Origin: Aestuariibaculum sp. M13
GTDB lineage: Bacteria > Bacteroidota > Bacteroidia > Flavobacteriales > Flavobacteriaceae
Length of the DNA stretch: 64,000 nucleotides
NCBI RefSeq assembly: GCF_024723255.1
Contig: NZ_JANIAC010000003.1
Span: 186,001-250,000, forward strand
Direction: 5' to 3'
In this document: positions 1 to 64,000 of the stretch, piece after piece
How the letters are laid out: each line of letters opens with the position of its first letter
Numbering within the stretch: position 1 is the stretch's first letter
The notes under the pieces: model-generated
What the model saw: the letters and a program-made list of their open reading frames with translations, nothing else
What the model was told of the DNA's origin: nothing
The model's database searches: none
Translations under genes and position numbers: made by a program

Positions 1-114
1 ATGATGTATAATCGTATTAATAACGTCATCATTAATAACGGATATTATCGTACCGATATTGGCGATCGATGGACTGAAGACTCCGATAAATTGTGGTCAT
101 GGGGATTATTGTAA
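1..114 (+). CDS. 3' end of an unidentified gene (possibly partial)
   Basis: An open frame begins at the first base of the window with two ATG codons and ends at TAA 112-114, giving 37 residues rich in Asn, Tyr and Trp and ending WSWGLL. It is probably the tail of a larger protein whose 5' part lies outside the window, although a very small complete gene cannot be excluded. The GNAT gene follows 12 bases later on the same strand. I do not recognise the family and assign no function. Confidence 0.35.
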   Translation: MMYNRINNVIINNGYYRTDIGDRWTEDSDKLWSWGLL

Positions 115-126
115 TTTAATGTTGTT

Positions 127-570
127 ATGATTTTTGAAAAGTGCATCAAAGTTCAGTCTTTTTTTTCCATTCTTCCACAGGACTGGCAGGAGAGTATTTT
201 GCCGTTGTGGGAGGATTATAAGTCGTCAACTGAATGTTTTGTTTTAAATGAAGCTAATGAAATTGTAGCCGGTGGTTTAGTATTTACAAAATGCCCGCTG
301 GATATGTTTTATGCATTGGAAGAAGCAAATACTTATTTTGAAAAAGGATATAAATATTTAGGCTTTATATATGTTTCTGAATCCAGAAGAGGACAGAATT
401 TGGGCTCTTTTTGGCTAAATAGTTTGAAAGAAATGTATCCTGAAACCAAATTTTGGTTAACCATTGAAGACTTGAATCTCCACCATTTTTATGTTAAAAA
501 TGGTTTTTTATATGTAAAGACTTTACATCATGGTGAACAAAAGGAAGGTTTATACCTTTACCCAAATTAA
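127..570 (+). CDS. GNAT-family N-acetyltransferase
   Basis: A 147-residue protein with the fold signature of GNAT acetyltransferases. The acetyl-CoA pyrophosphate-binding motif is visible as RRGQNLG near residues 88-94, after a beta-strand reading GFIYVSE. A C-terminal segment, HHFYVKNGF, matches the usual end of GNAT domains, where a Tyr and a conserved NGF turn occur. The length is normal for a single-domain GNAT. The substrate cannot be told from sequence. It lies between an unknown gene end and a TonB-dependent receptor with its own upstream gap, so no operon partner hints at its role. The family call is fairly sure, the target unknown. Confidence 0.75.
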   Translation: MIFEKCIKVQSFFSILPQDWQESILPLWEDYKSSTECFVLNEANEIVAGGLVFTKCPLDMFYALEEANTYFEKGYKYLGFIYVSESRRGQNLGSFWLNSLKEMYPETKFWLTIEDLNLHHFYVKNGFLYVKTLHHGEQKEGLYLYPN

Positions 571-636
571 ACCTTAGATTTATTAAAAAGTGAGTACTTT
601 AATTTAACTTGCAACTTTTAATAACAGGTTTAAAAA

Positions 637-3015
637 ATGAGTTTTAAGACAGTTTCAACATACATTCTTTTTATATTCCTATTATTTCAAGGGGTAAAGG
701 GTGGCTCACAAAACATTGAAATAAAGGGCGTTGTTATTGATGAAGGTAGTAAGCAACCATTGTCCTATGCTACCATTGTAGTTGCCAGTCGTGATACTAA
801 ACAAGCTATTACAGGTGCTATAACTACTGAGGATGGTAGTTTTTCTCTTAAAACCAAAGCATCAAAGTTTTATATAGAAGTAAGTTTTATAGGGTTTCTA
901 TCGAAAACTATTGAACAATTCAATTTAAAAAATAATACCATAAATCTGGGAACCATTGGGCTCCAGGAGGATGCTTCGCAGTTAGACGAAGTGGTAGTGC
1001 AGGCAGAAACGTCCAGAACCGAATTTAAATTAGATAGGCGTGTTTTTAATGTAGGTAAAGATATTTCCAGTACAGGTATGAGCGCTTTGGAAGTCCTTAA
1101 TAATGTGCCTTCAGTTAGTGTAAATATAGAGGGGATTATAAGTTTACGAGGCAGCAGTGGTGTTCAGATTTTAATTAATGGAAAACCTTCGATTCTTACC
1201 GGTGAAGGTGGTGCATTAGGCAGTATTACTGCCGATATGATTGAAAGTATTGAAGTTATAACTAATCCGTCTGCAAAATACGATGCCGAGGGAACTTCCG
1301 GTATTATAAATATCATTATTAAAAAAGAGGAGCGTAAAGGTGTGAACGGTTCATTAAGTCTGAACACAGGAATTCCAGATAACCATAGTGTGGGATTAAG
1401 TTTGAATCGACGTTCAGAAAAATTTAACCTGTTTACGCAACTTGGTATAGGCAGACGAAGTAATCCTAACGTAGGGGAGAATATTAATACAGATTTGATT
1501 AATAATACAAACCTGATGAATTCAGGAAAAGAATACCGAAATGAAAAGTTTTATAATATCATTTTAGGAACTGATTATTATATCAATCCCAATAATGTGG
1601 TAACGCTTTCCGGAAATTTTGCTTATGAGGTAGAAGATCAACCTTCAAATAATCTATTTAAATTGTTTGATGAGACAAACGCCTTGATATCTGAATGGGA
1701 TCGAACTGAAGAAACCGAGGCAACCAATCCGAAATGGCAGTATGAGCTTCAATATAAAAAGGATTTTGAAGACCATGAAGATCATGATTTATTATTCAGT
1801 GCTTTAGGGCAGTCATTTGCCAAAGATCAATCTTCTTTGTTTAATGATGTTACGGTTTCAGGTGAAGATAGAGATGCCGTTCAACGCACTCGAGCCGATT
1901 TTAGTGATTACACGTACACATTTAAGTTAGATTATACCAAACCATTTTCAGAACAATGGCGTTTGGAAACTGGTGCTCAATATGTAATAAATGATGTAAG
2001 TAATGATTATGAAGTGGAGAACTTTGTTGGTGAAAATTTTGTGACGGACGAAGGGCTTACCAATATTTTTAATTACAATCAGAATGTTTTTGGAATTTAT
2101 GCTACCGGGTCTTTCGAGGGAGTAAAATGGGGATTGAAAACAGGGCTTAGAATGGAACAAACCGATTTGAAGACTTTATTAGCAAATACTTATGAAGCAA
2201 ATAATCAAAATTATTTAAATCTGTTTCCAAGTGTACATACATCATATAAAATTTCAGATATGGTTTCTTTACAAGCCGGGTATTCAAAGCGCATTTACCG
2301 TCCACGATTATGGGATTTAAATCCGTTTTTTAATATAAGGAATAGTTTTAGCATTCGTCAAGGGAACCCTAATTTAATGCCGGAATTTACAGATTCGTAC
2401 GAATTGACTAGTATTTTCGATATCGGAAAAACATCGCTTAATTTTGGAGTGTATCATCGCTACACGACCGATGTGATTGAACGTATTACAACTTCCGAAG
2501 ATAATGTAAATATAACAAGACCCGAGAATATTGGGGCGAACAGTACTTACGGAATAGAGTTTAATACCAAGTATAGCCCGATAAACTGGTTAACACTTAA
2601 TGCCGATTTTAATTATAATACTTTTAAACGTGATGGAAGTTTTGAAGCTCAGTTGTTCGATTTTAAAGGAAATCAGTGGACTTCCAAGTTAATGGGGAAA
2701 TTTAAAATGCCTGCTGATATAGATTTTGAAGCAACCGGAAATTATCAATCTAAATATAAAACCGTACAAAGCGTAGTGAGCGATATGCTGTTTTTAGATT
2801 TAGGTCTTCGGAAAAAAATAATGAATAGTAGAGGTGTTCTAAACCTAGGAGTTCGCGATGTTTTTGTTTCAAGAATCGATGAGAGATTTACTAGCCAAAA
2901 TTCTTTTTTGTCATATAGTAAAAATGCTCGTGGTCGCTTTGTTACATTTGGTTTTAGCTATGGTTTTGGTAAAGGAGAAGCTATGGAATATTCCGGAGGC
3001 AGACGACATTATTAA
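637..3015 (+). CDS. TonB-dependent receptor, outer-membrane beta-barrel (OMP_b-brl_3 type)
   Basis: 792 residues. A signal peptide (about 1-24) is followed by a carboxypeptidase-regulatory-like beta-sandwich (about 28-112; GVVIDEGSKQPLSYATI), typical of Bacteroidota receptors. A plug-like region (about 118-225) contains LNNVPSVSVN and LRGSSGVQILINGKPS, and a long Tyr/Asn-rich barrel runs to the C-terminus. The plug wording with INGKPS is characteristic of the OMP_b-brl_3 subgroup rather than SusC proteins, and no SusD gene is adjacent. The ligand is unknown. Its stop codon shares the TTAA at 3012-3015 with the stop of the convergent DUF192 gene, so the two transcripts overlap at their ends. 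Confidence 0.85.
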   Translation: MSFKTVSTYILFIFLLFQGVKGGSQNIEIKGVVIDEGSKQPLSYATIVVASRDTKQAITGAITTEDGSFSLKTKASKFYIEVSFIGFLSKTIEQFNLKNNTINLGTIGLQEDASQLDEVVVQAETSRTEFKLDRRVFNVGKDISSTGMSALEVLNNVPSVSVNIEGIISLRGSSGVQILINGKPSILTGEGGALGSITADMIESIEVITNPSAKYDAEGTSGIINIIIKKEERKGVNGSLSLNTGIPDNHSVGLSLNRRSEKFNLFTQLGIGRRSNPNVGENINTDLINNTNLMNSGKEYRNEKFYNIILGTDYYINPNNVVTLSGNFAYEVEDQPSNNLFKLFDETNALISEWDRTEETEATNPKWQYELQYKKDFEDHEDHDLLFSALGQSFAKDQSSLFNDVTVSGEDRDAVQRTRADFSDYTYTFKLDYTKPFSEQWRLETGAQYVINDVSNDYEVENFVGENFVTDEGLTNIFNYNQNVFGIYATGSFEGVKWGLKTGLRMEQTDLKTLLANTYEANNQNYLNLFPSVHTSYKISDMVSLQAGYSKRIYRPRLWDLNPFFNIRNSFSIRQGNPNLMPEFTDSYELTSIFDIGKTSLNFGVYHRYTTDVIERITTSEDNVNITRPENIGANSTYGIEFNTKYSPINWLTLNADFNYNTFKRDGSFEAQLFDFKGNQWTSKLMGKFKMPADIDFEATGNYQSKYKTVQSVVSDMLFLDLGLRKKIMNSRGVLNLGVRDVFVSRIDERFTSQNSFLSYSKNARGRFVTFGFSYGFGKGEAMEYSGGRRHY

Positions 3016-3509
3016 TGTGTTTTTACAAAGCTAATACTATCGTTCACGGCAAGTTGCCATTGGTCGGATAAACCGGTATTAACTTCTAAAACATATTTTG
3101 CTGGCAGGTTTGAAGGCAACGACGATTCATCAAAAGGTTTGGCATTCTTTTGAAAACTTACAATTTTGTTGTTGTCGCTAATATAAATAATGTCTAACGG
3201 TATTCTTGTGTTTTTCATATAGAAATAACGTTCTCTAACATCGTCAAAAACAAAGAGCATGCCTTGTTTTGGTTTCATAGCATCTCTATACATCAAACCT
3301 GTTTCACGGTCAAATTCGGTATCGGCGATTTCAATATCTAAATTTACCTGAGTAGAATCGGCTTTAAAAATGGTAAGTTCACCTTCTTTGGTGAATTTTA
3401 TTTCGGTTTGTTTTACCACTGTTTTATCATCTTTTTTACAGCCTGTGAAACTTAAAGTAAAACAGGCTGCAAAAATAAGATAAGTTATATAGAAACTTTT
3501 AAAGTTCAT
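3012..3509 (-). CDS. DUF192-domain lipoprotein
   Basis: About 165 residues from ATG 3509. The open frame reaches 3542, but the extra residues precede a clean lipoprotein signal: a hydrophobic stretch ending LSFTGC, with the lipidated Cys at residue 24. The chosen ATG lies two bases after the lgt stop codon. The rest is a DUF192 domain (FDRETGLMYRDAMKPKQGMLFVFDD, here split as FDRETGLMYRD then PKQGMLFVF; later NTRIPLDIIYI), a small fold of unknown biochemical role. Tight coupling downstream of lgt is appropriate because Lgt would modify this very lipoprotein. Domain call is firm, function unknown. Confidence 0.8.
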   Translation of the reverse strand: MNFKSFYITYLIFAACFTLSFTGCKKDDKTVVKQTEIKFTKEGELTIFKADSTQVNLDIEIADTEFDRETGLMYRDAMKPKQGMLFVFDDVRERYFYMKNTRIPLDIIYISDNNKIVSFQKNAKPFDESSLPSNLPAKYVLEVNTGLSDQWQLAVNDSISFVKTH

Positions 3510-3510
3510 G

Positions 3511-4440
3511 TTATACCACAGGCTGTTTTGGTTTATAAACAAACATAAAATAAAGTCCTATTAGAATAAACGGAATGCTCAACCATTGTCCGGTGTTTAA
3601 ACCAAGCCAGTTAATATATTCGTCGCCTTGAGGTTCTTTTACAAATTCAACGAAGAATCTAATAGACCATAATAAAATTAAAAATAATCCGAATAGGAAT
3701 CCTGTTTGATCTTTTTTGGTGGTTTTCGAGTAGAAATACCATAAAATTAAGAATACAAAAACATAACAGAACGACTCGTATAATTGTGCCGGATGTCTGT
3801 AAGGTACGGCATCAAGTAAATTTTGAAACTGCGGATTGGTGGTTACAGCATTATAGGCTTCCTGAGCATCTTTAATGCCCGTTAATTGTACAATCTGACT
3901 TTTGTAATATTGATCCTGAATAAAACGTACACCAAAAGCAGAATCGGTTACCTTTCCTATAATTTCAGAATTGATAAAGTTCCCAATTCTAATGAATACG
4001 GCACCTGAAGCAACCGAAATCACGACACGGTCTAAAATCCAAAGTAGCGATTTGTAGTTGTATTTTTTACGGTACAAATACATCCCAACAATAATTCCAA
4101 TGGCAGCACCATGACTTGCTAAACCTTGAAATCCCGTAAATTCAATACCGCCTTTAAATCGGAATGGTAAAAAGATGCTGAAAAAGTCTTCAGAAATTAA
4201 TTCAGACTGATAAAACAAAACATGCCCTAATCGAGCCCCGATCATGGTTGCTAAAACTGTATAGATGAATAAAGGGTCTAAATATTCTAAGGATACTTTT
4301 TCTTTGGTGAAAATACGTTTCATAATAAACCACCCTAATACAAAGGCTGTAACCCACATAAGGCTGTAAAAGTGTAGTTTGAAATTTCCAATGATATCGA
4401 TACCTGTTATAGGATTCCAATCAAATTTTAATAGGTACAT
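3511..4440 (-). CDS. lgt: prolipoprotein diacylglyceryl transferase
   Basis: 309-residue integral membrane enzyme that transfers diacylglycerol from phosphatidylglycerol to the lipobox Cys of prelipoproteins, the first step of lipoprotein maturation. Visible family motifs are GARLGH (68-73), GLASHG (106-111), RIGNF (151-155) and HPAQLYE (216-222). Several hydrophobic segments span the length. It is slightly longer than E. coli Lgt because of an insertion at about 175-212 between the catalytic loop and HPAQLYE. It lies in a minus-strand run between a double PPIase gene and a DUF192 lipoprotein, with three predicted lipoproteins in the neighbourhood. Confidence 0.95.
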   Translation of the reverse strand: MYLLKFDWNPITGIDIIGNFKLHFYSLMWVTAFVLGWFIMKRIFTKEKVSLEYLDPLFIYTVLATMIGARLGHVLFYQSELISEDFFSIFLPFRFKGGIEFTGFQGLASHGAAIGIIVGMYLYRKKYNYKSLLWILDRVVISVASGAVFIRIGNFINSEIIGKVTDSAFGVRFIQDQYYKSQIVQLTGIKDAQEAYNAVTTNPQFQNLLDAVPYRHPAQLYESFCYVFVFLILWYFYSKTTKKDQTGFLFGLFLILLWSIRFFVEFVKEPQGDEYINWLGLNTGQWLSIPFILIGLYFMFVYKPKQPVV

Positions 4441-4476
4441 AAGTGTTATTTTTCTGTATATAAATTGTCGTTTTGT

Positions 4477-5604
4477 TTAGAGTGCTTCAATAATTTCAAC
4501 TTCAAAAATTAAATTCGCACGTGGGGGAATGCCGCGATTTCCCATTTCGCCATAGCCTAAGTGGTATGGAATAAATAGCGTGGCTTTATCTCCAACACTA
4601 AGTTGTTGTAAACCTTCTTTAAAACCTGGAATCATGCGGGCATCCGGACTGATTTCGGCTTCAATAGGGCGGTACATTTCGGCATCTCGTTTCCCAGGGT
4701 TTACCATATCGAAGGCTTCGGCAACATCTAATTTGCTGGTGTCAAATAGTTTGCCATCTTCCATATACAAGCTGTAATCTGTAAGAATAATTGCGGTTGA
4801 TGGTAGTTTGTTGCCATCGCCTTTTTCGCTGATGTAATATTTTAGACCAGAAGGCAGGGTAGTGGCTTCTGCTTTTTGTTTTTCAAATCTTTCTTTGGTT
4901 GCAGTTAATAAGGCTTCCTGTTTTGCTGCTTTTTCTTTTTCAAGACGTTCGGCTTCAACAAAATGATTCACAAAAATGTCTGGAGCGTCAAAGCGCTTAG
5001 CTTCTTTTCCTTTTCGGATAATATTCAGCTCTTTAATGTAGATTTTATCAATTGGCTCATCCGTCGCATCGGTTTCCACATTTGAAATGGTATCCTGCAC
5101 ATCCAAACCAATAACCAGTTCTCCAAAAACAGAATGTTTATTGTCTAAGAATGGCGTTGGTTTTTCGGTGATGAAAAACTGACTTCCGTTAGTATTCGGA
5201 CCAGAGTTTGCCATAGATAGGATACCAGCTTTATCGTGTTTTAAATCTTCTGAAAACTCATCGGTAAATTTGTATCCGGGACCACCAGAACCATTTCCTA
5301 TAGGATCTCCACCCTGAATCATGAAACCATCAATAACACGGTGAAACGTTGTTCCGTTATAAAATTTTTTTCCTTTATATTGTTTGTCGACCATGGTGTT
5401 AGTACCTTCGGCTAAGGATACAAAATTAGCAACGGTAACCGGAGTTTCATTGTAATCTAATTTGGCAACCATAACGCCTTTACTGGTAACGAACTCGGCG
5501 TAAATGCCGTCCTCTAATTCCGGATACTGGGCTTTACATGATGTTAAGTTGGTAAGTAAGGTGACAATGAAAAGTATTTTAGCTGAAATTTTTAACTGTT
5601 TCAT
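4477..5604 (-). CDS. peptidyl-prolyl isomerase with cyclophilin and FKBP domains (lipoprotein)
   Basis: 375 residues. A lipoprotein signal ends LTSC (Cys23). The first half is a cyclophilin domain (about 33-200) with [15 protein letters not shown] and the [11 protein letters not shown] segment. A charged helical linker (about 205-245; [15 protein letters not shown]) leads to an FKBP domain (about 248-375) with the typical end [13 protein letters not shown] and LIFEVEIIE. It should isomerise Xaa-Pro bonds in the periplasm, anchored to a membrane. Two unrelated isomerase folds in one chain is a Bacteroidota arrangement. The neighbour on the same strand, GldI, is a third FKBP-type lipoprotein, suggesting a periplasmic folding unit. 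Confidence 0.9.
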
Positions 5605-5647
5605 ATGGTTCTGTAAATATTTATAGGGAATAGTTGGTTTCTTTGAA

Positions 5648-6193
5648 TTAATCGTCTTCGGTTTTTGTGATAGAGTTTAAGGTTACTTTACACATTAATG
5701 GTGTATTGCTGCCAATTTTGTTTTCGTCACCATAGTAACCGTATGCCTTTTGTGAAGGGAATAAAAAAGTTACTGTTTCACCGGTTTTCATAAGTTTTAG
5801 TCCTTCTCTTAAACCAGTAAAAAGTTCTTCTTTATCCATGGTGTAATTACGGGTTTTAAGATCATCAAACGAATAAATGGTTTGCCCATTTAAAGTTTTT
5901 ACGTCGAAATCGTAGTTTACTACATCTCCAAAAACAGGTGTTTGTAAAGAGTCAATTTCTGTTTTGGTATTGTAGAAATACCAGAAACCACTTTCAGAAG
6001 CAATGTATTCATTTTCCTGTTTTTGCGTCATGAACTTTTCTATAAGTGCTTGTTCTTCGGCATTTAATTTTTTATTACGTTCTACGGATTCATCAATAAA
6101 TGAGCCCGATTTAACCGAAACAGGGCGTCTTGCTTCAGGAGATTTGCAAGCTAACGCCAAAGCGATTGTGGCCAGTGTTAAAAATTTATTCAT
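5648..6193 (-). CDS. gldI: gliding-motility lipoprotein, FKBP-type PPIase GldI
   Basis: 181 residues with a short lipoprotein signal ending ALAC (Cys16), followed directly by [10 protein letters not shown], a stretch I associate with GldI of gliding Flavobacteriia. The C-terminal half is FKBP-like ([29 protein letters not shown]). In F. johnsoniae, GldI is needed for gliding and its associated secretion, and is thought to fold motility proteins in the periplasm. The start overlaps the end of the DHH phosphoesterase gene by 8 bases, implying translational coupling. Its presence fits the T9SS-exported protein at 55063-58053. Confidence 0.88.
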
Positions 6194-7205
6194 TATTCAG
6201 GGCTTTATTATAACTAGGCAATATACTAATAAATTTTTCAACGGTATCGTTTAGTGATAATTCACTTCGTCCGCCAGCCGCATTTATATGTCCGCCACCA
6301 TTAAAGTGGGTTCTGGACATGTCGTTTACCGAAAAATCACCTTTTGAACGTAGCGATATTTTAACAATACCTTCCTGCTTGTCTTCAATAAAAATAGCTG
6401 CTAGTACAATATTGTCCAGAGATAAACCATAATTTACAATCCCTTCTGTATCGCCTTTTTTGTAATCGTATTTATTGAGTTCGTCCTGAGATAAAGTAAT
6501 GAATGCCGCTCTGTGCTCGGGTAGGACTTTTAAATTGGTTAAGGCACAACCTAATAATTGTAAACGTTGATAGCTGTTAGTATCGTAAATACTGTTGTGT
6601 ATTTGTGAGTTGTTAGCACCTTTATCGATTAAATCGGCAATAATGCGATGGGTTTGGCTTGTTGTTGATGGAAAACGGAATGAGCCAGTATCGGTCATAA
6701 TTCCAGCATATAAACAAGAAGCGATATTAGTATCAACCAACGCTTTATCGTCAAGCATATCAATAAAATGATATACCATTTCACAGGTAGAACTCATACT
6801 TACATCACTATAGGTATACAAGGCGTAATCATCAGGAGCCTGATGGTGGTCTATCATGATTTTAATGCCTTTACTTTCGGCTAAAACGGTTTCCATGTTT
6901 CCGGTACGGTTTAGCGCATTAAAGTCTAATGTAAAAATAATATCGGCAGCATGAATTAAAGTGTCAGATTCTTCGGTTTGTGAATCGTATTTTAAGACCT
7001 TATTTTCATCAGGCATCCATTTTAAAAAGTGCGGATAATCGTTTGGGGCGATAACGTGAACTTGATGGTTGCCTTTTAAAAGATAATGGTAAAGGCCTAA
7101 AGTAGATCCGATGGCATCGCCGTCGGGGTTTTTATGTGGTACAATAACTATCTTTTTTTCAGTAGATAACAATTGTTTTATGTTGCTAATTTCTTCATTT
7201 TTCAT
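6186..7205 (-). CDS. DHH-family phosphoesterase, NrnA-like oligoribonuclease / pAp phosphatase
   Basis: 339 residues. The N-terminal DHH domain shows HKNPDGDAIGS (24-34) and the signature DHH in IMIDHHQAPD (about 117-126). The C-terminal DHHA1 domain carries GGGHINAAGG (about 308-317). NrnA-type enzymes degrade 2-5 nt RNA and dephosphorylate 3'-phosphoadenosine 5'-phosphate, using two metal ions in the cytoplasm. The length suits NrnA and is far too short for RecJ. It begins the minus-strand run that continues into gldI, with the ndk promoter reading divergently just upstream. Confidence 0.88.
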   Translation of the reverse strand: MKNEEISNIKQLLSTEKKIVIVPHKNPDGDAIGSTLGLYHYLLKGNHQVHVIAPNDYPHFLKWMPDENKVLKYDSQTEESDTLIHAADIIFTLDFNALNRTGNMETVLAESKGIKIMIDHHQAPDDYALYTYSDVSMSSTCEMVYHFIDMLDDKALVDTNIASCLYAGIMTDTGSFRFPSTTSQTHRIIADLIDKGANNSQIHNSIYDTNSYQRLQLLGCALTNLKVLPEHRAAFITLSQDELNKYDYKKGDTEGIVNYGLSLDNIVLAAIFIEDKQEGIVKISLRSKGDFSVNDMSRTHFNGGGHINAAGGRSELSLNDTVEKFISILPSYNKALNNE

Positions 7206-7243
7206 AGATGACGAAGATACAATTTTTTTAAAATTACATAGGC

Positions 7244-7273
7244 TTGTTTTTAATGATAAATAGCGTACTTTTG
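7244..7273 (+). promoter_or_regulatory. Bacteroidota-type promoter for ndk
   Basis: TTG at 7244-7246 is separated by exactly 19 nt from TACTTTTG at 7266-7273, matching the Bacteroidota -33/-7 consensus (TTG ... TAnnTTTG). The predicted start near 7280 leaves a leader of about 100 nt before the ndk ATG. Confidence 0.7.
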
Positions 7274-7377
7274 CAGCAAAATTAAAAGACCTTCATTGTG
7301 AAGTATTTTTAGAAAAGTATATGTCTTTTTAAGAATGCTTTAAATGAAATTAAAAAGAATAACACTAAAATTTAAAA

Positions 7378-7797
7378 ATGGCAACAAATAGAACATTTAC
7401 AATGCTAAAGCCAGATGCAGTTGAAAACGGACACATTGGCGCAATATTAGAGAAAATTTCAGCTTCAGGATTTAGAATTGTAGCAATGAAATTAACGCAA
7501 ATGACCAAAGCTGATGCTGAAGCTTTTTATGCAATTCACAGTGAGCGTCCATTCTTTGGTGAGTTAGTAGAGTTTATGACTCGTGGGCCTATCGTAGCTG
7601 CTATTTTGGAAAAAGAAAATGCGGTTGAAGATTTCAGAACTTTAATTGGTGCTACAAACCCAGCTGATGCTGCCGAAGGAACTATTCGTAAATTATATGC
7701 AGCTTCTGTTGGTGAAAATGCAGTTCACGGAAGTGATAGTGATGAGAATGCAGCTATTGAAGGTGCTTTCCACTTTGCAGGAAGAGAGCAGTTTTAA
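7378..7797 (+). CDS. ndk: nucleoside diphosphate kinase
   Basis: 139 residues, the normal length. It transfers the gamma phosphate of ATP to other NDPs through a phosphohistidine, visible as His117 in [12 protein letters not shown]. The N-terminus [10 protein letters not shown] and the TIRKLYA segment are family hallmarks. It is a single-gene transcript with its own strong promoter (7244-7273) and a strong terminator (7822-7848). Codon choice is biased as expected of a highly expressed gene. Confidence 0.97.
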
Positions 7798-7821
7798 TTA
7801 AACCGCTTTATATAAATTAAA

Positions 7822-7848
7822 AATCCCGCCATAGCGGGATTTTTTTTG
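7822..7848. terminator. intrinsic terminator after ndk
   Basis: AATCCCGC / GCGGGATT stem with a CATA loop followed by eight T. It lies between convergent ndk and the first cold-shock gene. The A-run on the left lets it also act on the minus strand. Confidence 0.85.
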
Positions 7849-7873
7849 TCTTAAAAAAATTAAATAGTATATA

Positions 7874-8065
7874 TTAAATTACTTTTACATTTACTGCGTT
7901 TAATCCTTTTTTACCTTCTTTCAGTTCGAATTGAACTTCGTCGCCTTGACGAATTTCGTCGATTAATCCTGAAATGTGAACAAAGTGCTCTTTTTTTGAA
8001 CCTTCTTCGATAATGAACCCAAATCCTTTAGAATCATTGAAGAATTTAACTGTTCCTGTACTCAT
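7874..8065 (-). CDS. cold-shock domain protein (copy 1)
   Basis: 63 residues, a single cold-shock OB fold that binds single-stranded RNA and DNA. RNP1 is seen as KGFGFI (13-18) and RNP2 as HFVHISGL. It is a close paralogue of the next gene (8222-8413), differing at about a dozen positions, and both end GLNAVNVKVI. Such proteins melt RNA secondary structure. Each copy has its own upstream region, so they can be regulated separately. Confidence 0.95.
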   Translation of the reverse strand: MSTGTVKFFNDSKGFGFIIEEGSKKEHFVHISGLIDEIRQGDEVQFELKEGKKGLNAVNVKVI

Positions 8066-8162
8066 AAATTGAAATATTAGTTATTAATTGAGTTAAATGT
8101 AGTATAAAATTCAATTTATTCTATGAATTTAGTGTAAAATTTTTAATAAAATTTTACGCACA

Positions 8163-8199
8163 AAAAAAGGCTATCAATAATTTTTGACAGCCTTTTTGT
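8163..8199 (-). terminator. intrinsic terminator after cold-shock copy 2
   Basis: On the minus strand, AAAGGCTGTCAA pairs with TTGATAGCCTTT (one G-U) around a short AT loop and is followed by a T-run. It separates the two cold-shock genes into individual transcripts. Confidence 0.75.
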
Positions 8200-8221
8200 T
8201 GTAATTGTTAAAGTATATGTA

Positions 8222-8413
8222 TTAGATTACTTTTACGTTTACGGCGTTTAATCCTTTTCTACCTTCTTGTAGATCGAATTCAACTACATCACCTTCACGA
8301 ATTTCATCGACTAGTCCAGAAATGTGTACGAAATGTTCTTTGTTGTTGTCTTCTTCAACGATGAATCCAAAACCTTTAGAATCATTGAAGAATTTTACTG
8401 TACCTTTACTCAT
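8222..8413 (-). CDS. cold-shock domain protein (copy 2)
   Basis: 63 residues with the same RNP1 (KGFGFI) and RNP2 (HFVHISGL) motifs as copy 1. Most differences are in the acidic loop (VEEDNNKEHF against IEEGSKKEHF) and in the EFDLQEGRKGL segment. The tandem same-strand arrangement with an intervening terminator points to a local duplication followed by divergence. It may differ from copy 1 in temperature or growth-phase expression, but the sequence does not show how. Confidence 0.95.
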   Translation of the reverse strand: MSKGTVKFFNDSKGFGFIVEEDNNKEHFVHISGLVDEIREGDVVEFDLQEGRKGLNAVNVKVI

Positions 8414-8511
8414 TGTATTTGTATATAAAAAATTTAAAGGTCAAAGGTAATGTAAATAAGTACAGCTTGTTAGAAATCGAAGGCTTTTATTATTTTTATT
8501 TTTAAATGTAG

Positions 8512-8808
8512 TTATCTTAAAATCAATTTTTTAACAATTTCTTTTCCGAGAGCCTCGTTAATCATCATTATAATCTTTTCTTTTCCATAGCTTAATTCTT
8601 CTCGTAAAACACTAGAATTAAGTTGTACATAAAGTGTGTCGCGTTCTAAATTAACCGATCGGGTGTAATTATTAACACCATTACCCATAAGATCGGCCCA
8701 GGCATCGGCGACATTGACTTTATCTAAGCCTTTTTCTAATTTGTTGGTTTCAACAAATTCCTTTAAAGCGTCAGAGATGCTAATATGTTCGTTGTTGCGT
8801 TTTGCCAT
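8512..8808 (-). CDS. DUF721 (DciA-like) protein
   Basis: 98 residues with the DUF721 pattern: an N-terminal helix (ISDALKEFVETNKLEKGLDKVNV), WADLMG, and the strand-turn TLYVQLNSSVLREEL. DUF721 includes DciA, the helicase loader or operator of bacteria lacking DnaC/DnaI. In Bacteroidota it is a short stand-alone version. It lies downstream of a 2H phosphoesterase and recF on the same strand, which supports a replication role. Family call good, DciA function inferred. Confidence 0.78.
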   Translation of the reverse strand: MAKRNNEHISISDALKEFVETNKLEKGLDKVNVADAWADLMGNGVNNYTRSVNLERDTLYVQLNSSVLREELSYGKEKIIMMINEALGKEIVKKLILR

Positions 8809-8846
8809 GAATTTGGAGTCTTGAGAAGTGGCAAAGGTACTACGTT

Positions 8847-9527
8847 TTAGAGTTCAAATTGAAATAACTTTTCAACAAGTGCTTCTTTTTGGTACCAGTC
8901 GTTATAAACCAAATCTAACTCGTGTACCTTAAATGTCCCAAAGTTCTTATCCTTAAAGGTTTCAATAGTTTTTAGGAAAGCGTCTTTATGCTCTAGTTTA
9001 TTTTTAAAGCGCACAACAGTAGAATGTGCTGTTTGAATTGCGTAACGTTGATCTATACTTTGTTCTAAAGTTGAATTTTGAAAATTTTGTCTCAGATCAT
9101 CCCTTATAGAATTCAGTGCTTCATTATTCATAAAACCCTGTAGCATAATGCAGGAAGGTGATGCTGTCAAGCCCTTAAATTGAATTTCTATATTGGGTGA
9201 ATCAATTAAACTTTCCTGAATAATTTTTATGTAATCCTGAATATTTATATTTTCAAGTTGAAAGCCATTATAACAGGAAATAATGGACATAACTGTAATA
9301 TGAATATCTGAACTTTCGTAATAATATTGATTGGGTTCAATCGCTTTTAATTCACTTAAAAACGTTTGAATATTAGCTTTTACAGCTTCTGATGGACGTA
9401 GTAATAAGGTGATGCCAAAACGATTATCGTTTTTCGATTCAATCAAATCATCGATTTCGTAGGTGTTGTTTTTTATTTTTTCAATGGATGCATCGTACAG
9501 ATTGCTATAATGCTCTTTTAGATTCAT
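8847..9527 (-). CDS. 2H phosphoesterase superfamily protein
   Basis: 226 residues with two HxT motifs, HIT at 76-78 and HST at 168-170, each in a beta-strand context. This is the signature of the 2H superfamily (LigT, cyclic phosphodiesterases, tRNA-ligase CPDases). In that fold the two His act as general acid and base on 2',3'-cyclic or 2'-5' phosphodiesters. Databases often label similar flavobacterial proteins mutarotase, which these motifs do not support. It sits 4 bases downstream of recF and before the DciA-like gene. The substrate is unknown. Confidence 0.72.
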   Translation of the reverse strand: MNLKEHYSNLYDASIEKIKNNTYEIDDLIESKNDNRFGITLLLRPSEAVKANIQTFLSELKAIEPNQYYYESSDIHITVMSIISCYNGFQLENINIQDYIKIIQESLIDSPNIEIQFKGLTASPSCIMLQGFMNNEALNSIRDDLRQNFQNSTLEQSIDQRYAIQTAHSTVVRFKNKLEHKDAFLKTIETFKDKNFGTFKVHELDLVYNDWYQKEALVEKLFQFEL

Positions 9528-9531
9528 GCTT

Positions 9532-10611
9532 TTAAAGTCTAAAGATTTCGTACGATTGATGGGCTTGCTTTACCGCGTTTTCGGTACGTTCAGCATGGGT
9601 GTCACTTATAAATATTTGCCCGAAATTGGCATCGTCTACCAATTTAATAATCTGCGTAACTCGGTTTTCATCAAGTTTGTCAAAAACATCATCGAGTAAT
9701 AAAATAGGATTGACGCCACTTTGCGCTTTTATAAAATCGAATTGAGCTAGTTTCAAGGCTATTAAGAATGATTTTTGTTGTCCCTGACTTCCGAACTTTT
9801 TAACCGGATGACCTTCAATATTAAAATTTAAATCGTCTTTATGAATACCGACACTGGTATATTGCAGGGCTTTATCTTTACTGATGTTTTTTTGTAACAA
9901 GTTGTTTAAATCCTCTTCAAATAAGCCGCTATTGTATTCCAGTTCTATATTTTCGTTACCATTGCTAATAGCCTTATAGCGATCTTTAAAAATAGGAATG
10001 AAGGTTTGTAAAAACAATTTACGCTTTTCAAAAATTTGTGAACCGTAATCGTTAAGTTGTTGGTTGTAAATTTCTAATGTTTCCTTGTTAAAGGTGTGAT
10101 TTAATGCAAAGTATTTTAATAAAGCGTTACGCTGGGCTAAAATTTTATTGTAGTTAATGAGATGGTTTAAGTAGACTTTGTCACTTTGCGAAATAACACC
10201 ATCTATAAATTTTCGGCGGGTGTCGCTACCTTCAACAATTAAATCTCTGTCGGCTGGTGAGATAATAACGAGAGGTAAAAAACCAATATGGTCGCTAAAC
10301 TTGTCGTAAATCTTTCCGTTGCGTTTTATTACTTTCTTTTGTCCGCGTTTCAGACTAACTATTATTTTTTCAGATTTATCGTCTTTAATATATTCGCCAT
10401 TAACCACAAAAAATTCTTCACCATGCTTAATATTTTGTGTTGCTACCGGATTAAAATAACTTTTTCCGAAAGATAAATGGTAAATGGCATCGAGTACATT
10501 AGTCTTACCAATGCCATTGTTTCCAACAATGCAATTTATCTTGTCGTTGAAATTGAAGGACTTACTTTCGAAATTTTTATAGTTTAATAATGAAAGTGAT
10601 TTTAAAATCAT
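9532..10611 (-). CDS. recF: DNA replication and repair protein RecF
   Basis: 359 residues, standard size. SMC-like ATPase that helps load RecA at single-strand gaps together with RecO and RecR. Walker A is GNNGIGKTN (30-38), the signature motif lies in [18 protein letters not shown], and Walker B in [16 protein letters not shown]. It heads a short minus-strand operon with the 2H phosphoesterase and the DUF721 gene. It is not next to dnaN or gyrB as in many other bacteria. Confidence 0.96.
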
Positions 10612-10698
10612 AAAAAAAGTAGCTTAAAGCATGTTAAGGAGTTGCAACTCTTTAAAAAGGAGGTGCAAATTATTGAAAAAATACAAATAAATAACCTT

Positions 10699-10726
10699 TT
10701 GTATATGAAGAAAAATTATATTTTTG
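10699..10726 (+). promoter_or_regulatory. probable promoter of the TPR-ribH transcript
   Basis: TTG at 10699-10701 and TATTTTTG at 10719-10726 (TAnnTTTG type) with a 17-nt spacer, slightly short. The ATG of the TPR gene is 26 nt further on, a typical leader length here. Confidence 0.5.
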
Positions 10727-10752
10727 CGAGGCATTAACTTTAGAATTAATAC

Positions 10753-11532
10753 ATGGCAACATATAACAAGAGAGGTTATAAACCGAAAACGAAGGTAGAA
10801 AAGGAAGTTGTAGTAGAAGTAGATGAACAAGAATCTACAACAGCAGAGGTATTTAATACATTAGACGAATCGGCGTCTAAAACAGAAGAGTTTGTTGAGA
10901 AAAATCAGAAATACATCTTCATGTTTATCGGTGTGGTAGCGGTTGTTGTTTTAGGTTATTTGGGTTACAACGAGTTTATCGCAAAACCAAAACAACAAAA
11001 TGCAATGAACGATATGTTCCAGGCTCAAAAATATTTCGACCAGGCTGTAAACGGTGTTGAAAAAGATTCGTTATTTAACTTAGCTTTAAACGGCGGAGAA
11101 GGTAAATATGGAATGTTAGATATTATCGAAGAATATAGCGGAACGCCATCGGCTAACTTAGCTCATTACTATGCGGGTACAGCATATTTAAGATTAAAAG
11201 ATTACAAAAATGCAATTGAGTATTTAAGTGATTTTAAAAGTGATGATGAAATTTTGGCGCCATTAGCTAAAGGTAATATTGGTGATGCTTTTGTGCAGTT
11301 AAATCAACCAAAGGAAGCTTTAGATTACTATGAGCAAGCGGCTAATATGCGTAACAACGAGTATACTACGCCAATGTATTTATACAAAGCAGGAGCAATT
11401 GCTTTAGATTTAGATAAAGCAGGTAAAGCATTAGATTACTTTAACAGAATTAAAGAAGAATATCCAAACTCTACCGAGGCAGCGACTATCGATGTGTTTA
11501 TTGGTAAAGCTCAGGTATTGGCAAGTAAATAA
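10753..11532 (+). CDS. membrane-anchored tetratricopeptide-repeat protein
   Basis: 259 residues. A charged cytoplasmic N-terminus (1-52) is followed by one membrane segment (about 54-72; YIFMFIGVVAVVVLGYLGYNEF) and a periplasmic helical region. TPR units include ANLAHYYAGTAYLRLKDYKNA, here cited as LAHYYAGTAYLRLKDYKNAI, and APLAKGNIGDAFVQLNQPKE. The architecture resembles YfgM-like ancillary proteins of the SecYEG translocon or BamD-type scaffolds. The ribH ATG follows 3 bases after the stop, so both are co-transcribed. Its partner is unknown. Confidence 0.8.
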   Translation: MATYNKRGYKPKTKVEKEVVVEVDEQESTTAEVFNTLDESASKTEEFVEKNQKYIFMFIGVVAVVVLGYLGYNEFIAKPKQQNAMNDMFQAQKYFDQAVNGVEKDSLFNLALNGGEGKYGMLDIIEEYSGTPSANLAHYYAGTAYLRLKDYKNAIEYLSDFKSDDEILAPLAKGNIGDAFVQLNQPKEALDYYEQAANMRNNEYTTPMYLYKAGAIALDLDKAGKALDYFNRIKEEYPNSTEAATIDVFIGKAQVLASK

Positions 11533-11535
11533 TAT

Positions 11536-12021
11536 ATGGCTACGGCAAATAAAAATTTATCAGATTACGATAAAGCGACAATCCCAAATGCGAAGAAATT
11601 TCGATTTGGGATTGTTGTTTCTGAATGGAATGATACCATAACAGAAGGCTTATATAAAGGGGCTTACGATGCACTTATAGATAATGGTACATTACCCGAA
11701 AATATTATCCGTTGGGATGTTCCGGGAAGTTTCGAGTTAATCTATGGCGCAAAGAAAATGCAGGAACAAATTGTGAGTGCAGTGATCGTTATAGGTAGTG
11801 TGATTCAAGGTGAAACCAAGCATTTCGATTTTGTGTGTGAAGGCGTAACTCAAGGTATTAAAGATCTAAATGTGTTGCACGAAACTCCGGTTATTTTCTG
11901 TGTGCTTACCGATAACACCTTGCAGCAGGCTATTGATCGCTCGGGTGGAAAACACGGTAATAAAGGAACAGAAGCAGCTATTGCAGCAATAAAAATGGCC
12001 GAACTTCGTAACAATAGCTAA
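11536..12021 (+). CDS. ribH: 6,7-dimethyl-8-ribityllumazine synthase
   Basis: 161 residues, the normal length. It condenses 5-amino-6-ribitylaminouracil with dihydroxybutanone phosphate in the penultimate step of riboflavin synthesis and usually forms a 60-mer capsid. Motifs seen are VSEWND, VPGSFELIYGAKKM, VIGSVIQGETKHFDFV and the catalytic-region GGKHGNKGTEAA. It is co-transcribed with the upstream TPR gene and followed by a strong terminator (12056-12097). Confidence 0.96.
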   Translation: MATANKNLSDYDKATIPNAKKFRFGIVVSEWNDTITEGLYKGAYDALIDNGTLPENIIRWDVPGSFELIYGAKKMQEQIVSAVIVIGSVIQGETKHFDFVCEGVTQGIKDLNVLHETPVIFCVLTDNTLQQAIDRSGGKHGNKGTEAAIAAIKMAELRNNS

Positions 12022-12055
12022 AAAAGTCTGTTTAACAGGTTTAAATGTAAATAGG

Positions 12056-12097
12056 AGAGATGCTTAGATGTTAAACCATTAAGCATCTCTTTTGTTT
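12056..12097 (+). terminator. intrinsic terminator after ribH
   Basis: AGAGATGCTTA (12056-12066) pairs perfectly with TAAGCATCTCT (12080-12090), followed by a T-rich tract. It ends the TPR-ribH transcript before the promoter at 12148-12176. Confidence 0.85.
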
Positions 12098-12147
12098 TTA
12101 ACTATTTTTCGGGTATTTCTGTTAACAATTTTTGGCAATAGTATTTC

Positions 12148-12176
12148 TTGATTCTGCCTATTTTTAAGTACTTTTG
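12148..12176 (+). promoter_or_regulatory. Bacteroidota-type promoter for the mutL operon
   Basis: TTG at 12148-12150, an 18-nt spacer, then TACTTTTG at 12169-12176 (TAnnTTTG). The predicted transcription start near 12183 lies downstream of the longest open-frame start (TTG 12174), which argues for the later start at 12198 in the first gene. Confidence 0.65.
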
Positions 12177-12197
12177 AGGTATAAGTATTCATCTGTT

Positions 12198-12428
12198 TTG
12201 TTTAATCAACGTAAAAATAAAACCTTTAATTATCAACCTCGTTTCTCTAAGGAAAGTGAGGAAATCACTAATGGAGAAGACTCTGTTAAACACGATTTTG
12301 TTTCCAAGTGGGAACAAAACAGAACTTCTAAACGACGAGTTAAAGGCGCCATGTCTATACGCACACTACTGTTAATTTTGGTACTGTTATTGATTTGTAT
12401 GTACTTATTAGATTCAAAATTCAATTAA
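12198..12428 (+). CDS. small C-terminally anchored membrane protein (paralogue A)
   Basis: 76 residues starting from TTG 12198. A longer frame to TTG 12174 exists but that codon lies inside the -7 box. The chosen start also aligns the N-terminus with its neighbour: MFNQRKNKTFNYQPRF against MGIFKTRKNKKFSYTPRY. A basic, aromatic N-terminal motif is followed by a polar region and one membrane segment near the C-terminus (about 53-70; IRTLLLILVLLLICMYLL). Similar genes next to ribH are sometimes labelled riboflavin synthase subunit beta, which looks like carried-over annotation. Function unknown. Confidence 0.7.
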   Translation: MFNQRKNKTFNYQPRFSKESEEITNGEDSVKHDFVSKWEQNRTSKRRVKGAMSIRTLLLILVLLLICMYLLDSKFN

Positions 12429-12445
12429 CCTAAAACTTAGACATT

Positions 12446-12730
12446 ATGGGCATTTTTAAAACACGTAAGAACAAAAAATTTAGTTATACACCACGTTATT
12501 TTAATAATGGGGAAGAAGGAAATCCCTTTGAAATCAAGCATAAATTTGATGAGTACAGAAAGACAGTTGGGGGAAATACCAACTTAAAAACAAAATTAAT
12601 CAACGCATTAGATGATTTAAAAAACAATGAAGACAAAGAGGCTAACCGTCGTATTTTAATAATCGTAGCTATTCTTGTTCTTATATTTTTATTTATCATC
12701 GATTTCGATTTATCTATATTTTTTAAATAA
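12446..12730 (+). CDS. small C-terminally anchored membrane protein (paralogue B)
   Basis: 94 residues with the same layout as the preceding gene: N-terminal RKNKKFSYTPRYF, a charged middle, and a C-terminal membrane segment (about 69-90; ILIIVAILVLIFLFII). The shared RKNK-F-Y-PR motif and topology indicate a tandem duplication. The mutL ATG follows 3 bases after its stop, so all three genes are co-transcribed. The basic aromatic N-terminus would face the cytoplasm. Function unknown. Confidence 0.75.
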   Translation: MGIFKTRKNKKFSYTPRYFNNGEEGNPFEIKHKFDEYRKTVGGNTNLKTKLINALDDLKNNEDKEANRRILIIVAILVLIFLFIIDFDLSIFFK

Positions 12731-12733
12731 TTC

Positions 12734-14740
12734 ATGGCAGATATTATACAACTTTTACCCGATCATGTTGCAAACCAGATAGCCGCAGGAGAAGTTGTAC
12801 AACGCCCCGCTTCTGTTGTAAAAGAGTTGTTAGAAAATGCCATTGATGCTGGTGCTACAACTATAAAACTTATTATAAAAGACGCTGGGAAAACGCTTGT
12901 ACAGGTTATAGACGATGGTAAGGGTATGAGTGCTACCGATGCCCGATTAAGTTTCGAGCGTCATGCGACTTCTAAAATACGTAATGCTGAAGATTTATTT
13001 CAGTTAAATACCAAAGGGTTTCGTGGTGAAGCCTTAGCCAGTATTGCTGCTATTGCTCATGTCGAGTTAAGAACCAGACAGGAAGACGACGATGTTGGTA
13101 CAGGTATCCTTATTGAAGGAAGTAAAGTGGTTGCTCAGGATGTGGTGGTAACGCCTCCGGGAACGTCCATATCAGTTAAAAATTTATTTTTCAATATTCC
13201 GGCGCGCCGAAATTTTTTAAAATCAAATAATGTTGAATTACGCCATGTATTAGACGAGTTTCATCGTGTAGCATTGGCACATCCCGAGATTAGTTTTGCC
13301 ATGTATAATAATGGCAGTGAAACTTTTAATTTACCTATTGGAAACTATAGGCAACGTATAGTTAATATTTTTGGTAGCCGTACCAATGAAAAATTAGTAC
13401 CGGTTACAGAAAACACCGAAGTATTGCAAGTTACCGGATTTGTCGGAAAACCTGAGTTTGCTAAGAAAACACGTAACGAACAGTACTTTTTTGTTAATGA
13501 TCGTTTTATTAAAAGTGCTTATTTAAACCATGCGATTAATGCTGCGTTCGATGGCTTGTTAAAAAACGGGACAAACCCGAGTTACTTTTTAAAGTTAACA
13601 GTCGATCCGCAGTCTATTGATATTAATATTCACCCGACAAAAACAGAGATTAAGTTTGATGATGAGCATACCTTGTATGCTTTGTTACGTTCGGCGGTGA
13701 AGCATAGTCTGGGACAGTTTAATATTGCTCCGATTTTAGATTTCGATCGCGATGCGAGTTTAGATACCCCATACGAGTTAGAAAAAAAACCGGTAAAGAA
13801 CCCAACTATTGAAGTCGACCGTGACTACAATCCGTTTAAAGAAGAAGTCAATTCTATTGTTAGAGCCATTGCTCAAAAAAGTGATCAGGCTTTAACCTGG
13901 GAAAGTTTTTCGAGAGATTTGGGTGTAGGTATTTCAGATAGTGATATTTATAAAAAGGCGAATTCTGAATTTATTCCATCTCCGGAATCTGAATTAAGAC
14001 ATGTTTATGTTGACGAACAGGAAGAGGAGGAAGAAGAGTATGAGGAGGATGAAACTTATGAAGAAGAGGCGCCACAACAGGAATATGTGAGTCCGCAACC
14101 TCAAAATTTTAATCACGTAAAATTTGAAGCCGAAGAAAAAACAATCTCTGCTTTTACCGAAGATAATAAGGTAGAACAGAAGCAAACTACGTATCAACTT
14201 CACAATAAATACATTGTAAGTACCATAAAATCGGGTATGCTTCTTATAGACCAAAATAAGGCGCATCAACGTATATTGTATGAAAAGTTTTTACGTCAAA
14301 TGACGGTAAGGAATGTTGTTAGTCAACAATTGTTATTTCCGTTAGAACTTCATTTTTCAAATCAGGAAATGCAGGTTATTCGCGATTTAAAAAGTGATTT
14401 GGAGCATACCGGATTCATCTTCGCAAAGTTGCAGGCAGGATTGGTTGAAATTACTGGTGTACCTGTAAGTGTACCTGAAAGTGAGGTGTCTATTATTTTA
14501 GAGCAACTTATTAGTGATGTTGAAAATGAAGTGCCCGATAGTAGTTTTAGTGCTACCGATTTAATGGCAAAATCGATGGCCAAGAGTCTGGCCATTAAAA
14601 CCGGACAAGCTTTGGAAAAAGAAGAACAAGAGCATTTGGTGAATCAGTTGTTTGCCTGTAAAGAACCAAGTGTATCACCAGCTAATCGCACCACATTTAT
14701 AACCATGACTGTGGATGAGTTGGACAAAAAATTTATATAA
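12734..14740 (+). CDS. mutL: DNA mismatch repair protein MutL
   Basis: 668 residues. The N-terminal GHKL ATPase (1-330) shows ENAIDAGATTIKL, DDGKGM and TKGFRGEALASI. A long acidic linker (about 425-455, nearly all Glu, Asp and Tyr) joins it to the C-terminal dimerisation domain (about 485-668). In that domain, the position of the endonuclease motif DQHA-x2-E-x4-E reads DQNKAHQRILYE (506-517), so the motif His, Ala and first Glu are replaced. The usual C-terminal CPHGRP element reads SPANRTT. It should couple MutS recognition to repair, but nicking activity is doubtful from sequence. Confidence 0.94.
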   Translation: MADIIQLLPDHVANQIAAGEVVQRPASVVKELLENAIDAGATTIKLIIKDAGKTLVQVIDDGKGMSATDARLSFERHATSKIRNAEDLFQLNTKGFRGEALASIAAIAHVELRTRQEDDDVGTGILIEGSKVVAQDVVVTPPGTSISVKNLFFNIPARRNFLKSNNVELRHVLDEFHRVALAHPEISFAMYNNGSETFNLPIGNYRQRIVNIFGSRTNEKLVPVTENTEVLQVTGFVGKPEFAKKTRNEQYFFVNDRFIKSAYLNHAINAAFDGLLKNGTNPSYFLKLTVDPQSIDINIHPTKTEIKFDDEHTLYALLRSAVKHSLGQFNIAPILDFDRDASLDTPYELEKKPVKNPTIEVDRDYNPFKEEVNSIVRAIAQKSDQALTWESFSRDLGVGISDSDIYKKANSEFIPSPESELRHVYVDEQEEEEEEYEEDETYEEEAPQQEYVSPQPQNFNHVKFEAEEKTISAFTEDNKVEQKQTTYQLHNKYIVSTIKSGMLLIDQNKAHQRILYEKFLRQMTVRNVVSQQLLFPLELHFSNQEMQVIRDLKSDLEHTGFIFAKLQAGLVEITGVPVSVPESEVSIILEQLISDVENEVPDSSFSATDLMAKSMAKSLAIKTGQALEKEEQEHLVNQLFACKEPSVSPANRTTFITMTVDELDKKFI

Positions 14741-14743
14741 GTT

Positions 14744-15511
14744 ATGATGCGTATTTCAGAAAGTGTAAAACATTTAATCATAATCAACGTGATTATGTTT
14801 ATAGGAACCATGACTATTGCTAATGGTCTATTTTATGATTGGTTTGCTTTATATTTTCCGAAAAACGAGATGTTTAAGCCTTGGCAAATTGTAACGCATA
14901 TGTTTATGCATGGTGGGGCAGATATTCATAATTTTGGCATTTCACATATCTTATTCAATATGTTTGCGCTTTGGATGTTTGGTACACCTGTAGAGCAAGT
15001 TTTAGGAAGTAAACGGTTTTTATTCATCTATTTTTCAGCGGGACTTGGGGCTGTATTACTGCAATTAGGCTTTTATTATGTTGAATTTATTCCAAGTTTT
15101 AACGATTTAATTGCTTCCGGATTAACTTCAGATCAAATAATTCATATGCTTCAGGAAAATAAAGTGTTGAGTAGTGTAACTAATCAGCAATTAGCCTATT
15201 TACAAAGCATTTTTCCTGTTTATAATGGCAGTATGGTTGGGGCTTCCGGATGTATTATGGGAATTCTAGCAGCCTTTGGTATGATGAATCCAAATGCCGA
15301 GCTGATGATGATATTTTTACCTATTCCTATAAAAGCGAAGTATTTTATTCCCGGAATTATTATCTTAGATTTAATATCTGGTTTGTCAGGTAATTCCATA
15401 TTTGGTCAAGGTAATGTCGCTCACTTTGCACACGTAGGAGGCGCTGTTATTGGGTTTATTATTATGTGGTACTGGAAAAAAAATCAGTTTAACCAAAACC
15501 GCTGGTATTAA
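14744..15511 (+). CDS. rhomboid-family intramembrane serine protease (1)
   Basis: 255 residues with about six membrane segments. The catalytic Ser lies in VGASGCIMGIL and the catalytic His in AHFAHVGGA. The conserved HILFNMFALWMFG segment is in the second core helix. Rhomboids cleave membrane-embedded substrates within the bilayer. There is an insertion between helices, about residues 120-160, facing the periplasm or loop region. The next gene, another rhomboid, starts on the last base of this stop codon, and mutL ends 3 bases upstream, so the cluster is one operon. Confidence 0.92.
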   Translation: MMRISESVKHLIIINVIMFIGTMTIANGLFYDWFALYFPKNEMFKPWQIVTHMFMHGGADIHNFGISHILFNMFALWMFGTPVEQVLGSKRFLFIYFSAGLGAVLLQLGFYYVEFIPSFNDLIASGLTSDQIIHMLQENKVLSSVTNQQLAYLQSIFPVYNGSMVGASGCIMGILAAFGMMNPNAELMMIFLPIPIKAKYFIPGIIILDLISGLSGNSIFGQGNVAHFAHVGGAVIGFIIMWYWKKNQFNQNRWY

Positions 15512-16353
15512 TGAGTCTTCTGGATGATGTAAAATATAAGCTGGCACGACTTAATGTGCTGGAGAAAATAATAGCCACAAATGTGGTTGTTTTTGTTATC
15601 GGTTTATTGCTTCGAAAATATTTGGTATGGTTCGAGCTGCCAAGTAATTTTGAAAGCTTTATCGTGAGACCGTGGTCTATTATTACGTATGCTTTTTTAC
15701 ATTACGATCCGTTGCATATTTTATTTAATATGCTTTGGCTTTATGTTATTGGTCAGATGTTTTTAAACCTATTCAGCTCTAAAATGGCGATAAACATTTA
15801 CTTTTTAGGAGCTATGAGTGGCGGAATGTTGTTTCTATTAGGTTATTCCTTATTTCCAGGTTTCTTCGGAACAAATTCTACATTGGTTGGAGCATCGGCA
15901 GCTGTAAGAGCGTTGCTTATTTTTATTTGTGCTTATATGCCCAATCAGGATATGCGCTTTTTTACTTTCAATATTAAGTTATGGTATGTTGGTGTAGCCA
16001 TTGTAATTTTGGATGTGTTTGGATTATTCGGAATCAATGCCGGTGGTAATCTGGCACATTTAGGAGGTGCTTTATTAGGTTATTTTTATGCCAAGCAGCT
16101 TGTTAAAGGTAATGATATTGGTCGTGGATTTGAAAGCTTAATAGGTATGTTTTCTAATGTAAAACTGTCTAAAAAGGGACCTTTAAAAACGGTTCATAAA
16201 AATAAAAGTAAAGTAGGTGGGTATACTAAAGCCGATTTTAACGAGTTTAATACACAGAAGAAAATAGATGTTATTCTCGATAAAATAAGTAAAAGTGGTT
16301 ACGATAGTCTTACAGCCGAAGAAAAAGAGTTTTTATTTAGAGCAGGTAAATAA
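15511..16353 (+). CDS. rhomboid-family intramembrane serine protease (2)
   Basis: 280 residues. It keeps HILFNMLWLYVIG, the catalytic Ser in VGASAAVRALL (Ala in place of the usual Gly after Ser) and the His in NLAHLGGALLGY. After the membrane core it has a cytoplasmic tail of about 75 residues ending in a small helical module (KIDVILDKISKSGYDSLTAEEKEF split as KIDVILDKIS, GYDSLTAEEKEFLF). Its start overlaps the stop of rhomboid 1 by one base. Paired rhomboids probably act on different substrates; none is identifiable here. Confidence 0.9.
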   Translation: MSLLDDVKYKLARLNVLEKIIATNVVVFVIGLLLRKYLVWFELPSNFESFIVRPWSIITYAFLHYDPLHILFNMLWLYVIGQMFLNLFSSKMAINIYFLGAMSGGMLFLLGYSLFPGFFGTNSTLVGASAAVRALLIFICAYMPNQDMRFFTFNIKLWYVGVAIVILDVFGLFGINAGGNLAHLGGALLGYFYAKQLVKGNDIGRGFESLIGMFSNVKLSKKGPLKTVHKNKSKVGGYTKADFNEFNTQKKIDVILDKISKSGYDSLTAEEKEFLFRAGK

Positions 16354-16383
16354 TTATCATGCCAACACGATTGCATTAAACCA

Positions 16384-17409
16384 ATGAAAAACCTTAGCGC
16401 TATCAATAAGCTTATTTATCTTATTAATGCTATCATGGCGTTGGTACTTTTGTTTTCTTATGCGCTTCCTTTTTTACCTCCAAAAACGTTCGCTGTATTA
16501 TCAGTTCTTAATTTAGGAGTCCCTTTTTTAGTATTATGTAATGTGTTATTCTTGTTGTATTGGGTATTAAGACTGAAAAAGCAACTTATTTTATCGCTTT
16601 TTGTTTTAGCCATTGGGTATTTCTGTTTTGGGTCTTTATATAAGTTTGCAGCTTCTAAAAAGATTGAAGCCCCAAATAATTTTAAAGTTATGAATTACAA
16701 CGTAAGGTTGTTTAATTTATTTGAATGGATTCCCGAAACAGATGTCGACACAAAACTAATTGATTTTGTAAAAGAAGAAGCACCAGCCATCTTGTGTATT
16801 CAGGATTATCACCCACGAAAAAACAACGATTTGGCTTTTTTTAAGTATAGATACGAACATCTTTCAGGAAAAAAAATAAAGCACGGACAAGCCATTTTTT
16901 CGCAATATCCTATTATTAATTCAGGTTCAGTGGAATTTCCGAATACATCAAACAATGCCATTTTTGCTGATGTTGTAAAGGGAAAAGATACGCTTAGAAT
17001 TTATAATGTGCATTTGGAGTCTTTACGCATTGAAACGAAATTAGAAAGCTTAAAAAATGAAGATTCCGAGCGTTTAATTAATCGTATAGGTACGACCTTT
17101 AAAAAGCAGCAATCACAGACTGAAATGCTTTTAAATCACAAGGCACAATGCCATTACAAAATGATTATTTGTGGCGATTTTAATAATACTGCATATTCCT
17201 ATGTTTATCGAAAAATTAAAGGTGGTTTAAACGATACGTTCGAAGAGGCCGGAAATGGTTTTGGGCGTACTTACGATTTTCAGTTTTTTCCTGTGAGAAT
17301 CGATTATATCTTTTCGGATGATGCCTTTACGGTAAATGGTTTCAGGTCGTATAACGAGCATTATTCAGATCACTACCCAATTATGGCGACACTGGCGCTT
17401 AATGAATAA
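16384..17409 (+). CDS. endonuclease/exonuclease/phosphatase-family membrane protein
   Basis: 341 residues. Three N-terminal hydrophobic segments (about 8-30, 35-58, 63-82) are followed by an EEP catalytic domain (about 88-341). Metal and catalytic motifs are KVMNYNVRLFN, the DYHPR region in place of the usual QE strand, CGDFNNTAYS, RIDYIF and SDHYPI. Members of this superfamily cleave phosphodiesters in nucleic acids, sphingolipids or inositol phosphates. The membrane anchor suggests an extracytoplasmic or membrane-lipid substrate. It closes the mutL-rhomboid operon, and its stop directly abuts the convergent DUF6122 gene. Confidence 0.82.
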   Translation: MKNLSAINKLIYLINAIMALVLLFSYALPFLPPKTFAVLSVLNLGVPFLVLCNVLFLLYWVLRLKKQLILSLFVLAIGYFCFGSLYKFAASKKIEAPNNFKVMNYNVRLFNLFEWIPETDVDTKLIDFVKEEAPAILCIQDYHPRKNNDLAFFKYRYEHLSGKKIKHGQAIFSQYPIINSGSVEFPNTSNNAIFADVVKGKDTLRIYNVHLESLRIETKLESLKNEDSERLINRIGTTFKKQQSQTEMLLNHKAQCHYKMIICGDFNNTAYSYVYRKIKGGLNDTFEEAGNGFGRTYDFQFFPVRIDYIFSDDAFTVNGFRSYNEHYSDHYPIMATLALNE

Positions 17410-17718
17410 TTACATAAAGGAGCAATCTACCAGATCGGCAATAATATGGATTACTAATCCTAAGCCAATTAAACGGGTTTTCTTCGGAAATAATAACAAC
17501 ACATACAATACAATTGCGTAATAACTGTGTAGAGGGTGAAAATTGATACTGCAACGCCCGGGGCTAAATATAGGTGTAGCCAATACGTGATCAATATCTA
17601 TTAAAAATCCGGCAAGCATAATAAGATAAGCTTTTATCCATAGTGGTTTATACCAGATTAAAGCAACTGCAAAAGGTAAAAGCACATGGCAACCGTAATG
17701 TGCAATGAATTGAAGCAT
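17410..17718 (-). CDS. DUF6122-like small membrane protein
   Basis: 102 residues, very hydrophobic with about three to four membrane segments. His and Asp residues are conserved in membrane-proximal positions (HYGCH at 7-11, DIDHV, NFHPLHSYY, HIIADLVDC). This pattern resembles metal-binding membrane hydrolases of the YdjM/LexA-binding type, but that is only a resemblance. The start overlaps the last base of the WbqC stop. Function unknown. Confidence 0.68.
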   Translation of the reverse strand: MLQFIAHYGCHVLLPFAVALIWYKPLWIKAYLIMLAGFLIDIDHVLATPIFSPGRCSINFHPLHSYYAIVLYVLLLFPKKTRLIGLGLVIHIIADLVDCSFM

Positions 17719-18344
17719 TATAGAGGTGCTAAGGTTTGATTTTCGAGATAGGTTAGAGCATTTGGTCCTTCGTTAAAAAGTAAATCAAGAATACTCAAAT
17801 TAGGTATAAATCCGTGTTTATCATCAAATACCTGAGTGTAGGGTTCAAAAGGCTGTTCCTGTTCTTTTTTAGCGTGAACTAAATACCTATAATCAGTCGT
17901 ATCACCATCAACTTCTTTTTGAAACACTTCCGTTTTCATCTGTTCTATGTCCAATTGTAAACAATCACAAATCACTTCGAAACATTTTAGGTTAAAATCT
18001 AAAATGGAGTCAGCTTTAGTTTCAAAAAGAGGTTTGATCTCGTCTTCGTAATACTCGAAAAAAGGAGAGGTTCTGTAGGCCGATATTAAAGATTTCCAAT
18101 GATTACTTTGCCAGTTGTCTTCATTGAAAATCTTTACATCTTTATATTTTTGTCTGTTTTTCTGGGTGTGAATAACAGGAATATTCAAGGTTTGCTTGCC
18201 ATTTGCACCGTAAATATAAGCACGGTTTCGGTAGGTTTGCTTTAAGAAATTATCATCAACTTCTATAGTTACTTGTTCCGCTTGAGCGATGGCAACAAAG
18301 TGTGCAATACTTGGAAAATATGTAGGGTGAATGATAATGTTCAT
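17718..18344 (-). CDS. WbqC-like family protein
   Basis: 208 residues. The N-terminus HPTYFPSIAHFVAIAQA and the KQTYRNRAYIYGANGKQ segment with LNIPVIH match the WbqC-like family. That family is linked to O-antigen or capsule sugar biosynthesis in some bacteria, but its biochemistry is unsettled. The SNHWKSLISAYRTSPFFEYY segment (cited as WKSLISAYRTSPFFEYY) is also family-typical. It lies between lepB and DUF6122 in the same orientation. No other polysaccharide biosynthesis genes are near, so the role here is open. Confidence 0.8.
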   Translation of the reverse strand: MNIIIHPTYFPSIAHFVAIAQAEQVTIEVDDNFLKQTYRNRAYIYGANGKQTLNIPVIHTQKNRQKYKDVKIFNEDNWQSNHWKSLISAYRTSPFFEYYEDEIKPLFETKADSILDFNLKCFEVICDCLQLDIEQMKTEVFQKEVDGDTTDYRYLVHAKKEQEQPFEPYTQVFDDKHGFIPNLSILDLLFNEGPNALTYLENQTLAPL

Positions 18345-18360
18345 TGAATATTAATCCTAA

Positions 18361-19941
18361 TTAAGCATTTGCTTTTTTATGTGCTCGCCATTTGCTGAAA
18401 GCATAATAACCAGCTAACAATATTAAAAACGGAATTAAGAACGACGTTGCTTTACCTTCACCACTAACAGTAGTAAAGAAACGATCCCAACGCGGTGATT
18501 TTCCATCCCAGCTCATCCAGATAAATACAGGTTTACCAACTACGTGATCGAACGGTACAAAGCCCCAGAAACGTGAATCGATAGAGTTATGGCGGTTATC
18601 TCCCATCATCCAATAGTAGTTTTGTTTAAAGGTATAAGATGTAGCTGCCTCACCATTAATTAAAATCTGGTTGCCTTTAACGGTCACTTCATTTCCTTCG
18701 TACTCGCTAATAGCTCGTTTGTAAATTGATAAATTTTCAATGTTTAAAGCAATACTTTTTCCTTTTTCAGGAATAACTACCGGACCAAAATTATCAACGT
18801 TCCAGTTGTAATTTGCGTCGTGTGGAAATATAGAAGCATCTGGTTCGCCTTTAGGCTTTTTGTTTGGTGTAATGCTTAGAACATTCGGGTTGTCTTTAAA
18901 TTTAGCTAAAGCCTCATCTGAAATCGCCGAGAAGTAATACGTATTCTGATTGTTTATTATCCCAAAGCCATCAGTAATATCATAGCGTTCTTTTAAAACA
19001 GCAGGATTAAACTGTGTGCTTTTAGGTTGAACTAAGTAGCTAAACTGTAAATGCGCGCGATCTGGTAATTGGTTTTGTACCCCATTAATAAACACAAAAC
19101 CATCACGAATTTCTAAAGTATCTCCGGCAACACCAACACAACGCTTTACTAAATTTGTTTTCTTGTCAATTGGCTTATAATAATTTCTGTCCGGGTGAAA
19201 GTTGTTCATGTCCAACAGCGTATCGGCTGGTTGGTTGAATACGACAATATCGTTTCTTTCAATATCCTCGAAACCTGGAATGCGTAAATATGGTAACTGT
19301 AATTTATTTTCCCAAGACGTTTTTCTGTCTTCAAAATGATCATTAAATAAGTATGATTTCTTTTTAAGTCCAGGAATGGTATCATGTACCATAGGAGCTG
19401 CAACGGTTGTCATTGGGATACGTGCACCATAATGAAACTTACTAACAAACAAGAAGTCCCCAACCAATAACGATTTCTCTAATGACGATGACGGAATGGT
19501 AAATGGCTGAATAAAATACGTATGGACGATAGTAGCAGCAACAATGGCAAATAAAATAGAACTTATCCAATCGCCTGCACCTGTAGTTGGTTTTAAACTA
19601 CGATCTTCAATATACTCAACAGTTGCGGCATAATTCAGGTAATAGTTATAAAACCCTAAAGTTACAACGGCTAAAATCGTGTCTGTTGTTGAGTTTTTAC
19701 CAAAACTTCTGGCAGTTTCAACCCAAACTACAGGAAACATAATCAGGTTAACAATAGGTAAAAACAATAAAATGGTCCACCACCAAGGGCGGTTTATTAT
19801 TTTCATTAAAGTTACGGCGTTATAAACCGGAATAAAAGCTTCCCAGGCTTGTCGTCCTGCTTTAATATAAAGTTTCCAAGTTCCAAATCCATGAATTACC
19901 TGAATAATCAAGATGAAAATAAACCATTGCATTAATGTCAT
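18361..19941 (-). CDS. lepB: signal peptidase I (large Bacteroidota form)
   Basis: 526 residues, about twice the usual length. The N-terminal 120 residues hold extra membrane segments with a conserved YIKAGRQAWEAFIPVYN stretch (a DUF5684-like addition). The S26 peptidase follows, with the catalytic Ser in PSSSLEKSL (box B) and the Lys in LVKRCVGVAGDTLEI. A long insertion precedes box E, GDNRHNSIDSRFWGFVP. A C-terminal membrane segment ends the protein. It removes Sec and Tat signal peptides on the periplasmic face. It sits in a run with dapB and parAB that is common in flavobacteria. Confidence 0.93.
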   Translation of the reverse strand: MTLMQWFIFILIIQVIHGFGTWKLYIKAGRQAWEAFIPVYNAVTLMKIINRPWWWTILLFLPIVNLIMFPVVWVETARSFGKNSTTDTILAVVTLGFYNYYLNYAATVEYIEDRSLKPTTGAGDWISSILFAIVAATIVHTYFIQPFTIPSSSLEKSLLVGDFLFVSKFHYGARIPMTTVAAPMVHDTIPGLKKKSYLFNDHFEDRKTSWENKLQLPYLRIPGFEDIERNDIVVFNQPADTLLDMNNFHPDRNYYKPIDKKTNLVKRCVGVAGDTLEIRDGFVFINGVQNQLPDRAHLQFSYLVQPKSTQFNPAVLKERYDITDGFGIINNQNTYYFSAISDEALAKFKDNPNVLSITPNKKPKGEPDASIFPHDANYNWNVDNFGPVVIPEKGKSIALNIENLSIYKRAISEYEGNEVTVKGNQILINGEAATSYTFKQNYYWMMGDNRHNSIDSRFWGFVPFDHVVGKPVFIWMSWDGKSPRWDRFFTTVSGEGKATSFLIPFLILLAGYYAFSKWRAHKKANA

Positions 19942-20008
19942 ACCTATGTTGTTTTGTTTGCGACGTTAGTGTTTAAACTTACTTCAATTGTTACGTTAAA
20001 AACCGGCA

Positions 20009-20713
20009 TTAACCAATATTTAACACATCGTTCATGTTAAAAACTCCTTGCTTACCAATAATCCACTCGGCAGCAATTACGGCTCCTAAAGCAAATCCTT
20101 GACGATTGTGAGCTGTATGTTCGATAGTGATGGTGTCTACTTCACTTTCATAATTGATAGTATGTGTACCCGGAACATCTTCAATACGTTTAGCCACGAT
20201 AGGAAGACTTTTTTCAGCAGCTTCATCTAATTTCCATTTATCATAACCACTGTGGTTTTCAATAATACCTTCGGCTAGAGTAATCGCAGTACCACTTGGT
20301 GCATCTAATTTTTGCGTATGGTGAATTTCTTCCATAGTTACGTTATACTCTTTAAGGGTGTTCATCATTTTTGCCAATGTTTTGTTTAGCTCAAAAAAGA
20401 TGTTAACCCCTAAACTAAAGTTAGATGCATAGATAAAACCACCGTTTTTTTCTTTACATAAGGCCACGGCTTTATCGTAATCCTGTAACCATCCAGTAGT
20501 TCCGGAAATAACCGGAACACCGTTGTTTAAACAGTTGGAAATGTTATTAAAAGCTACCGTTGGAATACTGAAATCTATAGCAACATCGGCTTGAGTAATA
20601 TCGTAAGAATCGTCATTCTTGTCTACTTTTAAAACAATTTCATGTCCGCGTTTAATAGCAATTTGTTCAATGGTTTTCCCCATTTTTCCGTAACCAAGTA
20701 AAGCTATCTTCAT
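20009..20713 (-). CDS. dapB: 4-hydroxy-tetrahydrodipicolinate reductase
   Basis: About 234 residues from the ATG at 20713, with a TTG two codons further upstream as the alternative. It reduces HTPA (dehydrated dihydrodipicolinate) with NAD(P)H in the lysine and meso-DAP pathway. The nucleotide-binding GYGKMG is at the N-terminus, the IDFSIP and SGTTGW segments follow, and the catalytic and substrate region reads EEIHHTQKLDAPSGTA. It is shorter than the E. coli enzyme, as usual in Bacteroidota. The DUF5683 stop lies 2 bases upstream, so it is co-transcribed with the parAB group. Confidence 0.94.
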   Translation of the reverse strand: MKIALLGYGKMGKTIEQIAIKRGHEIVLKVDKNDDSYDITQADVAIDFSIPTVAFNNISNCLNNGVPVISGTTGWLQDYDKAVALCKEKNGGFIYASNFSLGVNIFFELNKTLAKMMNTLKEYNVTMEEIHHTQKLDAPSGTAITLAEGIIENHSGYDKWKLDEAAEKSLPIVAKRIEDVPGTHTINYESEVDTITIEHTAHNRQGFALGAVIAAEWIIGKQGVFNMNDVLNIG

Positions 20714-20715
20714 AA

Positions 20716-21330
20716 TCAAAATTTAAAATTAAATGTTAGGCCGAGATTGCTTGTTGCATCAATCTCATTAAATCTGTAATGTGGTGCTAATGATAAATTT
20801 TCATCAATGTTATACTGCATTAAATGCGCATCAACATTAGCATCAATAATATTCAAGGCATAAATGCCCAGTGTCACTAAAAGTGAAATTTCCTTATTTT
20901 TTCTATAGAATTTTTGTCCGCGCTCTAAACCTTCGGTGGTTACACGTGGTGTGTCTAGTTTGTTGCCTTCCGAATCGAAATAAAATTCATCATTTTCAAA
21001 TCCAGCTAAACGACTTTTGTAAGCATCACGATAACGGTTGTATTCTTTGTTATTGTTGATATAAAAATACACACCTGTTCCCAAGCCAACATATACTAAA
21101 GGAATTTTCCAGTATCGTTTGTTGTAGGCCTGACCTAAACCAGGCAATACTGCCGAATAAAAGGCTGCCTTAGCTGGCGATAGGGGATTGAATTCCTGAG
21201 GCAATTGCACAAGGGTATCAACAATTACTTCTTTGGGAAGTTCGGGTTTTTTGTTGTTTTTTTCTTGCGCTGATACACACAAACTAAACAAAAGCGCTAT
21301 TGCGCTTGTTATTAAAAGTTTATTTGGCAC
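20716..21330 (-). CDS. DUF5683-domain exported protein
   Basis: 204 residues with a signal peptide ending CVSAQ (about residue 21). The core has the DUF5683 pattern PAKAAFYSAVLPGLGQAYN then RYWKIPLVYVGLGTGVYFY, with two hydrophobic helices. It is a common Bacteroidota protein of unknown role, possibly an inner- or outer-membrane component. It overlaps the end of parB by 11 bases and precedes dapB, an arrangement often conserved in this family. Function unassigned. Confidence 0.78.
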   Translation of the reverse strand: MPNKLLITSAIALLFSLCVSAQEKNNKKPELPKEVIVDTLVQLPQEFNPLSPAKAAFYSAVLPGLGQAYNKRYWKIPLVYVGLGTGVYFYINNNKEYNRYRDAYKSRLAGFENDEFYFDSEGNKLDTPRVTTEGLERGQKFYRKNKEISLLVTLGIYALNIIDANVDAHLMQYNIDENLSLAPHYRFNEIDATSNLGLTFNFKF

Positions 21331-22228
21331 CCTTAACTAATTTTGTTATACGATTGAAATCTTCTTCTGAATGAAACGGAATGGTAATTTTACCTTTACC
21401 GTTTTTAGATACTTTAACGTCAATTTTATGACCAAAGTATTCAGAAAAAGCGCCAATGCCATCTTTTATGTAAGTAGGTACAGTTTCAGTTTGTTTTTTT
21501 GGAGCTGCCTCAACGTCTTTGGTTTCTCCGTAATTTCTAACTAGTTCTTCAGTATTTCTTACTGAAAGCTGATTGGATAGTATTTTTTCGTAAATATCTA
21601 ACTGGGCACTTTGGTCTTCAATAGTAATTAAGGCACGACCGTGACCCATAGATATAAATCCGTCACGCATACCGGTTTGAATGATTGGATCCAGTTTTAA
21701 AAGACGCAGGTAATTGGCGATGGTGGAACGTTTTTTACCAACTCGCTCACTCATTTGTTCCTGTGTCAGGTTGATTTCGTCAATTAAACGTTGGTACGAT
21801 AAGGCAATTTCGATAGGGTCTAAATCCTGACGTTGAATATTTTCAACAAGCGCCATCTCTAAGGATTCCTGATCGTTGGCAATTCTAATATATGCCGGAA
21901 TGGTTTCTAAACCAATAAGTTTAGAGGCTCTGTAACGACGCTCTCCCGAAACCAACTGGTATTGGTTAAAGCCTAATTTTCTAACCGTGATAGGCTGAAT
22001 AATACCTAATTCCTTTACTGAAGATGCTAATTCACGTAGCGATTCTTCACTAAAGTTGGTACGTGGCTGAAACGGGTTAACTTCTATAAAATCGATGTCT
22101 AATTCAACAATATTTCCAATCACTTTATCTGCACCCTTATCCTGTACCGACTGAATATCGTTATCTGGATCTTTTAAAAGTGCCGATAATCCTCTTCCTA
22201 AAGCTTGTTTTTTTGTTGCCTTAGCCAT
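21320..22228 (-). CDS. parB: chromosome partitioning protein ParB
   Basis: 302 residues. The N-terminal ALGRGLSALL peptide stimulates ParA in other systems. The CTPase/ParB domain contains NPFQPRTNF and SGERRYRASKL. A helix-turn-helix follows (LTQEQMSERVGKKRSTIANY), and the C-terminal dimerisation domain ends IPFHSEEDFNRITKLV. It loads at parS sites near the origin and slides as a CTP-dependent clamp. It is 3 bases downstream of parA. No parS-like palindrome was found in this window. Confidence 0.95.
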   Translation of the reverse strand: MAKATKKQALGRGLSALLKDPDNDIQSVQDKGADKVIGNIVELDIDFIEVNPFQPRTNFSEESLRELASSVKELGIIQPITVRKLGFNQYQLVSGERRYRASKLIGLETIPAYIRIANDQESLEMALVENIQRQDLDPIEIALSYQRLIDEINLTQEQMSERVGKKRSTIANYLRLLKLDPIIQTGMRDGFISMGHGRALITIEDQSAQLDIYEKILSNQLSVRNTEELVRNYGETKDVEAAPKKQTETVPTYIKDGIGAFSEYFGHKIDVKVSKNGKGKITIPFHSEEDFNRITKLVKGAK

Positions 22229-22231
22229 ATG

Positions 22232-22996
22232 TTATGCATTTTTATTAATAATTTCTTTAGCTAAACTTAAGTAATTTGTTGCGCCTTTACTAGCCGCATC
22301 GTAATTAATTATGCTTTCGCCGTAACTTGGGGCTTCACTCAAACGTACATTACGTTGAATAATAGTTTGAAAAACCATATCGTTAAAGTGCTTTTGAACT
22401 TCTTCAACAACCTGATTCGACAGTCTTAAACGCGAATCGTACATGGTAAGTAATAAACCTTCGATGTCTAATTCTTTGTTGTGAATTTTTTGAACACTTT
22501 TAATTGTGTTTAACAGCTTTCCTAAACCTTCTAAAGCGAAGTACTCACACTGAATTGGTATAATTACAGAATCAGCGGCTGTTAGTGCGTTTAACGTAAG
22601 CAGACCTAAAGAAGGCGCACAGTCAATAATGATGTAATCGTAATCATTTTTGATATCAACCAACGCTTTCTTAAGCATATACTCCCTTTGCTCTTTATCA
22701 ACAAGCTCAATTTCGATGGCCACAAGGTCGATGTGTGCAGGAATAATGTCAAGATTTGGCGTATCGGTTTTAATGATAGCTTCCTTAGGTGCATGCGAAT
22801 GTTCTAAAAGTTGGTAGGTTCCTATCTCTACGCTTTCCACATCCATTCCAATTCCAGAAGTTGCATTTGCTTGAGGATCAGCATCAATAAGTAATACTTT
22901 TTTTTCTAAAACTCCAAGAGAAGCCGCTAAGTTGATCGATGTTGTTGTCTTACCAACACCTCCTTTTTGGTTAGCAATTGCAATTATTTTACCCAT
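22232..22996 (-). CDS. parA: chromosome partitioning ATPase ParA
   Basis: 254 residues. It has the deviant Walker A KGGVGKTT (11-18), Walker A' in LLIDADPQANAT and Walker B in YIIIDCAPSLG. This is the short chromosomal ParA/Soj type without an N-terminal DNA-binding domain. It forms nucleoid-bound dimers with ATP and drives ParB-origin complexes apart. It heads the parA-parB-DUF5683-dapB-lepB transcript, with about 120 bases between it and the methylmalonyl-CoA mutase gene. Confidence 0.96.
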   Translation of the reverse strand: MGKIIAIANQKGGVGKTTTSINLAASLGVLEKKVLLIDADPQANATSGIGMDVESVEIGTYQLLEHSHAPKEAIIKTDTPNLDIIPAHIDLVAIEIELVDKEQREYMLKKALVDIKNDYDYIIIDCAPSLGLLTLNALTAADSVIIPIQCEYFALEGLGKLLNTIKSVQKIHNKELDIEGLLLTMYDSRLRLSNQVVEEVQKHFNDMVFQTIIQRNVRLSEAPSYGESIINYDAASKGATNYLSLAKEIINKNA

Positions 22997-23115
22997 TAAA
23001 TGATTTGGTTTTATTAGGGGTAAAAATACAACTATTATTTAGGAATAAAAACGGAATTTGTTAACAGTGATTCTTAATAAAAATTTTAAGAGGAATTTGT
23101 TAAAAAAAGTAACCG

Positions 23116-25236
23116 TTAGTCGATTAAAATTTCTAAAATTTTTATGGCAGCTTCACTTATTTTTGTGCCTGGTCCAAAAACAGCGACCACACCAGAATCG
23201 AATAAAAATTGATAGTCTTGTTTAGGAATGACACCGCCAACAATTACCATAATATCCTCACGGCCATAGTTTTTCAATTCTTCAATAACTTGTGGGACTA
23301 ATGTTTTATGTCCGGCGGCTAAAGAGGATACACCTAGAATATGTACGTCATTTTCAACGGCTTGCTTTGCCACTTCCTGAGGCGTTTGAAACAGGGGGGC
23401 GATATCGACATCGAAGCCTAAATCGGCATAGGCAGTAGCGACAACTTTAGCCCCACGATCATGCCCGTCCTGGCCCATTTTTGCAATCATAATTCGAGGA
23501 CGTCTACCATCCTGTTTTGCAAAAACATCGGAAAGCTCTTTTGCTGTTTTAAATGTGTCGTCGTTTTTAATTTCTTTACTGTACACCCCTGAAAAAGATT
23601 TTATCTGAGCTTTATGTCTGCCAAAAACAGTTTCTAAAGCTGTCGTTATTTCACCTAAAGTAGCACGCTCACGGGCGGCTTCAATAGCTAAAGCTAATAA
23701 ATTTCCTTGTCCTGTTCGAGCGCAATCGGTTAAATTTGAAAGTGTTTTATTAACTTTTTCTGAATTCCTTTTAGCCTTAATAATGTTTAAACGTTCGATC
23801 TGTGTATTTCTAACCGTTTGATTATCTACTTCAAGTGTTGAAATAGGGGCTTCCTGCTTTAATCTGTACTTGTTTACACCAATAATAATATCCTGGTTAG
23901 AATCTATTCGGGCTTGTTTTCTGGCCGCAGCTTCTTCAATTCGTATTTTAGGAATACCAGCTTCAATAGCTTTGGTCATACCGCCTAAACCTTCAATTTC
24001 TTGAATTAATTCCCATGCTTTTTCAGCAATGTCGTTAGTTAATTTTTCAATATAGAAACTACCAGCCCAAGGATCCACTGTTTTAGTTATTTTGGTTTCT
24101 TCTTGTAGAAATATTTGAGTGTTTCGTGCAATTCGAGCTGAGAAATCGGTTGGAAGGGCAATGGCTTCGTCCAGAGCATTAGTATGTAAACTTTGTGTGC
24201 CACCAAAAACCGCTGCAGCAGCTTCAATAGTGGTTCGTGCAATATTGTTGAACGGGTCTTGTTCGGTTAAACTCCAGCCGCTGGTTTGGCAGTGTGTTCT
24301 TAAATTTAACGATTTTTCGTTTTTAGGGTTGAAGGGTTTTATCAGTTTAGTCCAAAGCATACGTGCAGCACGCATTTTGGCAATTTCCATAAAATGATTC
24401 ATGCCAATTCCCCAGAAAAAGGAGAGGCGCGGTGCAAAATCATCGATATTTAAGCCGGTAGCCAATCCTGTTTTGATGTACTCTAAAGCATCGGCAAGCG
24501 TGTAGGCTAGTTCAATATCGGCAGTTCCTCCAGCTTCCTGAATATGATATCCGGAAATGCTGATACTATTGAATTTCGGTAAATGTTTACTGGTGTATTC
24601 AAAAATATCCGAAATGATTTTCATAGAAGGTTCAGGAGGGTAAATGTAGGTGTTACGCACCATAAACTCTTTTAGAATATCATTTTGAATGGTGCCGGAT
24701 AGCTGATTTTGTTTAGCACCTTGTTCTTCGGCGGCTACAATATAGAACGCCATAATAGGTAATACCGCACCGTTCATGGTCATGGAAACACTCATTTTAT
24801 CGAGTGGAATGTCATCGAATAAGCGTTTCATGTCTTCAACAGTGTCTATAGCGACGCCTGCTTTACCTATATCGCCAACCACACGTTCGTGATCGGAATC
24901 GTAACCACGGTGGGTTGCTAAATCGAAGGCGACCGATAATCCTTTTTGTCCGGCAGCTAAGTTGCGTTTGTAAAATGCGTTGCTGTCTTCGGCTGTTGAA
25001 AATCCTGCATATTGACGGATAGTCCACGGTTTTCTAACGTACATGGTTGTGTATGGGCCACGTAGGTTAGGGGTGATGCCTGCAGCGAAATTCAGATGTT
25101 CTAAATCTTCAATATCATCTTTTGAATAATTTGATTTTACAGCAATCCCTTCTGCAGTCTCAAATATTTGATATTCGGACTTTGGATTTTGGTTTACTGA
25201 TTTAAGGTTGATATGTTGAAGATTTTTTCTAGACAT
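23116..25236 (-). CDS. scpA: methylmalonyl-CoA mutase, large (catalytic, B12-binding) subunit
   Basis: 706 residues. The N-terminal TIM barrel begins around [19 protein letters not shown] and contains [12 protein letters not shown] and the conserved [11 protein letters not shown]. The C-terminal cobalamin-binding domain has GQDGHDRGA, with the lower-axial His at about residue 592. It interconverts succinyl-CoA and R-methylmalonyl-CoA by an adenosylcobalamin radical mechanism, linking propionate, odd-chain and branched amino-acid metabolism to the TCA cycle. It ends the operon with the small subunit. No epimerase or B12-loading GTPase gene is adjacent. Confidence 0.96.
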
Positions 25237-25239
25237 GAA

Positions 25240-25827
25240 TTATTGTGGAGTCTTGTTTAAATTAAAAAGGTTGGCGTAAAACAAATCGAAAGCCACATAG
25301 GTTGCCAAATATTTATCTCCTAAAATGCTTCGGTAACTAGACATTAGTGGTGCTCCATATAATTTAGGACTCATGCTATTGGTCGAGATTAATGCATTTA
25401 ACGTTGTTTTTAAACTTTCTTCATGAATGTTTGTCGTAACACATTGCATTAAATTGCCATTATAATTTAAATGACTGTTAGGGTTTTCGGCATCCCATAA
25501 ATCGCCTTCATTTTTTAAAGCTCCAAAAATTTTCAAGGTATGTTCTGAAGCGATATCTAAGTAGCTAACGCGTTTTGCATTGGCATCTCTTAAAAACTGA
25601 TAATACGCCTGTGTTAATGTAGTGTTTGGTTTGTCTTTACCGTAAAAAGCAACAATATCGTCTTCAAAAGCATATAATGCTTCTTTGTATAGTTTAGAGT
25701 CTAAACCTTGGCAAGTAATAGTTTCAGGCTTTTCTGTATATTGAAAGTCTGTAAAAGTTGTGCCTTTTTTACAACCGTAAAGTGTGATAATTAATAAAAA
25801 AGCAAAAAAATAAATATTAGATTTCAT
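25240..25827 (-). CDS. uncharacterised lipoprotein inside the mutase operon
   Basis: 195 residues from ATG 25827. An ATG 12 bases earlier would overlap the mutase small-subunit gene by 11 bases and is also possible. A lipoprotein signal ends TLYGC (Cys19), so the mature protein is outside the cytoplasm. The rest is helical, with YAFEDDIVAFYGKD and AYYQFLRDANAKR, and two more Cys residues. I do not recognise a family. It lies 3 bases before the scpA start and just after the small subunit, so it is co-expressed with both. The mutase works in the cytoplasm, so a direct role is unlikely. Confidence 0.75.
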   Translation of the reverse strand: MKSNIYFFAFLLIITLYGCKKGTTFTDFQYTEKPETITCQGLDSKLYKEALYAFEDDIVAFYGKDKPNTTLTQAYYQFLRDANAKRVSYLDIASEHTLKIFGALKNEGDLWDAENPNSHLNYNGNLMQCVTTNIHEESLKTTLNALISTNSMSPKLYGAPLMSSYRSILGDKYLATYVAFDLFYANLFNLNKTPQ

Positions 25828-25828
25828 T

Positions 25829-27199
25829 TTAATTTTCATTGTTTAAGCGTTTTTGTTCTAAAGATTCTGCTAATCGTTTTTCTATAATGGGTTCGATTAA
25901 AGTTTTCCTGTAATGGGTTTTAACAAACGGATATAATTCCAGTTCCTTTTTCATTTTGTCTTCCGGGTTAGGATATTTATTAGAACCAACCAGAATATCT
26001 TTGTTATTATCAAATTGTTCTTGCTCTTTTTGAGCGCTTTCTTTTATTTTTCGTTGAATGGTTCCAACTTTCAACTGTTTTAAAAAACCGCCATTTACCT
26101 CAATGTCTTTGAAAAGAGCCAAAGCTTTTTCTGCTAATTGATTGGTTAAAGATTCCATGTAATAAGAGCCATCAGTAGGATTGTTGACTTTGTCGAAATA
26201 ACTTTCGTGTTTTAAAATGAGCAATTGATTTCTAGCAATGCGCTCGCTGAAACTATTGGATTTATGAAAAACGGAATCGTAAGGTAAATTACAAATGGTG
26301 TTAGCTCCACCAAGAATGCTACTCATACACTCAGTGGTAGAACGTATAATGTTGGTGTTATAATCGTAAACGGTTTTGTTGCGTTTAGAGGGAGTTACCA
26401 AAATATGACATTCAGATTTTACCTGGTATTCTGAAGCTAATGTCTCCCAAAGTAAGCGTAAAGCGCGGAGTTTTGCAATTTCAAAAAAGTAATTGCTTCC
26501 AACGGCGATATTAAAGATAACTTTGGTTTGTTGTTTAGATTCCGAAGTTAATTCTTCATCAAGTATGTTTAAGTATTCATTGGCATGTGCCAAGGCGTAA
26601 GCCAATTGCTGTACCATATTGGCTCCAGCATTTTGATAAAGTGTAGCATTAATGCTAAAGGAATTGGTTTGCTGAGCTATAGACTTAAATTGGTCTATGT
26701 CCGAATTCATATTGTTAAACCAATTGCCTGTTTTGGCCAGTTTCCCAATAATATCGGTATGAATGAAACTTTTTTTATCTGAAACGGCATTAAAAAGTTG
26801 TTTTACAAAATCGGAATTTAAAAAATGCAATTCAAAATGCAAAAGGACTTTTTTGGAGTCTATATCAGTTAGTAAAGCATCAATGGAAATATCGTGATTA
26901 GGGATGATAAATTTAATGCTTTCAGCACCCTGATGTATTGATTTTAAGGCTTTTTTATTGGCTTTTTCAGTGTCGTTAACAAAGACTGTATCACAAATGC
27001 GCCATGCGGTTGCTTGCGTGTTTGAAGTTTGGGAAATATCTTTTAAATCATCGGCATTGTAAAATGGTTTTACCGAAATATCTTCGTTTGAATGCCAGAC
27101 AAGAGTTTGATAATCCGCGCCATTTAGCTCGAATTGAATTTTTTGTTTCCATTGTTTGGTAGAAACTTCATCAAATTCGCTAAATAGTCCTTTAGTCAT
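25829..27199 (-). CDS. mutA: methylmalonyl-CoA mutase, small subunit
   Basis: 456 residues, homologous to the barrel domain of the large subunit but lacking the cobalamin-binding domain. Shared elements are FEIAKLRALRLLWE, ILGGANTICNLPYDSVF and SYYMESLTNQLAEKALALF. It forms a heterodimer with the catalytic subunit in two-gene systems such as Propionibacterium and Bacteroidota. Its length is somewhat short for this subunit (about 600 in Propionibacterium), as is common in flavobacteria. It overlaps the septum-initiator gene upstream by 8 bases. Confidence 0.92.
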   Translation of the reverse strand: MTKGLFSEFDEVSTKQWKQKIQFELNGADYQTLVWHSNEDISVKPFYNADDLKDISQTSNTQATAWRICDTVFVNDTEKANKKALKSIHQGAESIKFIIPNHDISIDALLTDIDSKKVLLHFELHFLNSDFVKQLFNAVSDKKSFIHTDIIGKLAKTGNWFNNMNSDIDQFKSIAQQTNSFSINATLYQNAGANMVQQLAYALAHANEYLNILDEELTSESKQQTKVIFNIAVGSNYFFEIAKLRALRLLWETLASEYQVKSECHILVTPSKRNKTVYDYNTNIIRSTTECMSSILGGANTICNLPYDSVFHKSNSFSERIARNQLLILKHESYFDKVNNPTDGSYYMESLTNQLAEKALALFKDIEVNGGFLKQLKVGTIQRKIKESAQKEQEQFDNNKDILVGSNKYPNPEDKMKKELELYPFVKTHYRKTLIEPIIEKRLAESLEQKRLNNEN

Positions 27200-27515
27200 T
27201 AGATTTTGTTTTAATGCTGTCTTCGTACTCGATAATATAAATTTCTTCGCTGTCGCGTTTCATATAATATTCTTCGCGTGCAAATTTTTCTATACCTTCT
27301 TCGGTACTAAGTTTTTTAAGTGCTTTTTTATCTTTTTCTATTTCTTTTAAATAGTATTCTTTTTCGGCTTCTAAATCATTGATGTCTGAATTTAATTCAT
27401 TGTGTATAAGCCATGAATTGGCATCGAAAAACAACATCCAAACCACAAAAAGTGTGATGATGAGAACGAATATATTTTTAAAGGGTTTAAATAATTTATG
27501 TTTTAAAAAGGCCAT
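27192..27515 (-). CDS. septum formation initiator family protein (DivIC/FtsB-like)
   Basis: 107 residues. A short cytoplasmic N-terminus, one membrane segment (about 14-30; NIFVLIITLFVVWMLFF) and a periplasmic coiled coil (about 38-75; LEAEKEYYLKEIEKDKKAL) make up the DivIC/FtsB architecture. The C-terminal EEGIEKFAREEYYMKR matches the family. FtsB forms a complex with FtsL and FtsQ in the divisome. It lies 2 bases after udk, and its end overlaps the mutase small-subunit gene, so expression is coupled. Confidence 0.85.
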   Translation of the reverse strand: MAFLKHKLFKPFKNIFVLIITLFVVWMLFFDANSWLIHNELNSDINDLEAEKEYYLKEIEKDKKALKKLSTEEGIEKFAREEYYMKRDSEEIYIIEYEDSIKTKSND

Positions 27516-27517
27516 GT

Positions 27518-28123
27518 TTAAAGTCGGTTGTTAATAATGGTGCGTACAATATCTACGGCAACAGTATTGTATTTGTTATTTGGGATGATGATATCTGCAA
27601 ATTCTTTCATGGGCTCTATAAACTGATCGTGCATGGGTTTTAAAGTAGTTTGGTAACGACTTAAAACTTCATCTAAATCACGACCTCTTTCTGAAATATC
27701 ACGTTTTAAACGGCGTATTAAACGTTCGTCTGAATCGGCATGAACAAATATTTTAATATCGCACATGTTTCTAATTTCGGGACTGGTTAATATTAAAATA
27801 CCCTCAACAATCATAACCTTTCTTGGGTGGGTTAAAACAGTATCTCCCGTGCGGTTATGTTTAACAAAAGAATATACAGGCTGGTGTATTGGTTTATCGT
27901 CTTTTAGATCTTTAAGGTGGCTTTCTAAAAGGTCGAAATCTATCGATCTTGGATGATCGAAATTTATTTTAACACGCTCTTCATAGCTTAAATGCGTCGT
28001 GTCCTGATAATATGAGTCCTGAGAAATTACACCTATTTCTCCTTCCCGAAGCTCGTTAAGTATTTGGTTTACTACCGTGGTTTTACCACAGCCTGTACCA
28101 CCTGCAATTCCTATAATAAGCAT
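27518..28123 (-). CDS. udk: uridine kinase
   Basis: 201 residues. P-loop GGTGCGKTT is at residues 8-16. Further features are the QDSYYQD substrate loop, FDHPRSIDFDLL and the lid region RLIRRLKRDISERGR. It phosphorylates uridine and cytidine to their monophosphates in pyrimidine salvage. The length is normal. It begins the udk-divIC-mutA-lipoprotein-scpA minus-strand run, with a 67-base gap from the cytochrome gene. Confidence 0.95.
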   Translation of the reverse strand: MLIIGIAGGTGCGKTTVVNQILNELREGEIGVISQDSYYQDTTHLSYEERVKINFDHPRSIDFDLLESHLKDLKDDKPIHQPVYSFVKHNRTGDTVLTHPRKVMIVEGILILTSPEIRNMCDIKIFVHADSDERLIRRLKRDISERGRDLDEVLSRYQTTLKPMHDQFIEPMKEFADIIIPNNKYNTVAVDIVRTIINNRL

Positions 28124-28190
28124 GTGTAATTTTGTTTGATTAGCCTGTTACAAATTTAAATAAATGTAAAACATTTAATCGAGAATGCTC

Positions 28191-28592
28191 TTATTTTTTG
28201 ATTTTCTCTACTACTTCCTTGGTTATCATTTTTTTATTCTTGTTACCCCATGAATTGTTTATGTAATTCATAACATCGGCAACCTCGGAATCCGATAAGC
28301 CTAATGGTGCCATGACATTTTTATAGACGATACCATTGACTTTTAATTCTCCGTTTGTACCATATTTAACGGCTCTTATACTGACTTCTTGATTTTTAAC
28401 CAGAAAATCTGATTTGGCTAAAGGCGGGTACACATTTTTTACACCTTCACCATTTGGCAAATGGCAGTTCATACAAAAATCAGCGTAGATTTCACTACCT
28501 CGTTTAATGCTTTCCTCCAAGGGTGTAGTTTGTTGTAAATTTATGGTAATAGATGACGCTGCAATAACTAGACTTAGTAGGATGAATTTCAT
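28191..28592 (-). CDS. periplasmic mono-haem cytochrome c
   Basis: 133 residues with an N-terminal signal (about 1-18). A single haem-attachment motif CMNCH lies at 40-44, after RGSEIYADF, as in class I cytochromes. A plausible axial Met is in YKNVMAPLGLSDSEVADVMNYI (cited as NVMAPLGLSD). It is 9 bases downstream of a PQQ-dependent sugar dehydrogenase gene and would be the natural electron acceptor from that enzyme, feeding electrons to the respiratory chain. Confidence 0.88.
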   Translation of the reverse strand: MKFILLSLVIAASSITINLQQTTPLEESIKRGSEIYADFCMNCHLPNGEGVKNVYPPLAKSDFLVKNQEVSIRAVKYGTNGELKVNGIVYKNVMAPLGLSDSEVADVMNYINNSWGNKNKKMITKEVVEKIKK

Positions 28593-28601
28593 AAGATTAT
28601 T

Positions 28602-29723
28602 TTAGTTTGTTGGAATAATTTTATAGATGCCTTTGCCTTCTACGCTCAGATAGATATAACCATCAGGGGCTTGACGTACATCTCTAACACGACCAATAGA
28701 TTCGAATAGTTTTTCACGTTTAATAACTTTGTTGTTTTTAAGAATTAAGCGCTCTAAATATTGAAATTTTAAAGAACCGACAAGTAAGTTGCCTTGCCAG
28801 TTTGGGTATTTATCTGAATTTACAAACGTCATTCCGCTAGGAGCAATTGAAGGAACCCAGTAAAAAAGCGGTTGTTCCATACCTTCTTTTTCGGTGATAT
28901 CTGTAAATGTGGTACCACTATAATTGATACCGTAAGATATTACAGGCCATCCATAATTTTTGCCTTTTCCAATAATATTGATTTCATCACCTCCCTGTGG
29001 ACCATGTTCATGGGTCCAGATATCTCCAGTTTCTGGATGTTTGGTCATACCTTGCGGATTTCTGTGACCGTAACTGTAAATGGCAGTTTTCGCATTAGAC
29101 GTATTTACAAAAGGATTATCCGAAGGAATACTTCCATCATCATTTAATCTGTAAATTTTGCCACCATCTCTGGTAATATCCTGTGGATTCACATCACGTT
29201 GTCCGCGTTCGCCAGCAGAGAAGTAAAGATAGCCTTCATTATCAAATTCAATTCGTGAACCAAAATGTTGCCCTTTGGTAGTGTTTGGAACAGCTTTGTA
29301 AAGTTGTTGCTGATTTGAAAGCGAGGTTCCGTTTATTTTAGCTCTCATAATAGCTGTGTTTCCACCTTCGCCTTCGCCTTCAGAAGATGCATAAGAAAAG
29401 TAAATCCAACCGTTATTTTTATAATCAGGATGCAGCTTAATATCCATAAAGCCACCCTGTCCACGCACATAAATTTCAGGTAGGCCATCGATAGTGGTTT
29501 TGGTGCCATTTTTAAAATGAATTAGCTCACCGGCCTTTTCGGTTATAAGCATGCTTCCATCTGGTAGAAATGCCATGCCCCATGCGATATTTAAATCGGG
29601 AACTACAAGTTCGGTTGTATAGCTAATATGCTCTGGTGATTCTGCTTTAATTTCAGATTCTACCTGCTGGGCGCAGGAAGTATAAACTATAAAAAGGGTT
29701 ACTAATGTGTAAATTGGTTTCAT
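28602..29723 (-). CDS. PQQ-dependent sugar dehydrogenase (soluble GDH-B/Asd type)
   Basis: 373 residues with a lipoprotein-like signal ending YTSC (Cys17). The six-bladed propeller family features are WGMAFLPDGSMLITEKAG, GQGGFMDIKLHPDY, YSYGHRNPQGM and the conserved WTHEHGPQGGDEIN, which lines the cofactor and active site. Family members oxidise aldose sugars to lactones with pyrroloquinoline quinone in the periplasm. It is flanked on the same strand by a TonB-dependent receptor (6 bases upstream) and a cytochrome c (9 bases downstream). No PQQ biosynthesis genes are in the window. Confidence 0.9.
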   Translation of the reverse strand: MKPIYTLVTLFIVYTSCAQQVESEIKAESPEHISYTTELVVPDLNIAWGMAFLPDGSMLITEKAGELIHFKNGTKTTIDGLPEIYVRGQGGFMDIKLHPDYKNNGWIYFSYASSEGEGEGGNTAIMRAKINGTSLSNQQQLYKAVPNTTKGQHFGSRIEFDNEGYLYFSAGERGQRDVNPQDITRDGGKIYRLNDDGSIPSDNPFVNTSNAKTAIYSYGHRNPQGMTKHPETGDIWTHEHGPQGGDEINIIGKGKNYGWPVISYGINYSGTTFTDITEKEGMEQPLFYWVPSIAPSGMTFVNSDKYPNWQGNLLVGSLKFQYLERLILKNNKVIKREKLFESIGRVRDVRQAPDGYIYLSVEGKGIYKIIPTN

Positions 29724-29729
29724 TGTTTG

Positions 29730-32015
29730 TTAGTTTATGTTGTAGGTGATATTAAAGCCTGTATAGTAATTTATAGGGTTTCCAGGGTAATAATATCTGG
29801 GTTGTGAGCCGTTAAACCCCGTCGCATTTATTAGAATTTGAGAGGCATAGGCTTTATCAAATATATTATTTATACCTAAAAACACATTGATATTTAAAGT
29901 TTTATTAAGGTTTTTTAGCCAGCCCATTTTAAAATTTGTCAGATTATAAGAATCGGTGTACAAGCTGTTGCTATCGGTAATAGGGATGCTCCCAACGTTT
30001 TGGAAATGGAGGTTCCCATAAATACCAAAAGGGGTGTTGAAGTCTAATCCTAAGTTGAAAATATGGCCGGGAACACCTGTTAAATCATTTCCTGAATAAT
30101 CATTATCACCATCTATAAAATCTTTAAACTTATAGCGGTTTAGAGTATAGCTAAAAATGGTGTTTAGTTTGTAGTTTTTGAGCTTAAACCATTGGAAACG
30201 ACTATCTAATTCAAAACCATCATGTCGTGTTTTTCCAGCGTTTAAGCCTATGTATTCGTCATTGCCCGTGCGTTTAGCAACCAGTAAATTTGAAATATTT
30301 AATCTATATACAGAAAAATTACATTGAAGACGATTATTAAAAAAAATAGATCGCGACCCAATTTCAAAATTCCAGCCGGTTTCCGGTTTTATATTTGTAT
30401 TGATTAAACCATCTGGTAATAAAGTCTCGGTTGTTGTTGGCGGAGAAAATCCGTGACTGATATTAGAATACAGGCTGCTGTTTTTAGAAATACTATGCGT
30501 TAATCCCAAGGTAGGAGAAAGGACACTTTTAAAGGTGTATGAACCCGATTGGTCCGGATTTGAATCATTATTATAATAGTCCTTGAGTTTATAATTGGTC
30601 TTGTTAAAATTTAATCCAACTGAGACTTCTGTTTTATTAGAAATACTGTAATCTGTTTCAAAAAAGGCGTTGACATAATAGCGTTTTTCTTTAAAATTAG
30701 AAAGTAAGTTGCCTTGAATACTTCCTGTGCCTGATGGAGCATCCTGATATAGATTTCCGAAAGTTTTCCAATTGTAGAAATCATTGAAAAATTCTATGCC
30801 AAACGTCCATTTAAATTCAGTGGATTCTTTTAAAATTCTGCTTCTAAAGCCAAGGGCAGATAGGTTTTCGGAAAGGATATTAAAAGGTCTGGGTTCGTAG
30901 GCATTTTTAAATGAAGAAAACACACTGGTTTTTTGTGAAATGGTGTTGCTATATTGATGGTGCCAGGATAACCCGAGTAAACTACGTCTGGTATCTTCAT
31001 ATCCTTTAGATTGTTCCCAGGTAAAAGCAGCCGACTCAGGTGTGTTTAAATAAGTTTGTTCATCTACAGAACTTGGTATGTAGCCTTTTAAATCAACAAA
31101 ACTAGCTAAGAATGAAATTTCGTCCCTTTCATTAAAATAATGATTGGCGTTAAAGGTAATGGTTTTTCTGTTATATGAGCTATTGTTTCTATATCCATCG
31201 TTTTGGGTGTGACTAAAAACCGTATTGATGTTCGTTTTTTTAGTAGAACTACTTAATTCAATAACATCTTTAAATAACCCGAAAGAACCAATTGTAGTTG
31301 TATTTTGAATGCTGGTTTGATTAAATCCGGCTGTTTTAGGAATTAACTTGATGAAACCTCCTAATCCTGCGCCATAAATACTGGATCCCGACCCTTTAAT
31401 AATTTCAATTCTTGCCAGAGAACTCAGTTCAAAATCTTCAATAGTTGTTTCTCCATTTCCTGTAGTTAACGGAATATCTTTAAAATAAGCTCTTATTTTA
31501 CTCGTGCCGTATAAATTTCTGGAACCAATTCCTCTAATGGTAATTCGGTTTGTGTTTAAAGCGCCGTTTTGCATAAACACTCCAGAGACCTGATTTAGCA
31601 CCGGAGCTAAATCAATTGTATTGTTTTGTTCAATGCTTTGTGTGGTTATAATTTGAGATGAGGTATAAGAAGTATTTTGTGTTTTAGCTATTTGATTGCT
31701 GCTTATCATCACTTCATGTAATTCATTAGGATTTATTTGAAGTTGTATTATTGGATGATTTTCCAGAATGTTTTCAATTTTATCTTCATATCCCGGTTTA
31801 TGAAACGTATAAGTACCTAAATTGTATATTTCAAAATGTCCCAGATTGTTAGAGTAGATAGTATCATTAGTGTTTTTTAGAATAATGGAAACATGCGAAA
31901 GCGGGGTGTTTGTATCTTGATCGATTACTTTTCCGCTAATTTTTGATTGAGAAAAAACGGTTAAGCTAAAAAATATTAAAAAAAATAAAAGACAGATGAT
32001 TTTTGTAAACTTCAA
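29730..32015 (-). CDS. TonB-dependent receptor linked to PQQ sugar dehydrogenase
   Basis: 761 residues. A signal peptide (1-22, ending VFSQ) is followed by a shortened carboxypeptidase-regulatory-like domain (about 25-95; GKVIDQDTNTPLSHVSI) and a classical plug (about 110-225) with NRITIRGIGSRNLYG and IEIIKGSGSSIYGAGLGG. The barrel ends with the typical GINNIFDKAYASQ. The plug resembles siderophore and vitamin receptors (FecA/BtuB style) rather than SusC. Being first in an operon with a PQQ enzyme and its cytochrome suggests uptake of PQQ or of the sugar substrate; this is inference. Confidence 0.88.
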   Translation of the reverse strand: MKFTKIICLLFFLIFFSLTVFSQSKISGKVIDQDTNTPLSHVSIILKNTNDTIYSNNLGHFEIYNLGTYTFHKPGYEDKIENILENHPIIQLQINPNELHEVMISSNQIAKTQNTSYTSSQIITTQSIEQNNTIDLAPVLNQVSGVFMQNGALNTNRITIRGIGSRNLYGTSKIRAYFKDIPLTTGNGETTIEDFELSSLARIEIIKGSGSSIYGAGLGGFIKLIPKTAGFNQTSIQNTTTIGSFGLFKDVIELSSSTKKTNINTVFSHTQNDGYRNNSSYNRKTITFNANHYFNERDEISFLASFVDLKGYIPSSVDEQTYLNTPESAAFTWEQSKGYEDTRRSLLGLSWHHQYSNTISQKTSVFSSFKNAYEPRPFNILSENLSALGFRSRILKESTEFKWTFGIEFFNDFYNWKTFGNLYQDAPSGTGSIQGNLLSNFKEKRYYVNAFFETDYSISNKTEVSVGLNFNKTNYKLKDYYNNDSNPDQSGSYTFKSVLSPTLGLTHSISKNSSLYSNISHGFSPPTTTETLLPDGLINTNIKPETGWNFEIGSRSIFFNNRLQCNFSVYRLNISNLLVAKRTGNDEYIGLNAGKTRHDGFELDSRFQWFKLKNYKLNTIFSYTLNRYKFKDFIDGDNDYSGNDLTGVPGHIFNLGLDFNTPFGIYGNLHFQNVGSIPITDSNSLYTDSYNLTNFKMGWLKNLNKTLNINVFLGINNIFDKAYASQILINATGFNGSQPRYYYPGNPINYYTGFNITYNIN

Positions 32016-32096
32016 GTTTAAAGGGTGTTAGTTGGTTTAAAGCTAAATTAGTTAAAAATTGAACTAAGAAATAATTAAATATTTTAATGAAAAGGG

Positions 32097-32126
32097 TTGT
32101 GTATTTAATATAAAGAAGTATATTTG
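32097..32126 (+). promoter_or_regulatory. promoter of tRNA-Pro(TGG)
   Basis: TTG at 32097-32099, exactly 19 nt, then TATATTTG at 32119-32126: a full match to the Bacteroidota consensus. The predicted start is near 32133, about 22 nt before the mature tRNA 5' end. Confidence 0.8.
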
Positions 32127-32154
32127 CACCCCGTAATGAGTTAGCCATTATACT

Positions 32155-32229
32155 CGGGGTGTAGCGTAGCCCGGTTATCGCGCCTGCTTTGGGAGCAGGA
32201 GGTCGCAGGTTCGAATCCTGCCACCCCGA
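32155..32229 (+). tRNA. tRNA-Pro, anticodon TGG
   Basis: 75 nt. The acceptor stem is CGGGGTG/CACCCCG with discriminator A. The anticodon stem CCTGC/GCAGG encloses loop TTTGGGA with anticodon TGG. The T arm is GCAGG-TTCGAAT-CCTGC. CCA is not encoded. It has a consensus promoter (32097-32126) and a perfect palindromic terminator (32231-32268), so it is a single-gene transcript. Confidence 0.96.
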
Positions 32230-32230
32230 C

Positions 32231-32268
32231 AAAAAAGCCAGAATATCAATTGATATTCTGGCTTTTTT
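32231..32268 (+). terminator. intrinsic terminator after tRNA-Pro(TGG)
   Basis: A perfect 38-bp palindrome: the arm AAAAAAGCCAGAATATCAA meets its exact complement with no unpaired loop, ending in a T-run. It starts 2 bases after the tRNA. Confidence 0.85.
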
Positions 32269-32356
32269 ATTTTATTCCAGTGTCAAAATTTTCCACATAA
32301 AATTTATATTTTAGAAGTGTTACATTTTATAAATAAATAGACTAGATATTAAAATT

Positions 32357-32704
32357 ATGATAAATTTTGGAGCAAGTGAGGTGTTTTTATTAGGTGATGA
32401 TATGGAGTGGGAAGACCTTGGAGGAGGTATTAAACGAAAAATTATGGGGTATGACAATAATATTATGCTCGTTAATGTGAGTTTTGAAGCAGGTGGTGTT
32501 GGTGCGATGCACGAGCATCCACATGTTCAGGTAACTTATGTGGCAAGCGGGGAATTTGAATTTTCGGTTGGCAATGAGGTGAAACTGGTAAAAGAAGGTG
32601 ATGGACTTTATATTCCTCCCAATACCATGCATGGCACGGTTTGTAAAAAGGCTGGGATTTTGATAGATGTGTTTAATCCTATTCGAGAGGATTTTATGCC
32701 CTAA
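32357..32704 (+). CDS. kdgF: KdgF-like cupin (unsaturated uronate ketonising enzyme)
   Basis: 115 residues, a single cupin domain. Metal ligands are visible in MHEHPHVQVTYVASGEFEF (His, His, Gln) and in the second cupin motif PPNTMHGTV (His). KdgF proteins open 4,5-unsaturated monouronates released by pectin or alginate lyases to the linear keto form, feeding the KDG pathway. The adjacent KDG kinase and KDPG aldolase genes support that role. It is separated from them by the convergent repressor gene and has no visible copy of the operator found upstream of the kinase. Confidence 0.8.
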   Translation: MINFGASEVFLLGDDMEWEDLGGGIKRKIMGYDNNIMLVNVSFEAGGVGAMHEHPHVQVTYVASGEFEFSVGNEVKLVKEGDGLYIPPNTMHGTVCKKAGILIDVFNPIREDFMP

Positions 32705-32727
32705 ACGAATGACTTAGTGGGAATAAG

Positions 32728-32755
32728 AAAGGTTTCAAGAATTGAAACCTTTTTT
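32728..32755. terminator. bidirectional terminator between kdgF and the LacI gene
   Basis: AAAGGTTTCAA (32728-32738) pairs with TTGAAACCTTT (32742-32752) around a 3-nt loop, followed by T-rich sequence on the plus strand. It serves the two convergent genes. Confidence 0.8.
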
Positions 32756-32772
32756 ATTTGAAATTTTTATAG

Positions 32773-33801
32773 TTATCCTTTTTTGTTAGATGAATCTCTA
32801 ACAATCAATTCGGCGCCAAGAATAATTTTATTCAATGTTTGCTTTTTTCCGGGTGTTTTAACGCGCTCTAAAAACGTTAAGGCCACTTGTTTGCCGATTT
32901 CATCACTATGTTGGTTAACAGTTGTAATAGAAGGGTTTACCAAAGCGGTAAAAGGTTCATTTCCAAAACCAACTAAGGCGATGTCTTCAGGTACTTTTAT
33001 GTGTTCTTCTTCTAGAACTTGTAAGGCTCCAAGAGCGGCATAATCTGCGGCTACATAAACAGCATCCGGTCTGTTTTTTAACTCAAGAAGCTGCTTCATT
33101 TTTTTTCTGCCGTCTTCTATGGTCAGACTGCTTTCAATGAGTAGCTCCTCTTTTAAGGGTAAATTGTGTTTTGCTATGGCGTCCATATAACCTCGAATCC
33201 TGTTGTTGAAAATTCTGGTATGTCGGTAACCTCCAATATGGGCAATACGCTTGCAGCCTTGTTCCACTAGATGTTCAACAATCATATGACTGCTATCGTA
33301 ATCATTAATTCCTATATAATCGACATTTAAATCATTTTCACCACGATCGAATAAGATTAAAGGAATGCCTTTCGACTTTATCTTTTCATAATAATCCAGA
33401 CTAATGGTTTCATTTGCCATAGATGCAATAATACCATCAACCTGAGTAAATAGTAAGGTATCAATATTGCTACACTCTTTTTTGAATGATTCGTTAGACT
33501 GGGTAATGATAATGTTATAGCCTTTTTTGTTTAAAACTTCTTCAATATTCTGAATAACGGAAGAAAAAAAGTTGCTGTTGGTTCTTGGAACAATCAATCC
33601 TACCAGATTACTTTTTCCACGGCGCAGGGCACTGGCCAAGTGGTTGGGCTGGTAGTTTAATTTTTTAGCCACTTCTTTAACGGCTTCTTTAGTTTTATCA
33701 CTAATGCGCGAATCGTCGTGTAATGCCTTGGAAACGGCGGCCGGCGAAATGTTTAATACATTAGCTATGTCTTTTATAGTTGTTTTTTTTTTGTTGGTCA
33801 A
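32773..33801 (-). CDS. LacI-family transcriptional repressor of the KDG locus
   Basis: 342 residues from TTG 33801. The frame extends to TTG 33834, but that codon lies inside the -7 box of the promoter at 33832-33861, upstream of the transcription start, and the extra residues are encoded by the operator itself. The N-terminal HTH is TIKDIANVLNISPAAVSKAL with the hinge helix NHLASALRRGKS, followed by a periplasmic-binding-like effector domain. The effector is probably a KDG-pathway intermediate. It is divergent from kdgK-kdgA, with two operator-like sites between them, one overlapping its own start site, so autoregulation is likely. Confidence 0.9.
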   Translation of the reverse strand: MTNKKKTTIKDIANVLNISPAAVSKALHDDSRISDKTKEAVKEVAKKLNYQPNHLASALRRGKSNLVGLIVPRTNSNFFSSVIQNIEEVLNKKGYNIIITQSNESFKKECSNIDTLLFTQVDGIIASMANETISLDYYEKIKSKGIPLILFDRGENDLNVDYIGINDYDSSHMIVEHLVEQGCKRIAHIGGYRHTRIFNNRIRGYMDAIAKHNLPLKEELLIESSLTIEDGRKKMKQLLELKNRPDAVYVAADYAALGALQVLEEEHIKVPEDIALVGFGNEPFTALVNPSITTVNQHSDEIGKQVALTFLERVKTPGKKQTLNKIILGAELIVRDSSNKKG

Positions 33802-33815
33802 TTTTTTTATATATT

Positions 33816-33833
33816 TGCTTAATCGTTTAAGCA
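33816..33833. promoter_or_regulatory. operator 1, LacI-type palindrome
   Basis: TGCTTAATCGTTTAAGCA, with perfect 7-bp arms and a central CpG, the usual centre of LacI-family operators. It covers the predicted transcription start of the repressor gene. Confidence 0.75.
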
Positions 33834-33861
33834 AAATTACTGTAATACTTTTTTAAATCAA
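33832..33861 (-). promoter_or_regulatory. promoter of the LacI-type gene
   Basis: On the minus strand TTG (33861-33859), exactly 19 nt, then TAATTTTG (33839-33832), a full consensus match. The start is predicted near 33826, inside operator 1, leaving about 24 nt of leader to TTG 33801. Confidence 0.75.
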
Positions 33862-33901
33862 AATAAGTAGTTTGATAATGGTAATTTTTTTTTCTAAACA
33901 C

Positions 33902-33919
33902 TGCTTAATCGTTTAACTA
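33902..33919. promoter_or_regulatory. operator 2, upstream of kdgK
   Basis: TGCTTAATCGTTTAACTA shares its first 15 bases with operator 1 but has a degenerate right arm. It overlaps a -7-like TAAATTTC (33918-33925) that could serve kdgK. The centres of the two sites are 86 bp apart. Confidence 0.65.
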
Positions 33920-33953
33920 AATTTCGAATAATAATTAATAACTATTAAAAAAA

Positions 33954-35000
33954 ATGAGTAAAGTAGTAACTTTTGGTGAGATCATGCTTCGTTTAGCACC
34001 TCAAGGATTTAAAAGATTTTCGCAAGCTGATAACTTTGATGTTATTTATGGAGGAGGAGAGTCTAACGTAGCGGTTTCATTAGCAAACTATGGCGTTTCT
34101 GTAGATTTCGTAACGCGTTTACCAAAAAATGATATTGGAGAATGTGCCATGATGGAAATGCGTAAGCGTGGTGTTAATGTTGATAAAATTATCTGGGGTG
34201 GTGACCGTTTAGGAATTTATTTCTTAGAAACTGGTGCTGTATCAAGAGGTAGTAAAGTAGTTTACGATAGAGCGCACTCGGCTATGGCTGAGATTGAAGC
34301 TGGAATGATTGACTGGGATGCTGTTTTTGAAGGTGTAGAGTGGTTCCACTGGACTGGTATTACGCCTGCGATTTCTCAAGGTGCTGCTGATGCTTGTTTA
34401 GAGGCTGTTAAAGCTGCTAGTGCAAAAGGTATTACTATTTCAACAGACTTAAACTACCGTGCTAAATTGTGGAAATACTGTGATGCTGCACATAGAGAAG
34501 CTGTAATGACTGAGTTAACATCTTACTGTGATATCGTTTTAGGAAACGAAGAAGATGCTGAAATGCACTTTGGTATCAAACCAGAAGGTTTAACAGTACA
34601 AACTCAAGGTCACGATGTAAAAGCTGAAGCTTTCTTATCGGTTTGTAAGCAAATGATGGAGAAATTCCCAAGAGCTAAAAAGGTAATTACAACTTTACGT
34701 GGTTCTATTTCTGCATCTCACAATACATGGGCTGGTGTTTTATACGATGGAAACAAAATGTTTGAAACGCGTCAATACCAAATTACAGATATCGTTGATA
34801 GAGTAGGTGGTGGTGACTCATTCATGGGAGGTTTAATCTACGGATTATTAAAATACCCAGAAGATGATCAAAACGCATTAGATTTCGCTGTTGCTGCTTC
34901 TTGTTTAAAACACACGATTAAAGGTGATGCGAACTTAGTTACTGTTTCAGAAGTTGAAAAATTAATGGGTGGTGACGCTTCAGGTCGTGTAGCTCGATAA
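33954..35000 (+). CDS. kdgK: 2-dehydro-3-deoxygluconate kinase (PfkB family)
   Basis: 348 residues. PfkB-family sugar kinase with the N-terminal signature VTFGEIMLRLAP, the substrate-binding YGGGESNVAV, and the C-terminal ATP and catalytic motif DRVGGGDSFMGG (Asp as base). It phosphorylates 2-keto-3-deoxygluconate to KDPG. The kdgA gene begins 12 bases downstream. Codon usage is strongly biased to the preferred set, as in ndk and the porin gene, suggesting high expression when induced. It is controlled by the divergent LacI-type repressor. Confidence 0.92.
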   Translation: MSKVVTFGEIMLRLAPQGFKRFSQADNFDVIYGGGESNVAVSLANYGVSVDFVTRLPKNDIGECAMMEMRKRGVNVDKIIWGGDRLGIYFLETGAVSRGSKVVYDRAHSAMAEIEAGMIDWDAVFEGVEWFHWTGITPAISQGAADACLEAVKAASAKGITISTDLNYRAKLWKYCDAAHREAVMTELTSYCDIVLGNEEDAEMHFGIKPEGLTVQTQGHDVKAEAFLSVCKQMMEKFPRAKKVITTLRGSISASHNTWAGVLYDGNKMFETRQYQITDIVDRVGGGDSFMGGLIYGLLKYPEDDQNALDFAVAASCLKHTIKGDANLVTVSEVEKLMGGDASGRVAR

Positions 35001-35012
35001 AAACATTTTAAA

Positions 35013-35681
35013 ATGGCACAATATACAAGATTAGAAGTAGCTCAGGCTATGAAAGAAACAGGAATGATTCCTTTATTTTTCAATAGCGATTTAGAGTTAA
35101 GTAAAAAAGTATTAAAAGCGTGTTACGATGGTGGCGCTAGATTATTAGAGTTTACTGCACGTGGAGATTTCGCTCACGAAGTTTTTGGTGAATTAACAAA
35201 ATACGCTATTAAAGAGCTTCCTGGTATGATTATGGGAGTTGGTTCGGTAACCGATGCTGCTGCCGCGTCATTATATATGGCTTTAGGAGCTAACTTTATT
35301 GTAACTCCGGTGTTAAGAGAAGATATCGCTATCGCTTGTAACCGTAAAAAGGTATTATGGTCTCCTGGTTGTGGAAGTTTAACTGAAATCGCAAGAGCTG
35401 AAGAGCTAGGATGCGAAATCGTTAAGTTATTCCCTGGTGATTTATACGGACCTAAATTCGTAAAAGGAATTAAAGGCCCACAACCTTGGACAAGCATTAT
35501 GCCAACAGGTGGTGTAGCTCCAACCGAAGAAAACCTTAAAGGTTGGTTTGATGCAGGAGTAACTTGTGTTGGTATGGGATCTCAATTAATCTCAAAAGAG
35601 ATTCTTGCAAATAAAGATTACGCAAAGTTAGAGCAGGATGTTAAAGCTGCTTTAGATATCATCAAAGCTGTTAGAAAATAA
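35013..35681 (+). CDS. kdgA: KDPG aldolase (2-keto-3-deoxy-6-phosphogluconate / KHG aldolase)
   Basis: 222 residues, a class I aldolase of the KDPG/KHG family. Family elements are GGARLLEFTARGD near the N-terminus, GVGSVTD, NFIVTPVLRED and the Schiff-base region IVKLFPGDLYGPKFVKGIKG (Lys in VKLFPG), followed by IMPTGGV. It splits KDPG into pyruvate and glyceraldehyde 3-phosphate, completing uronate catabolism. It is the second gene of the kdgK operon, closed by the terminator at 35701-35732. Confidence 0.93.
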   Translation: MAQYTRLEVAQAMKETGMIPLFFNSDLELSKKVLKACYDGGARLLEFTARGDFAHEVFGELTKYAIKELPGMIMGVGSVTDAAAASLYMALGANFIVTPVLREDIAIACNRKKVLWSPGCGSLTEIARAEELGCEIVKLFPGDLYGPKFVKGIKGPQPWTSIMPTGGVAPTEENLKGWFDAGVTCVGMGSQLISKEILANKDYAKLEQDVKAALDIIKAVRK

Positions 35682-35700
35682 TTGTAAAATTTTCTTTATA

Positions 35701-35732
35701 AAAAAAGGTTGAACTCATGTTCAACCTTTTTT
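35701..35732. terminator. bidirectional terminator after kdgA
   Basis: AAAAAAGGTTGAAC (35701-35714) pairs perfectly with GTTCAACCTTTTTT (35719-35732) around TCAT. The right end overlaps the stop codon of the convergent lipoprotein gene. Confidence 0.87.
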
Positions 35733-36192
35733 ATTTTATTCTATGGTAAATTTCACCATAAATAGGATTTCCCAAACTATCTTTTTCCGTTTGCATATAG
35801 GAGTCTTCGTCTATAAAGATAATATCTAATCGGTGAATACTATCTTTTTCTAAAACGGTAAGTAAGGCTTCCGAGCCATACTCGGTGTGCTCTGCTAAGG
35901 TATCATTCTTAAAAGTGTAGTTTCCACTTCCAAACCATTCAGATGAATCGTAAGAGGTGAATCTGTTCCACATAAATTTATTATCTGAAAACATTTTCAT
36001 TTGAATAAATTTTTCAGAAGTCATAATGGTGTCTACAGAGCCATCACCACTATAATTTAAATAACTAATCATTTTCCAGGCTCCTTTCAAATCAAGTTTG
36101 TTAGAGAGCTCTGCCGTTTGTAGCTCTGCTTTCGGATTTTGGTTACAGGATAATAAAATTGCAGTACAGAGAAGTAATAGAAATGGTTTCAT
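35731..36192 (-). CDS. small lipoprotein, lipocalin-like
   Basis: 153 residues. A lipoprotein signal ends LLSC (Cys16). The mature part reads LKGAWKMISYLNYSGDGS and continues with alternating strands (FMWNRFTSYDSSEWFGSGNYTF, cited as WFGSGNYTFKNDTLAEHTEY), a pattern seen in lipocalin-like proteins of Bacteroidota that begin with a GxW motif. It is a monocistronic gene convergent to kdgA. Ligand and function unknown. Confidence 0.72.
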   Translation of the reverse strand: MKPFLLLLCTAILLSCNQNPKAELQTAELSNKLDLKGAWKMISYLNYSGDGSVDTIMTSEKFIQMKMFSDNKFMWNRFTSYDSSEWFGSGNYTFKNDTLAEHTEYGSEALLTVLEKDSIHRLDIIFIDEDSYMQTEKDSLGNPIYGEIYHRIK

Positions 36193-36327
36193 AATTATCT
36201 TATTAGGTTATTAGTCAGATTACTACAATTTACGAAAAAATGTGGTGAAAATGAATTAGGATAACAACTAATTATGAACCGATAATATCTTTTGATAACT
36301 TTAGTGTAAGTTTTCTGTTAAAAATTC

Positions 36328-36335
36328 TACTTTTG
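36328..36335 (+). promoter_or_regulatory. -7 box for trxB
   Basis: TACTTTTG fits the TAnnTTTG consensus 24 bases before the trxB ATG. No TTG stands 18-20 nt upstream, so the promoter is half-consensus. Confidence 0.45.
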
Positions 36336-36359
36336 TTTTAATAAAAATTAGTAGCAATT

Positions 36360-37334
36360 ATGTCAGATACAATAGAAAGAGTAAAGTGCTTAATTATCGG
36401 GTCGGGACCTGCAGGATATACCGCAGCGATTTATGCAGCACGTGCTAATATGAGTCCGGTATTATACCAGGGAACACAACCAGGCGGACAGTTAACAACC
36501 ACTAACGAAGTTGAGAACTTTCCAGGATATCCACAAGGTATTACAGGACCAGAAATGATGATGGAATTACAGGCTCAGGCGCAACGTTTTGAAGCTGATA
36601 TCCGAGACGGGTGGATTACTAAAGTAGATTTTTCAGGCGATATTCACAAAGTTTGGGTAAACGACGAGAAGGAAATTCACTGTGATACGGTAATCATTTC
36701 AACCGGAGCTTCAGCAAAATATTTAGGTTTAGAATCTGAACAAAAATACTTGAAGTTAGGTGGCGGTGTATCGGCATGTGCGGTATGTGACGGGTTCTTC
36801 TACAGAAATCAGGAAGTGGTGATTGTTGGTGCAGGAGATTCAGCCTGTGAAGAAGCACACTACTTATCAAAATTATGTAAAAAAGTAACCATGTTAGTAA
36901 GACGTGATGAGTTTAGAGCCTCTAAAATCATGGCAGAGCGTGTAGCTAACACTCCAAATATTGACATTTTATTCAATACAGAAACCGATGAAGTTATTGG
37001 TGACGGACAAGTAGTAACAGCGGTTCGAGTTTATAACAATAAAACCAACGAAAAATACGAAATTCCAGCAACAGGATTCTTCGTGGCAATCGGACATAAA
37101 CCAAACACCGATATCTTTAAAGATTATATCAGCTTAGATGAAACGGGTTATATTATTAATACACCGGGAACAGCAAAAACTAATGTGCCGGGAGTATTTG
37201 TAAGTGGAGACGCTGCAGATCACGTATACCGTCAGGCGATTACAGCAGCCGGAACCGGTTGTATGGCAGCTTTAGATGCAGAACGTTATTTAGCGGCTAA
37301 AGAAGTAACCGTAGAAGTTTCAGCCACTGCATAA
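36360..37334 (+). CDS. trxB: thioredoxin-disulfide reductase
   Basis: 324 residues, normal size. The FAD-binding GSGPAGY is at 14-20, the redox-active CAVC at 140-143, the NADPH-binding GAGDSACEEA follows, and the second FAD motif lies in PGVFVSGDAADHVYRQ. It reduces thioredoxin with NADPH in the cytoplasm. It is a single-gene transcript between a half-consensus promoter and a strong terminator (37356-37386). Confidence 0.97.
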   Translation: MSDTIERVKCLIIGSGPAGYTAAIYAARANMSPVLYQGTQPGGQLTTTNEVENFPGYPQGITGPEMMMELQAQAQRFEADIRDGWITKVDFSGDIHKVWVNDEKEIHCDTVIISTGASAKYLGLESEQKYLKLGGGVSACAVCDGFFYRNQEVVIVGAGDSACEEAHYLSKLCKKVTMLVRRDEFRASKIMAERVANTPNIDILFNTETDEVIGDGQVVTAVRVYNNKTNEKYEIPATGFFVAIGHKPNTDIFKDYISLDETGYIINTPGTAKTNVPGVFVSGDAADHVYRQAITAAGTGCMAALDAERYLAAKEVTVEVSATA

Positions 37335-37355
37335 CATAGAAATTAAATAGATTTT

Positions 37356-37386
37356 AAAAGCCGAAGTTTTTACTTCGGCTTTTTTT
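37356..37386 (+). terminator. intrinsic terminator after trxB
   Basis: AAAAGCCGAAGT (37356-37367) pairs with ACTTCGGCTTTT (37372-37383), followed by more T. Confidence 0.85.
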
Positions 37387-37396
37387 ATTTTACCCT

Positions 37397-37426
37397 TTTG
37401 AAATTTATTAAAAAGTATTTTCTTTG
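37397..37426 (+). promoter_or_regulatory. promoter of tRNA-Pro(GGG)
   Basis: TTTG ending at 37400, an 18-nt spacer, then TTTCTTTG at 37419-37426, one base off TAnnTTTG. The tRNA starts 18 bases later. Confidence 0.6.
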
Positions 37427-37443
37427 GCAATAAATTTAAAAAT

Positions 37444-37518
37444 CGGGATGTGGCGCAGTCCGGTTAGCGTACACGGCTGGGGGCCGTGTGGTCGCAGGTT
37501 CGAATCCTGTCATCCCGA
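37444..37518 (+). tRNA. tRNA-Pro, anticodon GGG
   Basis: 75 nt. The acceptor stem is CGGGATG/CATCCCG with discriminator A. The anticodon stem CACGG/CCGTG encloses loop CTGGGGG with anticodon GGG. The T arm is GCAGG-TTCGAAT-CCTGT with a G-U closing pair. CCA is not encoded. No hairpin terminator is obvious directly downstream. Confidence 0.95.
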
Positions 37519-37649
37519 CAATCCTCTCTCTCTTTCTTAGTGTTTTAATTCAATGAGTTATATGTTTTGTTTGTAATAGCAATCCTTTGTTATGATTTAT
37601 AGCATAATTTAACACATGTTAACTTCTTAGTTCTTTAGGCGTATTTTTA

Positions 37650-37668
37650 TTATTCTTATTTAGAATAA
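37650..37668. promoter_or_regulatory. inverted repeat in the promoter of the DUF4876 operon
   Basis: TTATTCT-N5-AGAATAA has perfect 7-bp arms and ends 13 bases before the -7 box at 37682. It occupies the place where a -33 TTG should be, and none is present, which suggests a regulator binding site. Confidence 0.5.
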
Positions 37669-37681
37669 ATAAAAATAAAGA

Positions 37682-37689
37682 TATATTTG
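37682..37689 (+). promoter_or_regulatory. -7 box of the DUF4876 operon
   Basis: TATATTTG, an exact TAnnTTTG match, 17 bases before the receptor ATG. There is no TTG at the expected distance. Confidence 0.55.
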
Positions 37690-37706
37690 CAGGCTTAAAA
37701 TTAACT

Positions 37707-40364
37707 ATGAGGTCTGTATTTCTTTTAATTTGTCTGTGTTCTATTGGTGCTTTAGCTCAGGATAGGGTATTTGGTGTTGTCAATGATGATGCAACTCATC
37801 TGCCTATTGAAAGTGTTACAGTGTTTAATCTCAAAACTGGTAAATGGGATGTTACAGATAATGAAGGGAGCTTTAGTATAGAGGTTGATAAGAATGATTT
37901 TGAAATCGAGTTAAAAATACTCGGAAAGAAAACTAAAGTTTTAACACCAAAAGAAACAGTTGTAAATACGTCATTAGTTATCGTTTTAAAAGACGAAGAT
38001 TTACGATTGGAAGAAGTAGAAGTTACGGCTGTACCAAGGCGAAGTAAAGTTGGTTCGGCGGTAGTTTTAGATGAATATGCCATTAATCAAATTCAGTCCT
38101 ATAGTTTAAGTGATGTTTTAAATCAACTTCCTGGGCAAACCATAACCCCACCTTCATTAAATTCGGCTAATTCCATTTCATTACGAACAGCGCAAGAAAG
38201 TCAAACCAATGCTTTTGGGGTTTCATATGTATTAGATGGCATGCAGCTATCTAACGATGAAAACATGCAGAATTATAATAGTAATTCTGGGCTAACTACC
38301 TACGATAATGTGAATTCAGGTATCGATTTACGTTCTATTCCAGCCAGTAATATTGATGAAATTGAAGTCGTAACCGGAATTCCTGATGCTAAATATGGTA
38401 ACCTAACCAGCGGATTAATTAAAATTAACAGAAAGGCTGGAGTTACACCTTACAGGCTTTCTGCCAATATAAGACAAGGTAATAGCGCAGTTAGTATTGG
38501 GAAAGGCTTTAAAATTAATGATAAGTTAGGAAACCTAAGCTTGTCATTAGATTACGTAAATGCCAATGCCGATCCAAGAAATAGTTTAGAGCAATACAAC
38601 AGACTTACAGCATCTGGAATATGGTCGTTATACAATTCAAATAAAACGATTAAAAATACTTTTTCTTTAACCCTGCATAATAACCTTGATGATTTAAATT
38701 ATGATCAAGATAACGATGATGGAGGTCAGGAGGCAAAATATAAAAAGGATAGAGGGATAAAATTAAGTAACCGATTTACCTGGCAACCTGAGGCTTCATT
38801 TATAGATCATTTAAATGTTAATTTAGGATATGCTTATACCTATCAGCATTCCTATGTTCAGTCTTTTAAAAATGATGGAGGACGTGTGGTGCCAACAGGG
38901 TTAGAAACCGGATTGTATTCCGGTGAATATACGCCTGTTGCCTATATGCAAATCCGTCAGGTGTATGGGCAGCCAGTAAATTTAAATTTAGGTACATCTG
39001 TAGACAAAACAATTAAAGGTTCTCATGTAAGGCATAATTTGTCGTTAGGAGCAAATTATAGTTTTAGTGATAACAACGGAAAAGGAAAAGCTTACGATCC
39101 AGCTAATGCTCATACTCAGGTAACACTTAGTTCAGGGAGTAGTACGCTAAGTTCGGGTGAAGGTATTCGTGCTTTAGATTTTGGGCGTTACGTGAAACCA
39201 AGGATAAATTTTGGCGTTTATGCTCAGGATAATATAACCTGGAAATTGTCTAACGATAACGAAGTGTATGCCAATTTAGGTATGCGTTATGATATTCAGA
39301 ATGGTTTTTCAAATTTTAGCCCCAGAATTAATTTAGGTGTAGAATTAAGTCAAAGTTTAAGTCTTCGAGGCGGATTGGGTTTTGCTTCAAAAACTCCATC
39401 GCTTTCGCAGATTTTTCCGGGAGATAAATATTTTGATATGCTTATTCGTGATTTCAGAACATCTGATTATTCATTTAATCTAATTCAAACGTATAAAACC
39501 GAAATAGCCAAGCAGAATTTAGAGCCTACAAAAAGCTGGAAATACGAATTGGGGTTAAATTATAATACAGGTTTCGGAAACTTGTCGTTAACCGGTTATT
39601 ACAATCATACCTTTGATGCACTGGCGAGTTATAATGCGTTAGAACGGGTTGATTTCCCAGAAGTAGAATTTACCTTTGCCGATAGTCAGTCGCCTCCAAC
39701 CTACGAGGTTGTTGGGTATTCTCCATTATTGCTGGATTATAGTTTACAAACCAATGCGGCAAGTACCATTGATAAAGGGATCGAGTTCTATTTCAACTTC
39801 AATAAGATAAAGGCTATCAATACCTCGTTTAGTCTGGTTGGAACTTATGTATATAGTAAGTCGTTTTCAGATTTAGATCGTGTTATTCAGAATACAGATC
39901 CCCTTGAAGAACAATACTCATATGGCGTTTATAAAAGTACGCCAACGAAAGATGATTTATTTAGACTTCGTGGAATAGTAACACATCATTTGTCCGATTT
40001 AGGATTATTAATTTCTTTAACCGCTGAACAATTTACCAGATCGAAAAGTTTTGCGACTTCGTCAAGTATTTTTCCTATTGCCTATATCAACACTAATGGC
40101 GAACGTGTAAGTATTCCTGAAAATCAGCAGGAGTCTGACCAGTATAGTAGTTTATGGTTAAATCCATCTTCAGCCGAAGATAAAACCACGCCTATCTATC
40201 ATAATTTTCATTTACGAATGACAAAAGAGTTGCTTAATGGCATAAGTATGTCGGTTTATGCTAACAACTTTTTAGACTATCGCCCAGTGATTACGGTAGA
40301 TGGCATTGAATATGTGAAAAACAGCCCAATTAGTTTTGGTGCCCAAATCCAATATAAATTTTAA
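37707..40364 (+). CDS. TonB-dependent receptor heading the DUF4876 operon
   Basis: 885 residues. A signal peptide (1-17, ending ALAQ) is followed by a carboxypeptidase-regulatory-like domain (about 20-95; VFGVVNDDATHLPIESVTVF). The plug (about 105-235) reads VLDEYAINQIQSYSLSDVLNQLPGQ (cited as YSLSDVLNQLPGQ), then IDEIEVVTGIPDAKYGNLTSG. A long barrel ends SISFGAQIQYKF-like (PISFGAQIQYKF). It is not a SusC protein and has no SusD partner. The next gene, for a DUF4876 lipoprotein, begins 6 bases downstream, followed by a second outer-membrane barrel and a di-haem peroxidase. The substrate is unknown. Confidence 0.88.
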   Translation: MRSVFLLICLCSIGALAQDRVFGVVNDDATHLPIESVTVFNLKTGKWDVTDNEGSFSIEVDKNDFEIELKILGKKTKVLTPKETVVNTSLVIVLKDEDLRLEEVEVTAVPRRSKVGSAVVLDEYAINQIQSYSLSDVLNQLPGQTITPPSLNSANSISLRTAQESQTNAFGVSYVLDGMQLSNDENMQNYNSNSGLTTYDNVNSGIDLRSIPASNIDEIEVVTGIPDAKYGNLTSGLIKINRKAGVTPYRLSANIRQGNSAVSIGKGFKINDKLGNLSLSLDYVNANADPRNSLEQYNRLTASGIWSLYNSNKTIKNTFSLTLHNNLDDLNYDQDNDDGGQEAKYKKDRGIKLSNRFTWQPEASFIDHLNVNLGYAYTYQHSYVQSFKNDGGRVVPTGLETGLYSGEYTPVAYMQIRQVYGQPVNLNLGTSVDKTIKGSHVRHNLSLGANYSFSDNNGKGKAYDPANAHTQVTLSSGSSTLSSGEGIRALDFGRYVKPRINFGVYAQDNITWKLSNDNEVYANLGMRYDIQNGFSNFSPRINLGVELSQSLSLRGGLGFASKTPSLSQIFPGDKYFDMLIRDFRTSDYSFNLIQTYKTEIAKQNLEPTKSWKYELGLNYNTGFGNLSLTGYYNHTFDALASYNALERVDFPEVEFTFADSQSPPTYEVVGYSPLLLDYSLQTNAASTIDKGIEFYFNFNKIKAINTSFSLVGTYVYSKSFSDLDRVIQNTDPLEEQYSYGVYKSTPTKDDLFRLRGIVTHHLSDLGLLISLTAEQFTRSKSFATSSSIFPIAYINTNGERVSIPENQQESDQYSSLWLNPSSAEDKTTPIYHNFHLRMTKELLNGISMSVYANNFLDYRPVITVDGIEYVKNSPISFGAQIQYKF

Positions 40365-40370
40365 AAAACA

Positions 40371-41711
40371 ATGAAAAAGATTTTACTATTTGTCCTAACA
40401 AGCTTTTTAATGGCTTGTAGTAATGATGAAGATAATTTTGTAATGCCCGTAAATAATAGTTTTAAGGTAACTTTTAATGAAGGTTACGATTTTGCAGCTG
40501 CGGCTAATGTTGCTATTACATTAGTGAATAACGATGACGGCAAAACATATACGTTAACGACAGATGCTAATGGTATGGCTGATATAGAAGTTGTGCCAGG
40601 GAAATATAATGTAAATGCGTCTTTAGTGTTTACAGCCGAAGAATATTCAGCCTATTGGGGGCAGGAAGTTTCAGATCCGGTTAGTTTTAATGCGTCTTTA
40701 AGTGGCGTGACGATTAATCAGGAATCTACAGGATTGGTAGAAATGGTTTTAGTAAGTGGAAAAATAGGAAGTTTGTTGATTAAACAGGTGTACTTTTCAG
40801 GTTCCGATGTGAAATTAGGCGCTTCATTCAGAGACTTGTTTTTTGAAGTGTATAACAACTCCAACGAAGCTGTGTATTTGGATGGTTTATGTTTTGCTCA
40901 GGTTTATGGAACTTCTTCAGTGAGTTCTACATTACAATCATATCATTTAGCTAATGGTCAGTACGATTGGAGTCAGTCGTATAACCAAACCGATGTGGAA
41001 TATGCAAATACCAATTATGTTTACGCCGATGAGGTATTAAGGTTTCCAGGAACCGGAGAAGAACATGTTTTAGAGCCAAGAAAAAGCGTGATTGTTGCAG
41101 CTACGGCTATCAACCATAAAAGTCCGTTAACGGTTTTAGATAGCGATGGAGAAACTAAAGTTTACGAAGTGCCGGAGCCAGACAGAACAATCGATTTAAG
41201 TAATGCGCTATTTGAAGCTTATTACAGAGATTATCAGGAGTCTATTGGAAGTTCGTATTTAGATTCAGATATCGATAACCCGAATGCAGCTAACATGGAA
41301 ATTGTATTTAAAACTTATGGAGGAAAAGATCTTATTTTAGATCCGTTTGGTCGTGATGCCTTTGTTCTTTTTAAAGAAAATGATGACGCTATAAATTCAT
41401 GGGGACGCGTACCGTTACCATCCATAGCAGGAGAAGATTATACTGAAGATACCAAAGTGTATTTACAAATTCCAAGTGCTGTAATTATTGATGGCGTTGA
41501 GACACAACGAAATGATCCTTCTAAAGCAAAACCAAAGCGTTTAACCGATGATATTGATGCTGGTGAAATTTCGACGATTCTTGGACATTATTCTTCAGAA
41601 TCGGTAATACGTAAAAGTAAAGAAGTAAACGGTATTACAGTTTATCAGGATACTAACAATTCCAGCAACGATTTTATGGTGTTATCACACCCTGAAGTTA
41701 TTATTGAATAA
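40371..41711 (+). CDS. DUF4876-domain lipoprotein
   Basis: 446 residues with a lipoprotein signal ending FLMAC (Cys16). A carboxypeptidase-regulatory-like or Ig-like sandwich comes first (about 28-120; VAITLVNNDDGKTYTLTTDA). A larger domain follows (about 130-440) with LLIKQVYFSGS, FFEVYNNSNEAVYLDGLCF, and late HYSSESVIRKSKEVNGI. This matches DUF4876, a Bacteroidota family found with TonB-dependent receptors, and is probably a surface or periplasmic substrate-binding partner. The FEVYN-SNEAVYLDGL pattern is lamin-tail-like. No biochemical function is known to me. Confidence 0.75.
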   Translation: MKKILLFVLTSFLMACSNDEDNFVMPVNNSFKVTFNEGYDFAAAANVAITLVNNDDGKTYTLTTDANGMADIEVVPGKYNVNASLVFTAEEYSAYWGQEVSDPVSFNASLSGVTINQESTGLVEMVLVSGKIGSLLIKQVYFSGSDVKLGASFRDLFFEVYNNSNEAVYLDGLCFAQVYGTSSVSSTLQSYHLANGQYDWSQSYNQTDVEYANTNYVYADEVLRFPGTGEEHVLEPRKSVIVAATAINHKSPLTVLDSDGETKVYEVPEPDRTIDLSNALFEAYYRDYQESIGSSYLDSDIDNPNAANMEIVFKTYGGKDLILDPFGRDAFVLFKENDDAINSWGRVPLPSIAGEDYTEDTKVYLQIPSAVIIDGVETQRNDPSKAKPKRLTDDIDAGEISTILGHYSSESVIRKSKEVNGITVYQDTNNSSNDFMVLSHPEVIIE

Positions 41712-41763
41712 GCTTTGTTAAGCTTTTAATAAATTAAATTTTACGTTGCGAGTTAATAAAGTT

Positions 41764-43359
41764 ATGAAGCAGTATTTTCTTTTTTTGCTAGGTTTTAGTG
41801 TCAGTTTAGTTGGTTTCGGTCAACGAAAAACTGATAGTATTCAGGATCCTGTGCGTCAAAATTTTGCTCAAGATTTAGTGCAGGAGTTAAGCAAATTTCC
41901 TTTAAACTATCAGTTTGCCACAATTAAAGATTATACGGCTTCTGTTTTATATTTTAAAACCGAAAGCGGTGATTTAAAAGATGGTCGCACCTCCGAAACC
42001 ATAAATAACTTTGGTTTAAAAACTCAAGGGGTGTACCGCAATAAAAACGGCGTATTGTTTTTTGGTGATATTTCTATTTCAAAAGAATTTTATAAAAACT
42101 TAAAATGGAATCTGTCTTACGATTTACCTGAAAATGGGGTGATGAGCGATCCGCATTATTTCGGTGTTTCAAAAGGTGGAAACTGGAGTAATCAGGAGTA
42201 TGATATAAACGGCGGTTTTATTTTGCCTGTAAGTTCTAAAATTAAACTTTTACTAAATACGAATTACACGTTGTTTAATAAGTATCGTATTGGTTTAGAC
42301 CCCAGACCAGAAATAACTTACAATAACTTAGATGTTAATCTGGGTTTAAGTTATAAGTTAGCTGAAAAACATCATATAAAAGCATCGTTTGCTTACGGGT
42401 ATACTCATGTCGATAACGAGATCAAGTTTTCTAATAACGATAAAAACCTACCTGCTAATTACGATATTTATGTAAGATGGATGTCAGGTTACGGTTCTTT
42501 ATCAAGTCCGTTTAAAAATTCTACGCAACGTCGCATCACCGAGTATCAGGCTCATTTAGGGTACACGTTCCAAACGGAAAATTTAACCATAATGGCAGAT
42601 GCCTTGTATAAAGCAGCAGATCAGCTTACGTATAGAAATAATGGAGTTGTAAATAAAGATGATACCTCAAATTATTTTGCAAGTTATAAACCAGAATCAT
42701 TTTCGGTAAATGTTTTAGGTTTATATAAAATAACACCTTTAAAACAGATAAAGTTTAATGTAAGCGGCGATTTTAGTTCTGGAGATAATTTTTGGTATGC
42801 TAAAGGTGGAAAAACCTATTCAGCTCAGGAAAATGCTTTGAAAGCAGGGTTGTCGTACTTAAATTTTAGTTCAGAAAAGATATTTTGGGATATGGGGTTG
42901 AGTACAAAAATTTGGAGCGTAGAACAACGTGATGCTTTGGCGACAACTTCTTCAAATTATACAAATTTAGATTTTCAACCTTACATTATGCGTTCGTTTG
43001 CCGTTTCAGATAATATGGCTTTAAGTCCGTTTTTTAAAAGTACATTGAGGTTGAATCTTGATGAATTATATATTCAGGGAAATACTTCAGATTTAGAAAA
43101 TATTCAGGAAAACGATTTTGCAGCTTACGCGCAGCGCGATTTTTATAGCGAAGTGATTATTCCAAACCATGAATTATACAGTGTGAATCAGTTAAATTTA
43201 AGTGGCGGAACTTTTATTAATATCAATTCTCAAAAGCATTATAATGTAAGTCTGAAATTGCAGGCTGGTTATCAGATTGCTTTCCAACAAATGCATGCAT
43301 TTTCAAGTTCAGACCCTTCACGTTTTAGCGGGCTTGCCAGCTTAACTATCAGCTATTAA
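41764..43359 (+). CDS. DUF6850-like outer-membrane beta-barrel protein
   Basis: 531 residues from ATG 41764; the frame extends six codons to a TTG but the ATG begins a clean signal peptide (MKQYFLFLLGFSVSLVGFGQ). The mature protein is rich in Tyr, Asn and alternating strands throughout and ends FSGLASLTISY, with the terminal aromatic of a Bam-inserted barrel. It lacks a TonB-receptor plug. It resembles the DUF6850 family found next to DUF4876 genes. It lies 52 bases after the lipoprotein gene and 2 bases before the peroxidase gene. Function unknown. Confidence 0.72.
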   Translation: MKQYFLFLLGFSVSLVGFGQRKTDSIQDPVRQNFAQDLVQELSKFPLNYQFATIKDYTASVLYFKTESGDLKDGRTSETINNFGLKTQGVYRNKNGVLFFGDISISKEFYKNLKWNLSYDLPENGVMSDPHYFGVSKGGNWSNQEYDINGGFILPVSSKIKLLLNTNYTLFNKYRIGLDPRPEITYNNLDVNLGLSYKLAEKHHIKASFAYGYTHVDNEIKFSNNDKNLPANYDIYVRWMSGYGSLSSPFKNSTQRRITEYQAHLGYTFQTENLTIMADALYKAADQLTYRNNGVVNKDDTSNYFASYKPESFSVNVLGLYKITPLKQIKFNVSGDFSSGDNFWYAKGGKTYSAQENALKAGLSYLNFSSEKIFWDMGLSTKIWSVEQRDALATTSSNYTNLDFQPYIMRSFAVSDNMALSPFFKSTLRLNLDELYIQGNTSDLENIQENDFAAYAQRDFYSEVIIPNHELYSVNQLNLSGGTFININSQKHYNVSLKLQAGYQIAFQQMHAFSSSDPSRFSGLASLTISY

Positions 43360-43361
43360 AG

Positions 43362-44492
43362 ATGAAAAAATATAGTTTTATTCCAGTACTGGTTTTAGTA
43401 GTGCTTTTTTCAGCATTTAAAACCTATCAGTATTATGATATTAATGTACTTAGAAAGCAATATAGTAGTGGCGATTATACGCAATGGCCGGCACCCGATT
43501 TAGATTCGATAACCGCTATTAACTTTCAAGATATTGGTCATTTAGATGCTGTTGTTTATCCTGAAACGAATCCGTATTCTAAAGAAAAAAGAGAGTTGGG
43601 GAAAACGCTGTTTTTCGATCCGCGTTTATCGTCCAGCGGACAAATAGCCTGTGCCAGTTGTCATGATTCCGAAATTGGCTGGAACGACGGAAGAAGAACC
43701 AGCTATGGGCATAACCGTCAATTGGGGCGAAGAAATTCTATGACGATTTTAAATGTCGCTTACGCTGAAAAATTATTTTGGGATGGCAGGTCAGGCAGTC
43801 TTGAAGATCAGGTTAATTTCCCGATTAAAGATTCATTGGAAATGAATTTTCACATTAATCTGGCTGTCGATACCATATCTAAAATTGAAGGATATAAAGC
43901 ACTTTTTGAAAAAGCCTTTGGTACATCACAAATATCTGAGCAAAGAATAAGAAAAGCTATTGCAACTTTCGAACGTTCTATTGTTAGTGAGAGTACTAAA
44001 TTTGATAAGTTTATTTCCGGTAATTCAGAAGTATATTCAGATGAGGAAGTTTTAGGTTTGCATTTGTTTAGAACCAAAGCCAGATGTATTAATTGTCATA
44101 ATTCAGGATATTTTTCAGATAATCAGTTTCACAATACCGGATTAACTTATTATGGTCGTCCGTTTGAAGATTTAGGGCTTTATGAAGTTACTGGAAAGAA
44201 AGAAGATGTCGGGAAATTTAAAACATCAAGTTTAAGAGAAATATCCAGAACGCGACCATACATGCATAATGGATTATTTCCACATCTAGAAGGTGTGGTA
44301 AATATGTATAACGCTGGGATGCCGCAGCCTAAACGCAAAGCACATCAATTAAATGATACACTTTTTCCAACAACCTCACCTATATTAAAAGCCTTGCAAT
44401 TAACAGTAGAGGAAAAAGGCGCATTGGTTGCGTTTTTAGAAACTTTAGAGTCCAGACGACATAGAGAATCGCCTCCGGAATTACCAATGTAA
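43362..44492 (+). CDS. di-haem cytochrome-c peroxidase / MauG-family protein
   Basis: 376 residues with an N-terminal hydrophobic segment (about 5-20). Two haem-attachment motifs are present, CASCH at 97-101 and CINCH at 242-246. Family segments are FFDPRLSSSGQIACASCH (after LGKTL), LFWDGRSGSLEDQ, ATFERSIVS and RPYMHNGLF. Members reduce peroxide with cytochrome c or, in the MauG and MbnH branches, oxidise side chains of a partner protein. As last gene of an uptake-like operon, a role in processing the imported ligand or its binding lipoprotein is possible. Confidence 0.87.
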   Translation: MKKYSFIPVLVLVVLFSAFKTYQYYDINVLRKQYSSGDYTQWPAPDLDSITAINFQDIGHLDAVVYPETNPYSKEKRELGKTLFFDPRLSSSGQIACASCHDSEIGWNDGRRTSYGHNRQLGRRNSMTILNVAYAEKLFWDGRSGSLEDQVNFPIKDSLEMNFHINLAVDTISKIEGYKALFEKAFGTSQISEQRIRKAIATFERSIVSESTKFDKFISGNSEVYSDEEVLGLHLFRTKARCINCHNSGYFSDNQFHNTGLTYYGRPFEDLGLYEVTGKKEDVGKFKTSSLREISRTRPYMHNGLFPHLEGVVNMYNAGMPQPKRKAHQLNDTLFPTTSPILKALQLTVEEKGALVAFLETLESRRHRESPPELPM

Positions 44493-44514
44493 AAGGTTGT
44501 GAAGTTTATATTAT

Positions 44515-44550
44515 AAAATCCTGAAACAGTATTATTTCAGGATTTTTTTT
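44515..44550 (+). terminator. intrinsic terminator of the DUF4876 operon
   Basis: AAAATCCTGAAA (44515-44526) pairs with TTTCAGGATTTT (44535-44546), followed by T. It separates this operon from the YceI gene. Confidence 0.83.
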
Positions 44551-44894
44551 ATGCTTGTCATTTTATATTATATGTAGTAAAATTAGTATTGTTTTGTGAG
44601 AATAGCGAAAAGATGTAAATAAATTTTGTATATTCTCAGTTGAATTCCCAATTCTTCCCATGATTTATTTTTTAAGGATAGGTTTATCTGTTTTAAGGAA
44701 AATCTTAGACTTGGTTATGTTAAAATTTAAAAATATCTCAAAAAATACATCGAAATACACTTTGATGCGTGTAATATTTTTATTAATATTATAAAACTGA
44801 ATATCAGTTGTTTAAGTTCTTTTTTGTAGTGTTTGATTAAGTTTATTTAACCGAAACATGATAAAAATCATAGTTTCAAAATTCAAGTAAAATG
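44551..44894. other. AT-rich intergenic region, no gene seen
   Basis: About 340 bases without a credible reading frame. It holds an inverted repeat TGAGAATA (44597-44604) / TATTCTCA (44631-44638) with a 26-nt gap, and an imperfect one, GAAACATGAT / ATCATAGTTTC (44853-44877), just upstream of the YceI promoter. Either could be regulatory. A small RNA cannot be excluded. Confidence 0.5.
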
Positions 44895-44902
44895 TATATT
44901 TG
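44895..44902 (+). promoter_or_regulatory. -7 box of the YceI-porin group
   Basis: TATATTTG, an exact TAnnTTTG match, 26 bases before the YceI ATG. Confidence 0.55.
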
Positions 44903-44927
44903 TCGTATAATTTAAAACATAAAAGTG

Positions 44928-45512
44928 ATGAGTAAATTTAGAAAAATAGGCGTAACAGTATTAGGATTAGTCCTGATACTATTTGTAGGTTTAAGTCAGG
45001 TTCAGGCACAAGAATATAATCTAGTAAACAAAGAATCTTCATTAAAAGTTTACGGAACCTCAAGTTTACACGATTGGCATATTGATGCTGAAAATCAATC
45101 AGGTAAAATAAAATTTTCTAGCACAGAAGCGTGCACAATAGACCAGCTTACTTTAGATATTGTAACTGAAAGCTTAAAAAGTGGAAAATCTGGTATGGAT
45201 AAAAACACTTACAAAGCTTTAAATTCAAGCAAGTATAAATCTATAACCTTTAAATTAACTAAAGTTAATACTGTTACAGATAAAGGGTCCGGTGTTTACG
45301 AAGTAAAAGCGCAAGGCGACTTATCTATTGCCGGAACAACTAAAAATGTTCCAATGAATTTTAAAGTTACTATTAACGGTTCTAAAATTACATTAGATGG
45401 AGAAAAAACGTTTAAAATGACAGATTTTAAAGTTGACCCTCCTACAGCAATGTTCGGAACCATCACTACTGGCGATGAAGTAACAGTAAAATACTCAACC
45501 GTATTAAAATAA
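44928..45512 (+). CDS. YceI-family periplasmic protein (1)
   Basis: 194 residues from ATG 44928; a GTG directly before it is the alternative. A signal peptide ends SQVQAQ. The YceI lipocalin-like barrel follows, with SSLKVYGTSSLHDWHIDAEN (cited as GTSSLHDWHI) near the start, SLKSGKSGMDKNTYKALN, and the end KVDPPTAMFGTITTGDEVTV. YceI proteins bind isoprenoid or other amphiphilic ligands. The porin gene follows after 68 bases with no visible terminator between, so they may be co-transcribed. A second YceI-like gene lies beyond the porin. Confidence 0.9.
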   Translation: MSKFRKIGVTVLGLVLILFVGLSQVQAQEYNLVNKESSLKVYGTSSLHDWHIDAENQSGKIKFSSTEACTIDQLTLDIVTESLKSGKSGMDKNTYKALNSSKYKSITFKLTKVNTVTDKGSGVYEVKAQGDLSIAGTTKNVPMNFKVTINGSKITLDGEKTFKMTDFKVDPPTAMFGTITTGDEVTVKYSTVLK

Positions 45513-45580
45513 ATCAAATTTTCAACCACATATTTTTATAAATCAATTTAAAACACTTTACAACTTAAACAATTAGAATC

Positions 45581-46855
45581 ATGAAATCAGTTTTCAAAAA
45601 TGCAATTTTAGGCGTAGCCTTACTAGCAGGAGTTAGTTTTTATGCGCAAAATAATAGAAGTTTAGATAATTACAGGCAACCAGATCAAAGAGGTGTAAAC
45701 GTCTTTGAAGATCAAAAAGATACCATTACAACATTCGATGGTCTTAAAGTACGTGTAGGAGGAGCATTCGCTTTACAATACCAAGCTTTAGATCATGAAA
45801 ACTCTGGAGCAGTTCCATTAAAAGAAATAGGTTACAACTTTAACTTAGCAACAGCAAACTTAGATTTAGATGTAGCTTTAGCAGATGGTGTTCGTATGCA
45901 CTTAAGAACCTATTTATCATCTCGTCACCACCCGGAACCATACGTTAAAGGGGGGTACTTTCAAATTGATAAATTAGACTTTATTAGTGAAGGTTTATTA
46001 AGTAACTTAATGAAACATACAACCATTAGAATTGGTCACATGGAAAACAACTATGGTGACACACACTTTAGAAGAACTGATAATGCGCAAGCTATTTACA
46101 ATCCATTTGTTGGTAACTTAATTATGGATTCTTTTACAACCGAAGTTGGTGCAGAAGTTTACTACAGATGTAATAGTGGACTATTTGGTATGGTTGGTTT
46201 TACTAATGGTAAATTAAATCAGTCTGTAGTAGAAAGTAACGGTACAACTGGTGGAGCTTCATTTTTAGCAAAACTAGGGTATGATAATCAATTAAATGAT
46301 GATTTAAGAGTACGTTTAACAGGATCTTTATATAATACAGGATATGTTGCTAACAATTACTTGTATACCGCAGACCGTGCAGGTTCTAGATATTATTTTG
46401 TAATGGAAAATGTTGATGCTTCTGCTTCAAGTCCATTCAGATCTGGTCGTTTTGACCCTGGATTTAGAAATAAAATAACAGCGGTTATGGTTAATCCATT
46501 TGTGAAATATAGAGGTTTAGAGTTTTTCGGAACAATTGAAATGACTAATGGTAGAGCTTTAGCTGAAACAGATAGAAGAAACACAAATCAATATGCTGGT
46601 GAGTTAATCTACCGTTTCGGACAAAATGAAAACTTCTATGTAGGTGGACGTTATAACATGGTTGATGCTGAATTAGCAAGTGGTGATGATGTAACTATCG
46701 ATAGATTCCAGGCAAGTGCAGGTTGGTTTATGACTAAAAACATCTTATTAAAAGCTGAATATGTTAACCAATGTTATAAAGATTATGCTGTTGGATCTCA
46801 ACTAGAAGATGGTAAATTCAACGGAGCAATGGTTGAAGCAGTAATTAGTTTCTAA
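45581..46855 (+). CDS. outer-membrane porin-like beta-barrel protein
   Basis: 424 residues. The signal peptide is 1-22 (ending SFYAQ). The mature part is built of short amphipathic strands with Gly/Asn/Tyr turns (GLKVRVGGAFALQYQ, GRYNMVDAEL) and ends with a terminal Phe (EAVISF), typical of Bam-inserted barrels. It contains no plug and is thus porin-like rather than a TonB receptor. Codon usage is strongly biased, implying an abundant protein. It lies between two YceI-like genes and ends at a long hairpin terminator (46894-46957). Substrate unknown. Confidence 0.75.
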   Translation: MKSVFKNAILGVALLAGVSFYAQNNRSLDNYRQPDQRGVNVFEDQKDTITTFDGLKVRVGGAFALQYQALDHENSGAVPLKEIGYNFNLATANLDLDVALADGVRMHLRTYLSSRHHPEPYVKGGYFQIDKLDFISEGLLSNLMKHTTIRIGHMENNYGDTHFRRTDNAQAIYNPFVGNLIMDSFTTEVGAEVYYRCNSGLFGMVGFTNGKLNQSVVESNGTTGGASFLAKLGYDNQLNDDLRVRLTGSLYNTGYVANNYLYTADRAGSRYYFVMENVDASASSPFRSGRFDPGFRNKITAVMVNPFVKYRGLEFFGTIEMTNGRALAETDRRNTNQYAGELIYRFGQNENFYVGGRYNMVDAELASGDDVTIDRFQASAGWFMTKNILLKAEYVNQCYKDYAVGSQLEDGKFNGAMVEAVISF

Positions 46856-46893
46856 AACAATAAGAACGATTAATAGCTAAATAGTAGTAGATA

Positions 46894-46957
46894 AAGTCTC
46901 TAAAGTATTGTTAAATAGTTAAACTTTCGACTAAACAATTACTTTAGAGACTTGTTT
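46894..46957 (+). terminator. long hairpin terminator after the porin gene
   Basis: AAGTCTCTAAAGT plus ATTGTT pairs with AACAAT, a 1-nt bulge and ACTTTAGAGACTT, making a stem of about 19 bp with a 22-nt loop. A T-rich tail follows. Confidence 0.75.
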
Positions 46958-46992
46958 ATTATCTTTATAAAAGAATTAAAAGAAAAAGAAAA

Positions 46993-47568
46993 ATGAGAAG
47001 AGTTGTGTTCATAGTGTTTATACTAGCAGCATTAGCTTTTACAAATAAGGATACTGCGGTAAATAACACGTCGATTGTTGTGTCTTCAAAAAGTACATTA
47101 GTAGTTAAAGGTACAACCAATGTAAATACTTTTAAATGTGTTTTTGATTCCAAACGTCTTAAAAATCCAGTATCTGTAACTTATTTTTCAAATGGAGAAA
47201 AATTAAAATTTAGAGAAACAGCGCTGGTTTTGGACAATGGTTGTTTCGATTGTGGCGGAAAAGGTATTAATAGAGATTTTCAGAAAATTCTGAAATCAGA
47301 AAGCCATCCGCAGATTAAACTCATTTTAAAAGAAACCAGTAGTTTGGAAGATAAAAATAATGTTCAAACATTGGTAGATGTTGAAATTGCCGGAATTAAA
47401 AGAGAGTATAAAATACCAGTTACCGTAAAAAGGAATGGTAGTACTTTAATCAATGGCGGTTTAAAAGTGTGTTTAAGCGATTATAATTTAGAACAACCTA
47501 AGAAAATGTTTGGTCTAATTACAGTTGACAACGAAATATTCATAGATTTTAATTTAGTAGTCGAATAA
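46993..47568 (+). CDS. YceI-like periplasmic protein (2)
   Basis: 191 residues with a short signal or anchor (1-17). The barrel pattern is YceI-like: STLVVKGTTNVNTFKCVF at the start, INRDFQKILKSESHPQIKL in the middle and YNLEQPKKMFGLITVDNEI at the end. It carries a CxxC pair (Cys84, Cys87 in NGCFDCGGKG) that YceI copy 1 lacks. That pair could bind metal or form a disulfide. It follows the porin gene after a terminator and has its own terminator at 47596-47630. Confidence 0.78.
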   Translation: MRRVVFIVFILAALAFTNKDTAVNNTSIVVSSKSTLVVKGTTNVNTFKCVFDSKRLKNPVSVTYFSNGEKLKFRETALVLDNGCFDCGGKGINRDFQKILKSESHPQIKLILKETSSLEDKNNVQTLVDVEIAGIKREYKIPVTVKRNGSTLINGGLKVCLSDYNLEQPKKMFGLITVDNEIFIDFNLVVE

Positions 47569-47595
47569 ATAAAAGATTCTTTTTAAAAAAAATAT

Positions 47596-47630
47596 AAAAG
47601 GCTTCACAATACTTTGTGAAGCCTTTTTTT
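47596..47630 (+). terminator. intrinsic terminator after YceI (2)
   Basis: AAAAGGCTTCACAA (47596-47609) pairs with TTGTGAAGCCTTTT (47614-47627), then T. The core GGCTTCAC/GTGAAGCC recurs in the terminator at 49951-49986, so the GH2 gene is flanked by near-identical hairpins. Confidence 0.85.
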
Positions 47631-47798
47631 ATGAATATGTCCGGTGAGGTTAAATAAAATGAAATGTGGTTGAACATTTGAACCTTTATTTAAACATGCG
47701 TTTTAATTGATTAAAATGAAACCTTAGTTTGATAGAAATGTCTACCACATCAACTTAATAATATTCTTTTTTTGTAAGTAACTAGTCTTAATAAAATA

Positions 47799-49934
47799 AT
47801 GAATTACAAGAAAGGAAAATTGAAAAGGGAAATTATCACATTCCTATTAGTTATTTTAATAACGCAATTAGGAATTTCACAAACCGGTAGAAAAGTAGAA
47901 TCGTTTAATGAAGGATGGCAGTTTAAAAAAGGACCATTTACAACAGACAACATTGCGTTTATGCAAGACTGGGATAAAAAGTGGACGGATGTAAAAATAC
48001 CACATACCTATAATGCTAAAGATATGCAAGTTGAGCACGGTGTGTTTTACCAAGGCGTTGCATATTACAAAAAGTCCTTTTTAGTCGATGAAGCATTAAA
48101 AGATAAGCGTCTGTTCTTAAAATTTGAAGGCGTTGGTCAGGTGGCTGATTTGTATGTTAATGGCGTGTTTGTTGGTAATCACAAAGGCGGATATTCAGCC
48201 TTTTCTTTTGAAATTACAAAAGCTGTAAATTTTGGTGAAGAGAATACTTTTGTGTTGAAAGTAAATAACGAAGCACGTCAAGATGTTATTCCTATAAACC
48301 ATAATTTATTTGGTGTTTACGGCGGAATTCATCGTCCGGTTTGGTTAATAACCACCAATCAAATTAATATTGATGTCACCGATCATGCTTCAAATGGCGT
48401 GTATATCTCTCAGGAAGTCATAGATAATAAAAAGGCAAATGTTTCTGTAAAATTGAAACTTTCAAGTAAACTGAAAAATCTTCAGCAGGTTAATTTAGAA
48501 CATAAAATATATAATCAAGAAGGTAAATTAGTGACTAAAAAAGACGAAAAAGTTTCTCTAAGTCCGCAGGGTGTTCAAATATTTACAACATCATTAACTT
48601 TAAACAAACCACATTTGTGGCAAGGACGTAAAGATCCGTATCTGTATAAAGTGGTTACAACTATTACAGAAGGAAATGCGGTTTTAGATGAAATTACTCA
48701 GCCTTTAGGAATTAGAAAAGTTGAGGTTGTTGCTGGTGAAGGCGTGTTTTTAAATGGAGAAAAATACCCGATGTATGGCGTGTGTCGCCATCAGGATTGG
48801 TGGGGTATTGGTAATGCCTTAGAGAAAGAACAACACGACATCGATTTAGAGATGATTATGGAAATGGGAGTAACCACCGTACGTTTGGCACATTATCAGC
48901 AATCTGAATATTTTTATGCAAAATGTGATAGTTTAGGGTTATTGGTTTGGGCTGAAATTCCGTTTGTAAATCGTGTAAGCGGTCAGGAAAGCGATAATGC
49001 AAAGTCTCAATTAGCAGATTTAATCCGTCAAAATTATAACCATCCATCCATTTACGTTTGGGGACTTCATAACGAAGTGTATAAACCTCACGATTATACG
49101 GCGCAATTAACTAAAGAACTTCATGATTTGGCAAAATCTGAAGATCCGGAGCGCTTCACAGTTGCAGTAAATGGTTACGGGCACATGGATCATCCGGTAA
49201 ATTTAAATGCCGATATTCAGGGAATGAACAGATATTATGGTTGGTATGAAGGCAAAGTGGACGGTTTAGACACATGGGCAAAGGGAATTCAGCAAAATTA
49301 CCCGGAGTATAAAGTGATGCTTACCGAGTACGGCGCAGGAGGAAACCCAAATCATCAAACCGAATTTTTAGGTGACACCTGGAATTATACACTGCCTTTT
49401 TATCCTGAAACCTATCAAACTAAAACACACGAAATTCAGTATGGACACATAAAGAATAATCCAAATATTTTGAGTTCTTATGTGTGGAACATGTTTGATT
49501 TTTGTGTGCCAAAATGGAATAATGGTGGTATTGAAGCCCGCAATCACAAAGGATTGGTAACTTTCGATAGAAAGACTAAAAAAGATGCGTTTTACTGGTA
49601 TAAAGCCAATTGGAGTAAAGAACCGGTTTTGTATTTAGCAGAGCGCCGTATGGTAGAGCGCGAAAAGCAAAAAACTAATATAAAAGTCTATTCAAATTTA
49701 GGTGAACCAAAAGTGTATTTAAACGGTACTTTGTTAGAAAATCCTAAAATGGGAACGACAGACGTATGTTATATTTTTGAAAATGTAAATCTTACAAAAG
49801 GGGAAAATACCATTAAAGCTGTAGCTGAAAAGGACGGTAACACATTTGAAGATGTTATAAAATGGAATTTTACTTCCGAAAAAACAAAGGACTATAACAT
49901 TAAAGAAAATACAAAGGCACATGCTGGTTTTTAA
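47799..49934 (+). CDS. secreted glycoside hydrolase family 2 enzyme (beta-galactosidase-like)
   Basis: 711 residues with a signal peptide (about 1-28, ending GISQ). The GH2 sugar-binding domain contains FNEGWQFKKG and FEGVGQVADLYVNG. An Ig-like domain, a TIM barrel and a C-terminal DUF4982-like sandwich (about 625-690) follow. The acid/base Glu is residue 426 in WGLHNEVYK and the nucleophile Glu is residue 510 in MLTEYGAGG. It cleaves beta-linked galactosides or related sugars in the periplasm. No SusCD pair or sulfatase is adjacent, so the target polysaccharide is unclear. Confidence 0.9.
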   Translation: MNYKKGKLKREIITFLLVILITQLGISQTGRKVESFNEGWQFKKGPFTTDNIAFMQDWDKKWTDVKIPHTYNAKDMQVEHGVFYQGVAYYKKSFLVDEALKDKRLFLKFEGVGQVADLYVNGVFVGNHKGGYSAFSFEITKAVNFGEENTFVLKVNNEARQDVIPINHNLFGVYGGIHRPVWLITTNQINIDVTDHASNGVYISQEVIDNKKANVSVKLKLSSKLKNLQQVNLEHKIYNQEGKLVTKKDEKVSLSPQGVQIFTTSLTLNKPHLWQGRKDPYLYKVVTTITEGNAVLDEITQPLGIRKVEVVAGEGVFLNGEKYPMYGVCRHQDWWGIGNALEKEQHDIDLEMIMEMGVTTVRLAHYQQSEYFYAKCDSLGLLVWAEIPFVNRVSGQESDNAKSQLADLIRQNYNHPSIYVWGLHNEVYKPHDYTAQLTKELHDLAKSEDPERFTVAVNGYGHMDHPVNLNADIQGMNRYYGWYEGKVDGLDTWAKGIQQNYPEYKVMLTEYGAGGNPNHQTEFLGDTWNYTLPFYPETYQTKTHEIQYGHIKNNPNILSSYVWNMFDFCVPKWNNGGIEARNHKGLVTFDRKTKKDAFYWYKANWSKEPVLYLAERRMVEREKQKTNIKVYSNLGEPKVYLNGTLLENPKMGTTDVCYIFENVNLTKGENTIKAVAEKDGNTFEDVIKWNFTSEKTKDYNIKENTKAHAGF

Positions 49935-49950
49935 GAGAATAGTGTTACAG

Positions 49951-49986
49951 AAAAAAGGCTTCACAAAAATATCGTGAAGCCTTTTA
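49951..49986. terminator. bidirectional terminator between GH2 and DUF2807 genes
   Basis: AAAAAAGGCTTCAC pairs with GTGAAGCCTTTT around a short AT loop. The A-run gives a T-run on the minus strand as well, serving the convergent DUF2807 gene. Confidence 0.82.
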
Positions 49987-50010
49987 TGTATATAAAGGGT
50001 TGGTTAGTGG

Positions 50011-50739
50011 CTATTGTTTTTTTACACTGCCAGAAGAACTACTGTTTTTGTTTACTTGTTCAGGTTCCCCTAAGTATTTTATATCAGCGCCACTACTGGC
50101 ATCAGCCGTTAAATCTTTTAAAGTATTTACCGTAATATCGGCGCCGCTTGTGGCTTTCACCTGACTTGATTCTGCAATAAGATTAGCACCTTTAAAATCA
50201 CTTCCACTTGTCGATTCCACAATAAGTTTTTTCGTGGTCCCTGATACTTTTAAATCACTTCCGCTTGTGGTTTTACAGGTTAAACTATTCGTGTTAACAT
50301 CTAGTTTCATGTCACTTCCGCTGGTTGATTCTAAATGTAAATCATTAACAACGATGGTGTTGGTAGAATATACGTCGCTGCCACTGGTTGATTTAATACT
50401 TGAGATATCCGTAAAGCTCACCATTACTTTTTTAGACTTACATCTGCCAATGTTCTTTTCACAATGGATTTTTAAAGTACCATCAATAACTTCGGTAATA
50501 ATAAGGCTTTGTAAATTCTTATCGGCTTCTACAGTTACTCCTGTCTTGTCACTTTGTGTTAGGTAAACGTCAAGCCCTTCGGTGGCTTTAATCGTTGAGA
50601 AAGGTTCTGAAATGTTACGTTCTTCAGTTGTTACATTGCCATGACCTTTTACTCCTGAGTTGAAGTTAATATCGAAATTGCAAGAGAATAGACTCAAGCT
50701 TAATATGGTGGTTACGATAATTTTGATTAGAGTTGTCAT
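50011..50739 (-). CDS. DUF2807 (GIN-domain) repeat lipoprotein
   Basis: 242 residues. A lipoprotein signal ends LFSC (Cys20). The DUF2807 domain starts at ISEPFSTIKATEGLDVYL and then shows six TSGSD-like turns at about 118-122, 139-143, 158-162, 177-181, 197-201 and 215-219, one every 19-21 residues. That spacing suggests a right-handed beta-helix with one rung per repeat. The C-terminus is Ser/Lys-rich and disordered. It lies downstream of a PspC gene and a PadR regulator, a common Bacteroidota association linked to envelope homeostasis. Function unknown. Confidence 0.85.
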   Translation of the reverse strand: MTTLIKIIVTTILSLSLFSCNFDINFNSGVKGHGNVTTEERNISEPFSTIKATEGLDVYLTQSDKTGVTVEADKNLQSLIITEVIDGTLKIHCEKNIGRCKSKKVMVSFTDISSIKSTSGSDVYSTNTIVVNDLHLESTSGSDMKLDVNTNSLTCKTTSGSDLKVSGTTKKLIVESTSGSDFKGANLIAESSQVKATSGADITVNTLKDLTADASSGADIKYLGEPEQVNKNSSSSGSVKKQ

Positions 50740-50841
50740 GACTGTTCGTTTTTTGATTGATTTATTTAGTTCAAATATCTGGTTTTATAGTTTTGATGAA
50801 TAACTTAAATGATTGAACTGTTGTTTTTTGATGATGAATTG

Positions 50842-52668
50842 TTAATTGTTTTCTTCCTCGATTTCCTCTGAAGTGATATTAATGCCTGTTGAGTCGATTT
50901 TTACGCGGACATTTTCAGAATTGCCATTAATACCATTCTCGTCAATTTTTAAAATTTGTTTGTCTCCGGTTTTAATTTCAATACCCTTATCGTTAATTTT
51001 TACCTGAGGCATATCAATGTTAATTTCAATATCATTGTCTTCCTCTTCATCATTTTCTGTTTCACAAGTATCGCAAATAACAGTATCGTTGTCTATTGTT
51101 AAATAATGATTTACTTGATTAGAAGACACTATGTTGTTAGAATGCGTTCTGTAATTTAAAAACGATTCAGTGTTTTTGGTGAATTTAACTATGCTTCCAA
51201 CTGGTAAATACAGCGTAATTAATACTTCCTGCTCACAGTATTTATTAGAAATTGGTGTGGTGAAGTATGGGTCTAAAATTAATTCATGACTATTAAAAGT
51301 ATAGCTGTATTCAATATTTTTAGCGCGATCTAAAGCCTTTTCGTAATTTCTACCATCGGCACTTTTCTCTATACGGATAGATGCTAAACTATCAGTAGTT
51401 GACTTTACTTGAATTCTTAGATCTTTGCTAAAGATGTTCTTCTTTCCATCATGGTTAGTGGCTACTTTAAAATCATTACTTCTGTAAAACGGATTTTTAA
51501 AAATATCGTTATCAGCAAAGCTTACCATTAAAGTGTCGGTTACAGTGGTTTCTAACGACATTTTTTCAATGTAGTGTTCGTTATAAGCATGCTCGCTCAC
51601 TTCTTTAATCGTTATAATTGTTAGACCTATAATAGAAAACAGCCATAATCCTAATAACGATAACTTAGCAACTTTACCTATAGATTTCAGATTGGTAATT
51701 AGAATTCTTAATCCTAAATAAAATAGGAAGAAAAACGGAATACCAACGGCTAAGAAGGCAAGGACTGATGCCAACCAAACAGGAGTTCCTCCGGCATTTA
51801 CAATGCCTACTAAATCTGTTCCAGGAATAACATCTATAGCCCCTAATGAAAACCATCCAATAATTAAAGCAATTAAGGTAGACGCTCCTATCAGGATTAA
51901 AATAAGACCGATAAATTTGGCTATAATTTTAAAGAAGAACATAATAACATCGGCAAGGGTATCGAAAAATGTTCTTGAACTCGATTTTATTTTATTGCCT
52001 TGCTTTTTTATGTCAACCTTCTTCGCAGCTCCCGATACCGAATCAGATACGTTTTTAGCTACATCAGAAACTGTTTCGCTTACCGAATCGAATCCGTCTT
52101 TAATTTTTTTTTCGATGTTGCTAATATTCACCGGTTCACCGGTCATCATTAGTTTTTCGGCAGTGGTTTTAGCTTCAGGAACTAATATCCAAAGTAAAAT
52201 GTAGATAATTATACCTGTTCCAAAACCAGCGACTACTAATAAAATCCATGCTAAACGAATCCATATAGCGTCCATACCAAAGTAATGAGCTAATCCAGCC
52301 GAGACTCCACCTATATAAGAATTGTCGGTATCTCTAAATAGTTTTTTGTTGGCTTTCGATTTGTTTGATGAAAAAGCTTGTGGCTCATCTTCGAATATTT
52401 CGTCGTCTACAAGATAGTCTTCCGGTTGTCCCATAATAGAGATTACCTCGTCTACCTCTTTATTGCCAATTACCTGTCTTTCGTTTTGCAAACGCTCACT
52501 AAATAGTTCGGCAATACGAGTTTCAATATCTGCAATAATTTCTGCACGTCCTTGAGAGTCGGTAAATGAACGTTTTATAGCCTCAAGATAGCGCTGTAAT
52601 TTTAAGTATGCATCTTCATCAATATGGAAGAATATACCTGCTAAATTTATGTTGACTGTTTTATTCAT
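50842..52668 (-). CDS. PspC-domain membrane protein
   Basis: 608 residues. The N-terminal region (1-100) holds the conserved AGIFFHIDEDAYLKLQRYLE and QGRAEIIADIETRIAELF. The PspC domain (about 108-170) reads NSYIGGVSAGLAHYFGMD followed by a membrane helix. Several further membrane segments occur at about 232-360, and then an extracytoplasmic beta-rich domain with an acidic stretch (CDTCETENDEEEDN). PspC proteins sense or counter membrane stress in enterobacteria; in Bacteroidota the long form is fused to extra domains. Its start overlaps the PadR gene by 8 bases. Confidence 0.85.
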   Translation of the reverse strand: MNKTVNINLAGIFFHIDEDAYLKLQRYLEAIKRSFTDSQGRAEIIADIETRIAELFSERLQNERQVIGNKEVDEVISIMGQPEDYLVDDEIFEDEPQAFSSNKSKANKKLFRDTDNSYIGGVSAGLAHYFGMDAIWIRLAWILLVVAGFGTGIIIYILLWILVPEAKTTAEKLMMTGEPVNISNIEKKIKDGFDSVSETVSDVAKNVSDSVSGAAKKVDIKKQGNKIKSSSRTFFDTLADVIMFFFKIIAKFIGLILILIGASTLIALIIGWFSLGAIDVIPGTDLVGIVNAGGTPVWLASVLAFLAVGIPFFFLFYLGLRILITNLKSIGKVAKLSLLGLWLFSIIGLTIITIKEVSEHAYNEHYIEKMSLETTVTDTLMVSFADNDIFKNPFYRSNDFKVATNHDGKKNIFSKDLRIQVKSTTDSLASIRIEKSADGRNYEKALDRAKNIEYSYTFNSHELILDPYFTTPISNKYCEQEVLITLYLPVGSIVKFTKNTESFLNYRTHSNNIVSSNQVNHYLTIDNDTVICDTCETENDEEEDNDIEINIDMPQVKINDKGIEIKTGDKQILKIDENGINGNSENVRVKIDSTGINITSEEIEEENN

Positions 52669-53005
52669 TTTTGTTTGCTTTTGTGTTGGTTACTATGTTA
52701 ACGGCGTTTTGTAATTCGCTCCAAGTGGTATCTAATTCTTTTAAAAATAATTTTCCTGTTTCGGTTAAACCGTAATATTTTCTGGGTGGTCCCGAAGTGC
52801 TTTCTTCCCAACGGTAATTAAGAAGTCCGGCGTTTTTTAGTCTTGTTAGTAGTGGGTAAATCGTGCCTTCTACAACAAGCAGTTTTGCGTCTTTTAAAGT
52901 GTCTAAAATTTCTGCTACATAAGCATCGTCGTCTTTTAAGACCGATAGTATGCAGAATTCTAAAACGCCTTTACGCATTTGTGCTTTTGTGTTCTCTATC
53001 TTCAT
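52661..53005 (-). CDS. PadR-family transcriptional regulator
   Basis: 114 residues, a winged-helix domain typical of PadR: MRKGVLEFCILSVL, DAYVAEILDTL, VEGTIYPLLTRLKNAGLL and GPPRKYYGLTETGKLFL, then a C-terminal dimerisation helix. Such regulators often repress their own operon and respond to small molecules or membrane state. It is first in the operon with PspC. A palindrome ACTGAA-ATAA-TTCAGT (53068-53083) and an 11-bp tandem repeat (53043-53064) upstream are candidate binding sites. Confidence 0.92.
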   Translation of the reverse strand: MKIENTKAQMRKGVLEFCILSVLKDDDAYVAEILDTLKDAKLLVVEGTIYPLLTRLKNAGLLNYRWEESTSGPPRKYYGLTETGKLFLKELDTTWSELQNAVNIVTNTKANKNE

Positions 53006-53042
53006 GTTCTAAAGCATTTTAAGGTTGTAAAACTGTTCATTT

Positions 53043-53064
53043 TTTGATTGATGTTTGATTGATG
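53043..53064. repeat. 11-bp tandem repeat in the PadR leader
   Basis: TTTGATTGATG occurs twice head to tail with no mismatch. A partial copy, TTTGATTGAT, also lies upstream of the DUF2807 gene near 50752. Confidence 0.7.
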
Positions 53065-53067
53065 AAA

Positions 53068-53083
53068 ACTGAAATAATTCAGT
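53068..53083. promoter_or_regulatory. candidate PadR operator
   Basis: ACTGAAATAATTCAGT, with perfect 6-bp arms and a 4-nt centre, lies 63 bases upstream of the PadR start and adjacent to the tandem repeat. Confidence 0.45.
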
Positions 53084-53098
53084 ATATAATTGATGAAA

Positions 53099-53536
53099 TT
53101 ATTTTAAAAAATTAATGGTTAAAGGATATTGATAATACTCTCCATCTCTGGCTTTTAAGCTGGCAACGATAATAAAAACCAGTTCCATAATAAAGCCTAT
53201 AACTGCAATGATTCCTAAAAATCCGCCTACAAATAATAGTGGTGAAGCTTTGTGAAAATCGAAATGGAAACCATCAAAATTGAAAATATTTATACCGCTA
53301 AAAATCTTAAAAACAAAAAATGGTATGGTTAAGGTTCCTAAAATAATGGCATATAGTAATATGCTTATTTGAAAGTTAATAGCCTGTTTGCCATGAGCGT
53401 CTATAAACTCCGACTTATCTTTATTCGTTATCCATAGGATGATTGGTCCAAGGAAATTTCCAAACGGAACTATAAACCTGCTGAAGGTTGATAAGTGGAT
53501 GAATGTTGCGATGTTTTTTTGATGTTGGTCTAGCAT
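53099..53536 (-). CDS. DUF4870-domain membrane protein
   Basis: 145 residues from ATG 53536; an ATG 12 bases upstream (53548) is equally in frame. DUF4870 features are KNIATFIHLSTFSRFIVPFG, GPIILWITNKDKSEFIDAHG and KQAINFQISILLYA, with about three to four membrane helices. It is similar to the TIC20-like HOTT fold family of small membrane proteins. Its role is unknown. It lies upstream of the PadR operon on the same strand but about 90 bases away. A -7-like TATATTTG on the minus strand lies at 53572-53565. Confidence 0.8.
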   Translation of the reverse strand: MLDQHQKNIATFIHLSTFSRFIVPFGNFLGPIILWITNKDKSEFIDAHGKQAINFQISILLYAIILGTLTIPFFVFKIFSGINIFNFDGFHFDFHKASPLLFVGGFLGIIAVIGFIMELVFIIVASLKARDGEYYQYPLTINFLK

Positions 53537-53564
53537 GATTAAAAACATATAATAGTTTCTTATG

Positions 53565-53572
53565 CAAATATA
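53565..53572 (-). promoter_or_regulatory. -7 box of the DUF4870 gene
   Basis: Minus-strand TATATTTG, an exact TAnnTTTG match, 28 bases before ATG 53536. No TTG stands at the normal distance. Confidence 0.45.
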
Positions 53573-53682
53573 TGTCTTAAAACAGGTATTATGTTACGCA
53601 TAGTACCTAAAATTAACAAAAATTTAACAAATTAAAATGTGTATTATTTTTATACCTTAGTAAAAACTAAATCTAAATATTC

Positions 53683-54138
53683 ATGAGTATAACTCCCAGG
53701 AAATTAAATGCTTTCACTTTATTTAAGCTGCCTTCAGCTTATTTTTGCGGTGTAAGAACCAAGTATATTGATGATAAAAAGTGTGTGGTTTCGGTAAAAT
53801 ATAGGTGGATAAATCAAAACCCATTTCGCTCTATGTTTTGGGCGGTACAGGGCATGGCCGCCGAACTTTCTACAGGAGCTTTAATGATTGATAAAATTCA
53901 AAATTCAGAAAAGAAGATCTCCATGTTGGTTACCTCTAATACAGCAGTTTTTACTAAAAAAGCAACGGGAAGAATCACTTTTACATGTTATGATGGGGCT
54001 TTAATTGATGATTGTTTACAGAAAGCAATTGAAACTGGTGAAGGGCAAACCGTTAAATTACGCTCTGTAGGATTGAATCGTGAAGGTGTAGAGGTTTCGT
54101 CTTTTGAATTTGAATGGAGTGTAAAGGTTAAATCTTAA
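53683..54138 (+). CDS. DUF4442 / hotdog-fold thioesterase-like protein
   Basis: 151 residues. The layout matches DUF4442 hotdog proteins: a helix beginning FTLFKLPSAYFCGVRTKYID, the central-helix region NPFRSMFWAVQGMAAELSTG, and strands SMLVTSNTAVFTKKATGRITF (cited as LVTSNTAVFTKKATGRI). The NPFRSMFWAVQGMAAE stretch takes the place of the catalytic helix of PaaI-like thioesterases. The activity is probably on an acyl-CoA but is not established. It is upstream of the AIM24-like gene in the same direction. Confidence 0.75.
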   Translation: MSITPRKLNAFTLFKLPSAYFCGVRTKYIDDKKCVVSVKYRWINQNPFRSMFWAVQGMAAELSTGALMIDKIQNSEKKISMLVTSNTAVFTKKATGRITFTCYDGALIDDCLQKAIETGEGQTVKLRSVGLNREGVEVSSFEFEWSVKVKS

Positions 54139-54209
54139 TTTTTAAAAATTGTTGTAACAATTAAGCAAACAATTCAACCAATAAGCAAATCAAAAAACAA
54201 AAAGTAAAA

Positions 54210-55010
54210 ATGACAGCACACGAAATTGATTATAATATATACGGTGAAGAAATGCAGTATGTAGAAATAGAACTTGACCCGCAAGAGGCCGTTGTAGCCG
54301 AAGCAGGAAGTTTTATGATGATGGACGACGGTATTAAAATGGAAACCATTTTTGGAGATGGTTCGCAAAACGACTCTGGATTTTTAGGGAAAATTCTTGG
54401 TGCCGGAAAACGTATTTTAACCGGTGAGAGTTTATTTATGACAGCGTTTTACAATACCTTTCCTGGAAAGCGAAAAGTATCTTTTGCCTCTCCTTATCCA
54501 GGGAAAATCATTCCGATAGATTTAACAGAAAATCGCGGGAAGTTTATTTGCCAAAAGGATGCCTTTTTATGCGCTGCTAAAGGTGTTAGTGTTGGTATTG
54601 AGTTCTCTAAACGATTGGGGCGTGGATTTTTTGGAGGCGAAGGTTTTATTATGCAAAAATTGGAAGGCGACGGTATGGCATTTGTTCATGCTGGTGGTAC
54701 CATGGCTAGAAAAGTACTTCAGTCGGGAGAGATTTTGCGTGTAGATACTGGATGTATTATTGGATTTACTCAAGATGTCGATTACGATATTGAATTTATT
54801 GGAGGTATAAAAAATACCGTTTTTGGAGGTGAAGGTTTATTTTATGCAAAACTCCAAGGGCCAGGAGTTGTATATATTCAATCTTTACCGTTTAGTCGAC
54901 TGGCTGGTCGTGTTTGGGCATCGGCACCACAAGCAGGTGGAAAGGATAGAGGCGAAGGTAGTATTCTTGGAGGTTTAGGTAATTTACTCGATGGCGATAA
55001 CAGATTTTAA
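54210..55010 (+). CDS. AIM24 / TIGR00266-family protein
   Basis: 266 residues with the AIM24 beta-roll pattern: [21 protein letters not shown] (cited as [18 protein letters not shown]), [44 protein letters not shown] and [16 protein letters not shown]. It is a soluble, probably cytoplasmic protein of unknown function, widely conserved from bacteria to mitochondria. The distance of about 70 bases from the DUF4442 gene allows co-transcription. A perfect palindromic terminator follows. Confidence 0.88.
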
Positions 55011-55021
55011 TTGAACACTAT

Positions 55022-55058
55022 AAAATAAAAGGCTTGGAAATTCCAAGCCTTTTATTTT
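55022..55058. terminator. bidirectional terminator after the AIM24-like gene
   Basis: A nearly loopless palindrome of 18-bp arms (AAAATAAAAGGCTTGGAA and its complement) with one central A. It lies between convergent genes and can act on both strands. Confidence 0.88.
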
Positions 55059-55062
55059 TCAT

Positions 55063-58053
55063 TTAGTATTTTATAAATTTGATTGCTTTCATGTTTTGTA
55101 TGTTTGAAAGTTCTTTTAAAAAGTAAACACCATCATTCAAGCTGGACAGAGAAATACTTTCTGAATTTGAAATATTTACTTTCATAACCAATTGTCCTAA
55201 GGCATTGAAGATGCCTAAATTTGAAGTGTCATTGGGTAGGTTGTAAACTTTTAATAATTCTGAATTTTTATTGTAACTGATATACAGTTTGTTGCCATTA
55301 TTTTCCTTAGTCTCTAAGGTTACATCTTCCTTAAAAGCAATTGAGAATCGATCTGCTGGAGTGCTTGAATCTAAATTTAAATTCACATCATTTTCTCTAA
55401 GATTGTAAAATGTATTTTGATAGCTATCAAATAGATAGATGTTTAAGTTGTCAGGAACGTTTTCCATTTTATGAATTGAAAATAAATAGTTTCCTGAATT
55501 TTTTATGCTAATATGTAGAGGTAACTTATCGTCAATGTTTATTTCAGGTAAAGCTTGAATGGATAAGGTTTTGCCGTCGTCTAACTTCCAAAGTAAATCG
55601 TTTTGTGAACTGGTAGCTATCGCATCATAGCCTTTATCATAGCCATACGTTGTGTTACTGTCATAGCCTAATCCTATAACTTTAGTATATCCACGGGGGT
55701 CTGTGAAAGAAAACCAGATTTTTGATCTTTCATCTTCTGCAATTGTAGTTTTAGATTTTGTTGTTGTTTTATAAAAAACGGTTTCATCCAGAGATTCTCT
55801 GGCAAAAGCGCGCTGTGCATTGTTAAAATTCAAAACCCCTGAATTATCAATATTCACAAAAAAACCTTGTCCAATATCAATATATCTCGTTGGTTCAGGT
55901 TTTGAAGTGCTTCCTTTCCCGCTTATTAAATCTGTTGAAGCAATAGCAGGAATTGACATCATTAAGGTATAAGTAGCATAACCCCCTTCATAATTTGCTA
56001 AAACATGACTATTGTTCGTGGAGAAGGATTCCCAGAATAAAAGTATTCCATCAATTACAGAAAGGTTGTCGTTTATAAACTGGTCAGCATCTAAAGTTGA
56101 AGGGTAAGGATTGCCGATTAATATATCGTTACCCGCAGTAACATTAAAATTATATTCACCATCATTAGGAAGTCCTCTGAAAATGTATTCTTGTTCCGGA
56201 GTAGAAGCTCCGGAACCTTTCATTGTGTAACCAAGACCAGGAATCATATTGGTGTTTGGATATATTTTTTTCCATGAATAGTAGTTTCCTGCAGTTCCAT
56301 AAAAACTGTATAGCCAATATTTGCTTAAGGATATTGGGGTGGTTGTAGGATTTGCATTATACCCGCTTATAAAACTAACAACACCATTATTGTCTTCCAG
56401 ATATGCCATTTTCCAAAAACCGTTTCTATTAACAGGAGCACTCCAGTAATTATAATTATATAAATTTGAGGTGCCTTGTTGTTGTATTTTTAGATACCCT
56501 GAACCTGAATTTGAACTCGTGTTTCTGTGGTTTTGTATAAGTTGAGCTTCGCCTAGAAGATTAAACAATCCGTTGATAGTAACCTTTTCCTCAACTTGAA
56601 TTAATAGACCGTCCATAATATTCAAGATACCTCCCGATTCTATTTCGATTTCCCTAACATGAGTGTCAAAATAGATATCGGCTGAATTTACACCGGATTT
56701 AACTAGCAATTTATAACAGGAATCTGAATCGTTAGGTGCACTTGAAGGTCCGGAGCCATTATAAAACATGGTGCCATCCCAGACGATTTGATCAATGTAT
56801 CGAAGTGTGAAATAATCATTGTTTTTAAAATCTACCAAAGTTGCTGAAGCCGTATTTCCAGATATGGTTAAGTCAATAACTGATTCTGGTGAAGAAAAGT
56901 CACCATTATTATCAATAACAAGTTGTAAAGAACTACAACTTTGAAGTCCTGATAAATTCATTGAGCTTATATCAAAGGAAACAGTAACACTTCCTGCATT
57001 TTTAGATCGGCTAATACGCCATCTTGAATTTAGTTGTTCGGTATAATTGGTTGTATTAGTTTCAAAATTATAGGAAGGATTTTCAAATTCTTCTCCCCAA
57101 AACAAATAATCACCTTTTGATAATTTTGAAGGATTGTTCATTCGAACAATACCAGTTCCTTGAGCATCTGTGTGCTCATCAAAGTTTCCATATTTCCCAA
57201 TTCCAGCCACATGAAAATCAAAATTCCCATTTGCAGGAGTATCTTGAGTATAAAGATCGTAATTGTCTAAAGTCAAGTTATATTTCGCTGCTAAATAGTT
57301 GTCTATAATGATACGCTGTGTTTCATTAATTTTCTCTTTAAAAATGATTATTTCAGCCATATTACCTGAAAACCCATTAGTACCTGTAGTATTACCTCCT
57401 AAATTAAAACGTTGGGTAGGGTAGGAGGTATAGGTTGAACTATTTTTTTCGTCACCAATCAAGGTTTCGTTTCTATAAAGCTGCTTGCCAGATGAAGGAT
57501 GGGCATCGTACGACCAAATTGAATAATTGGTAAGTCCTGAAAGACCACTAACCTCAATTCGGGCATCAGATGTACAACAGGTCCCGATATCGTAGTATAC
57601 AGATCCGTTCCAGGGAATATGTGCCGAAAATCTCGTGCTGTTTTCAAGAGGATCTGTAGTGTAAACAGCGGATTGTTGTGTTGTATTATCTGCTTTAGCT
57701 ACTACAAAAGTCGAGGCTTGATTTGATATGAAATTTGAACTGCTAAGCGTTAAGTCAGTTCGCAATCTGTTACTTCCGTTAAAATAAATTTCGTTAAAAC
57801 CATTAAGACTTTCTGAAAGTAAGGTTGGTCTTTGGGTATCCGTTTCGTTTAAATCAAAATCACTTAAGCCTGCAGCATTAGTCCAGTTGTCAATTAAGTT
57901 CCCGCTAGTAGAGATGCCGCTATCTGGGCGATACCACATAATTAAGTTTGAAGTCCCATCTGAAGAGCCAACACCACCAGGTCCTGTTTGCGCATATGTT
58001 AAATGAAAAAATGTCATAACGCCGACGAGCGTGAATAGTTTAAAAACATCCAT
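55063..58053 (-). CDS. large T9SS-exported protein with LamG-like domain
   Basis: 996 residues with a signal peptide (1-21, ending TYAQ). A concanavalin/LamG-like domain (about 30-265) includes LIMWYRPDSGIS and GFSGNMAEIIIFKEKI. A second region begins HVAGIGKYGNFDEHTDAQGTG and contains GDYLFWGEE, typical of surface proteins in this phylum. The C-terminal 75 residues form a type A T9SS sorting domain (KVYNLPNDTSNLGIFNALGQ, then LNDGVYFLKE and IKFIKY). The protein is expected to be secreted and attached to the cell surface. No catalytic motif was recognised. Confidence 0.85.
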   Translation of the reverse strand: MDVFKLFTLVGVMTFFHLTYAQTGPGGVGSSDGTSNLIMWYRPDSGISTSGNLIDNWTNAAGLSDFDLNETDTQRPTLLSESLNGFNEIYFNGSNRLRTDLTLSSSNFISNQASTFVVAKADNTTQQSAVYTTDPLENSTRFSAHIPWNGSVYYDIGTCCTSDARIEVSGLSGLTNYSIWSYDAHPSSGKQLYRNETLIGDEKNSSTYTSYPTQRFNLGGNTTGTNGFSGNMAEIIIFKEKINETQRIIIDNYLAAKYNLTLDNYDLYTQDTPANGNFDFHVAGIGKYGNFDEHTDAQGTGIVRMNNPSKLSKGDYLFWGEEFENPSYNFETNTTNYTEQLNSRWRISRSKNAGSVTVSFDISSMNLSGLQSCSSLQLVIDNNGDFSSPESVIDLTISGNTASATLVDFKNNDYFTLRYIDQIVWDGTMFYNGSGPSSAPNDSDSCYKLLVKSGVNSADIYFDTHVREIEIESGGILNIMDGLLIQVEEKVTINGLFNLLGEAQLIQNHRNTSSNSGSGYLKIQQQGTSNLYNYNYWSAPVNRNGFWKMAYLEDNNGVVSFISGYNANPTTTPISLSKYWLYSFYGTAGNYYSWKKIYPNTNMIPGLGYTMKGSGASTPEQEYIFRGLPNDGEYNFNVTAGNDILIGNPYPSTLDADQFINDNLSVIDGILLFWESFSTNNSHVLANYEGGYATYTLMMSIPAIASTDLISGKGSTSKPEPTRYIDIGQGFFVNIDNSGVLNFNNAQRAFARESLDETVFYKTTTKSKTTIAEDERSKIWFSFTDPRGYTKVIGLGYDSNTTYGYDKGYDAIATSSQNDLLWKLDDGKTLSIQALPEINIDDKLPLHISIKNSGNYLFSIHKMENVPDNLNIYLFDSYQNTFYNLRENDVNLNLDSSTPADRFSIAFKEDVTLETKENNGNKLYISYNKNSELLKVYNLPNDTSNLGIFNALGQLVMKVNISNSESISLSSLNDGVYFLKELSNIQNMKAIKFIKY

Positions 58054-58505
58054 AGATTTGAGAGAGGATTTAGTTTTTTGTTAATTAAATAGCAATTATT
58101 ATGCATACATAGTAATGTCAATACTACGCACGTTTAGACACGCTTATTTTAATGGCGGTCACATCATTTGTATTTTTAATTACAAAAAGTCTTTCTTATG
58201 TATCGATGTTTTTGATAATAGCAATTGTTGTTTTCATAAATTTTGAGAGATTGAGAGAATTATAGTGTAAATCTAATATTTTTTTTAATAAAATAAAATA
58301 TTAACAATAAAGTTTGTAAAACCTTATGTACTGTGGGTTTTTGGTTTTCTTAATTGTTAATAAACTAATAAACCGTTAAATTTTACACTTTATCGACCGC
58401 TATGTTTATTTTTTTATTATTTTTAAGTGTTTTAAATAACGATTAAAATAATGCCTATTAAGAACATCTACTTTAAAAGAATAAACTTAAAATCCCTAAT
58501 AAATC
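58054..58505. other. AT-rich divergent intergenic region
   Basis: 452 bases between two divergently transcribed genes. It contains long A/T tracts and no credible reading frame, tRNA or strong hairpin. It must hold both promoters, but no full TTG-N19-TAnnTTTG match was found. Confidence 0.5.
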
Positions 58506-58703
58506 ATGGCAAGAGCAATGCTAGAGTATACTAAAACTATACTTAATAAAGTTAGTTTTGATGCTAACTTGTTTTGCAAAGAAGTACAAAAGGCGGTTGA
58601 GCGATTACTACCTTACGAGTTGGAAGAGCTCAAGATTTTCATTCAGTCTTTAATACAGCAAAACCCGGAATTGAATCAGTGTCTGGTATACTTAAAACCA
58701 TAA
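58506..58703 (+). CDS. 65-residue conserved-looking small protein
   Basis: A small soluble protein predicted to be nearly all helical (TKTILNKVSFDANLFCKEVQ, then KAVERLLPYELEELKIFIQS) with one Cys at residue 23. The start ATG, the coding-like codon use and a strong terminator 6 bases after the stop support a real gene. It has a long upstream region of its own. I do not recognise a family. The pattern LLPYELEELKIF is a plausible interaction helix, but no function can be assigned. Confidence 0.68.
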   Translation: MARAMLEYTKTILNKVSFDANLFCKEVQKAVERLLPYELEELKIFIQSLIQQNPELNQCLVYLKP

Positions 58704-58708
58704 AGAAA

Positions 58709-58739
58709 AGGCGACCGTAATTGGTCGCCTCTTTTTTTA
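58709..58739. terminator. terminator between the small gene and oxyR
   Basis: AGGCGACC / GGTCGCCT stem with a 6-nt loop and a T-run at the right. It reaches into the stop codon of the convergent oxyR. Confidence 0.87.
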
Positions 58740-59684
58740 TTTTTTACTGGATGCTAACGGACTTATAATTTGTACGTCCTGAAAGGCAATAGCACCACGA
58801 ACTACACCAAGAATAACATCTTGTAAGGCCTCTATTATCTGCATTTTCAGCTCACTTTTATGATAAATTAAACTTACCTCACGTGCAGGTGAAGGCTCTT
58901 TAAAAAAGTGTAAATTCTCCTTTTCCTTATCGTTAATGTCTAAGGTATGTAAATAAGGAAGAAGGGTCATGCCTAAACCTTCATCAGATAGTTTTATTAA
59001 GGTTTCTATACTACCACTTTCTAACTGAAATTGCTCATCCTGCTGGGTTTTAAATGCTTTGCATAAGTTTAATACACCTTCTCTAAAGCAATGTCCGTCT
59101 TCTAGTAACAGCATGTCACTAACATCTAATTCTGCGATATCAATTTTTTTATTGGTGTGTAGTTTGTGGTTTTTAGGTATGTAAGATACAAAGGGTTCAA
59201 AATATAACACACGTTCCTTAATAGCATCATCTTCCAATGGCGTAGCCGCAATGGCAGCATCTAAATGTCCGTCTTTAATACGTGCTATTATTTCGTCTGT
59301 TGTTAACTCCTCAATTATTAGTTTTACTTTCGGGTGTCTTTTTATGAAATTCTTTAAGAACATAGGTAGCAGGGTAGGCATCACCGTTGGAATGATTCCT
59401 AATTTAAATTCACCTCCTATAAATCCTTTTTGCTGGTCGACAATATCCTGTATTCTGTAAGACTCGTTAACAATATTTCGCGCCTGAGTTACAATTTTTT
59501 TACCCACATCGGTTAGCTCAATTGGCTTTTTACTTCGGTCAAAAATCTGGATTGATAATTCGTCCTCCAGTTTTTGAATTTGCATACTTAAAGTAGGTTG
59601 GGTAACAAAGCATTTTTCGGCTGCTTTGGTGAAGTTTTGGTTTTCGGCAACGGCCAAAACATAGTATAATTGTGTTATTGTCAT
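58737..59684 (-). CDS. oxyR: peroxide-sensing LysR-family regulator OxyR
   Basis: 315 residues. The LysR HTH is near the N-terminus (NFTKAAEKCFVTQPTLSMQI). The two redox-sensing cysteines fall at 199 and 208 in GHCFREGVLNLC, the same numbers and spacing as Cys199/Cys208 of E. coli OxyR. Peroxide oxidises them to a disulfide and switches the protein to an activator. It is divergent from dps, a classic OxyR target, with 119 bases between them. A GATA-N7-TATC element (59708-59722) is a candidate binding site. Confidence 0.93.
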   Translation of the reverse strand: MTITQLYYVLAVAENQNFTKAAEKCFVTQPTLSMQIQKLEDELSIQIFDRSKKPIELTDVGKKIVTQARNIVNESYRIQDIVDQQKGFIGGEFKLGIIPTVMPTLLPMFLKNFIKRHPKVKLIIEELTTDEIIARIKDGHLDAAIAATPLEDDAIKERVLYFEPFVSYIPKNHKLHTNKKIDIAELDVSDMLLLEDGHCFREGVLNLCKAFKTQQDEQFQLESGSIETLIKLSDEGLGMTLLPYLHTLDINDKEKENLHFFKEPSPAREVSLIYHKSELKMQIIEALQDVILGVVRGAIAFQDVQIISPLASSKK

Positions 59685-59707
59685 TAGGTATCAATTTAGG
59701 CTATAAA

Positions 59708-59722
59708 GATATAAAAACTATC
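59708..59722. promoter_or_regulatory. candidate OxyR half-site
   Basis: GATATAAAAACTATC is a GATA-N7-TATC dyad related to the ATAG-N7-CTAT half-site of known OxyR operators. It lies between the divergent oxyR and dps starts, just upstream of the dps promoter. Confidence 0.45.
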
Positions 59723-59733
59723 AATAAAACTTA

Positions 59734-59764
59734 TTGTTTGTTCGGCTTTTATAGAGTAAATTTG
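59734..59764 (+). promoter_or_regulatory. promoter of dps
   Basis: TTG at 59734-59736, a 20-nt spacer, then TAAATTTG at 59757-59764, a full Bacteroidota consensus. The start is predicted near 59771, leaving a leader of about 33 nt. Confidence 0.7.
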
Positions 59765-59803
59765 TAGTAAATACAAACGACAAATAATTAAAACATTTAT
59801 ATA

Positions 59804-60274
59804 ATGACATTAAATAGTATTGGTTTAGATACCGTAAAAGCAAAAGAATTAGCAAACGATTTAAATCACCTTTTAGCTAACTTTCAAATTTATTATCAGA
59901 ACCTTAGAGGAATACACTGGAACATTAAAGGGAAGCGTTTTTTCGATTTACATGTGAAGTTTGAAGAGTTATATACCGATGCGAATGCAAAGGTTGATGA
60001 GATAGCCGAGCGTATTTTAACTTTAGGAGAAACCCCGTTCCACACTTTTGAAGATTATGCAGCTCATGCACAAGTACCGGTAGGTAAAAACATATCTCAG
60101 GATGAAAAGGCGGTAACCTTAATTGTAGATTCGTTAACAGAGTTATTAAAAATTGAGCGTGATATTTTAGATAAAGCTGGTGAAGCTAATGATGAAGGTA
60201 CAAACTCGATGATGAGTGATTTCATTACTGAGCAGGAAAAAACAGTTTGGATGATGAAAGCTTGGTTAAGCTAA
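59804..60274 (+). CDS. dps: Dps-family ferritin-like DNA-protection protein
   Basis: 156 residues. Ferroxidase ligands typical of Dps are all present: His38 in GIHWNIKG, His50 in DLHVKFEEL, Asp65 and Glu69 in DEIAER. Each is shifted by a constant 7 from the Listeria positions. It stores iron as a 12-mer, using hydrogen peroxide as oxidant, and so limits Fenton damage. It is divergent from oxyR and has a consensus promoter and a strong terminator, hence a monocistronic peroxide-response gene. Confidence 0.95.
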   Translation: MTLNSIGLDTVKAKELANDLNHLLANFQIYYQNLRGIHWNIKGKRFFDLHVKFEELYTDANAKVDEIAERILTLGETPFHTFEDYAAHAQVPVGKNISQDEKAVTLIVDSLTELLKIERDILDKAGEANDEGTNSMMSDFITEQEKTVWMMKAWLS

Positions 60275-60303
60275 ATCTTCCGATTTTAGATTGATTATAT
60301 TGT

Positions 60304-60338
60304 AAAAGCCCTCAGTTACTGAGGGCTTTTGTTTTTTT
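60304..60338. terminator. terminator after dps
   Basis: AAAAGCCCTCAGT / ACTGAGGGCTTTT, a 13-bp stem with a single-base loop in the perfect reading, followed by G and a T-run. It lies between convergent dps and DUF2141 genes. Confidence 0.87.
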
Positions 60339-60354
60339 AATAGCGTCTTAATTA

Positions 60355-60777
60355 TTAAAATCGAATACTTTGATTTAAATTTTCATTCGCTACTTTAAAC
60401 TGTGCTAAGTGAAACTGTGGCGGACCAAAACTCATCGGGTTATTAGACATGCCGTAAGGTTCCTGAGGCATGCCATTGGAATCAAAATCCATACGCTCAT
60501 TATCGTTTTTATCGTGTAAAGCCATAATCGCATAATCGCCAGGAGTAACATTTTTAAAGGTTACTTTTACTTTGCCATCTTCTATTTTGCTTTTCAGAGT
60601 TTGAATACCTTTGCCTTTCATAAAAGTATCTTTGGTATGTAATCCTAATAAAACATGCCCGTCGTTAGAGGTTATATTATCAATGGTTACGGTAATATCG
60701 TGTCCTAATTCCTTTTCCTGACCATAATTTAATGTGGTAAAAAGCGCTAATAAAATAAGTGTTGAAATAGTTTGCAT
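60355..60777 (-). CDS. DUF2141-domain exported protein
   Basis: 140 residues with a signal peptide (1-19, ending NYGQ). The DUF2141 core shows ITVTIDNITSNDGHVLLGLH, VTPGDYAIMALHDKNDNERMD (cited as PGDYAIMALHDKNDNERMD) and PYGMSNNPMSFGPPQF, a small beta-sandwich with a conserved HDxNxN-type loop. It is periplasmic or surface-exposed; the function of the family is unknown. It stands alone, convergent to dps and separated by about 110 bases from the DUF58 gene upstream. Confidence 0.87.
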   Translation of the reverse strand: MQTISTLILLALFTTLNYGQEKELGHDITVTIDNITSNDGHVLLGLHTKDTFMKGKGIQTLKSKIEDGKVKVTFKNVTPGDYAIMALHDKNDNERMDFDSNGMPQEPYGMSNNPMSFGPPQFHLAQFKVANENLNQSIRF

Positions 60778-60886
60778 AATGACTTTTGTATTGGTTTATG
60801 TTTCAAAAGTCTATAATGAACGGGAGTAATTATAAAAAAAGTGACTCAGTTGTAGATTTAACCGGATGAACTGTGAAAACAGCGTG

Positions 60887-62218
60887 CTACAATAAGCCTC
60901 TCGATTTTATTTCCAGATATTTATTAATGGTATCAATGGTTAAATTCTCAGGTGTAGTAAGGATGGAATAGATGCCGTATTTTTTTAGTTCGTTTACAAT
61001 CAGACGTTTTTCAAAATCAAACTTTTCGGCAATCACTTTATCGTAAACTTGCTGTACGGTTTCGGCTTTGTTTTTTATTAGGGTATCCAATTCGGTGTTC
61101 TTAAAGAAAATAACCACTAATACATGACTTTTAGCAATGGCCTTAAGGTAAGGTAATTGTCGGTTTAAGCCATCCATAGTTTCAAAGTTGGTGTACATTA
61201 ACAATAAACTACGGTTGGTAATATGACGTTTTATATTGGCATACAATCTACTGAAATCGCTTTCAAAGAAATCGGTGTTGACGTTGTATAGGGCTTCCAG
61301 AATTAGTTGCATCTGCGAACTGCGACGTTCGGCCACTACTACATTTTCTATGCGCTTAGAGAACGATAGCATACCGGCTTTATCGTGTTTTTTCAACACC
61401 ACATTACTAATGACCAGACTGGAATTGATGGCGTAATCTAACAGACTTAATCCATTAAAAGGCATTTTCATAATACGCCCTTTATCAATAATAGAATATA
61501 CGGGTTGCGATTTCTCATCCTGAAACTGGTTAACCATAAGCTGGTTACGCTTGGCAGTGGCTTTCCAGTTAATAGTACGCAGGTCATCACCCATTACATA
61601 ATCTTTAATCTGTTCAAATTCCATAGTATGCCCCAGGCGTCGGACTTTCTTCAAGCCATATTCCAGAGAGTTTTTGTTGATGTTTAATAACTCAAACTTT
61701 TTAAGTTGTTTGAAACTCGGGTAGGTGGGCACCATAGCATCACTACTAAAGGTGAAGCGCTTGGCAACCAGGTTTAGAACCGAAGTCGCATAAATATTTA
61801 AACTCCCAAAATGATATTCACCACGTTCGGTAGGGCGTAACTTGTAGCTGATATTTTTTGAGCGCCTCGGTGCTACACGATGCTTAATTTTAAAATCGCG
61901 CTTTTGAAACTGCTCCGGAATTTCATCAATAATTTCCAGATGAATTGAAATTGGGTAATTATTTTTAATCTGAAGATTGACGGTGTTATTATCACCGTTG
62001 GAAAACTTATCAGGAAGGATACGCTCGGCTTCAATTTTATGCTTTCCGATGAAAATCGTCAGGAAATCAATCACAAATAACAGGACCAGAACTAAAATAG
62101 ATAACTGTGCTATATTGAATAATACCGGAAGGAAATAACTTAAACCAAATAACACGACAATGCCAATGCCGGCATAGAAAAAACGAGGTTGTATGTAAAA
62201 GGGTTTAAAGAATTTCAA
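60887..62218 (-). CDS. DUF58-domain membrane protein
   Basis: 443 residues. Two N-terminal membrane segments (about 14-50) are followed by an Ig-like region and the DUF58 core. The conserved run is TERGEYHFGSLNIY, then KDYVMGDDLRTINWKATAKR, with a vWA-like C-terminal half (VYSIIDKGRIM). DUF58 proteins occur with MoxR AAA ATPases and are thought to be chaperone clients or adaptors. The MoxR gene lies directly upstream on the same strand. The exact function is unknown. Confidence 0.88.
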   Translation of the reverse strand: MKFFKPFYIQPRFFYAGIGIVVLFGLSYFLPVLFNIAQLSILVLVLLFVIDFLTIFIGKHKIEAERILPDKFSNGDNNTVNLQIKNNYPISIHLEIIDEIPEQFQKRDFKIKHRVAPRRSKNISYKLRPTERGEYHFGSLNIYATSVLNLVAKRFTFSSDAMVPTYPSFKQLKKFELLNINKNSLEYGLKKVRRLGHTMEFEQIKDYVMGDDLRTINWKATAKRNQLMVNQFQDEKSQPVYSIIDKGRIMKMPFNGLSLLDYAINSSLVISNVVLKKHDKAGMLSFSKRIENVVVAERRSSQMQLILEALYNVNTDFFESDFSRLYANIKRHITNRSLLLMYTNFETMDGLNRQLPYLKAIAKSHVLVVIFFKNTELDTLIKNKAETVQQVYDKVIAEKFDFEKRLIVNELKKYGIYSILTTPENLTIDTINKYLEIKSRGLL

Positions 62219-62238
62219 TGTGCACTGGATTTATATAT

Positions 62239-63306
62239 TTACCTTGGTATTTCTACCGTTTCAATAATTTGTTTGATAATTTGCTTGCTGGTAACTCCTT
62301 CCATTTCGCGCTCCGGCGTTACAATAACACGATGATGTAATACAGGTACCGATGCGCGCTTAATGTCTTCTGGTGTTACAAAATCGCGACCAGACATGGC
62401 TGCAAAGGCTTTACTAGCTTTTAGTATGGCTATAGAAGCCCTTGGTGAAGCACCCAGATATAAAAACGGATTGTTACGCGTAGCCACAATCAGTTCAGCG
62501 ATGTATTTTAATAAATGTTGCTCTACAAGAACCTGACTCACCAAAGTCTGATATTTTACTATTTGTTCGGCGGTTAAAAATGATGTGATGGTTGCCGTTT
62601 TTTCTTTTTCTTTTAAGTCGTGTTCACGTACCAGAATTTCAATTTCTTCTTCCAGATTCGGGTAATCGACATCTATTTTAAACAGAAAGCGGTCTAACTG
62701 TGCTTCCGGTAATCGGTAGGTGCCTTCCTGTTCAACAGGGTTTTGTGTTGCTAAGACTATAAACGGCCCATTAAGACTATATTTATTACCGTCAATGGTA
62801 ATTTGTTGTTCCTCCATCACCTCAAACAGGGCCGCCTGTGTTTTGGCAGGCGCGCGGTTAATCTCGTCAATTAAAATCATGTTCGAGAAAATAGGGCCTT
62901 TCTTAAACTCAAATTCCGACACCTTTAAGTTAAATACCGAGGTTCCTAAAATATCACTTGGCATTAAATCGGGGGTGAACTGTATACGACTAAACCCAAC
63001 ACTTAATGATTTGGCTAAAAGTTTTGCCGTTACTGTTTTGGCAACTCCCGGAACACCTTCAATTAAGGCGTGTCCTTTGGCTAATAGTGAAGCAATCAGC
63101 ATATCGACCATATCTTTTTGACCAACAATCACTTTACCTACTTCGGCTTTAATGTTTTGCACACTGTTTTGTAATTCCGACAGGTCTAAACGGTTTTGAA
63201 ACTCTAAGCCGTTAGTCTCTGTATTATCGGTAGTTCCTATTTGTGTGCCTGCGTCTTGTTTTGGTAAAAAGGCGCTGTGGTCTTGGGGTTGCATGTTTTC
63301 TTCCAT
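62239..63306 (-). CDS. MoxR-family AAA+ ATPase
   Basis: 355 residues. Walker A is EGVPGVAKT, Walker B and sensor region read [20 protein letters not shown] (cited as [17 protein letters not shown]), and the [20 protein letters not shown] and [14 protein letters not shown] segments are MoxR hallmarks. An N-terminal tail of about 30 residues is variable. MoxR ATPases act as chaperones in assembling protein complexes, commonly with vWA or DUF58 partners. It lies between the DUF58 gene (20 bases downstream) and the DUF4350-like gene (2 bases upstream). Confidence 0.92.
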
Positions 63307-63308
63307 AA

Positions 63309-64000
63309 TTAGTAGTTGTAAAAGGCTTCGATATGCCTGTTTAACTTGATTAGGTTTTCTTCAAAAAACTCGTTTTTTGTTCTAAGCCAATTAATGTATT
63401 TAATCAGTGCTTTAATATCTTCTTTTTTCTTGCCTGATTTCGATGCTAACCTTGCAACGAATTCATCATCAAGAGTATCGGTATTGATATTATAATCGCT
63501 TCTTACTTTTTCTAAAAAGTACGTTATTTTTTTGTCAATCAGGTTTTTGTGATCTTGTGTTTCAAAATATAAATTAGAAACCGTTTTCACAAAGGCCACT
63601 TTTGTATTTTGTAAAGGTTTGATGATTTTAATTACGCGTTGGCGTCGTTTGGCATTAAAAATCATGAATAGCAGGGTAAAAATAAGAGTGGTATACCATG
63701 CCCAGCGGAAGGAGGTTTGCTCTAAAAACCAGCTGAGGTTAGATTTTTGCTCCACTTCACCGTAATAGTTTTTTTGAATCTTGGTGTACGAGTCGAAGTA
63801 AATATCGGTATCGGGAAAATAGGAGAGGACTCCCTCAACATACTGGTAACGGTCTTCTTTTAACAGGTTGTAATTAGTGAAAATCTTTGGTTCGGTATGA
63901 AGCAATACAGAACCATTTCCAAAAGGCACTTCAATAAAATTCACGTGTTTATAGTCAATTTTTGAATAGCCTAATATGTTGTAGTTTATTGAATCGAAAC
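63309..64000 (-). CDS. DUF4350-like membrane protein (5' end outside window)
   Basis: Partial. The frame stays open from the stop at 63309 through the right edge of the window, so the true start lies beyond 64000; internal GTG 63944 is not a start. The visible 230 residues contain an extracytoplasmic part (KIDYKHVNFIEVPFGNGSVL), a membrane helix (FRWAWYTTLIFTLLFMIF) followed by NAKRRQRVIKIIKPLQN, and a cytoplasmic helical tail ending NRHIEAFYNY. This matches the C-terminal half of the DUF4350 family that accompanies MoxR and DUF58 in Bacteroidota. Function unknown. Confidence 0.8.
   Translation of the reverse strand, partial: FDSINYNILGYSKIDYKHVNFIEVPFGNGSVLLHTEPKIFTNYNLLKEDRYQYVEGVLSYFPDTDIYFDSYTKIQKNYYGEVEQKSNLSWFLEQTSFRWAWYTTLIFTLLFMIFNAKRRQRVIKIIKPLQNTKVAFVKTVSNLYFETQDHKNLIDKKITYFLEKVRSDYNINTDTLDDEFVARLASKSGKKKEDIKALIKYINWLRTKNEFFEENLIKLNRHIEAFYNY

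Follow-up and report, generated by a model that had tools for sequence, protein, structure and literature searches.

In two well-studied Bacteroidota, the genes that respond strongly to iron include DUF4876 genes, according to the accessible part of PMC10434189. In PG1019-PG1022, as well as in BT1938-39 and BT3631-33, a gene for a DUF4876 lipoprotein lies beside that of a TonB receptor and belongs to the iron-starvation stimulon; the same part of that source gives a 21- to 214-fold induction of PG1019-22 and a 38- to 128-fold induction of BT3625-33 under iron starvation. In XusABC of Bacteroides, also up in iron starvation, a lipoprotein is combined with a TonB transporter that has an N-terminal carboxypeptidase-like domain, and XusC is described as an iron-siderophore reductase of this xenosiderophore system (PMC13142918, accessible part). 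A gene for a Tyr-type di-haem enzyme lies next to a lipoprotein gene in MbnH-MbnP.

The window, i.e. the whole stretch of 64,000 nucleotides analysed here, combines these elements in one operon (37707-44492, + strand) that encodes a TonB receptor, a DUF4876 lipoprotein, a DUF6850 barrel and a di-haem MauG/CCP-family enzyme, in that order. It shares the lipoprotein and receptor pair with the PG and BT operons and with XusABC, including the carboxypeptidase-like domain of the latter. The accessible part of PMC10434189 lists no di-haem enzyme in the PG1019-22 and BT operons, unlike in the window, and shows ABC, DUF4857 and PepSY genes instead in BT3625-33; neither the DUF6850 barrel nor the di-haem enzyme is part of the XusABC description in the accessible part of PMC13142918. 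The open-access literature searched did not describe the function of DUF4876 or DUF6850, a MauG-type enzyme together with SusD and a lipoprotein, or a peroxidase with TonB and iron limitation in Flavobacterium; nor did it give a function for the four-gene combination, as the earlier reading made from the sequence only had stated. The operon ties DUF4876 and DUF6850 to iron and to a MauG-type haem enzyme. By Pfam, none of the four genes corresponds to XusC, presumably a reductase of the PepSY type.

Layout of the operon and its gene set across Bacteroidota

All four genes lie on the + strand, separated by gaps of 6, 52 and 2 bases. The receptor (37707-40364, 885 aa) matched the Pfam CarbopepD_reg_2, plug and barrel models over their cut-offs. 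The lipoprotein (40371-41711, 446 aa, lipobox with Cys16) scored 92.3 bits against DUF4876 (cut-off 27.9). The DUF6850 outer-membrane beta-barrel without plug (41764-43359, 531 aa from the ATG at 41764, with an alternative TTG at 41746) scored 175 (cut-off 27), and the di-haem enzyme (43362-44492, 376 aa) reached 180.4 bits for CCP_MauG (cut-off 25.6). A -7 promoter box of the Bacteroidota type (consensus TAnnTTTG), TATATTTG (37682-37689, + strand), precedes the operon, and a terminator-like hairpin (44515-44546, + strand) follows it; the whole region holds five such hairpins against a shuffle mean of 4.5, which is no excess. The layout given in the sequence-only reading was confirmed by open reading frames and sequence, the terminator being only terminator-like, and so were its four protein identities by the Pfam matches, the motifs CASCH and CINCH and the modelled barrel.

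The structure model of the lipoprotein (pLDDT 88.4) bore out the earlier description of two domains, with a transthyretin/CnaB-like domain at about residues 25-131 ahead of the DUF4876 domain. Its fold is common with that of BT_1938 (4q1z; Z 29.4 over 267 residues, rmsd 2.4), and no XusB-named protein was among the matches listed, an absence that excludes nothing. DUF6850 was modelled as a barrel of about 18 long strands by manual count (pLDDT 83.8), in line with the proposal of a second, plugless barrel; Foldseek gave no specific fold, as the 50 matches listed were all generic barrels with a TM by query length of 0.29-0.40.

The TonB receptor and DUF4876 share one gene run in all 50 readable relatives and DUF6850 belongs to the same run in 49 of them, one locus (L021) having been left out for want of a readable core. 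These three genes are a conserved core. The di-haem enzyme follows the core in 10 of the 50, and since 40 core loci have no enzyme, import does not need it. Relatives of an ECF sigma factor lie near 9, and FecR relatives near 8, of these 40 enzyme-free loci, which favours the iron-import reading. BLAST with two PepSY proteins found relatives near none of 10 and none of 76 enzyme-bearing loci. In a sample biased to the subtype of the window (80 of 180 matches kept; five of six query sequences from enzyme-bearing loci; a search pattern that contains W200 of DUF4876) the enzyme was present at 73 of 80 loci. Pooling without L145, L146, L163, L176 and L179, which repeat loci of the first sample, gave 82 distinct operon enzymes, 100 clade members and 114 receptor upstream regions; the partial enzyme of L212 (below the 300-bit limit) is outside the 82. 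Of 395 genomes, 37 carry DUF4876 and 23 the enzyme clade, and 11 carry both (Fisher 6.7e-7, uncorrected for kinship). Beyond chance, the three core genes recur together across the phylum, in a subset joined by the enzyme gene; all four adjoin in many genomes, while the earlier proposal of a system would have failed had they rarely been neighbours.

The di-haem enzyme and its clade

The enzyme carries its haem motifs CASCH at residues 97-101 (43650-43664) and CINCH at residues 242-246 (44085-44099), these and the following positions all on the + strand. Asn244 of the second motif is found in 100 of 100 clade members and 0 of 18 others, and Trp107, just after the first motif (43680-43682), in 97 of 100 distinct members and 0 of 18 others. 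Trp42-Pro43 (43485-43490) belong to an N-terminal motif, Y..WPx[PA]. W42 occurs in 99 of 100 members and 1 of 18 others, and the whole motif in 95 of 100 distinct members and none of the 18. Because Pro43 alone is present in 6 of the 18 non-clade sequences after realignment, the motif as a whole, and not Pro43, marks the clade. Glu160 is kept in all 100 distinct members, and the inter-haem Trp, W140, in all 82 operon copies.

In bacterial CCPs a Met is the haem ligand at the position where the window enzyme has Tyr316 (44307-44309), a MauG-type ligand assigned by aligning a relative to 1iqc. All 82 distinct operon copies have Tyr here, and in 24 other CCPs the aligned position holds 18 Tyr, 3 Met and 3 Phe. 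By alignment, the enzyme would have a Tyr-His six-coordinate haem like BthA and MauG, whose ligand roles are given in the accessible part of PMC6405878. The inter-haem residue is Trp in MauG as in the window enzyme and Ser in BthA (PMC6405878, same part). From both proteins the window enzyme differs in lacking adjoining mau genes, in its own N-terminal WP motif and in its importer context.

Judged by sequence, the enzyme falls outside both the canonical CCPs and MbnH. It has the two CxxCH motifs and the CCP_MauG domain of a canonical CCP and lacks the Met ligand of the high-potential haem; the sequences that match it best in the PDB are those of cytochrome c peroxidases. Its best NCBIfam scores, 236.1 bits for MbnH (TIGR04039, cut-off 362.85) and 225 bits for MauG (TIGR03791, cut-off 443.85), are below cut-off. 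In the tree, 31 operon enzymes form one clade, and the three Met-type CCPs fall apart from it, whereas clustering with ordinary peroxide-detoxifying CCPs would have spoken against the earlier proposal. MbnH-MbnP differs in belonging to a separate CCP clade: among the neighbours scanned, MbnP (PF20243) adjoins three enzymes that the tree places in a different clade, and Pfam detected no MbnP in the rest of the operon or in the next three genes after it.

The enzyme clade is not bound to DUF4876. It has 26 matches in 395 genomes; 19 of these matches lie in TonB-import operons, no import operon was recognised around the other 7, and DUF4876 is absent from 12 of the 23 genomes that bear the clade. 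Members are found again next to SusC/SusD importers that come with a different lipoprotein. This genome has such a SusC-SusD-lipoprotein-enzyme operon too (L141), in which an enzyme of the same clade follows a TonB importer and a lipoprotein; it differs from the DUF4876 operon in its dissimilar lipoprotein, in the absence of DUF6850 and in a FecR gene ahead. Common ancestry of the two lipoproteins was considered and dropped, hhalign having aligned their signal peptides only, which does not prove them unrelated. No role in iron uptake is known for the SusC/SusD-linked copies, which favours a cargo other than a siderophore.

A palindromic box and probable iron control

Upstream of the -7 box, over the promoter, lies a palindromic, operator-like box, TTATTTAGAATAAATAA (37656-37672), a 7-3-7 inverted repeat that the sequence-only reading did not describe. 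Its one other exact match in the genome precedes a small gene and a ferritin gene. With up to two mismatches, the box stands upstream of the receptor gene in 32 of 114 distinct relatives, compared with 17 of 1008 other genes of the same loci; in the phylum-wide sample of relatives alone it does so in 5 of 46, and it is uncommon outside the window's own subtype.

In this genome the box is also found before feoA-feoB (beside a DtxR-family gene), a ferritin gene, a receptor and PepSY operon, and two imelysin loci (imelysin with DHOR, DUF4856 with imelysin). Three other iron loci of the genome have the same arrangement of box followed by -7 box. Since genome-wide counts did not exceed the reversed control (13 against 12, and 272 against 388 in a second search), the box regulon rests on the positions of the sites. 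We examined 23 sites, 10 from the first search and from the second 7 (L288-L294) plus 6 picked by eye (L295-L300), and 7 of them precede iron or TonB genes (the window, L132, L133, L140, L289, L295 and L296; at L289 the receptor gene is 205 bases away). The box common to iron genes suggests that the operon is iron-responsive. This box, together with the induction under iron starvation that has been published for DUF4876 operons, supports the earlier proposal of an import system for a metal complex and makes iron the likely metal.

What the enzyme may act on

The best explanation, in which we place middling confidence, is an importer for times of iron starvation, paired with an oxidase in the periplasm that is driven by peroxide and acts on the cargo or the transporter; the iron-import part of this explanation is probable. 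A DtxR-family repressor (or Fur) would hold the operon off at plentiful iron. Upon starvation, the DUF4876 lipoprotein, probably located at the surface, would capture an iron complex and pass it to the TonB receptor, as XusB does to XusA, with the DUF6850 barrel as a possible partner pore or scaffold. The di-haem enzyme might then use H2O2 to abstract electrons in the style of MauG and BthA. The likeliest donor would be the imported chelate or an envelope partner that several TonB systems share; iron would thereby be released or the ligand no longer rebound. That the cargo itself is the oxidised target, the other option named in the sequence-only reading, is a tentative idea; such an enzyme would represent a new way of unloading iron. 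Somewhat more doubtful is the broader view that a dedicated Bacteroidota MauG-type clade, with WP motif, Trp107, CxNCH and Tyr ligand, works with two or more dissimilar TonB importers and gives outer-membrane uptake an oxidative step driven by peroxide. If true, the clade would be the oxidative counterpart, in aerobes, of reductive siderophore iron release.

Alternatively, the enzyme could be a protein-modifying oxidase like MauG or MbnH, which would oxidise a Trp or Tyr of DUF4876, the receptor or the barrel to create a metal or ligand site, a new modification. The retained Tyr ligand, inter-haem Trp and Glu agree with this, as do MbnH and MauG as best NCBIfam scores, though below cut-off. 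W200 of DUF4876 had seemed promising because the pattern of the subtype sample itself contains it. In the Pfam-model sample, which is free of that pattern, it occurs at 7 of 11 enzyme-bearing loci and in 5 of 42 enzyme-free rows, one of them (L020) doubtfully aligned. Four W200-bearing enzyme-free loci (L023, L071, L073, L077) are from genomes with a clade gene elsewhere, again in favour of a modified Trp; against it, W200 is missing from the enzyme-bearing L019, L056, L059 and L079. As the most subtype-specific Trp, and thus the best candidate for the conserved Trp that the sequence-only reading had proposed to look for, it does not follow the enzyme, and the enzyme is found without DUF4876; a DUF4876 Trp as substrate was therefore set aside. 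No Trp, Tyr, His, Cys or Met of the receptor or barrel followed enzyme presence cleanly, the best receptor Trp being W306 (7 of 11 compared with 12 of 40 enzyme-free loci). Together with the pairing of the same clade with a dissimilar lipoprotein in SusC/SusD systems, this weakens the earlier idea that the enzyme processes the DUF4876 protein, and we regard protein modification as rather unlikely.

A local peroxide scavenger, shielding the iron-import site from Fenton chemistry, would fit the CCP_MauG fold, the conserved Glu160 and the peroxidase matches in the PDB. Bacteroides and Porphyromonas, the hosts of the described DUF4876 operons, are anaerobes, and the named genera with the enzyme are, we assume, mostly aerobic or facultative; that no such enzyme is listed in the former (PMC10434189, accessible part) points the same way. 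This role is nevertheless unlikely given the Tyr in place of Met in every operon copy and the separation from Met-type CCPs. Tyr-ligated BthA, moreover, differs from canonical bCCPs in the redox states it adopts, although a BthA ligand mutant still reduced peroxide with an external donor (PMC6405878, accessible part).

Quite unlikely is a different scarce, redox-active cargo (haem, a copper chelate, a flavin or a quinone), with iron control reflecting haem as cargo or the cost of haem: the accessible parts of two sources report that a P. gingivalis DUF4876 gene changes with hemin in the same sign as HmuY (PMC10470040) and that mutation of PG_0686 raises PG_1019-1020 along with the hmu genes (PMC10101095), but the box is common to iron uptake and storage genes and the iron response in two species is very strong (PMC10434189, accessible part).

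Layout and distribution of the operon

The sequence bore out the sequence-only reading of the operon (37707-44492, + strand) in its four genes and the gaps between them, its haem motifs, its -7 box and its terminator, and a Pfam scan placed all four proteins above the cut-offs. The genome comprises 4.16 Mb in 9 contigs. Of 149 relatives, 11 carry DUF4876, as do 37 of 395 genomes sampled across the phylum, both counts including the window's genome, and the nearest relative among the named DUF4876 loci listed was that of Mesonia aestuariivivens (Flavobacteriaceae; 54% identity). A tRNA-Pro (ggg) gene lies immediately 5′ of the operon at 37444-37519 and DUF4876 is absent from all three other genomes of the genus searched, which makes acquisition beside the tRNA gene possible. 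On the 3′ side of the terminator (44925-47568) are a YceI gene, a gene for a 424-aa protein that has no Pfam match and appears porin-like by eye, and a second YceI gene.

The first sample consisted of 51 stretches around DUF4876 matches, of which 50 were counted, as L021 lacked a readable core (the first three genes). A TonB receptor occurred in the DUF4876 gene run, at most three genes away, in all 50 loci, and a DUF6850 barrel in 49; exceptions are L068 (cut by the contig end), L085 (barrel four genes off) and L086 (no barrel). The di-haem enzyme followed the core in 10 of the 50 loci, or 11 of 51 including the window. The second sample was drawn from named genomes: of 180 matches to the DUF4876 subtype of the window we took the 80 best, five of them duplicating first-sample loci. 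All four genes were present in 73 of 80, which is not the family frequency because five of the six query sequences came from enzyme-bearing loci. The receptor was missing in L149, L154 and L188, where the contig is short, the enzyme in L145 and L147, and both in L156, while L216 stops after DUF4876. Genera with all four genes include Flavobacterium, Chryseobacterium, Pedobacter, Mesonia, Psychroflexus, Sphingobacterium, Mucilaginibacter, Rufibacter, Algoriphagus and Empedobacter. Thus the neighbourhood, on which the sequence-only reading had staked its idea of a system, recurs in both samples, the second being biased by subtype. The operon is real, widespread and conserved.

BLAST relatives of ABC ATPase, permease, DUF4857 and PepSY genes were found near 11, 7, 8 and 5 of 40 enzyme-free loci, respectively (some of the ABC matches may be unrelated ATPases), and near none of the 10 and 76 enzyme-bearing loci. 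Relatives of ECF sigma factor and FecR genes lay near 9 and 8 of the 40 enzyme-free loci and also near 3 and 5 of the 76 enzyme-bearing ones. This pattern suggests a single importer with swappable downstream modules. In one genome group (L080-L093) the core is followed, after DUF6850, by a gene for a protein of about 740 aa, which in the one case scanned (L085) is BNR-repeat/YCF48-like with a T9SS sorting tail; a BLAST relative lay near 19 of the 40 enzyme-free loci.

The palindromic box and iron

A perfect 7-3-7 palindrome (37656-37672) lies 34 bases 5′ of the start codon, directly ahead of the -7 box. The genome has one other exact copy, ahead of a small gene and a ferritin gene; the small gene (L132:5067-5366, own genome) encodes a 100-aa protein without a Pfam match. 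Near copies stand ahead of a TonB receptor and PepSY protein, of imelysin and a DHOR di-haem protein, of feoA-feoB (adjoining a DtxR-family gene), of a DUF4856-imelysin pair and, at 205 bases, of another receptor gene. Side by side, four of these promoters share the layout of the box followed by TAnnTTTG. In the imelysin-DHOR pair (L140:4242-6823, own genome, contig C5), too, a di-haem protein goes together with an iron gene under the box. Two DtxR-type proteins and one Fur-type protein encoded in the genome are candidate binders.

Among distinct relatives, the box with two mismatches or fewer occurred in 32 of 114 receptor upstreams, compared with 17 of 1008 for the remaining genes of these loci (Fisher 3.7e-22, a p-value that is too small since many of the 114 loci are close kin). 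When the first set, of 119 upstreams, was Markov-shuffled, boxes numbered 2.0 on average and never more than 7. Most of the signal stems from the subtype of the window (27/68 in the named sample versus 5/46 in the phylum and relatives sample), and genome-wide raw counts in the own genome were not above the reversed control. In published studies, iron starvation raises PG1019-22 21- to 214-fold and BT3625-33 38- to 128-fold (PMC10434189), a P. gingivalis DUF4876 gene responds to hemin in the same direction as HmuY (PMC10470040), and a PG_0686 mutant shows PG_1019-1020 up together with the hmu genes whether peroxide is present or not (PMC10101095). The part of our model with the strongest support is iron import.

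The lipoprotein and the barrel

The DUF4876 structure model (pLDDT 88.4) matches BT_1938 (4q1z; Z 29.4, 267 residues, rmsd 2.4 Å), and its N-terminal part resembles transthyretin and CnaB domains. In the window's protein, acidic residues come after the lipobox (CSNDED), a pattern known as a surface-export signal. By a rough pattern, and with repeat loci counted, a lipobox was present in 81 of 132 DUF4876 proteins versus 12 of 104 enzymes, with at least two acidic residues after it in 43 of 132 versus 0 of 104. The DUF6850 model is a barrel with about 18 long strands by our count and resembles only generic barrels among the matches listed.

The di-haem enzyme and its target

Tyr316 of the enzyme aligns with the position of the Met that serves as a haem ligand in bacterial CCPs. 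This Tyr is present in all 82 distinct operon copies, and the position holds 18 Tyr, 3 Met and 3 Phe in 24 other Bacteroidota CCPs. Where many CCPs have their distal His, the enzyme is variable (53 His, 22 Glu, 5 Asn and 2 Asp in the 82 copies), and therefore activation through loss of that His is unlikely as a general mechanism. MauG and BthA are described as Tyr-ligated (PMC6405878).

On a 55-row tree, 31 operon enzymes and six others formed one clade (support 100/99), separate from three Met-type CCPs and from a clade with three members shown to adjoin MbnP. The operon label required six changes on the tree, indicating that the enzyme entered or left the operon context several times. Clade markers in 100 distinct members versus 18 others were W42 (99 vs 1), W107 (97 vs 0), F217 (100 vs 1), H234 (99 vs 2), R237 (100 vs 0), N244 (100 vs 0), H257 (98 vs 1), E269 (96 vs 2) and Y274 (99 vs 4); the whole N-terminal motif was found in 95 versus 0.

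A profile of eleven operon enzymes searched against the 395 genomes gave 26 matches of at least 454 bits in 23 genomes, cleanly separated from the next match at 291 bits. By our count DUF4876 operons account for nine of them and SusC-SusD-lipoprotein operons for ten, with seven elsewhere. In the ten SusC-SusD operons Pfam confirmed FecR (L141, L274) and an ECF sigma factor (L274), the rest being judged from sequence starts; the stretch analysed for L223 covers only part of the SusC gene, and in the lipoprotein slot of L277 is a 520-aa protein that BLAST did not match to the other loci's lipoproteins. L141:7201-15658 (contig C3) is in the own genome and carries a second clade enzyme in a FecR-SusC-SusD-lipoprotein-enzyme operon, a layout that, as far as read, nine further genomes among the 395 share. 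In two of the seven loci elsewhere (L278 and L279) the enzyme gene is divergent from a 725-aa gene, whose product in L278 is an OMP_b-brl_3 barrel.

Since one enzyme clade is common to two dissimilar lipoproteins, its target is probably common to both kinds of system and could be the cargo, the receptor side or a general envelope partner. We favour the cargo with modest confidence. Alternatively, the enzyme may modify a protein; the sequence-only reading had pointed to a Trp of the DUF4876 protein, but its W200, the best protein candidate, fails as a general target. Peroxide scavenging is the other rival; the clade stood apart from the three Met-type CCPs on the tree, in keeping with the earlier proposal of a system. 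The operon was known in pieces, as iron-responsive DUF4876 loci and Tyr-type di-haem enzymes; within the open-access literature searched the combination is new, as is the finding that one enzyme clade recurs with two types of importer. Fjoh_2477, a Flavobacterium johnsoniae protein described as MauG-like, is listed in a PhoX cluster and as induced by phosphate depletion (PMC8115612).
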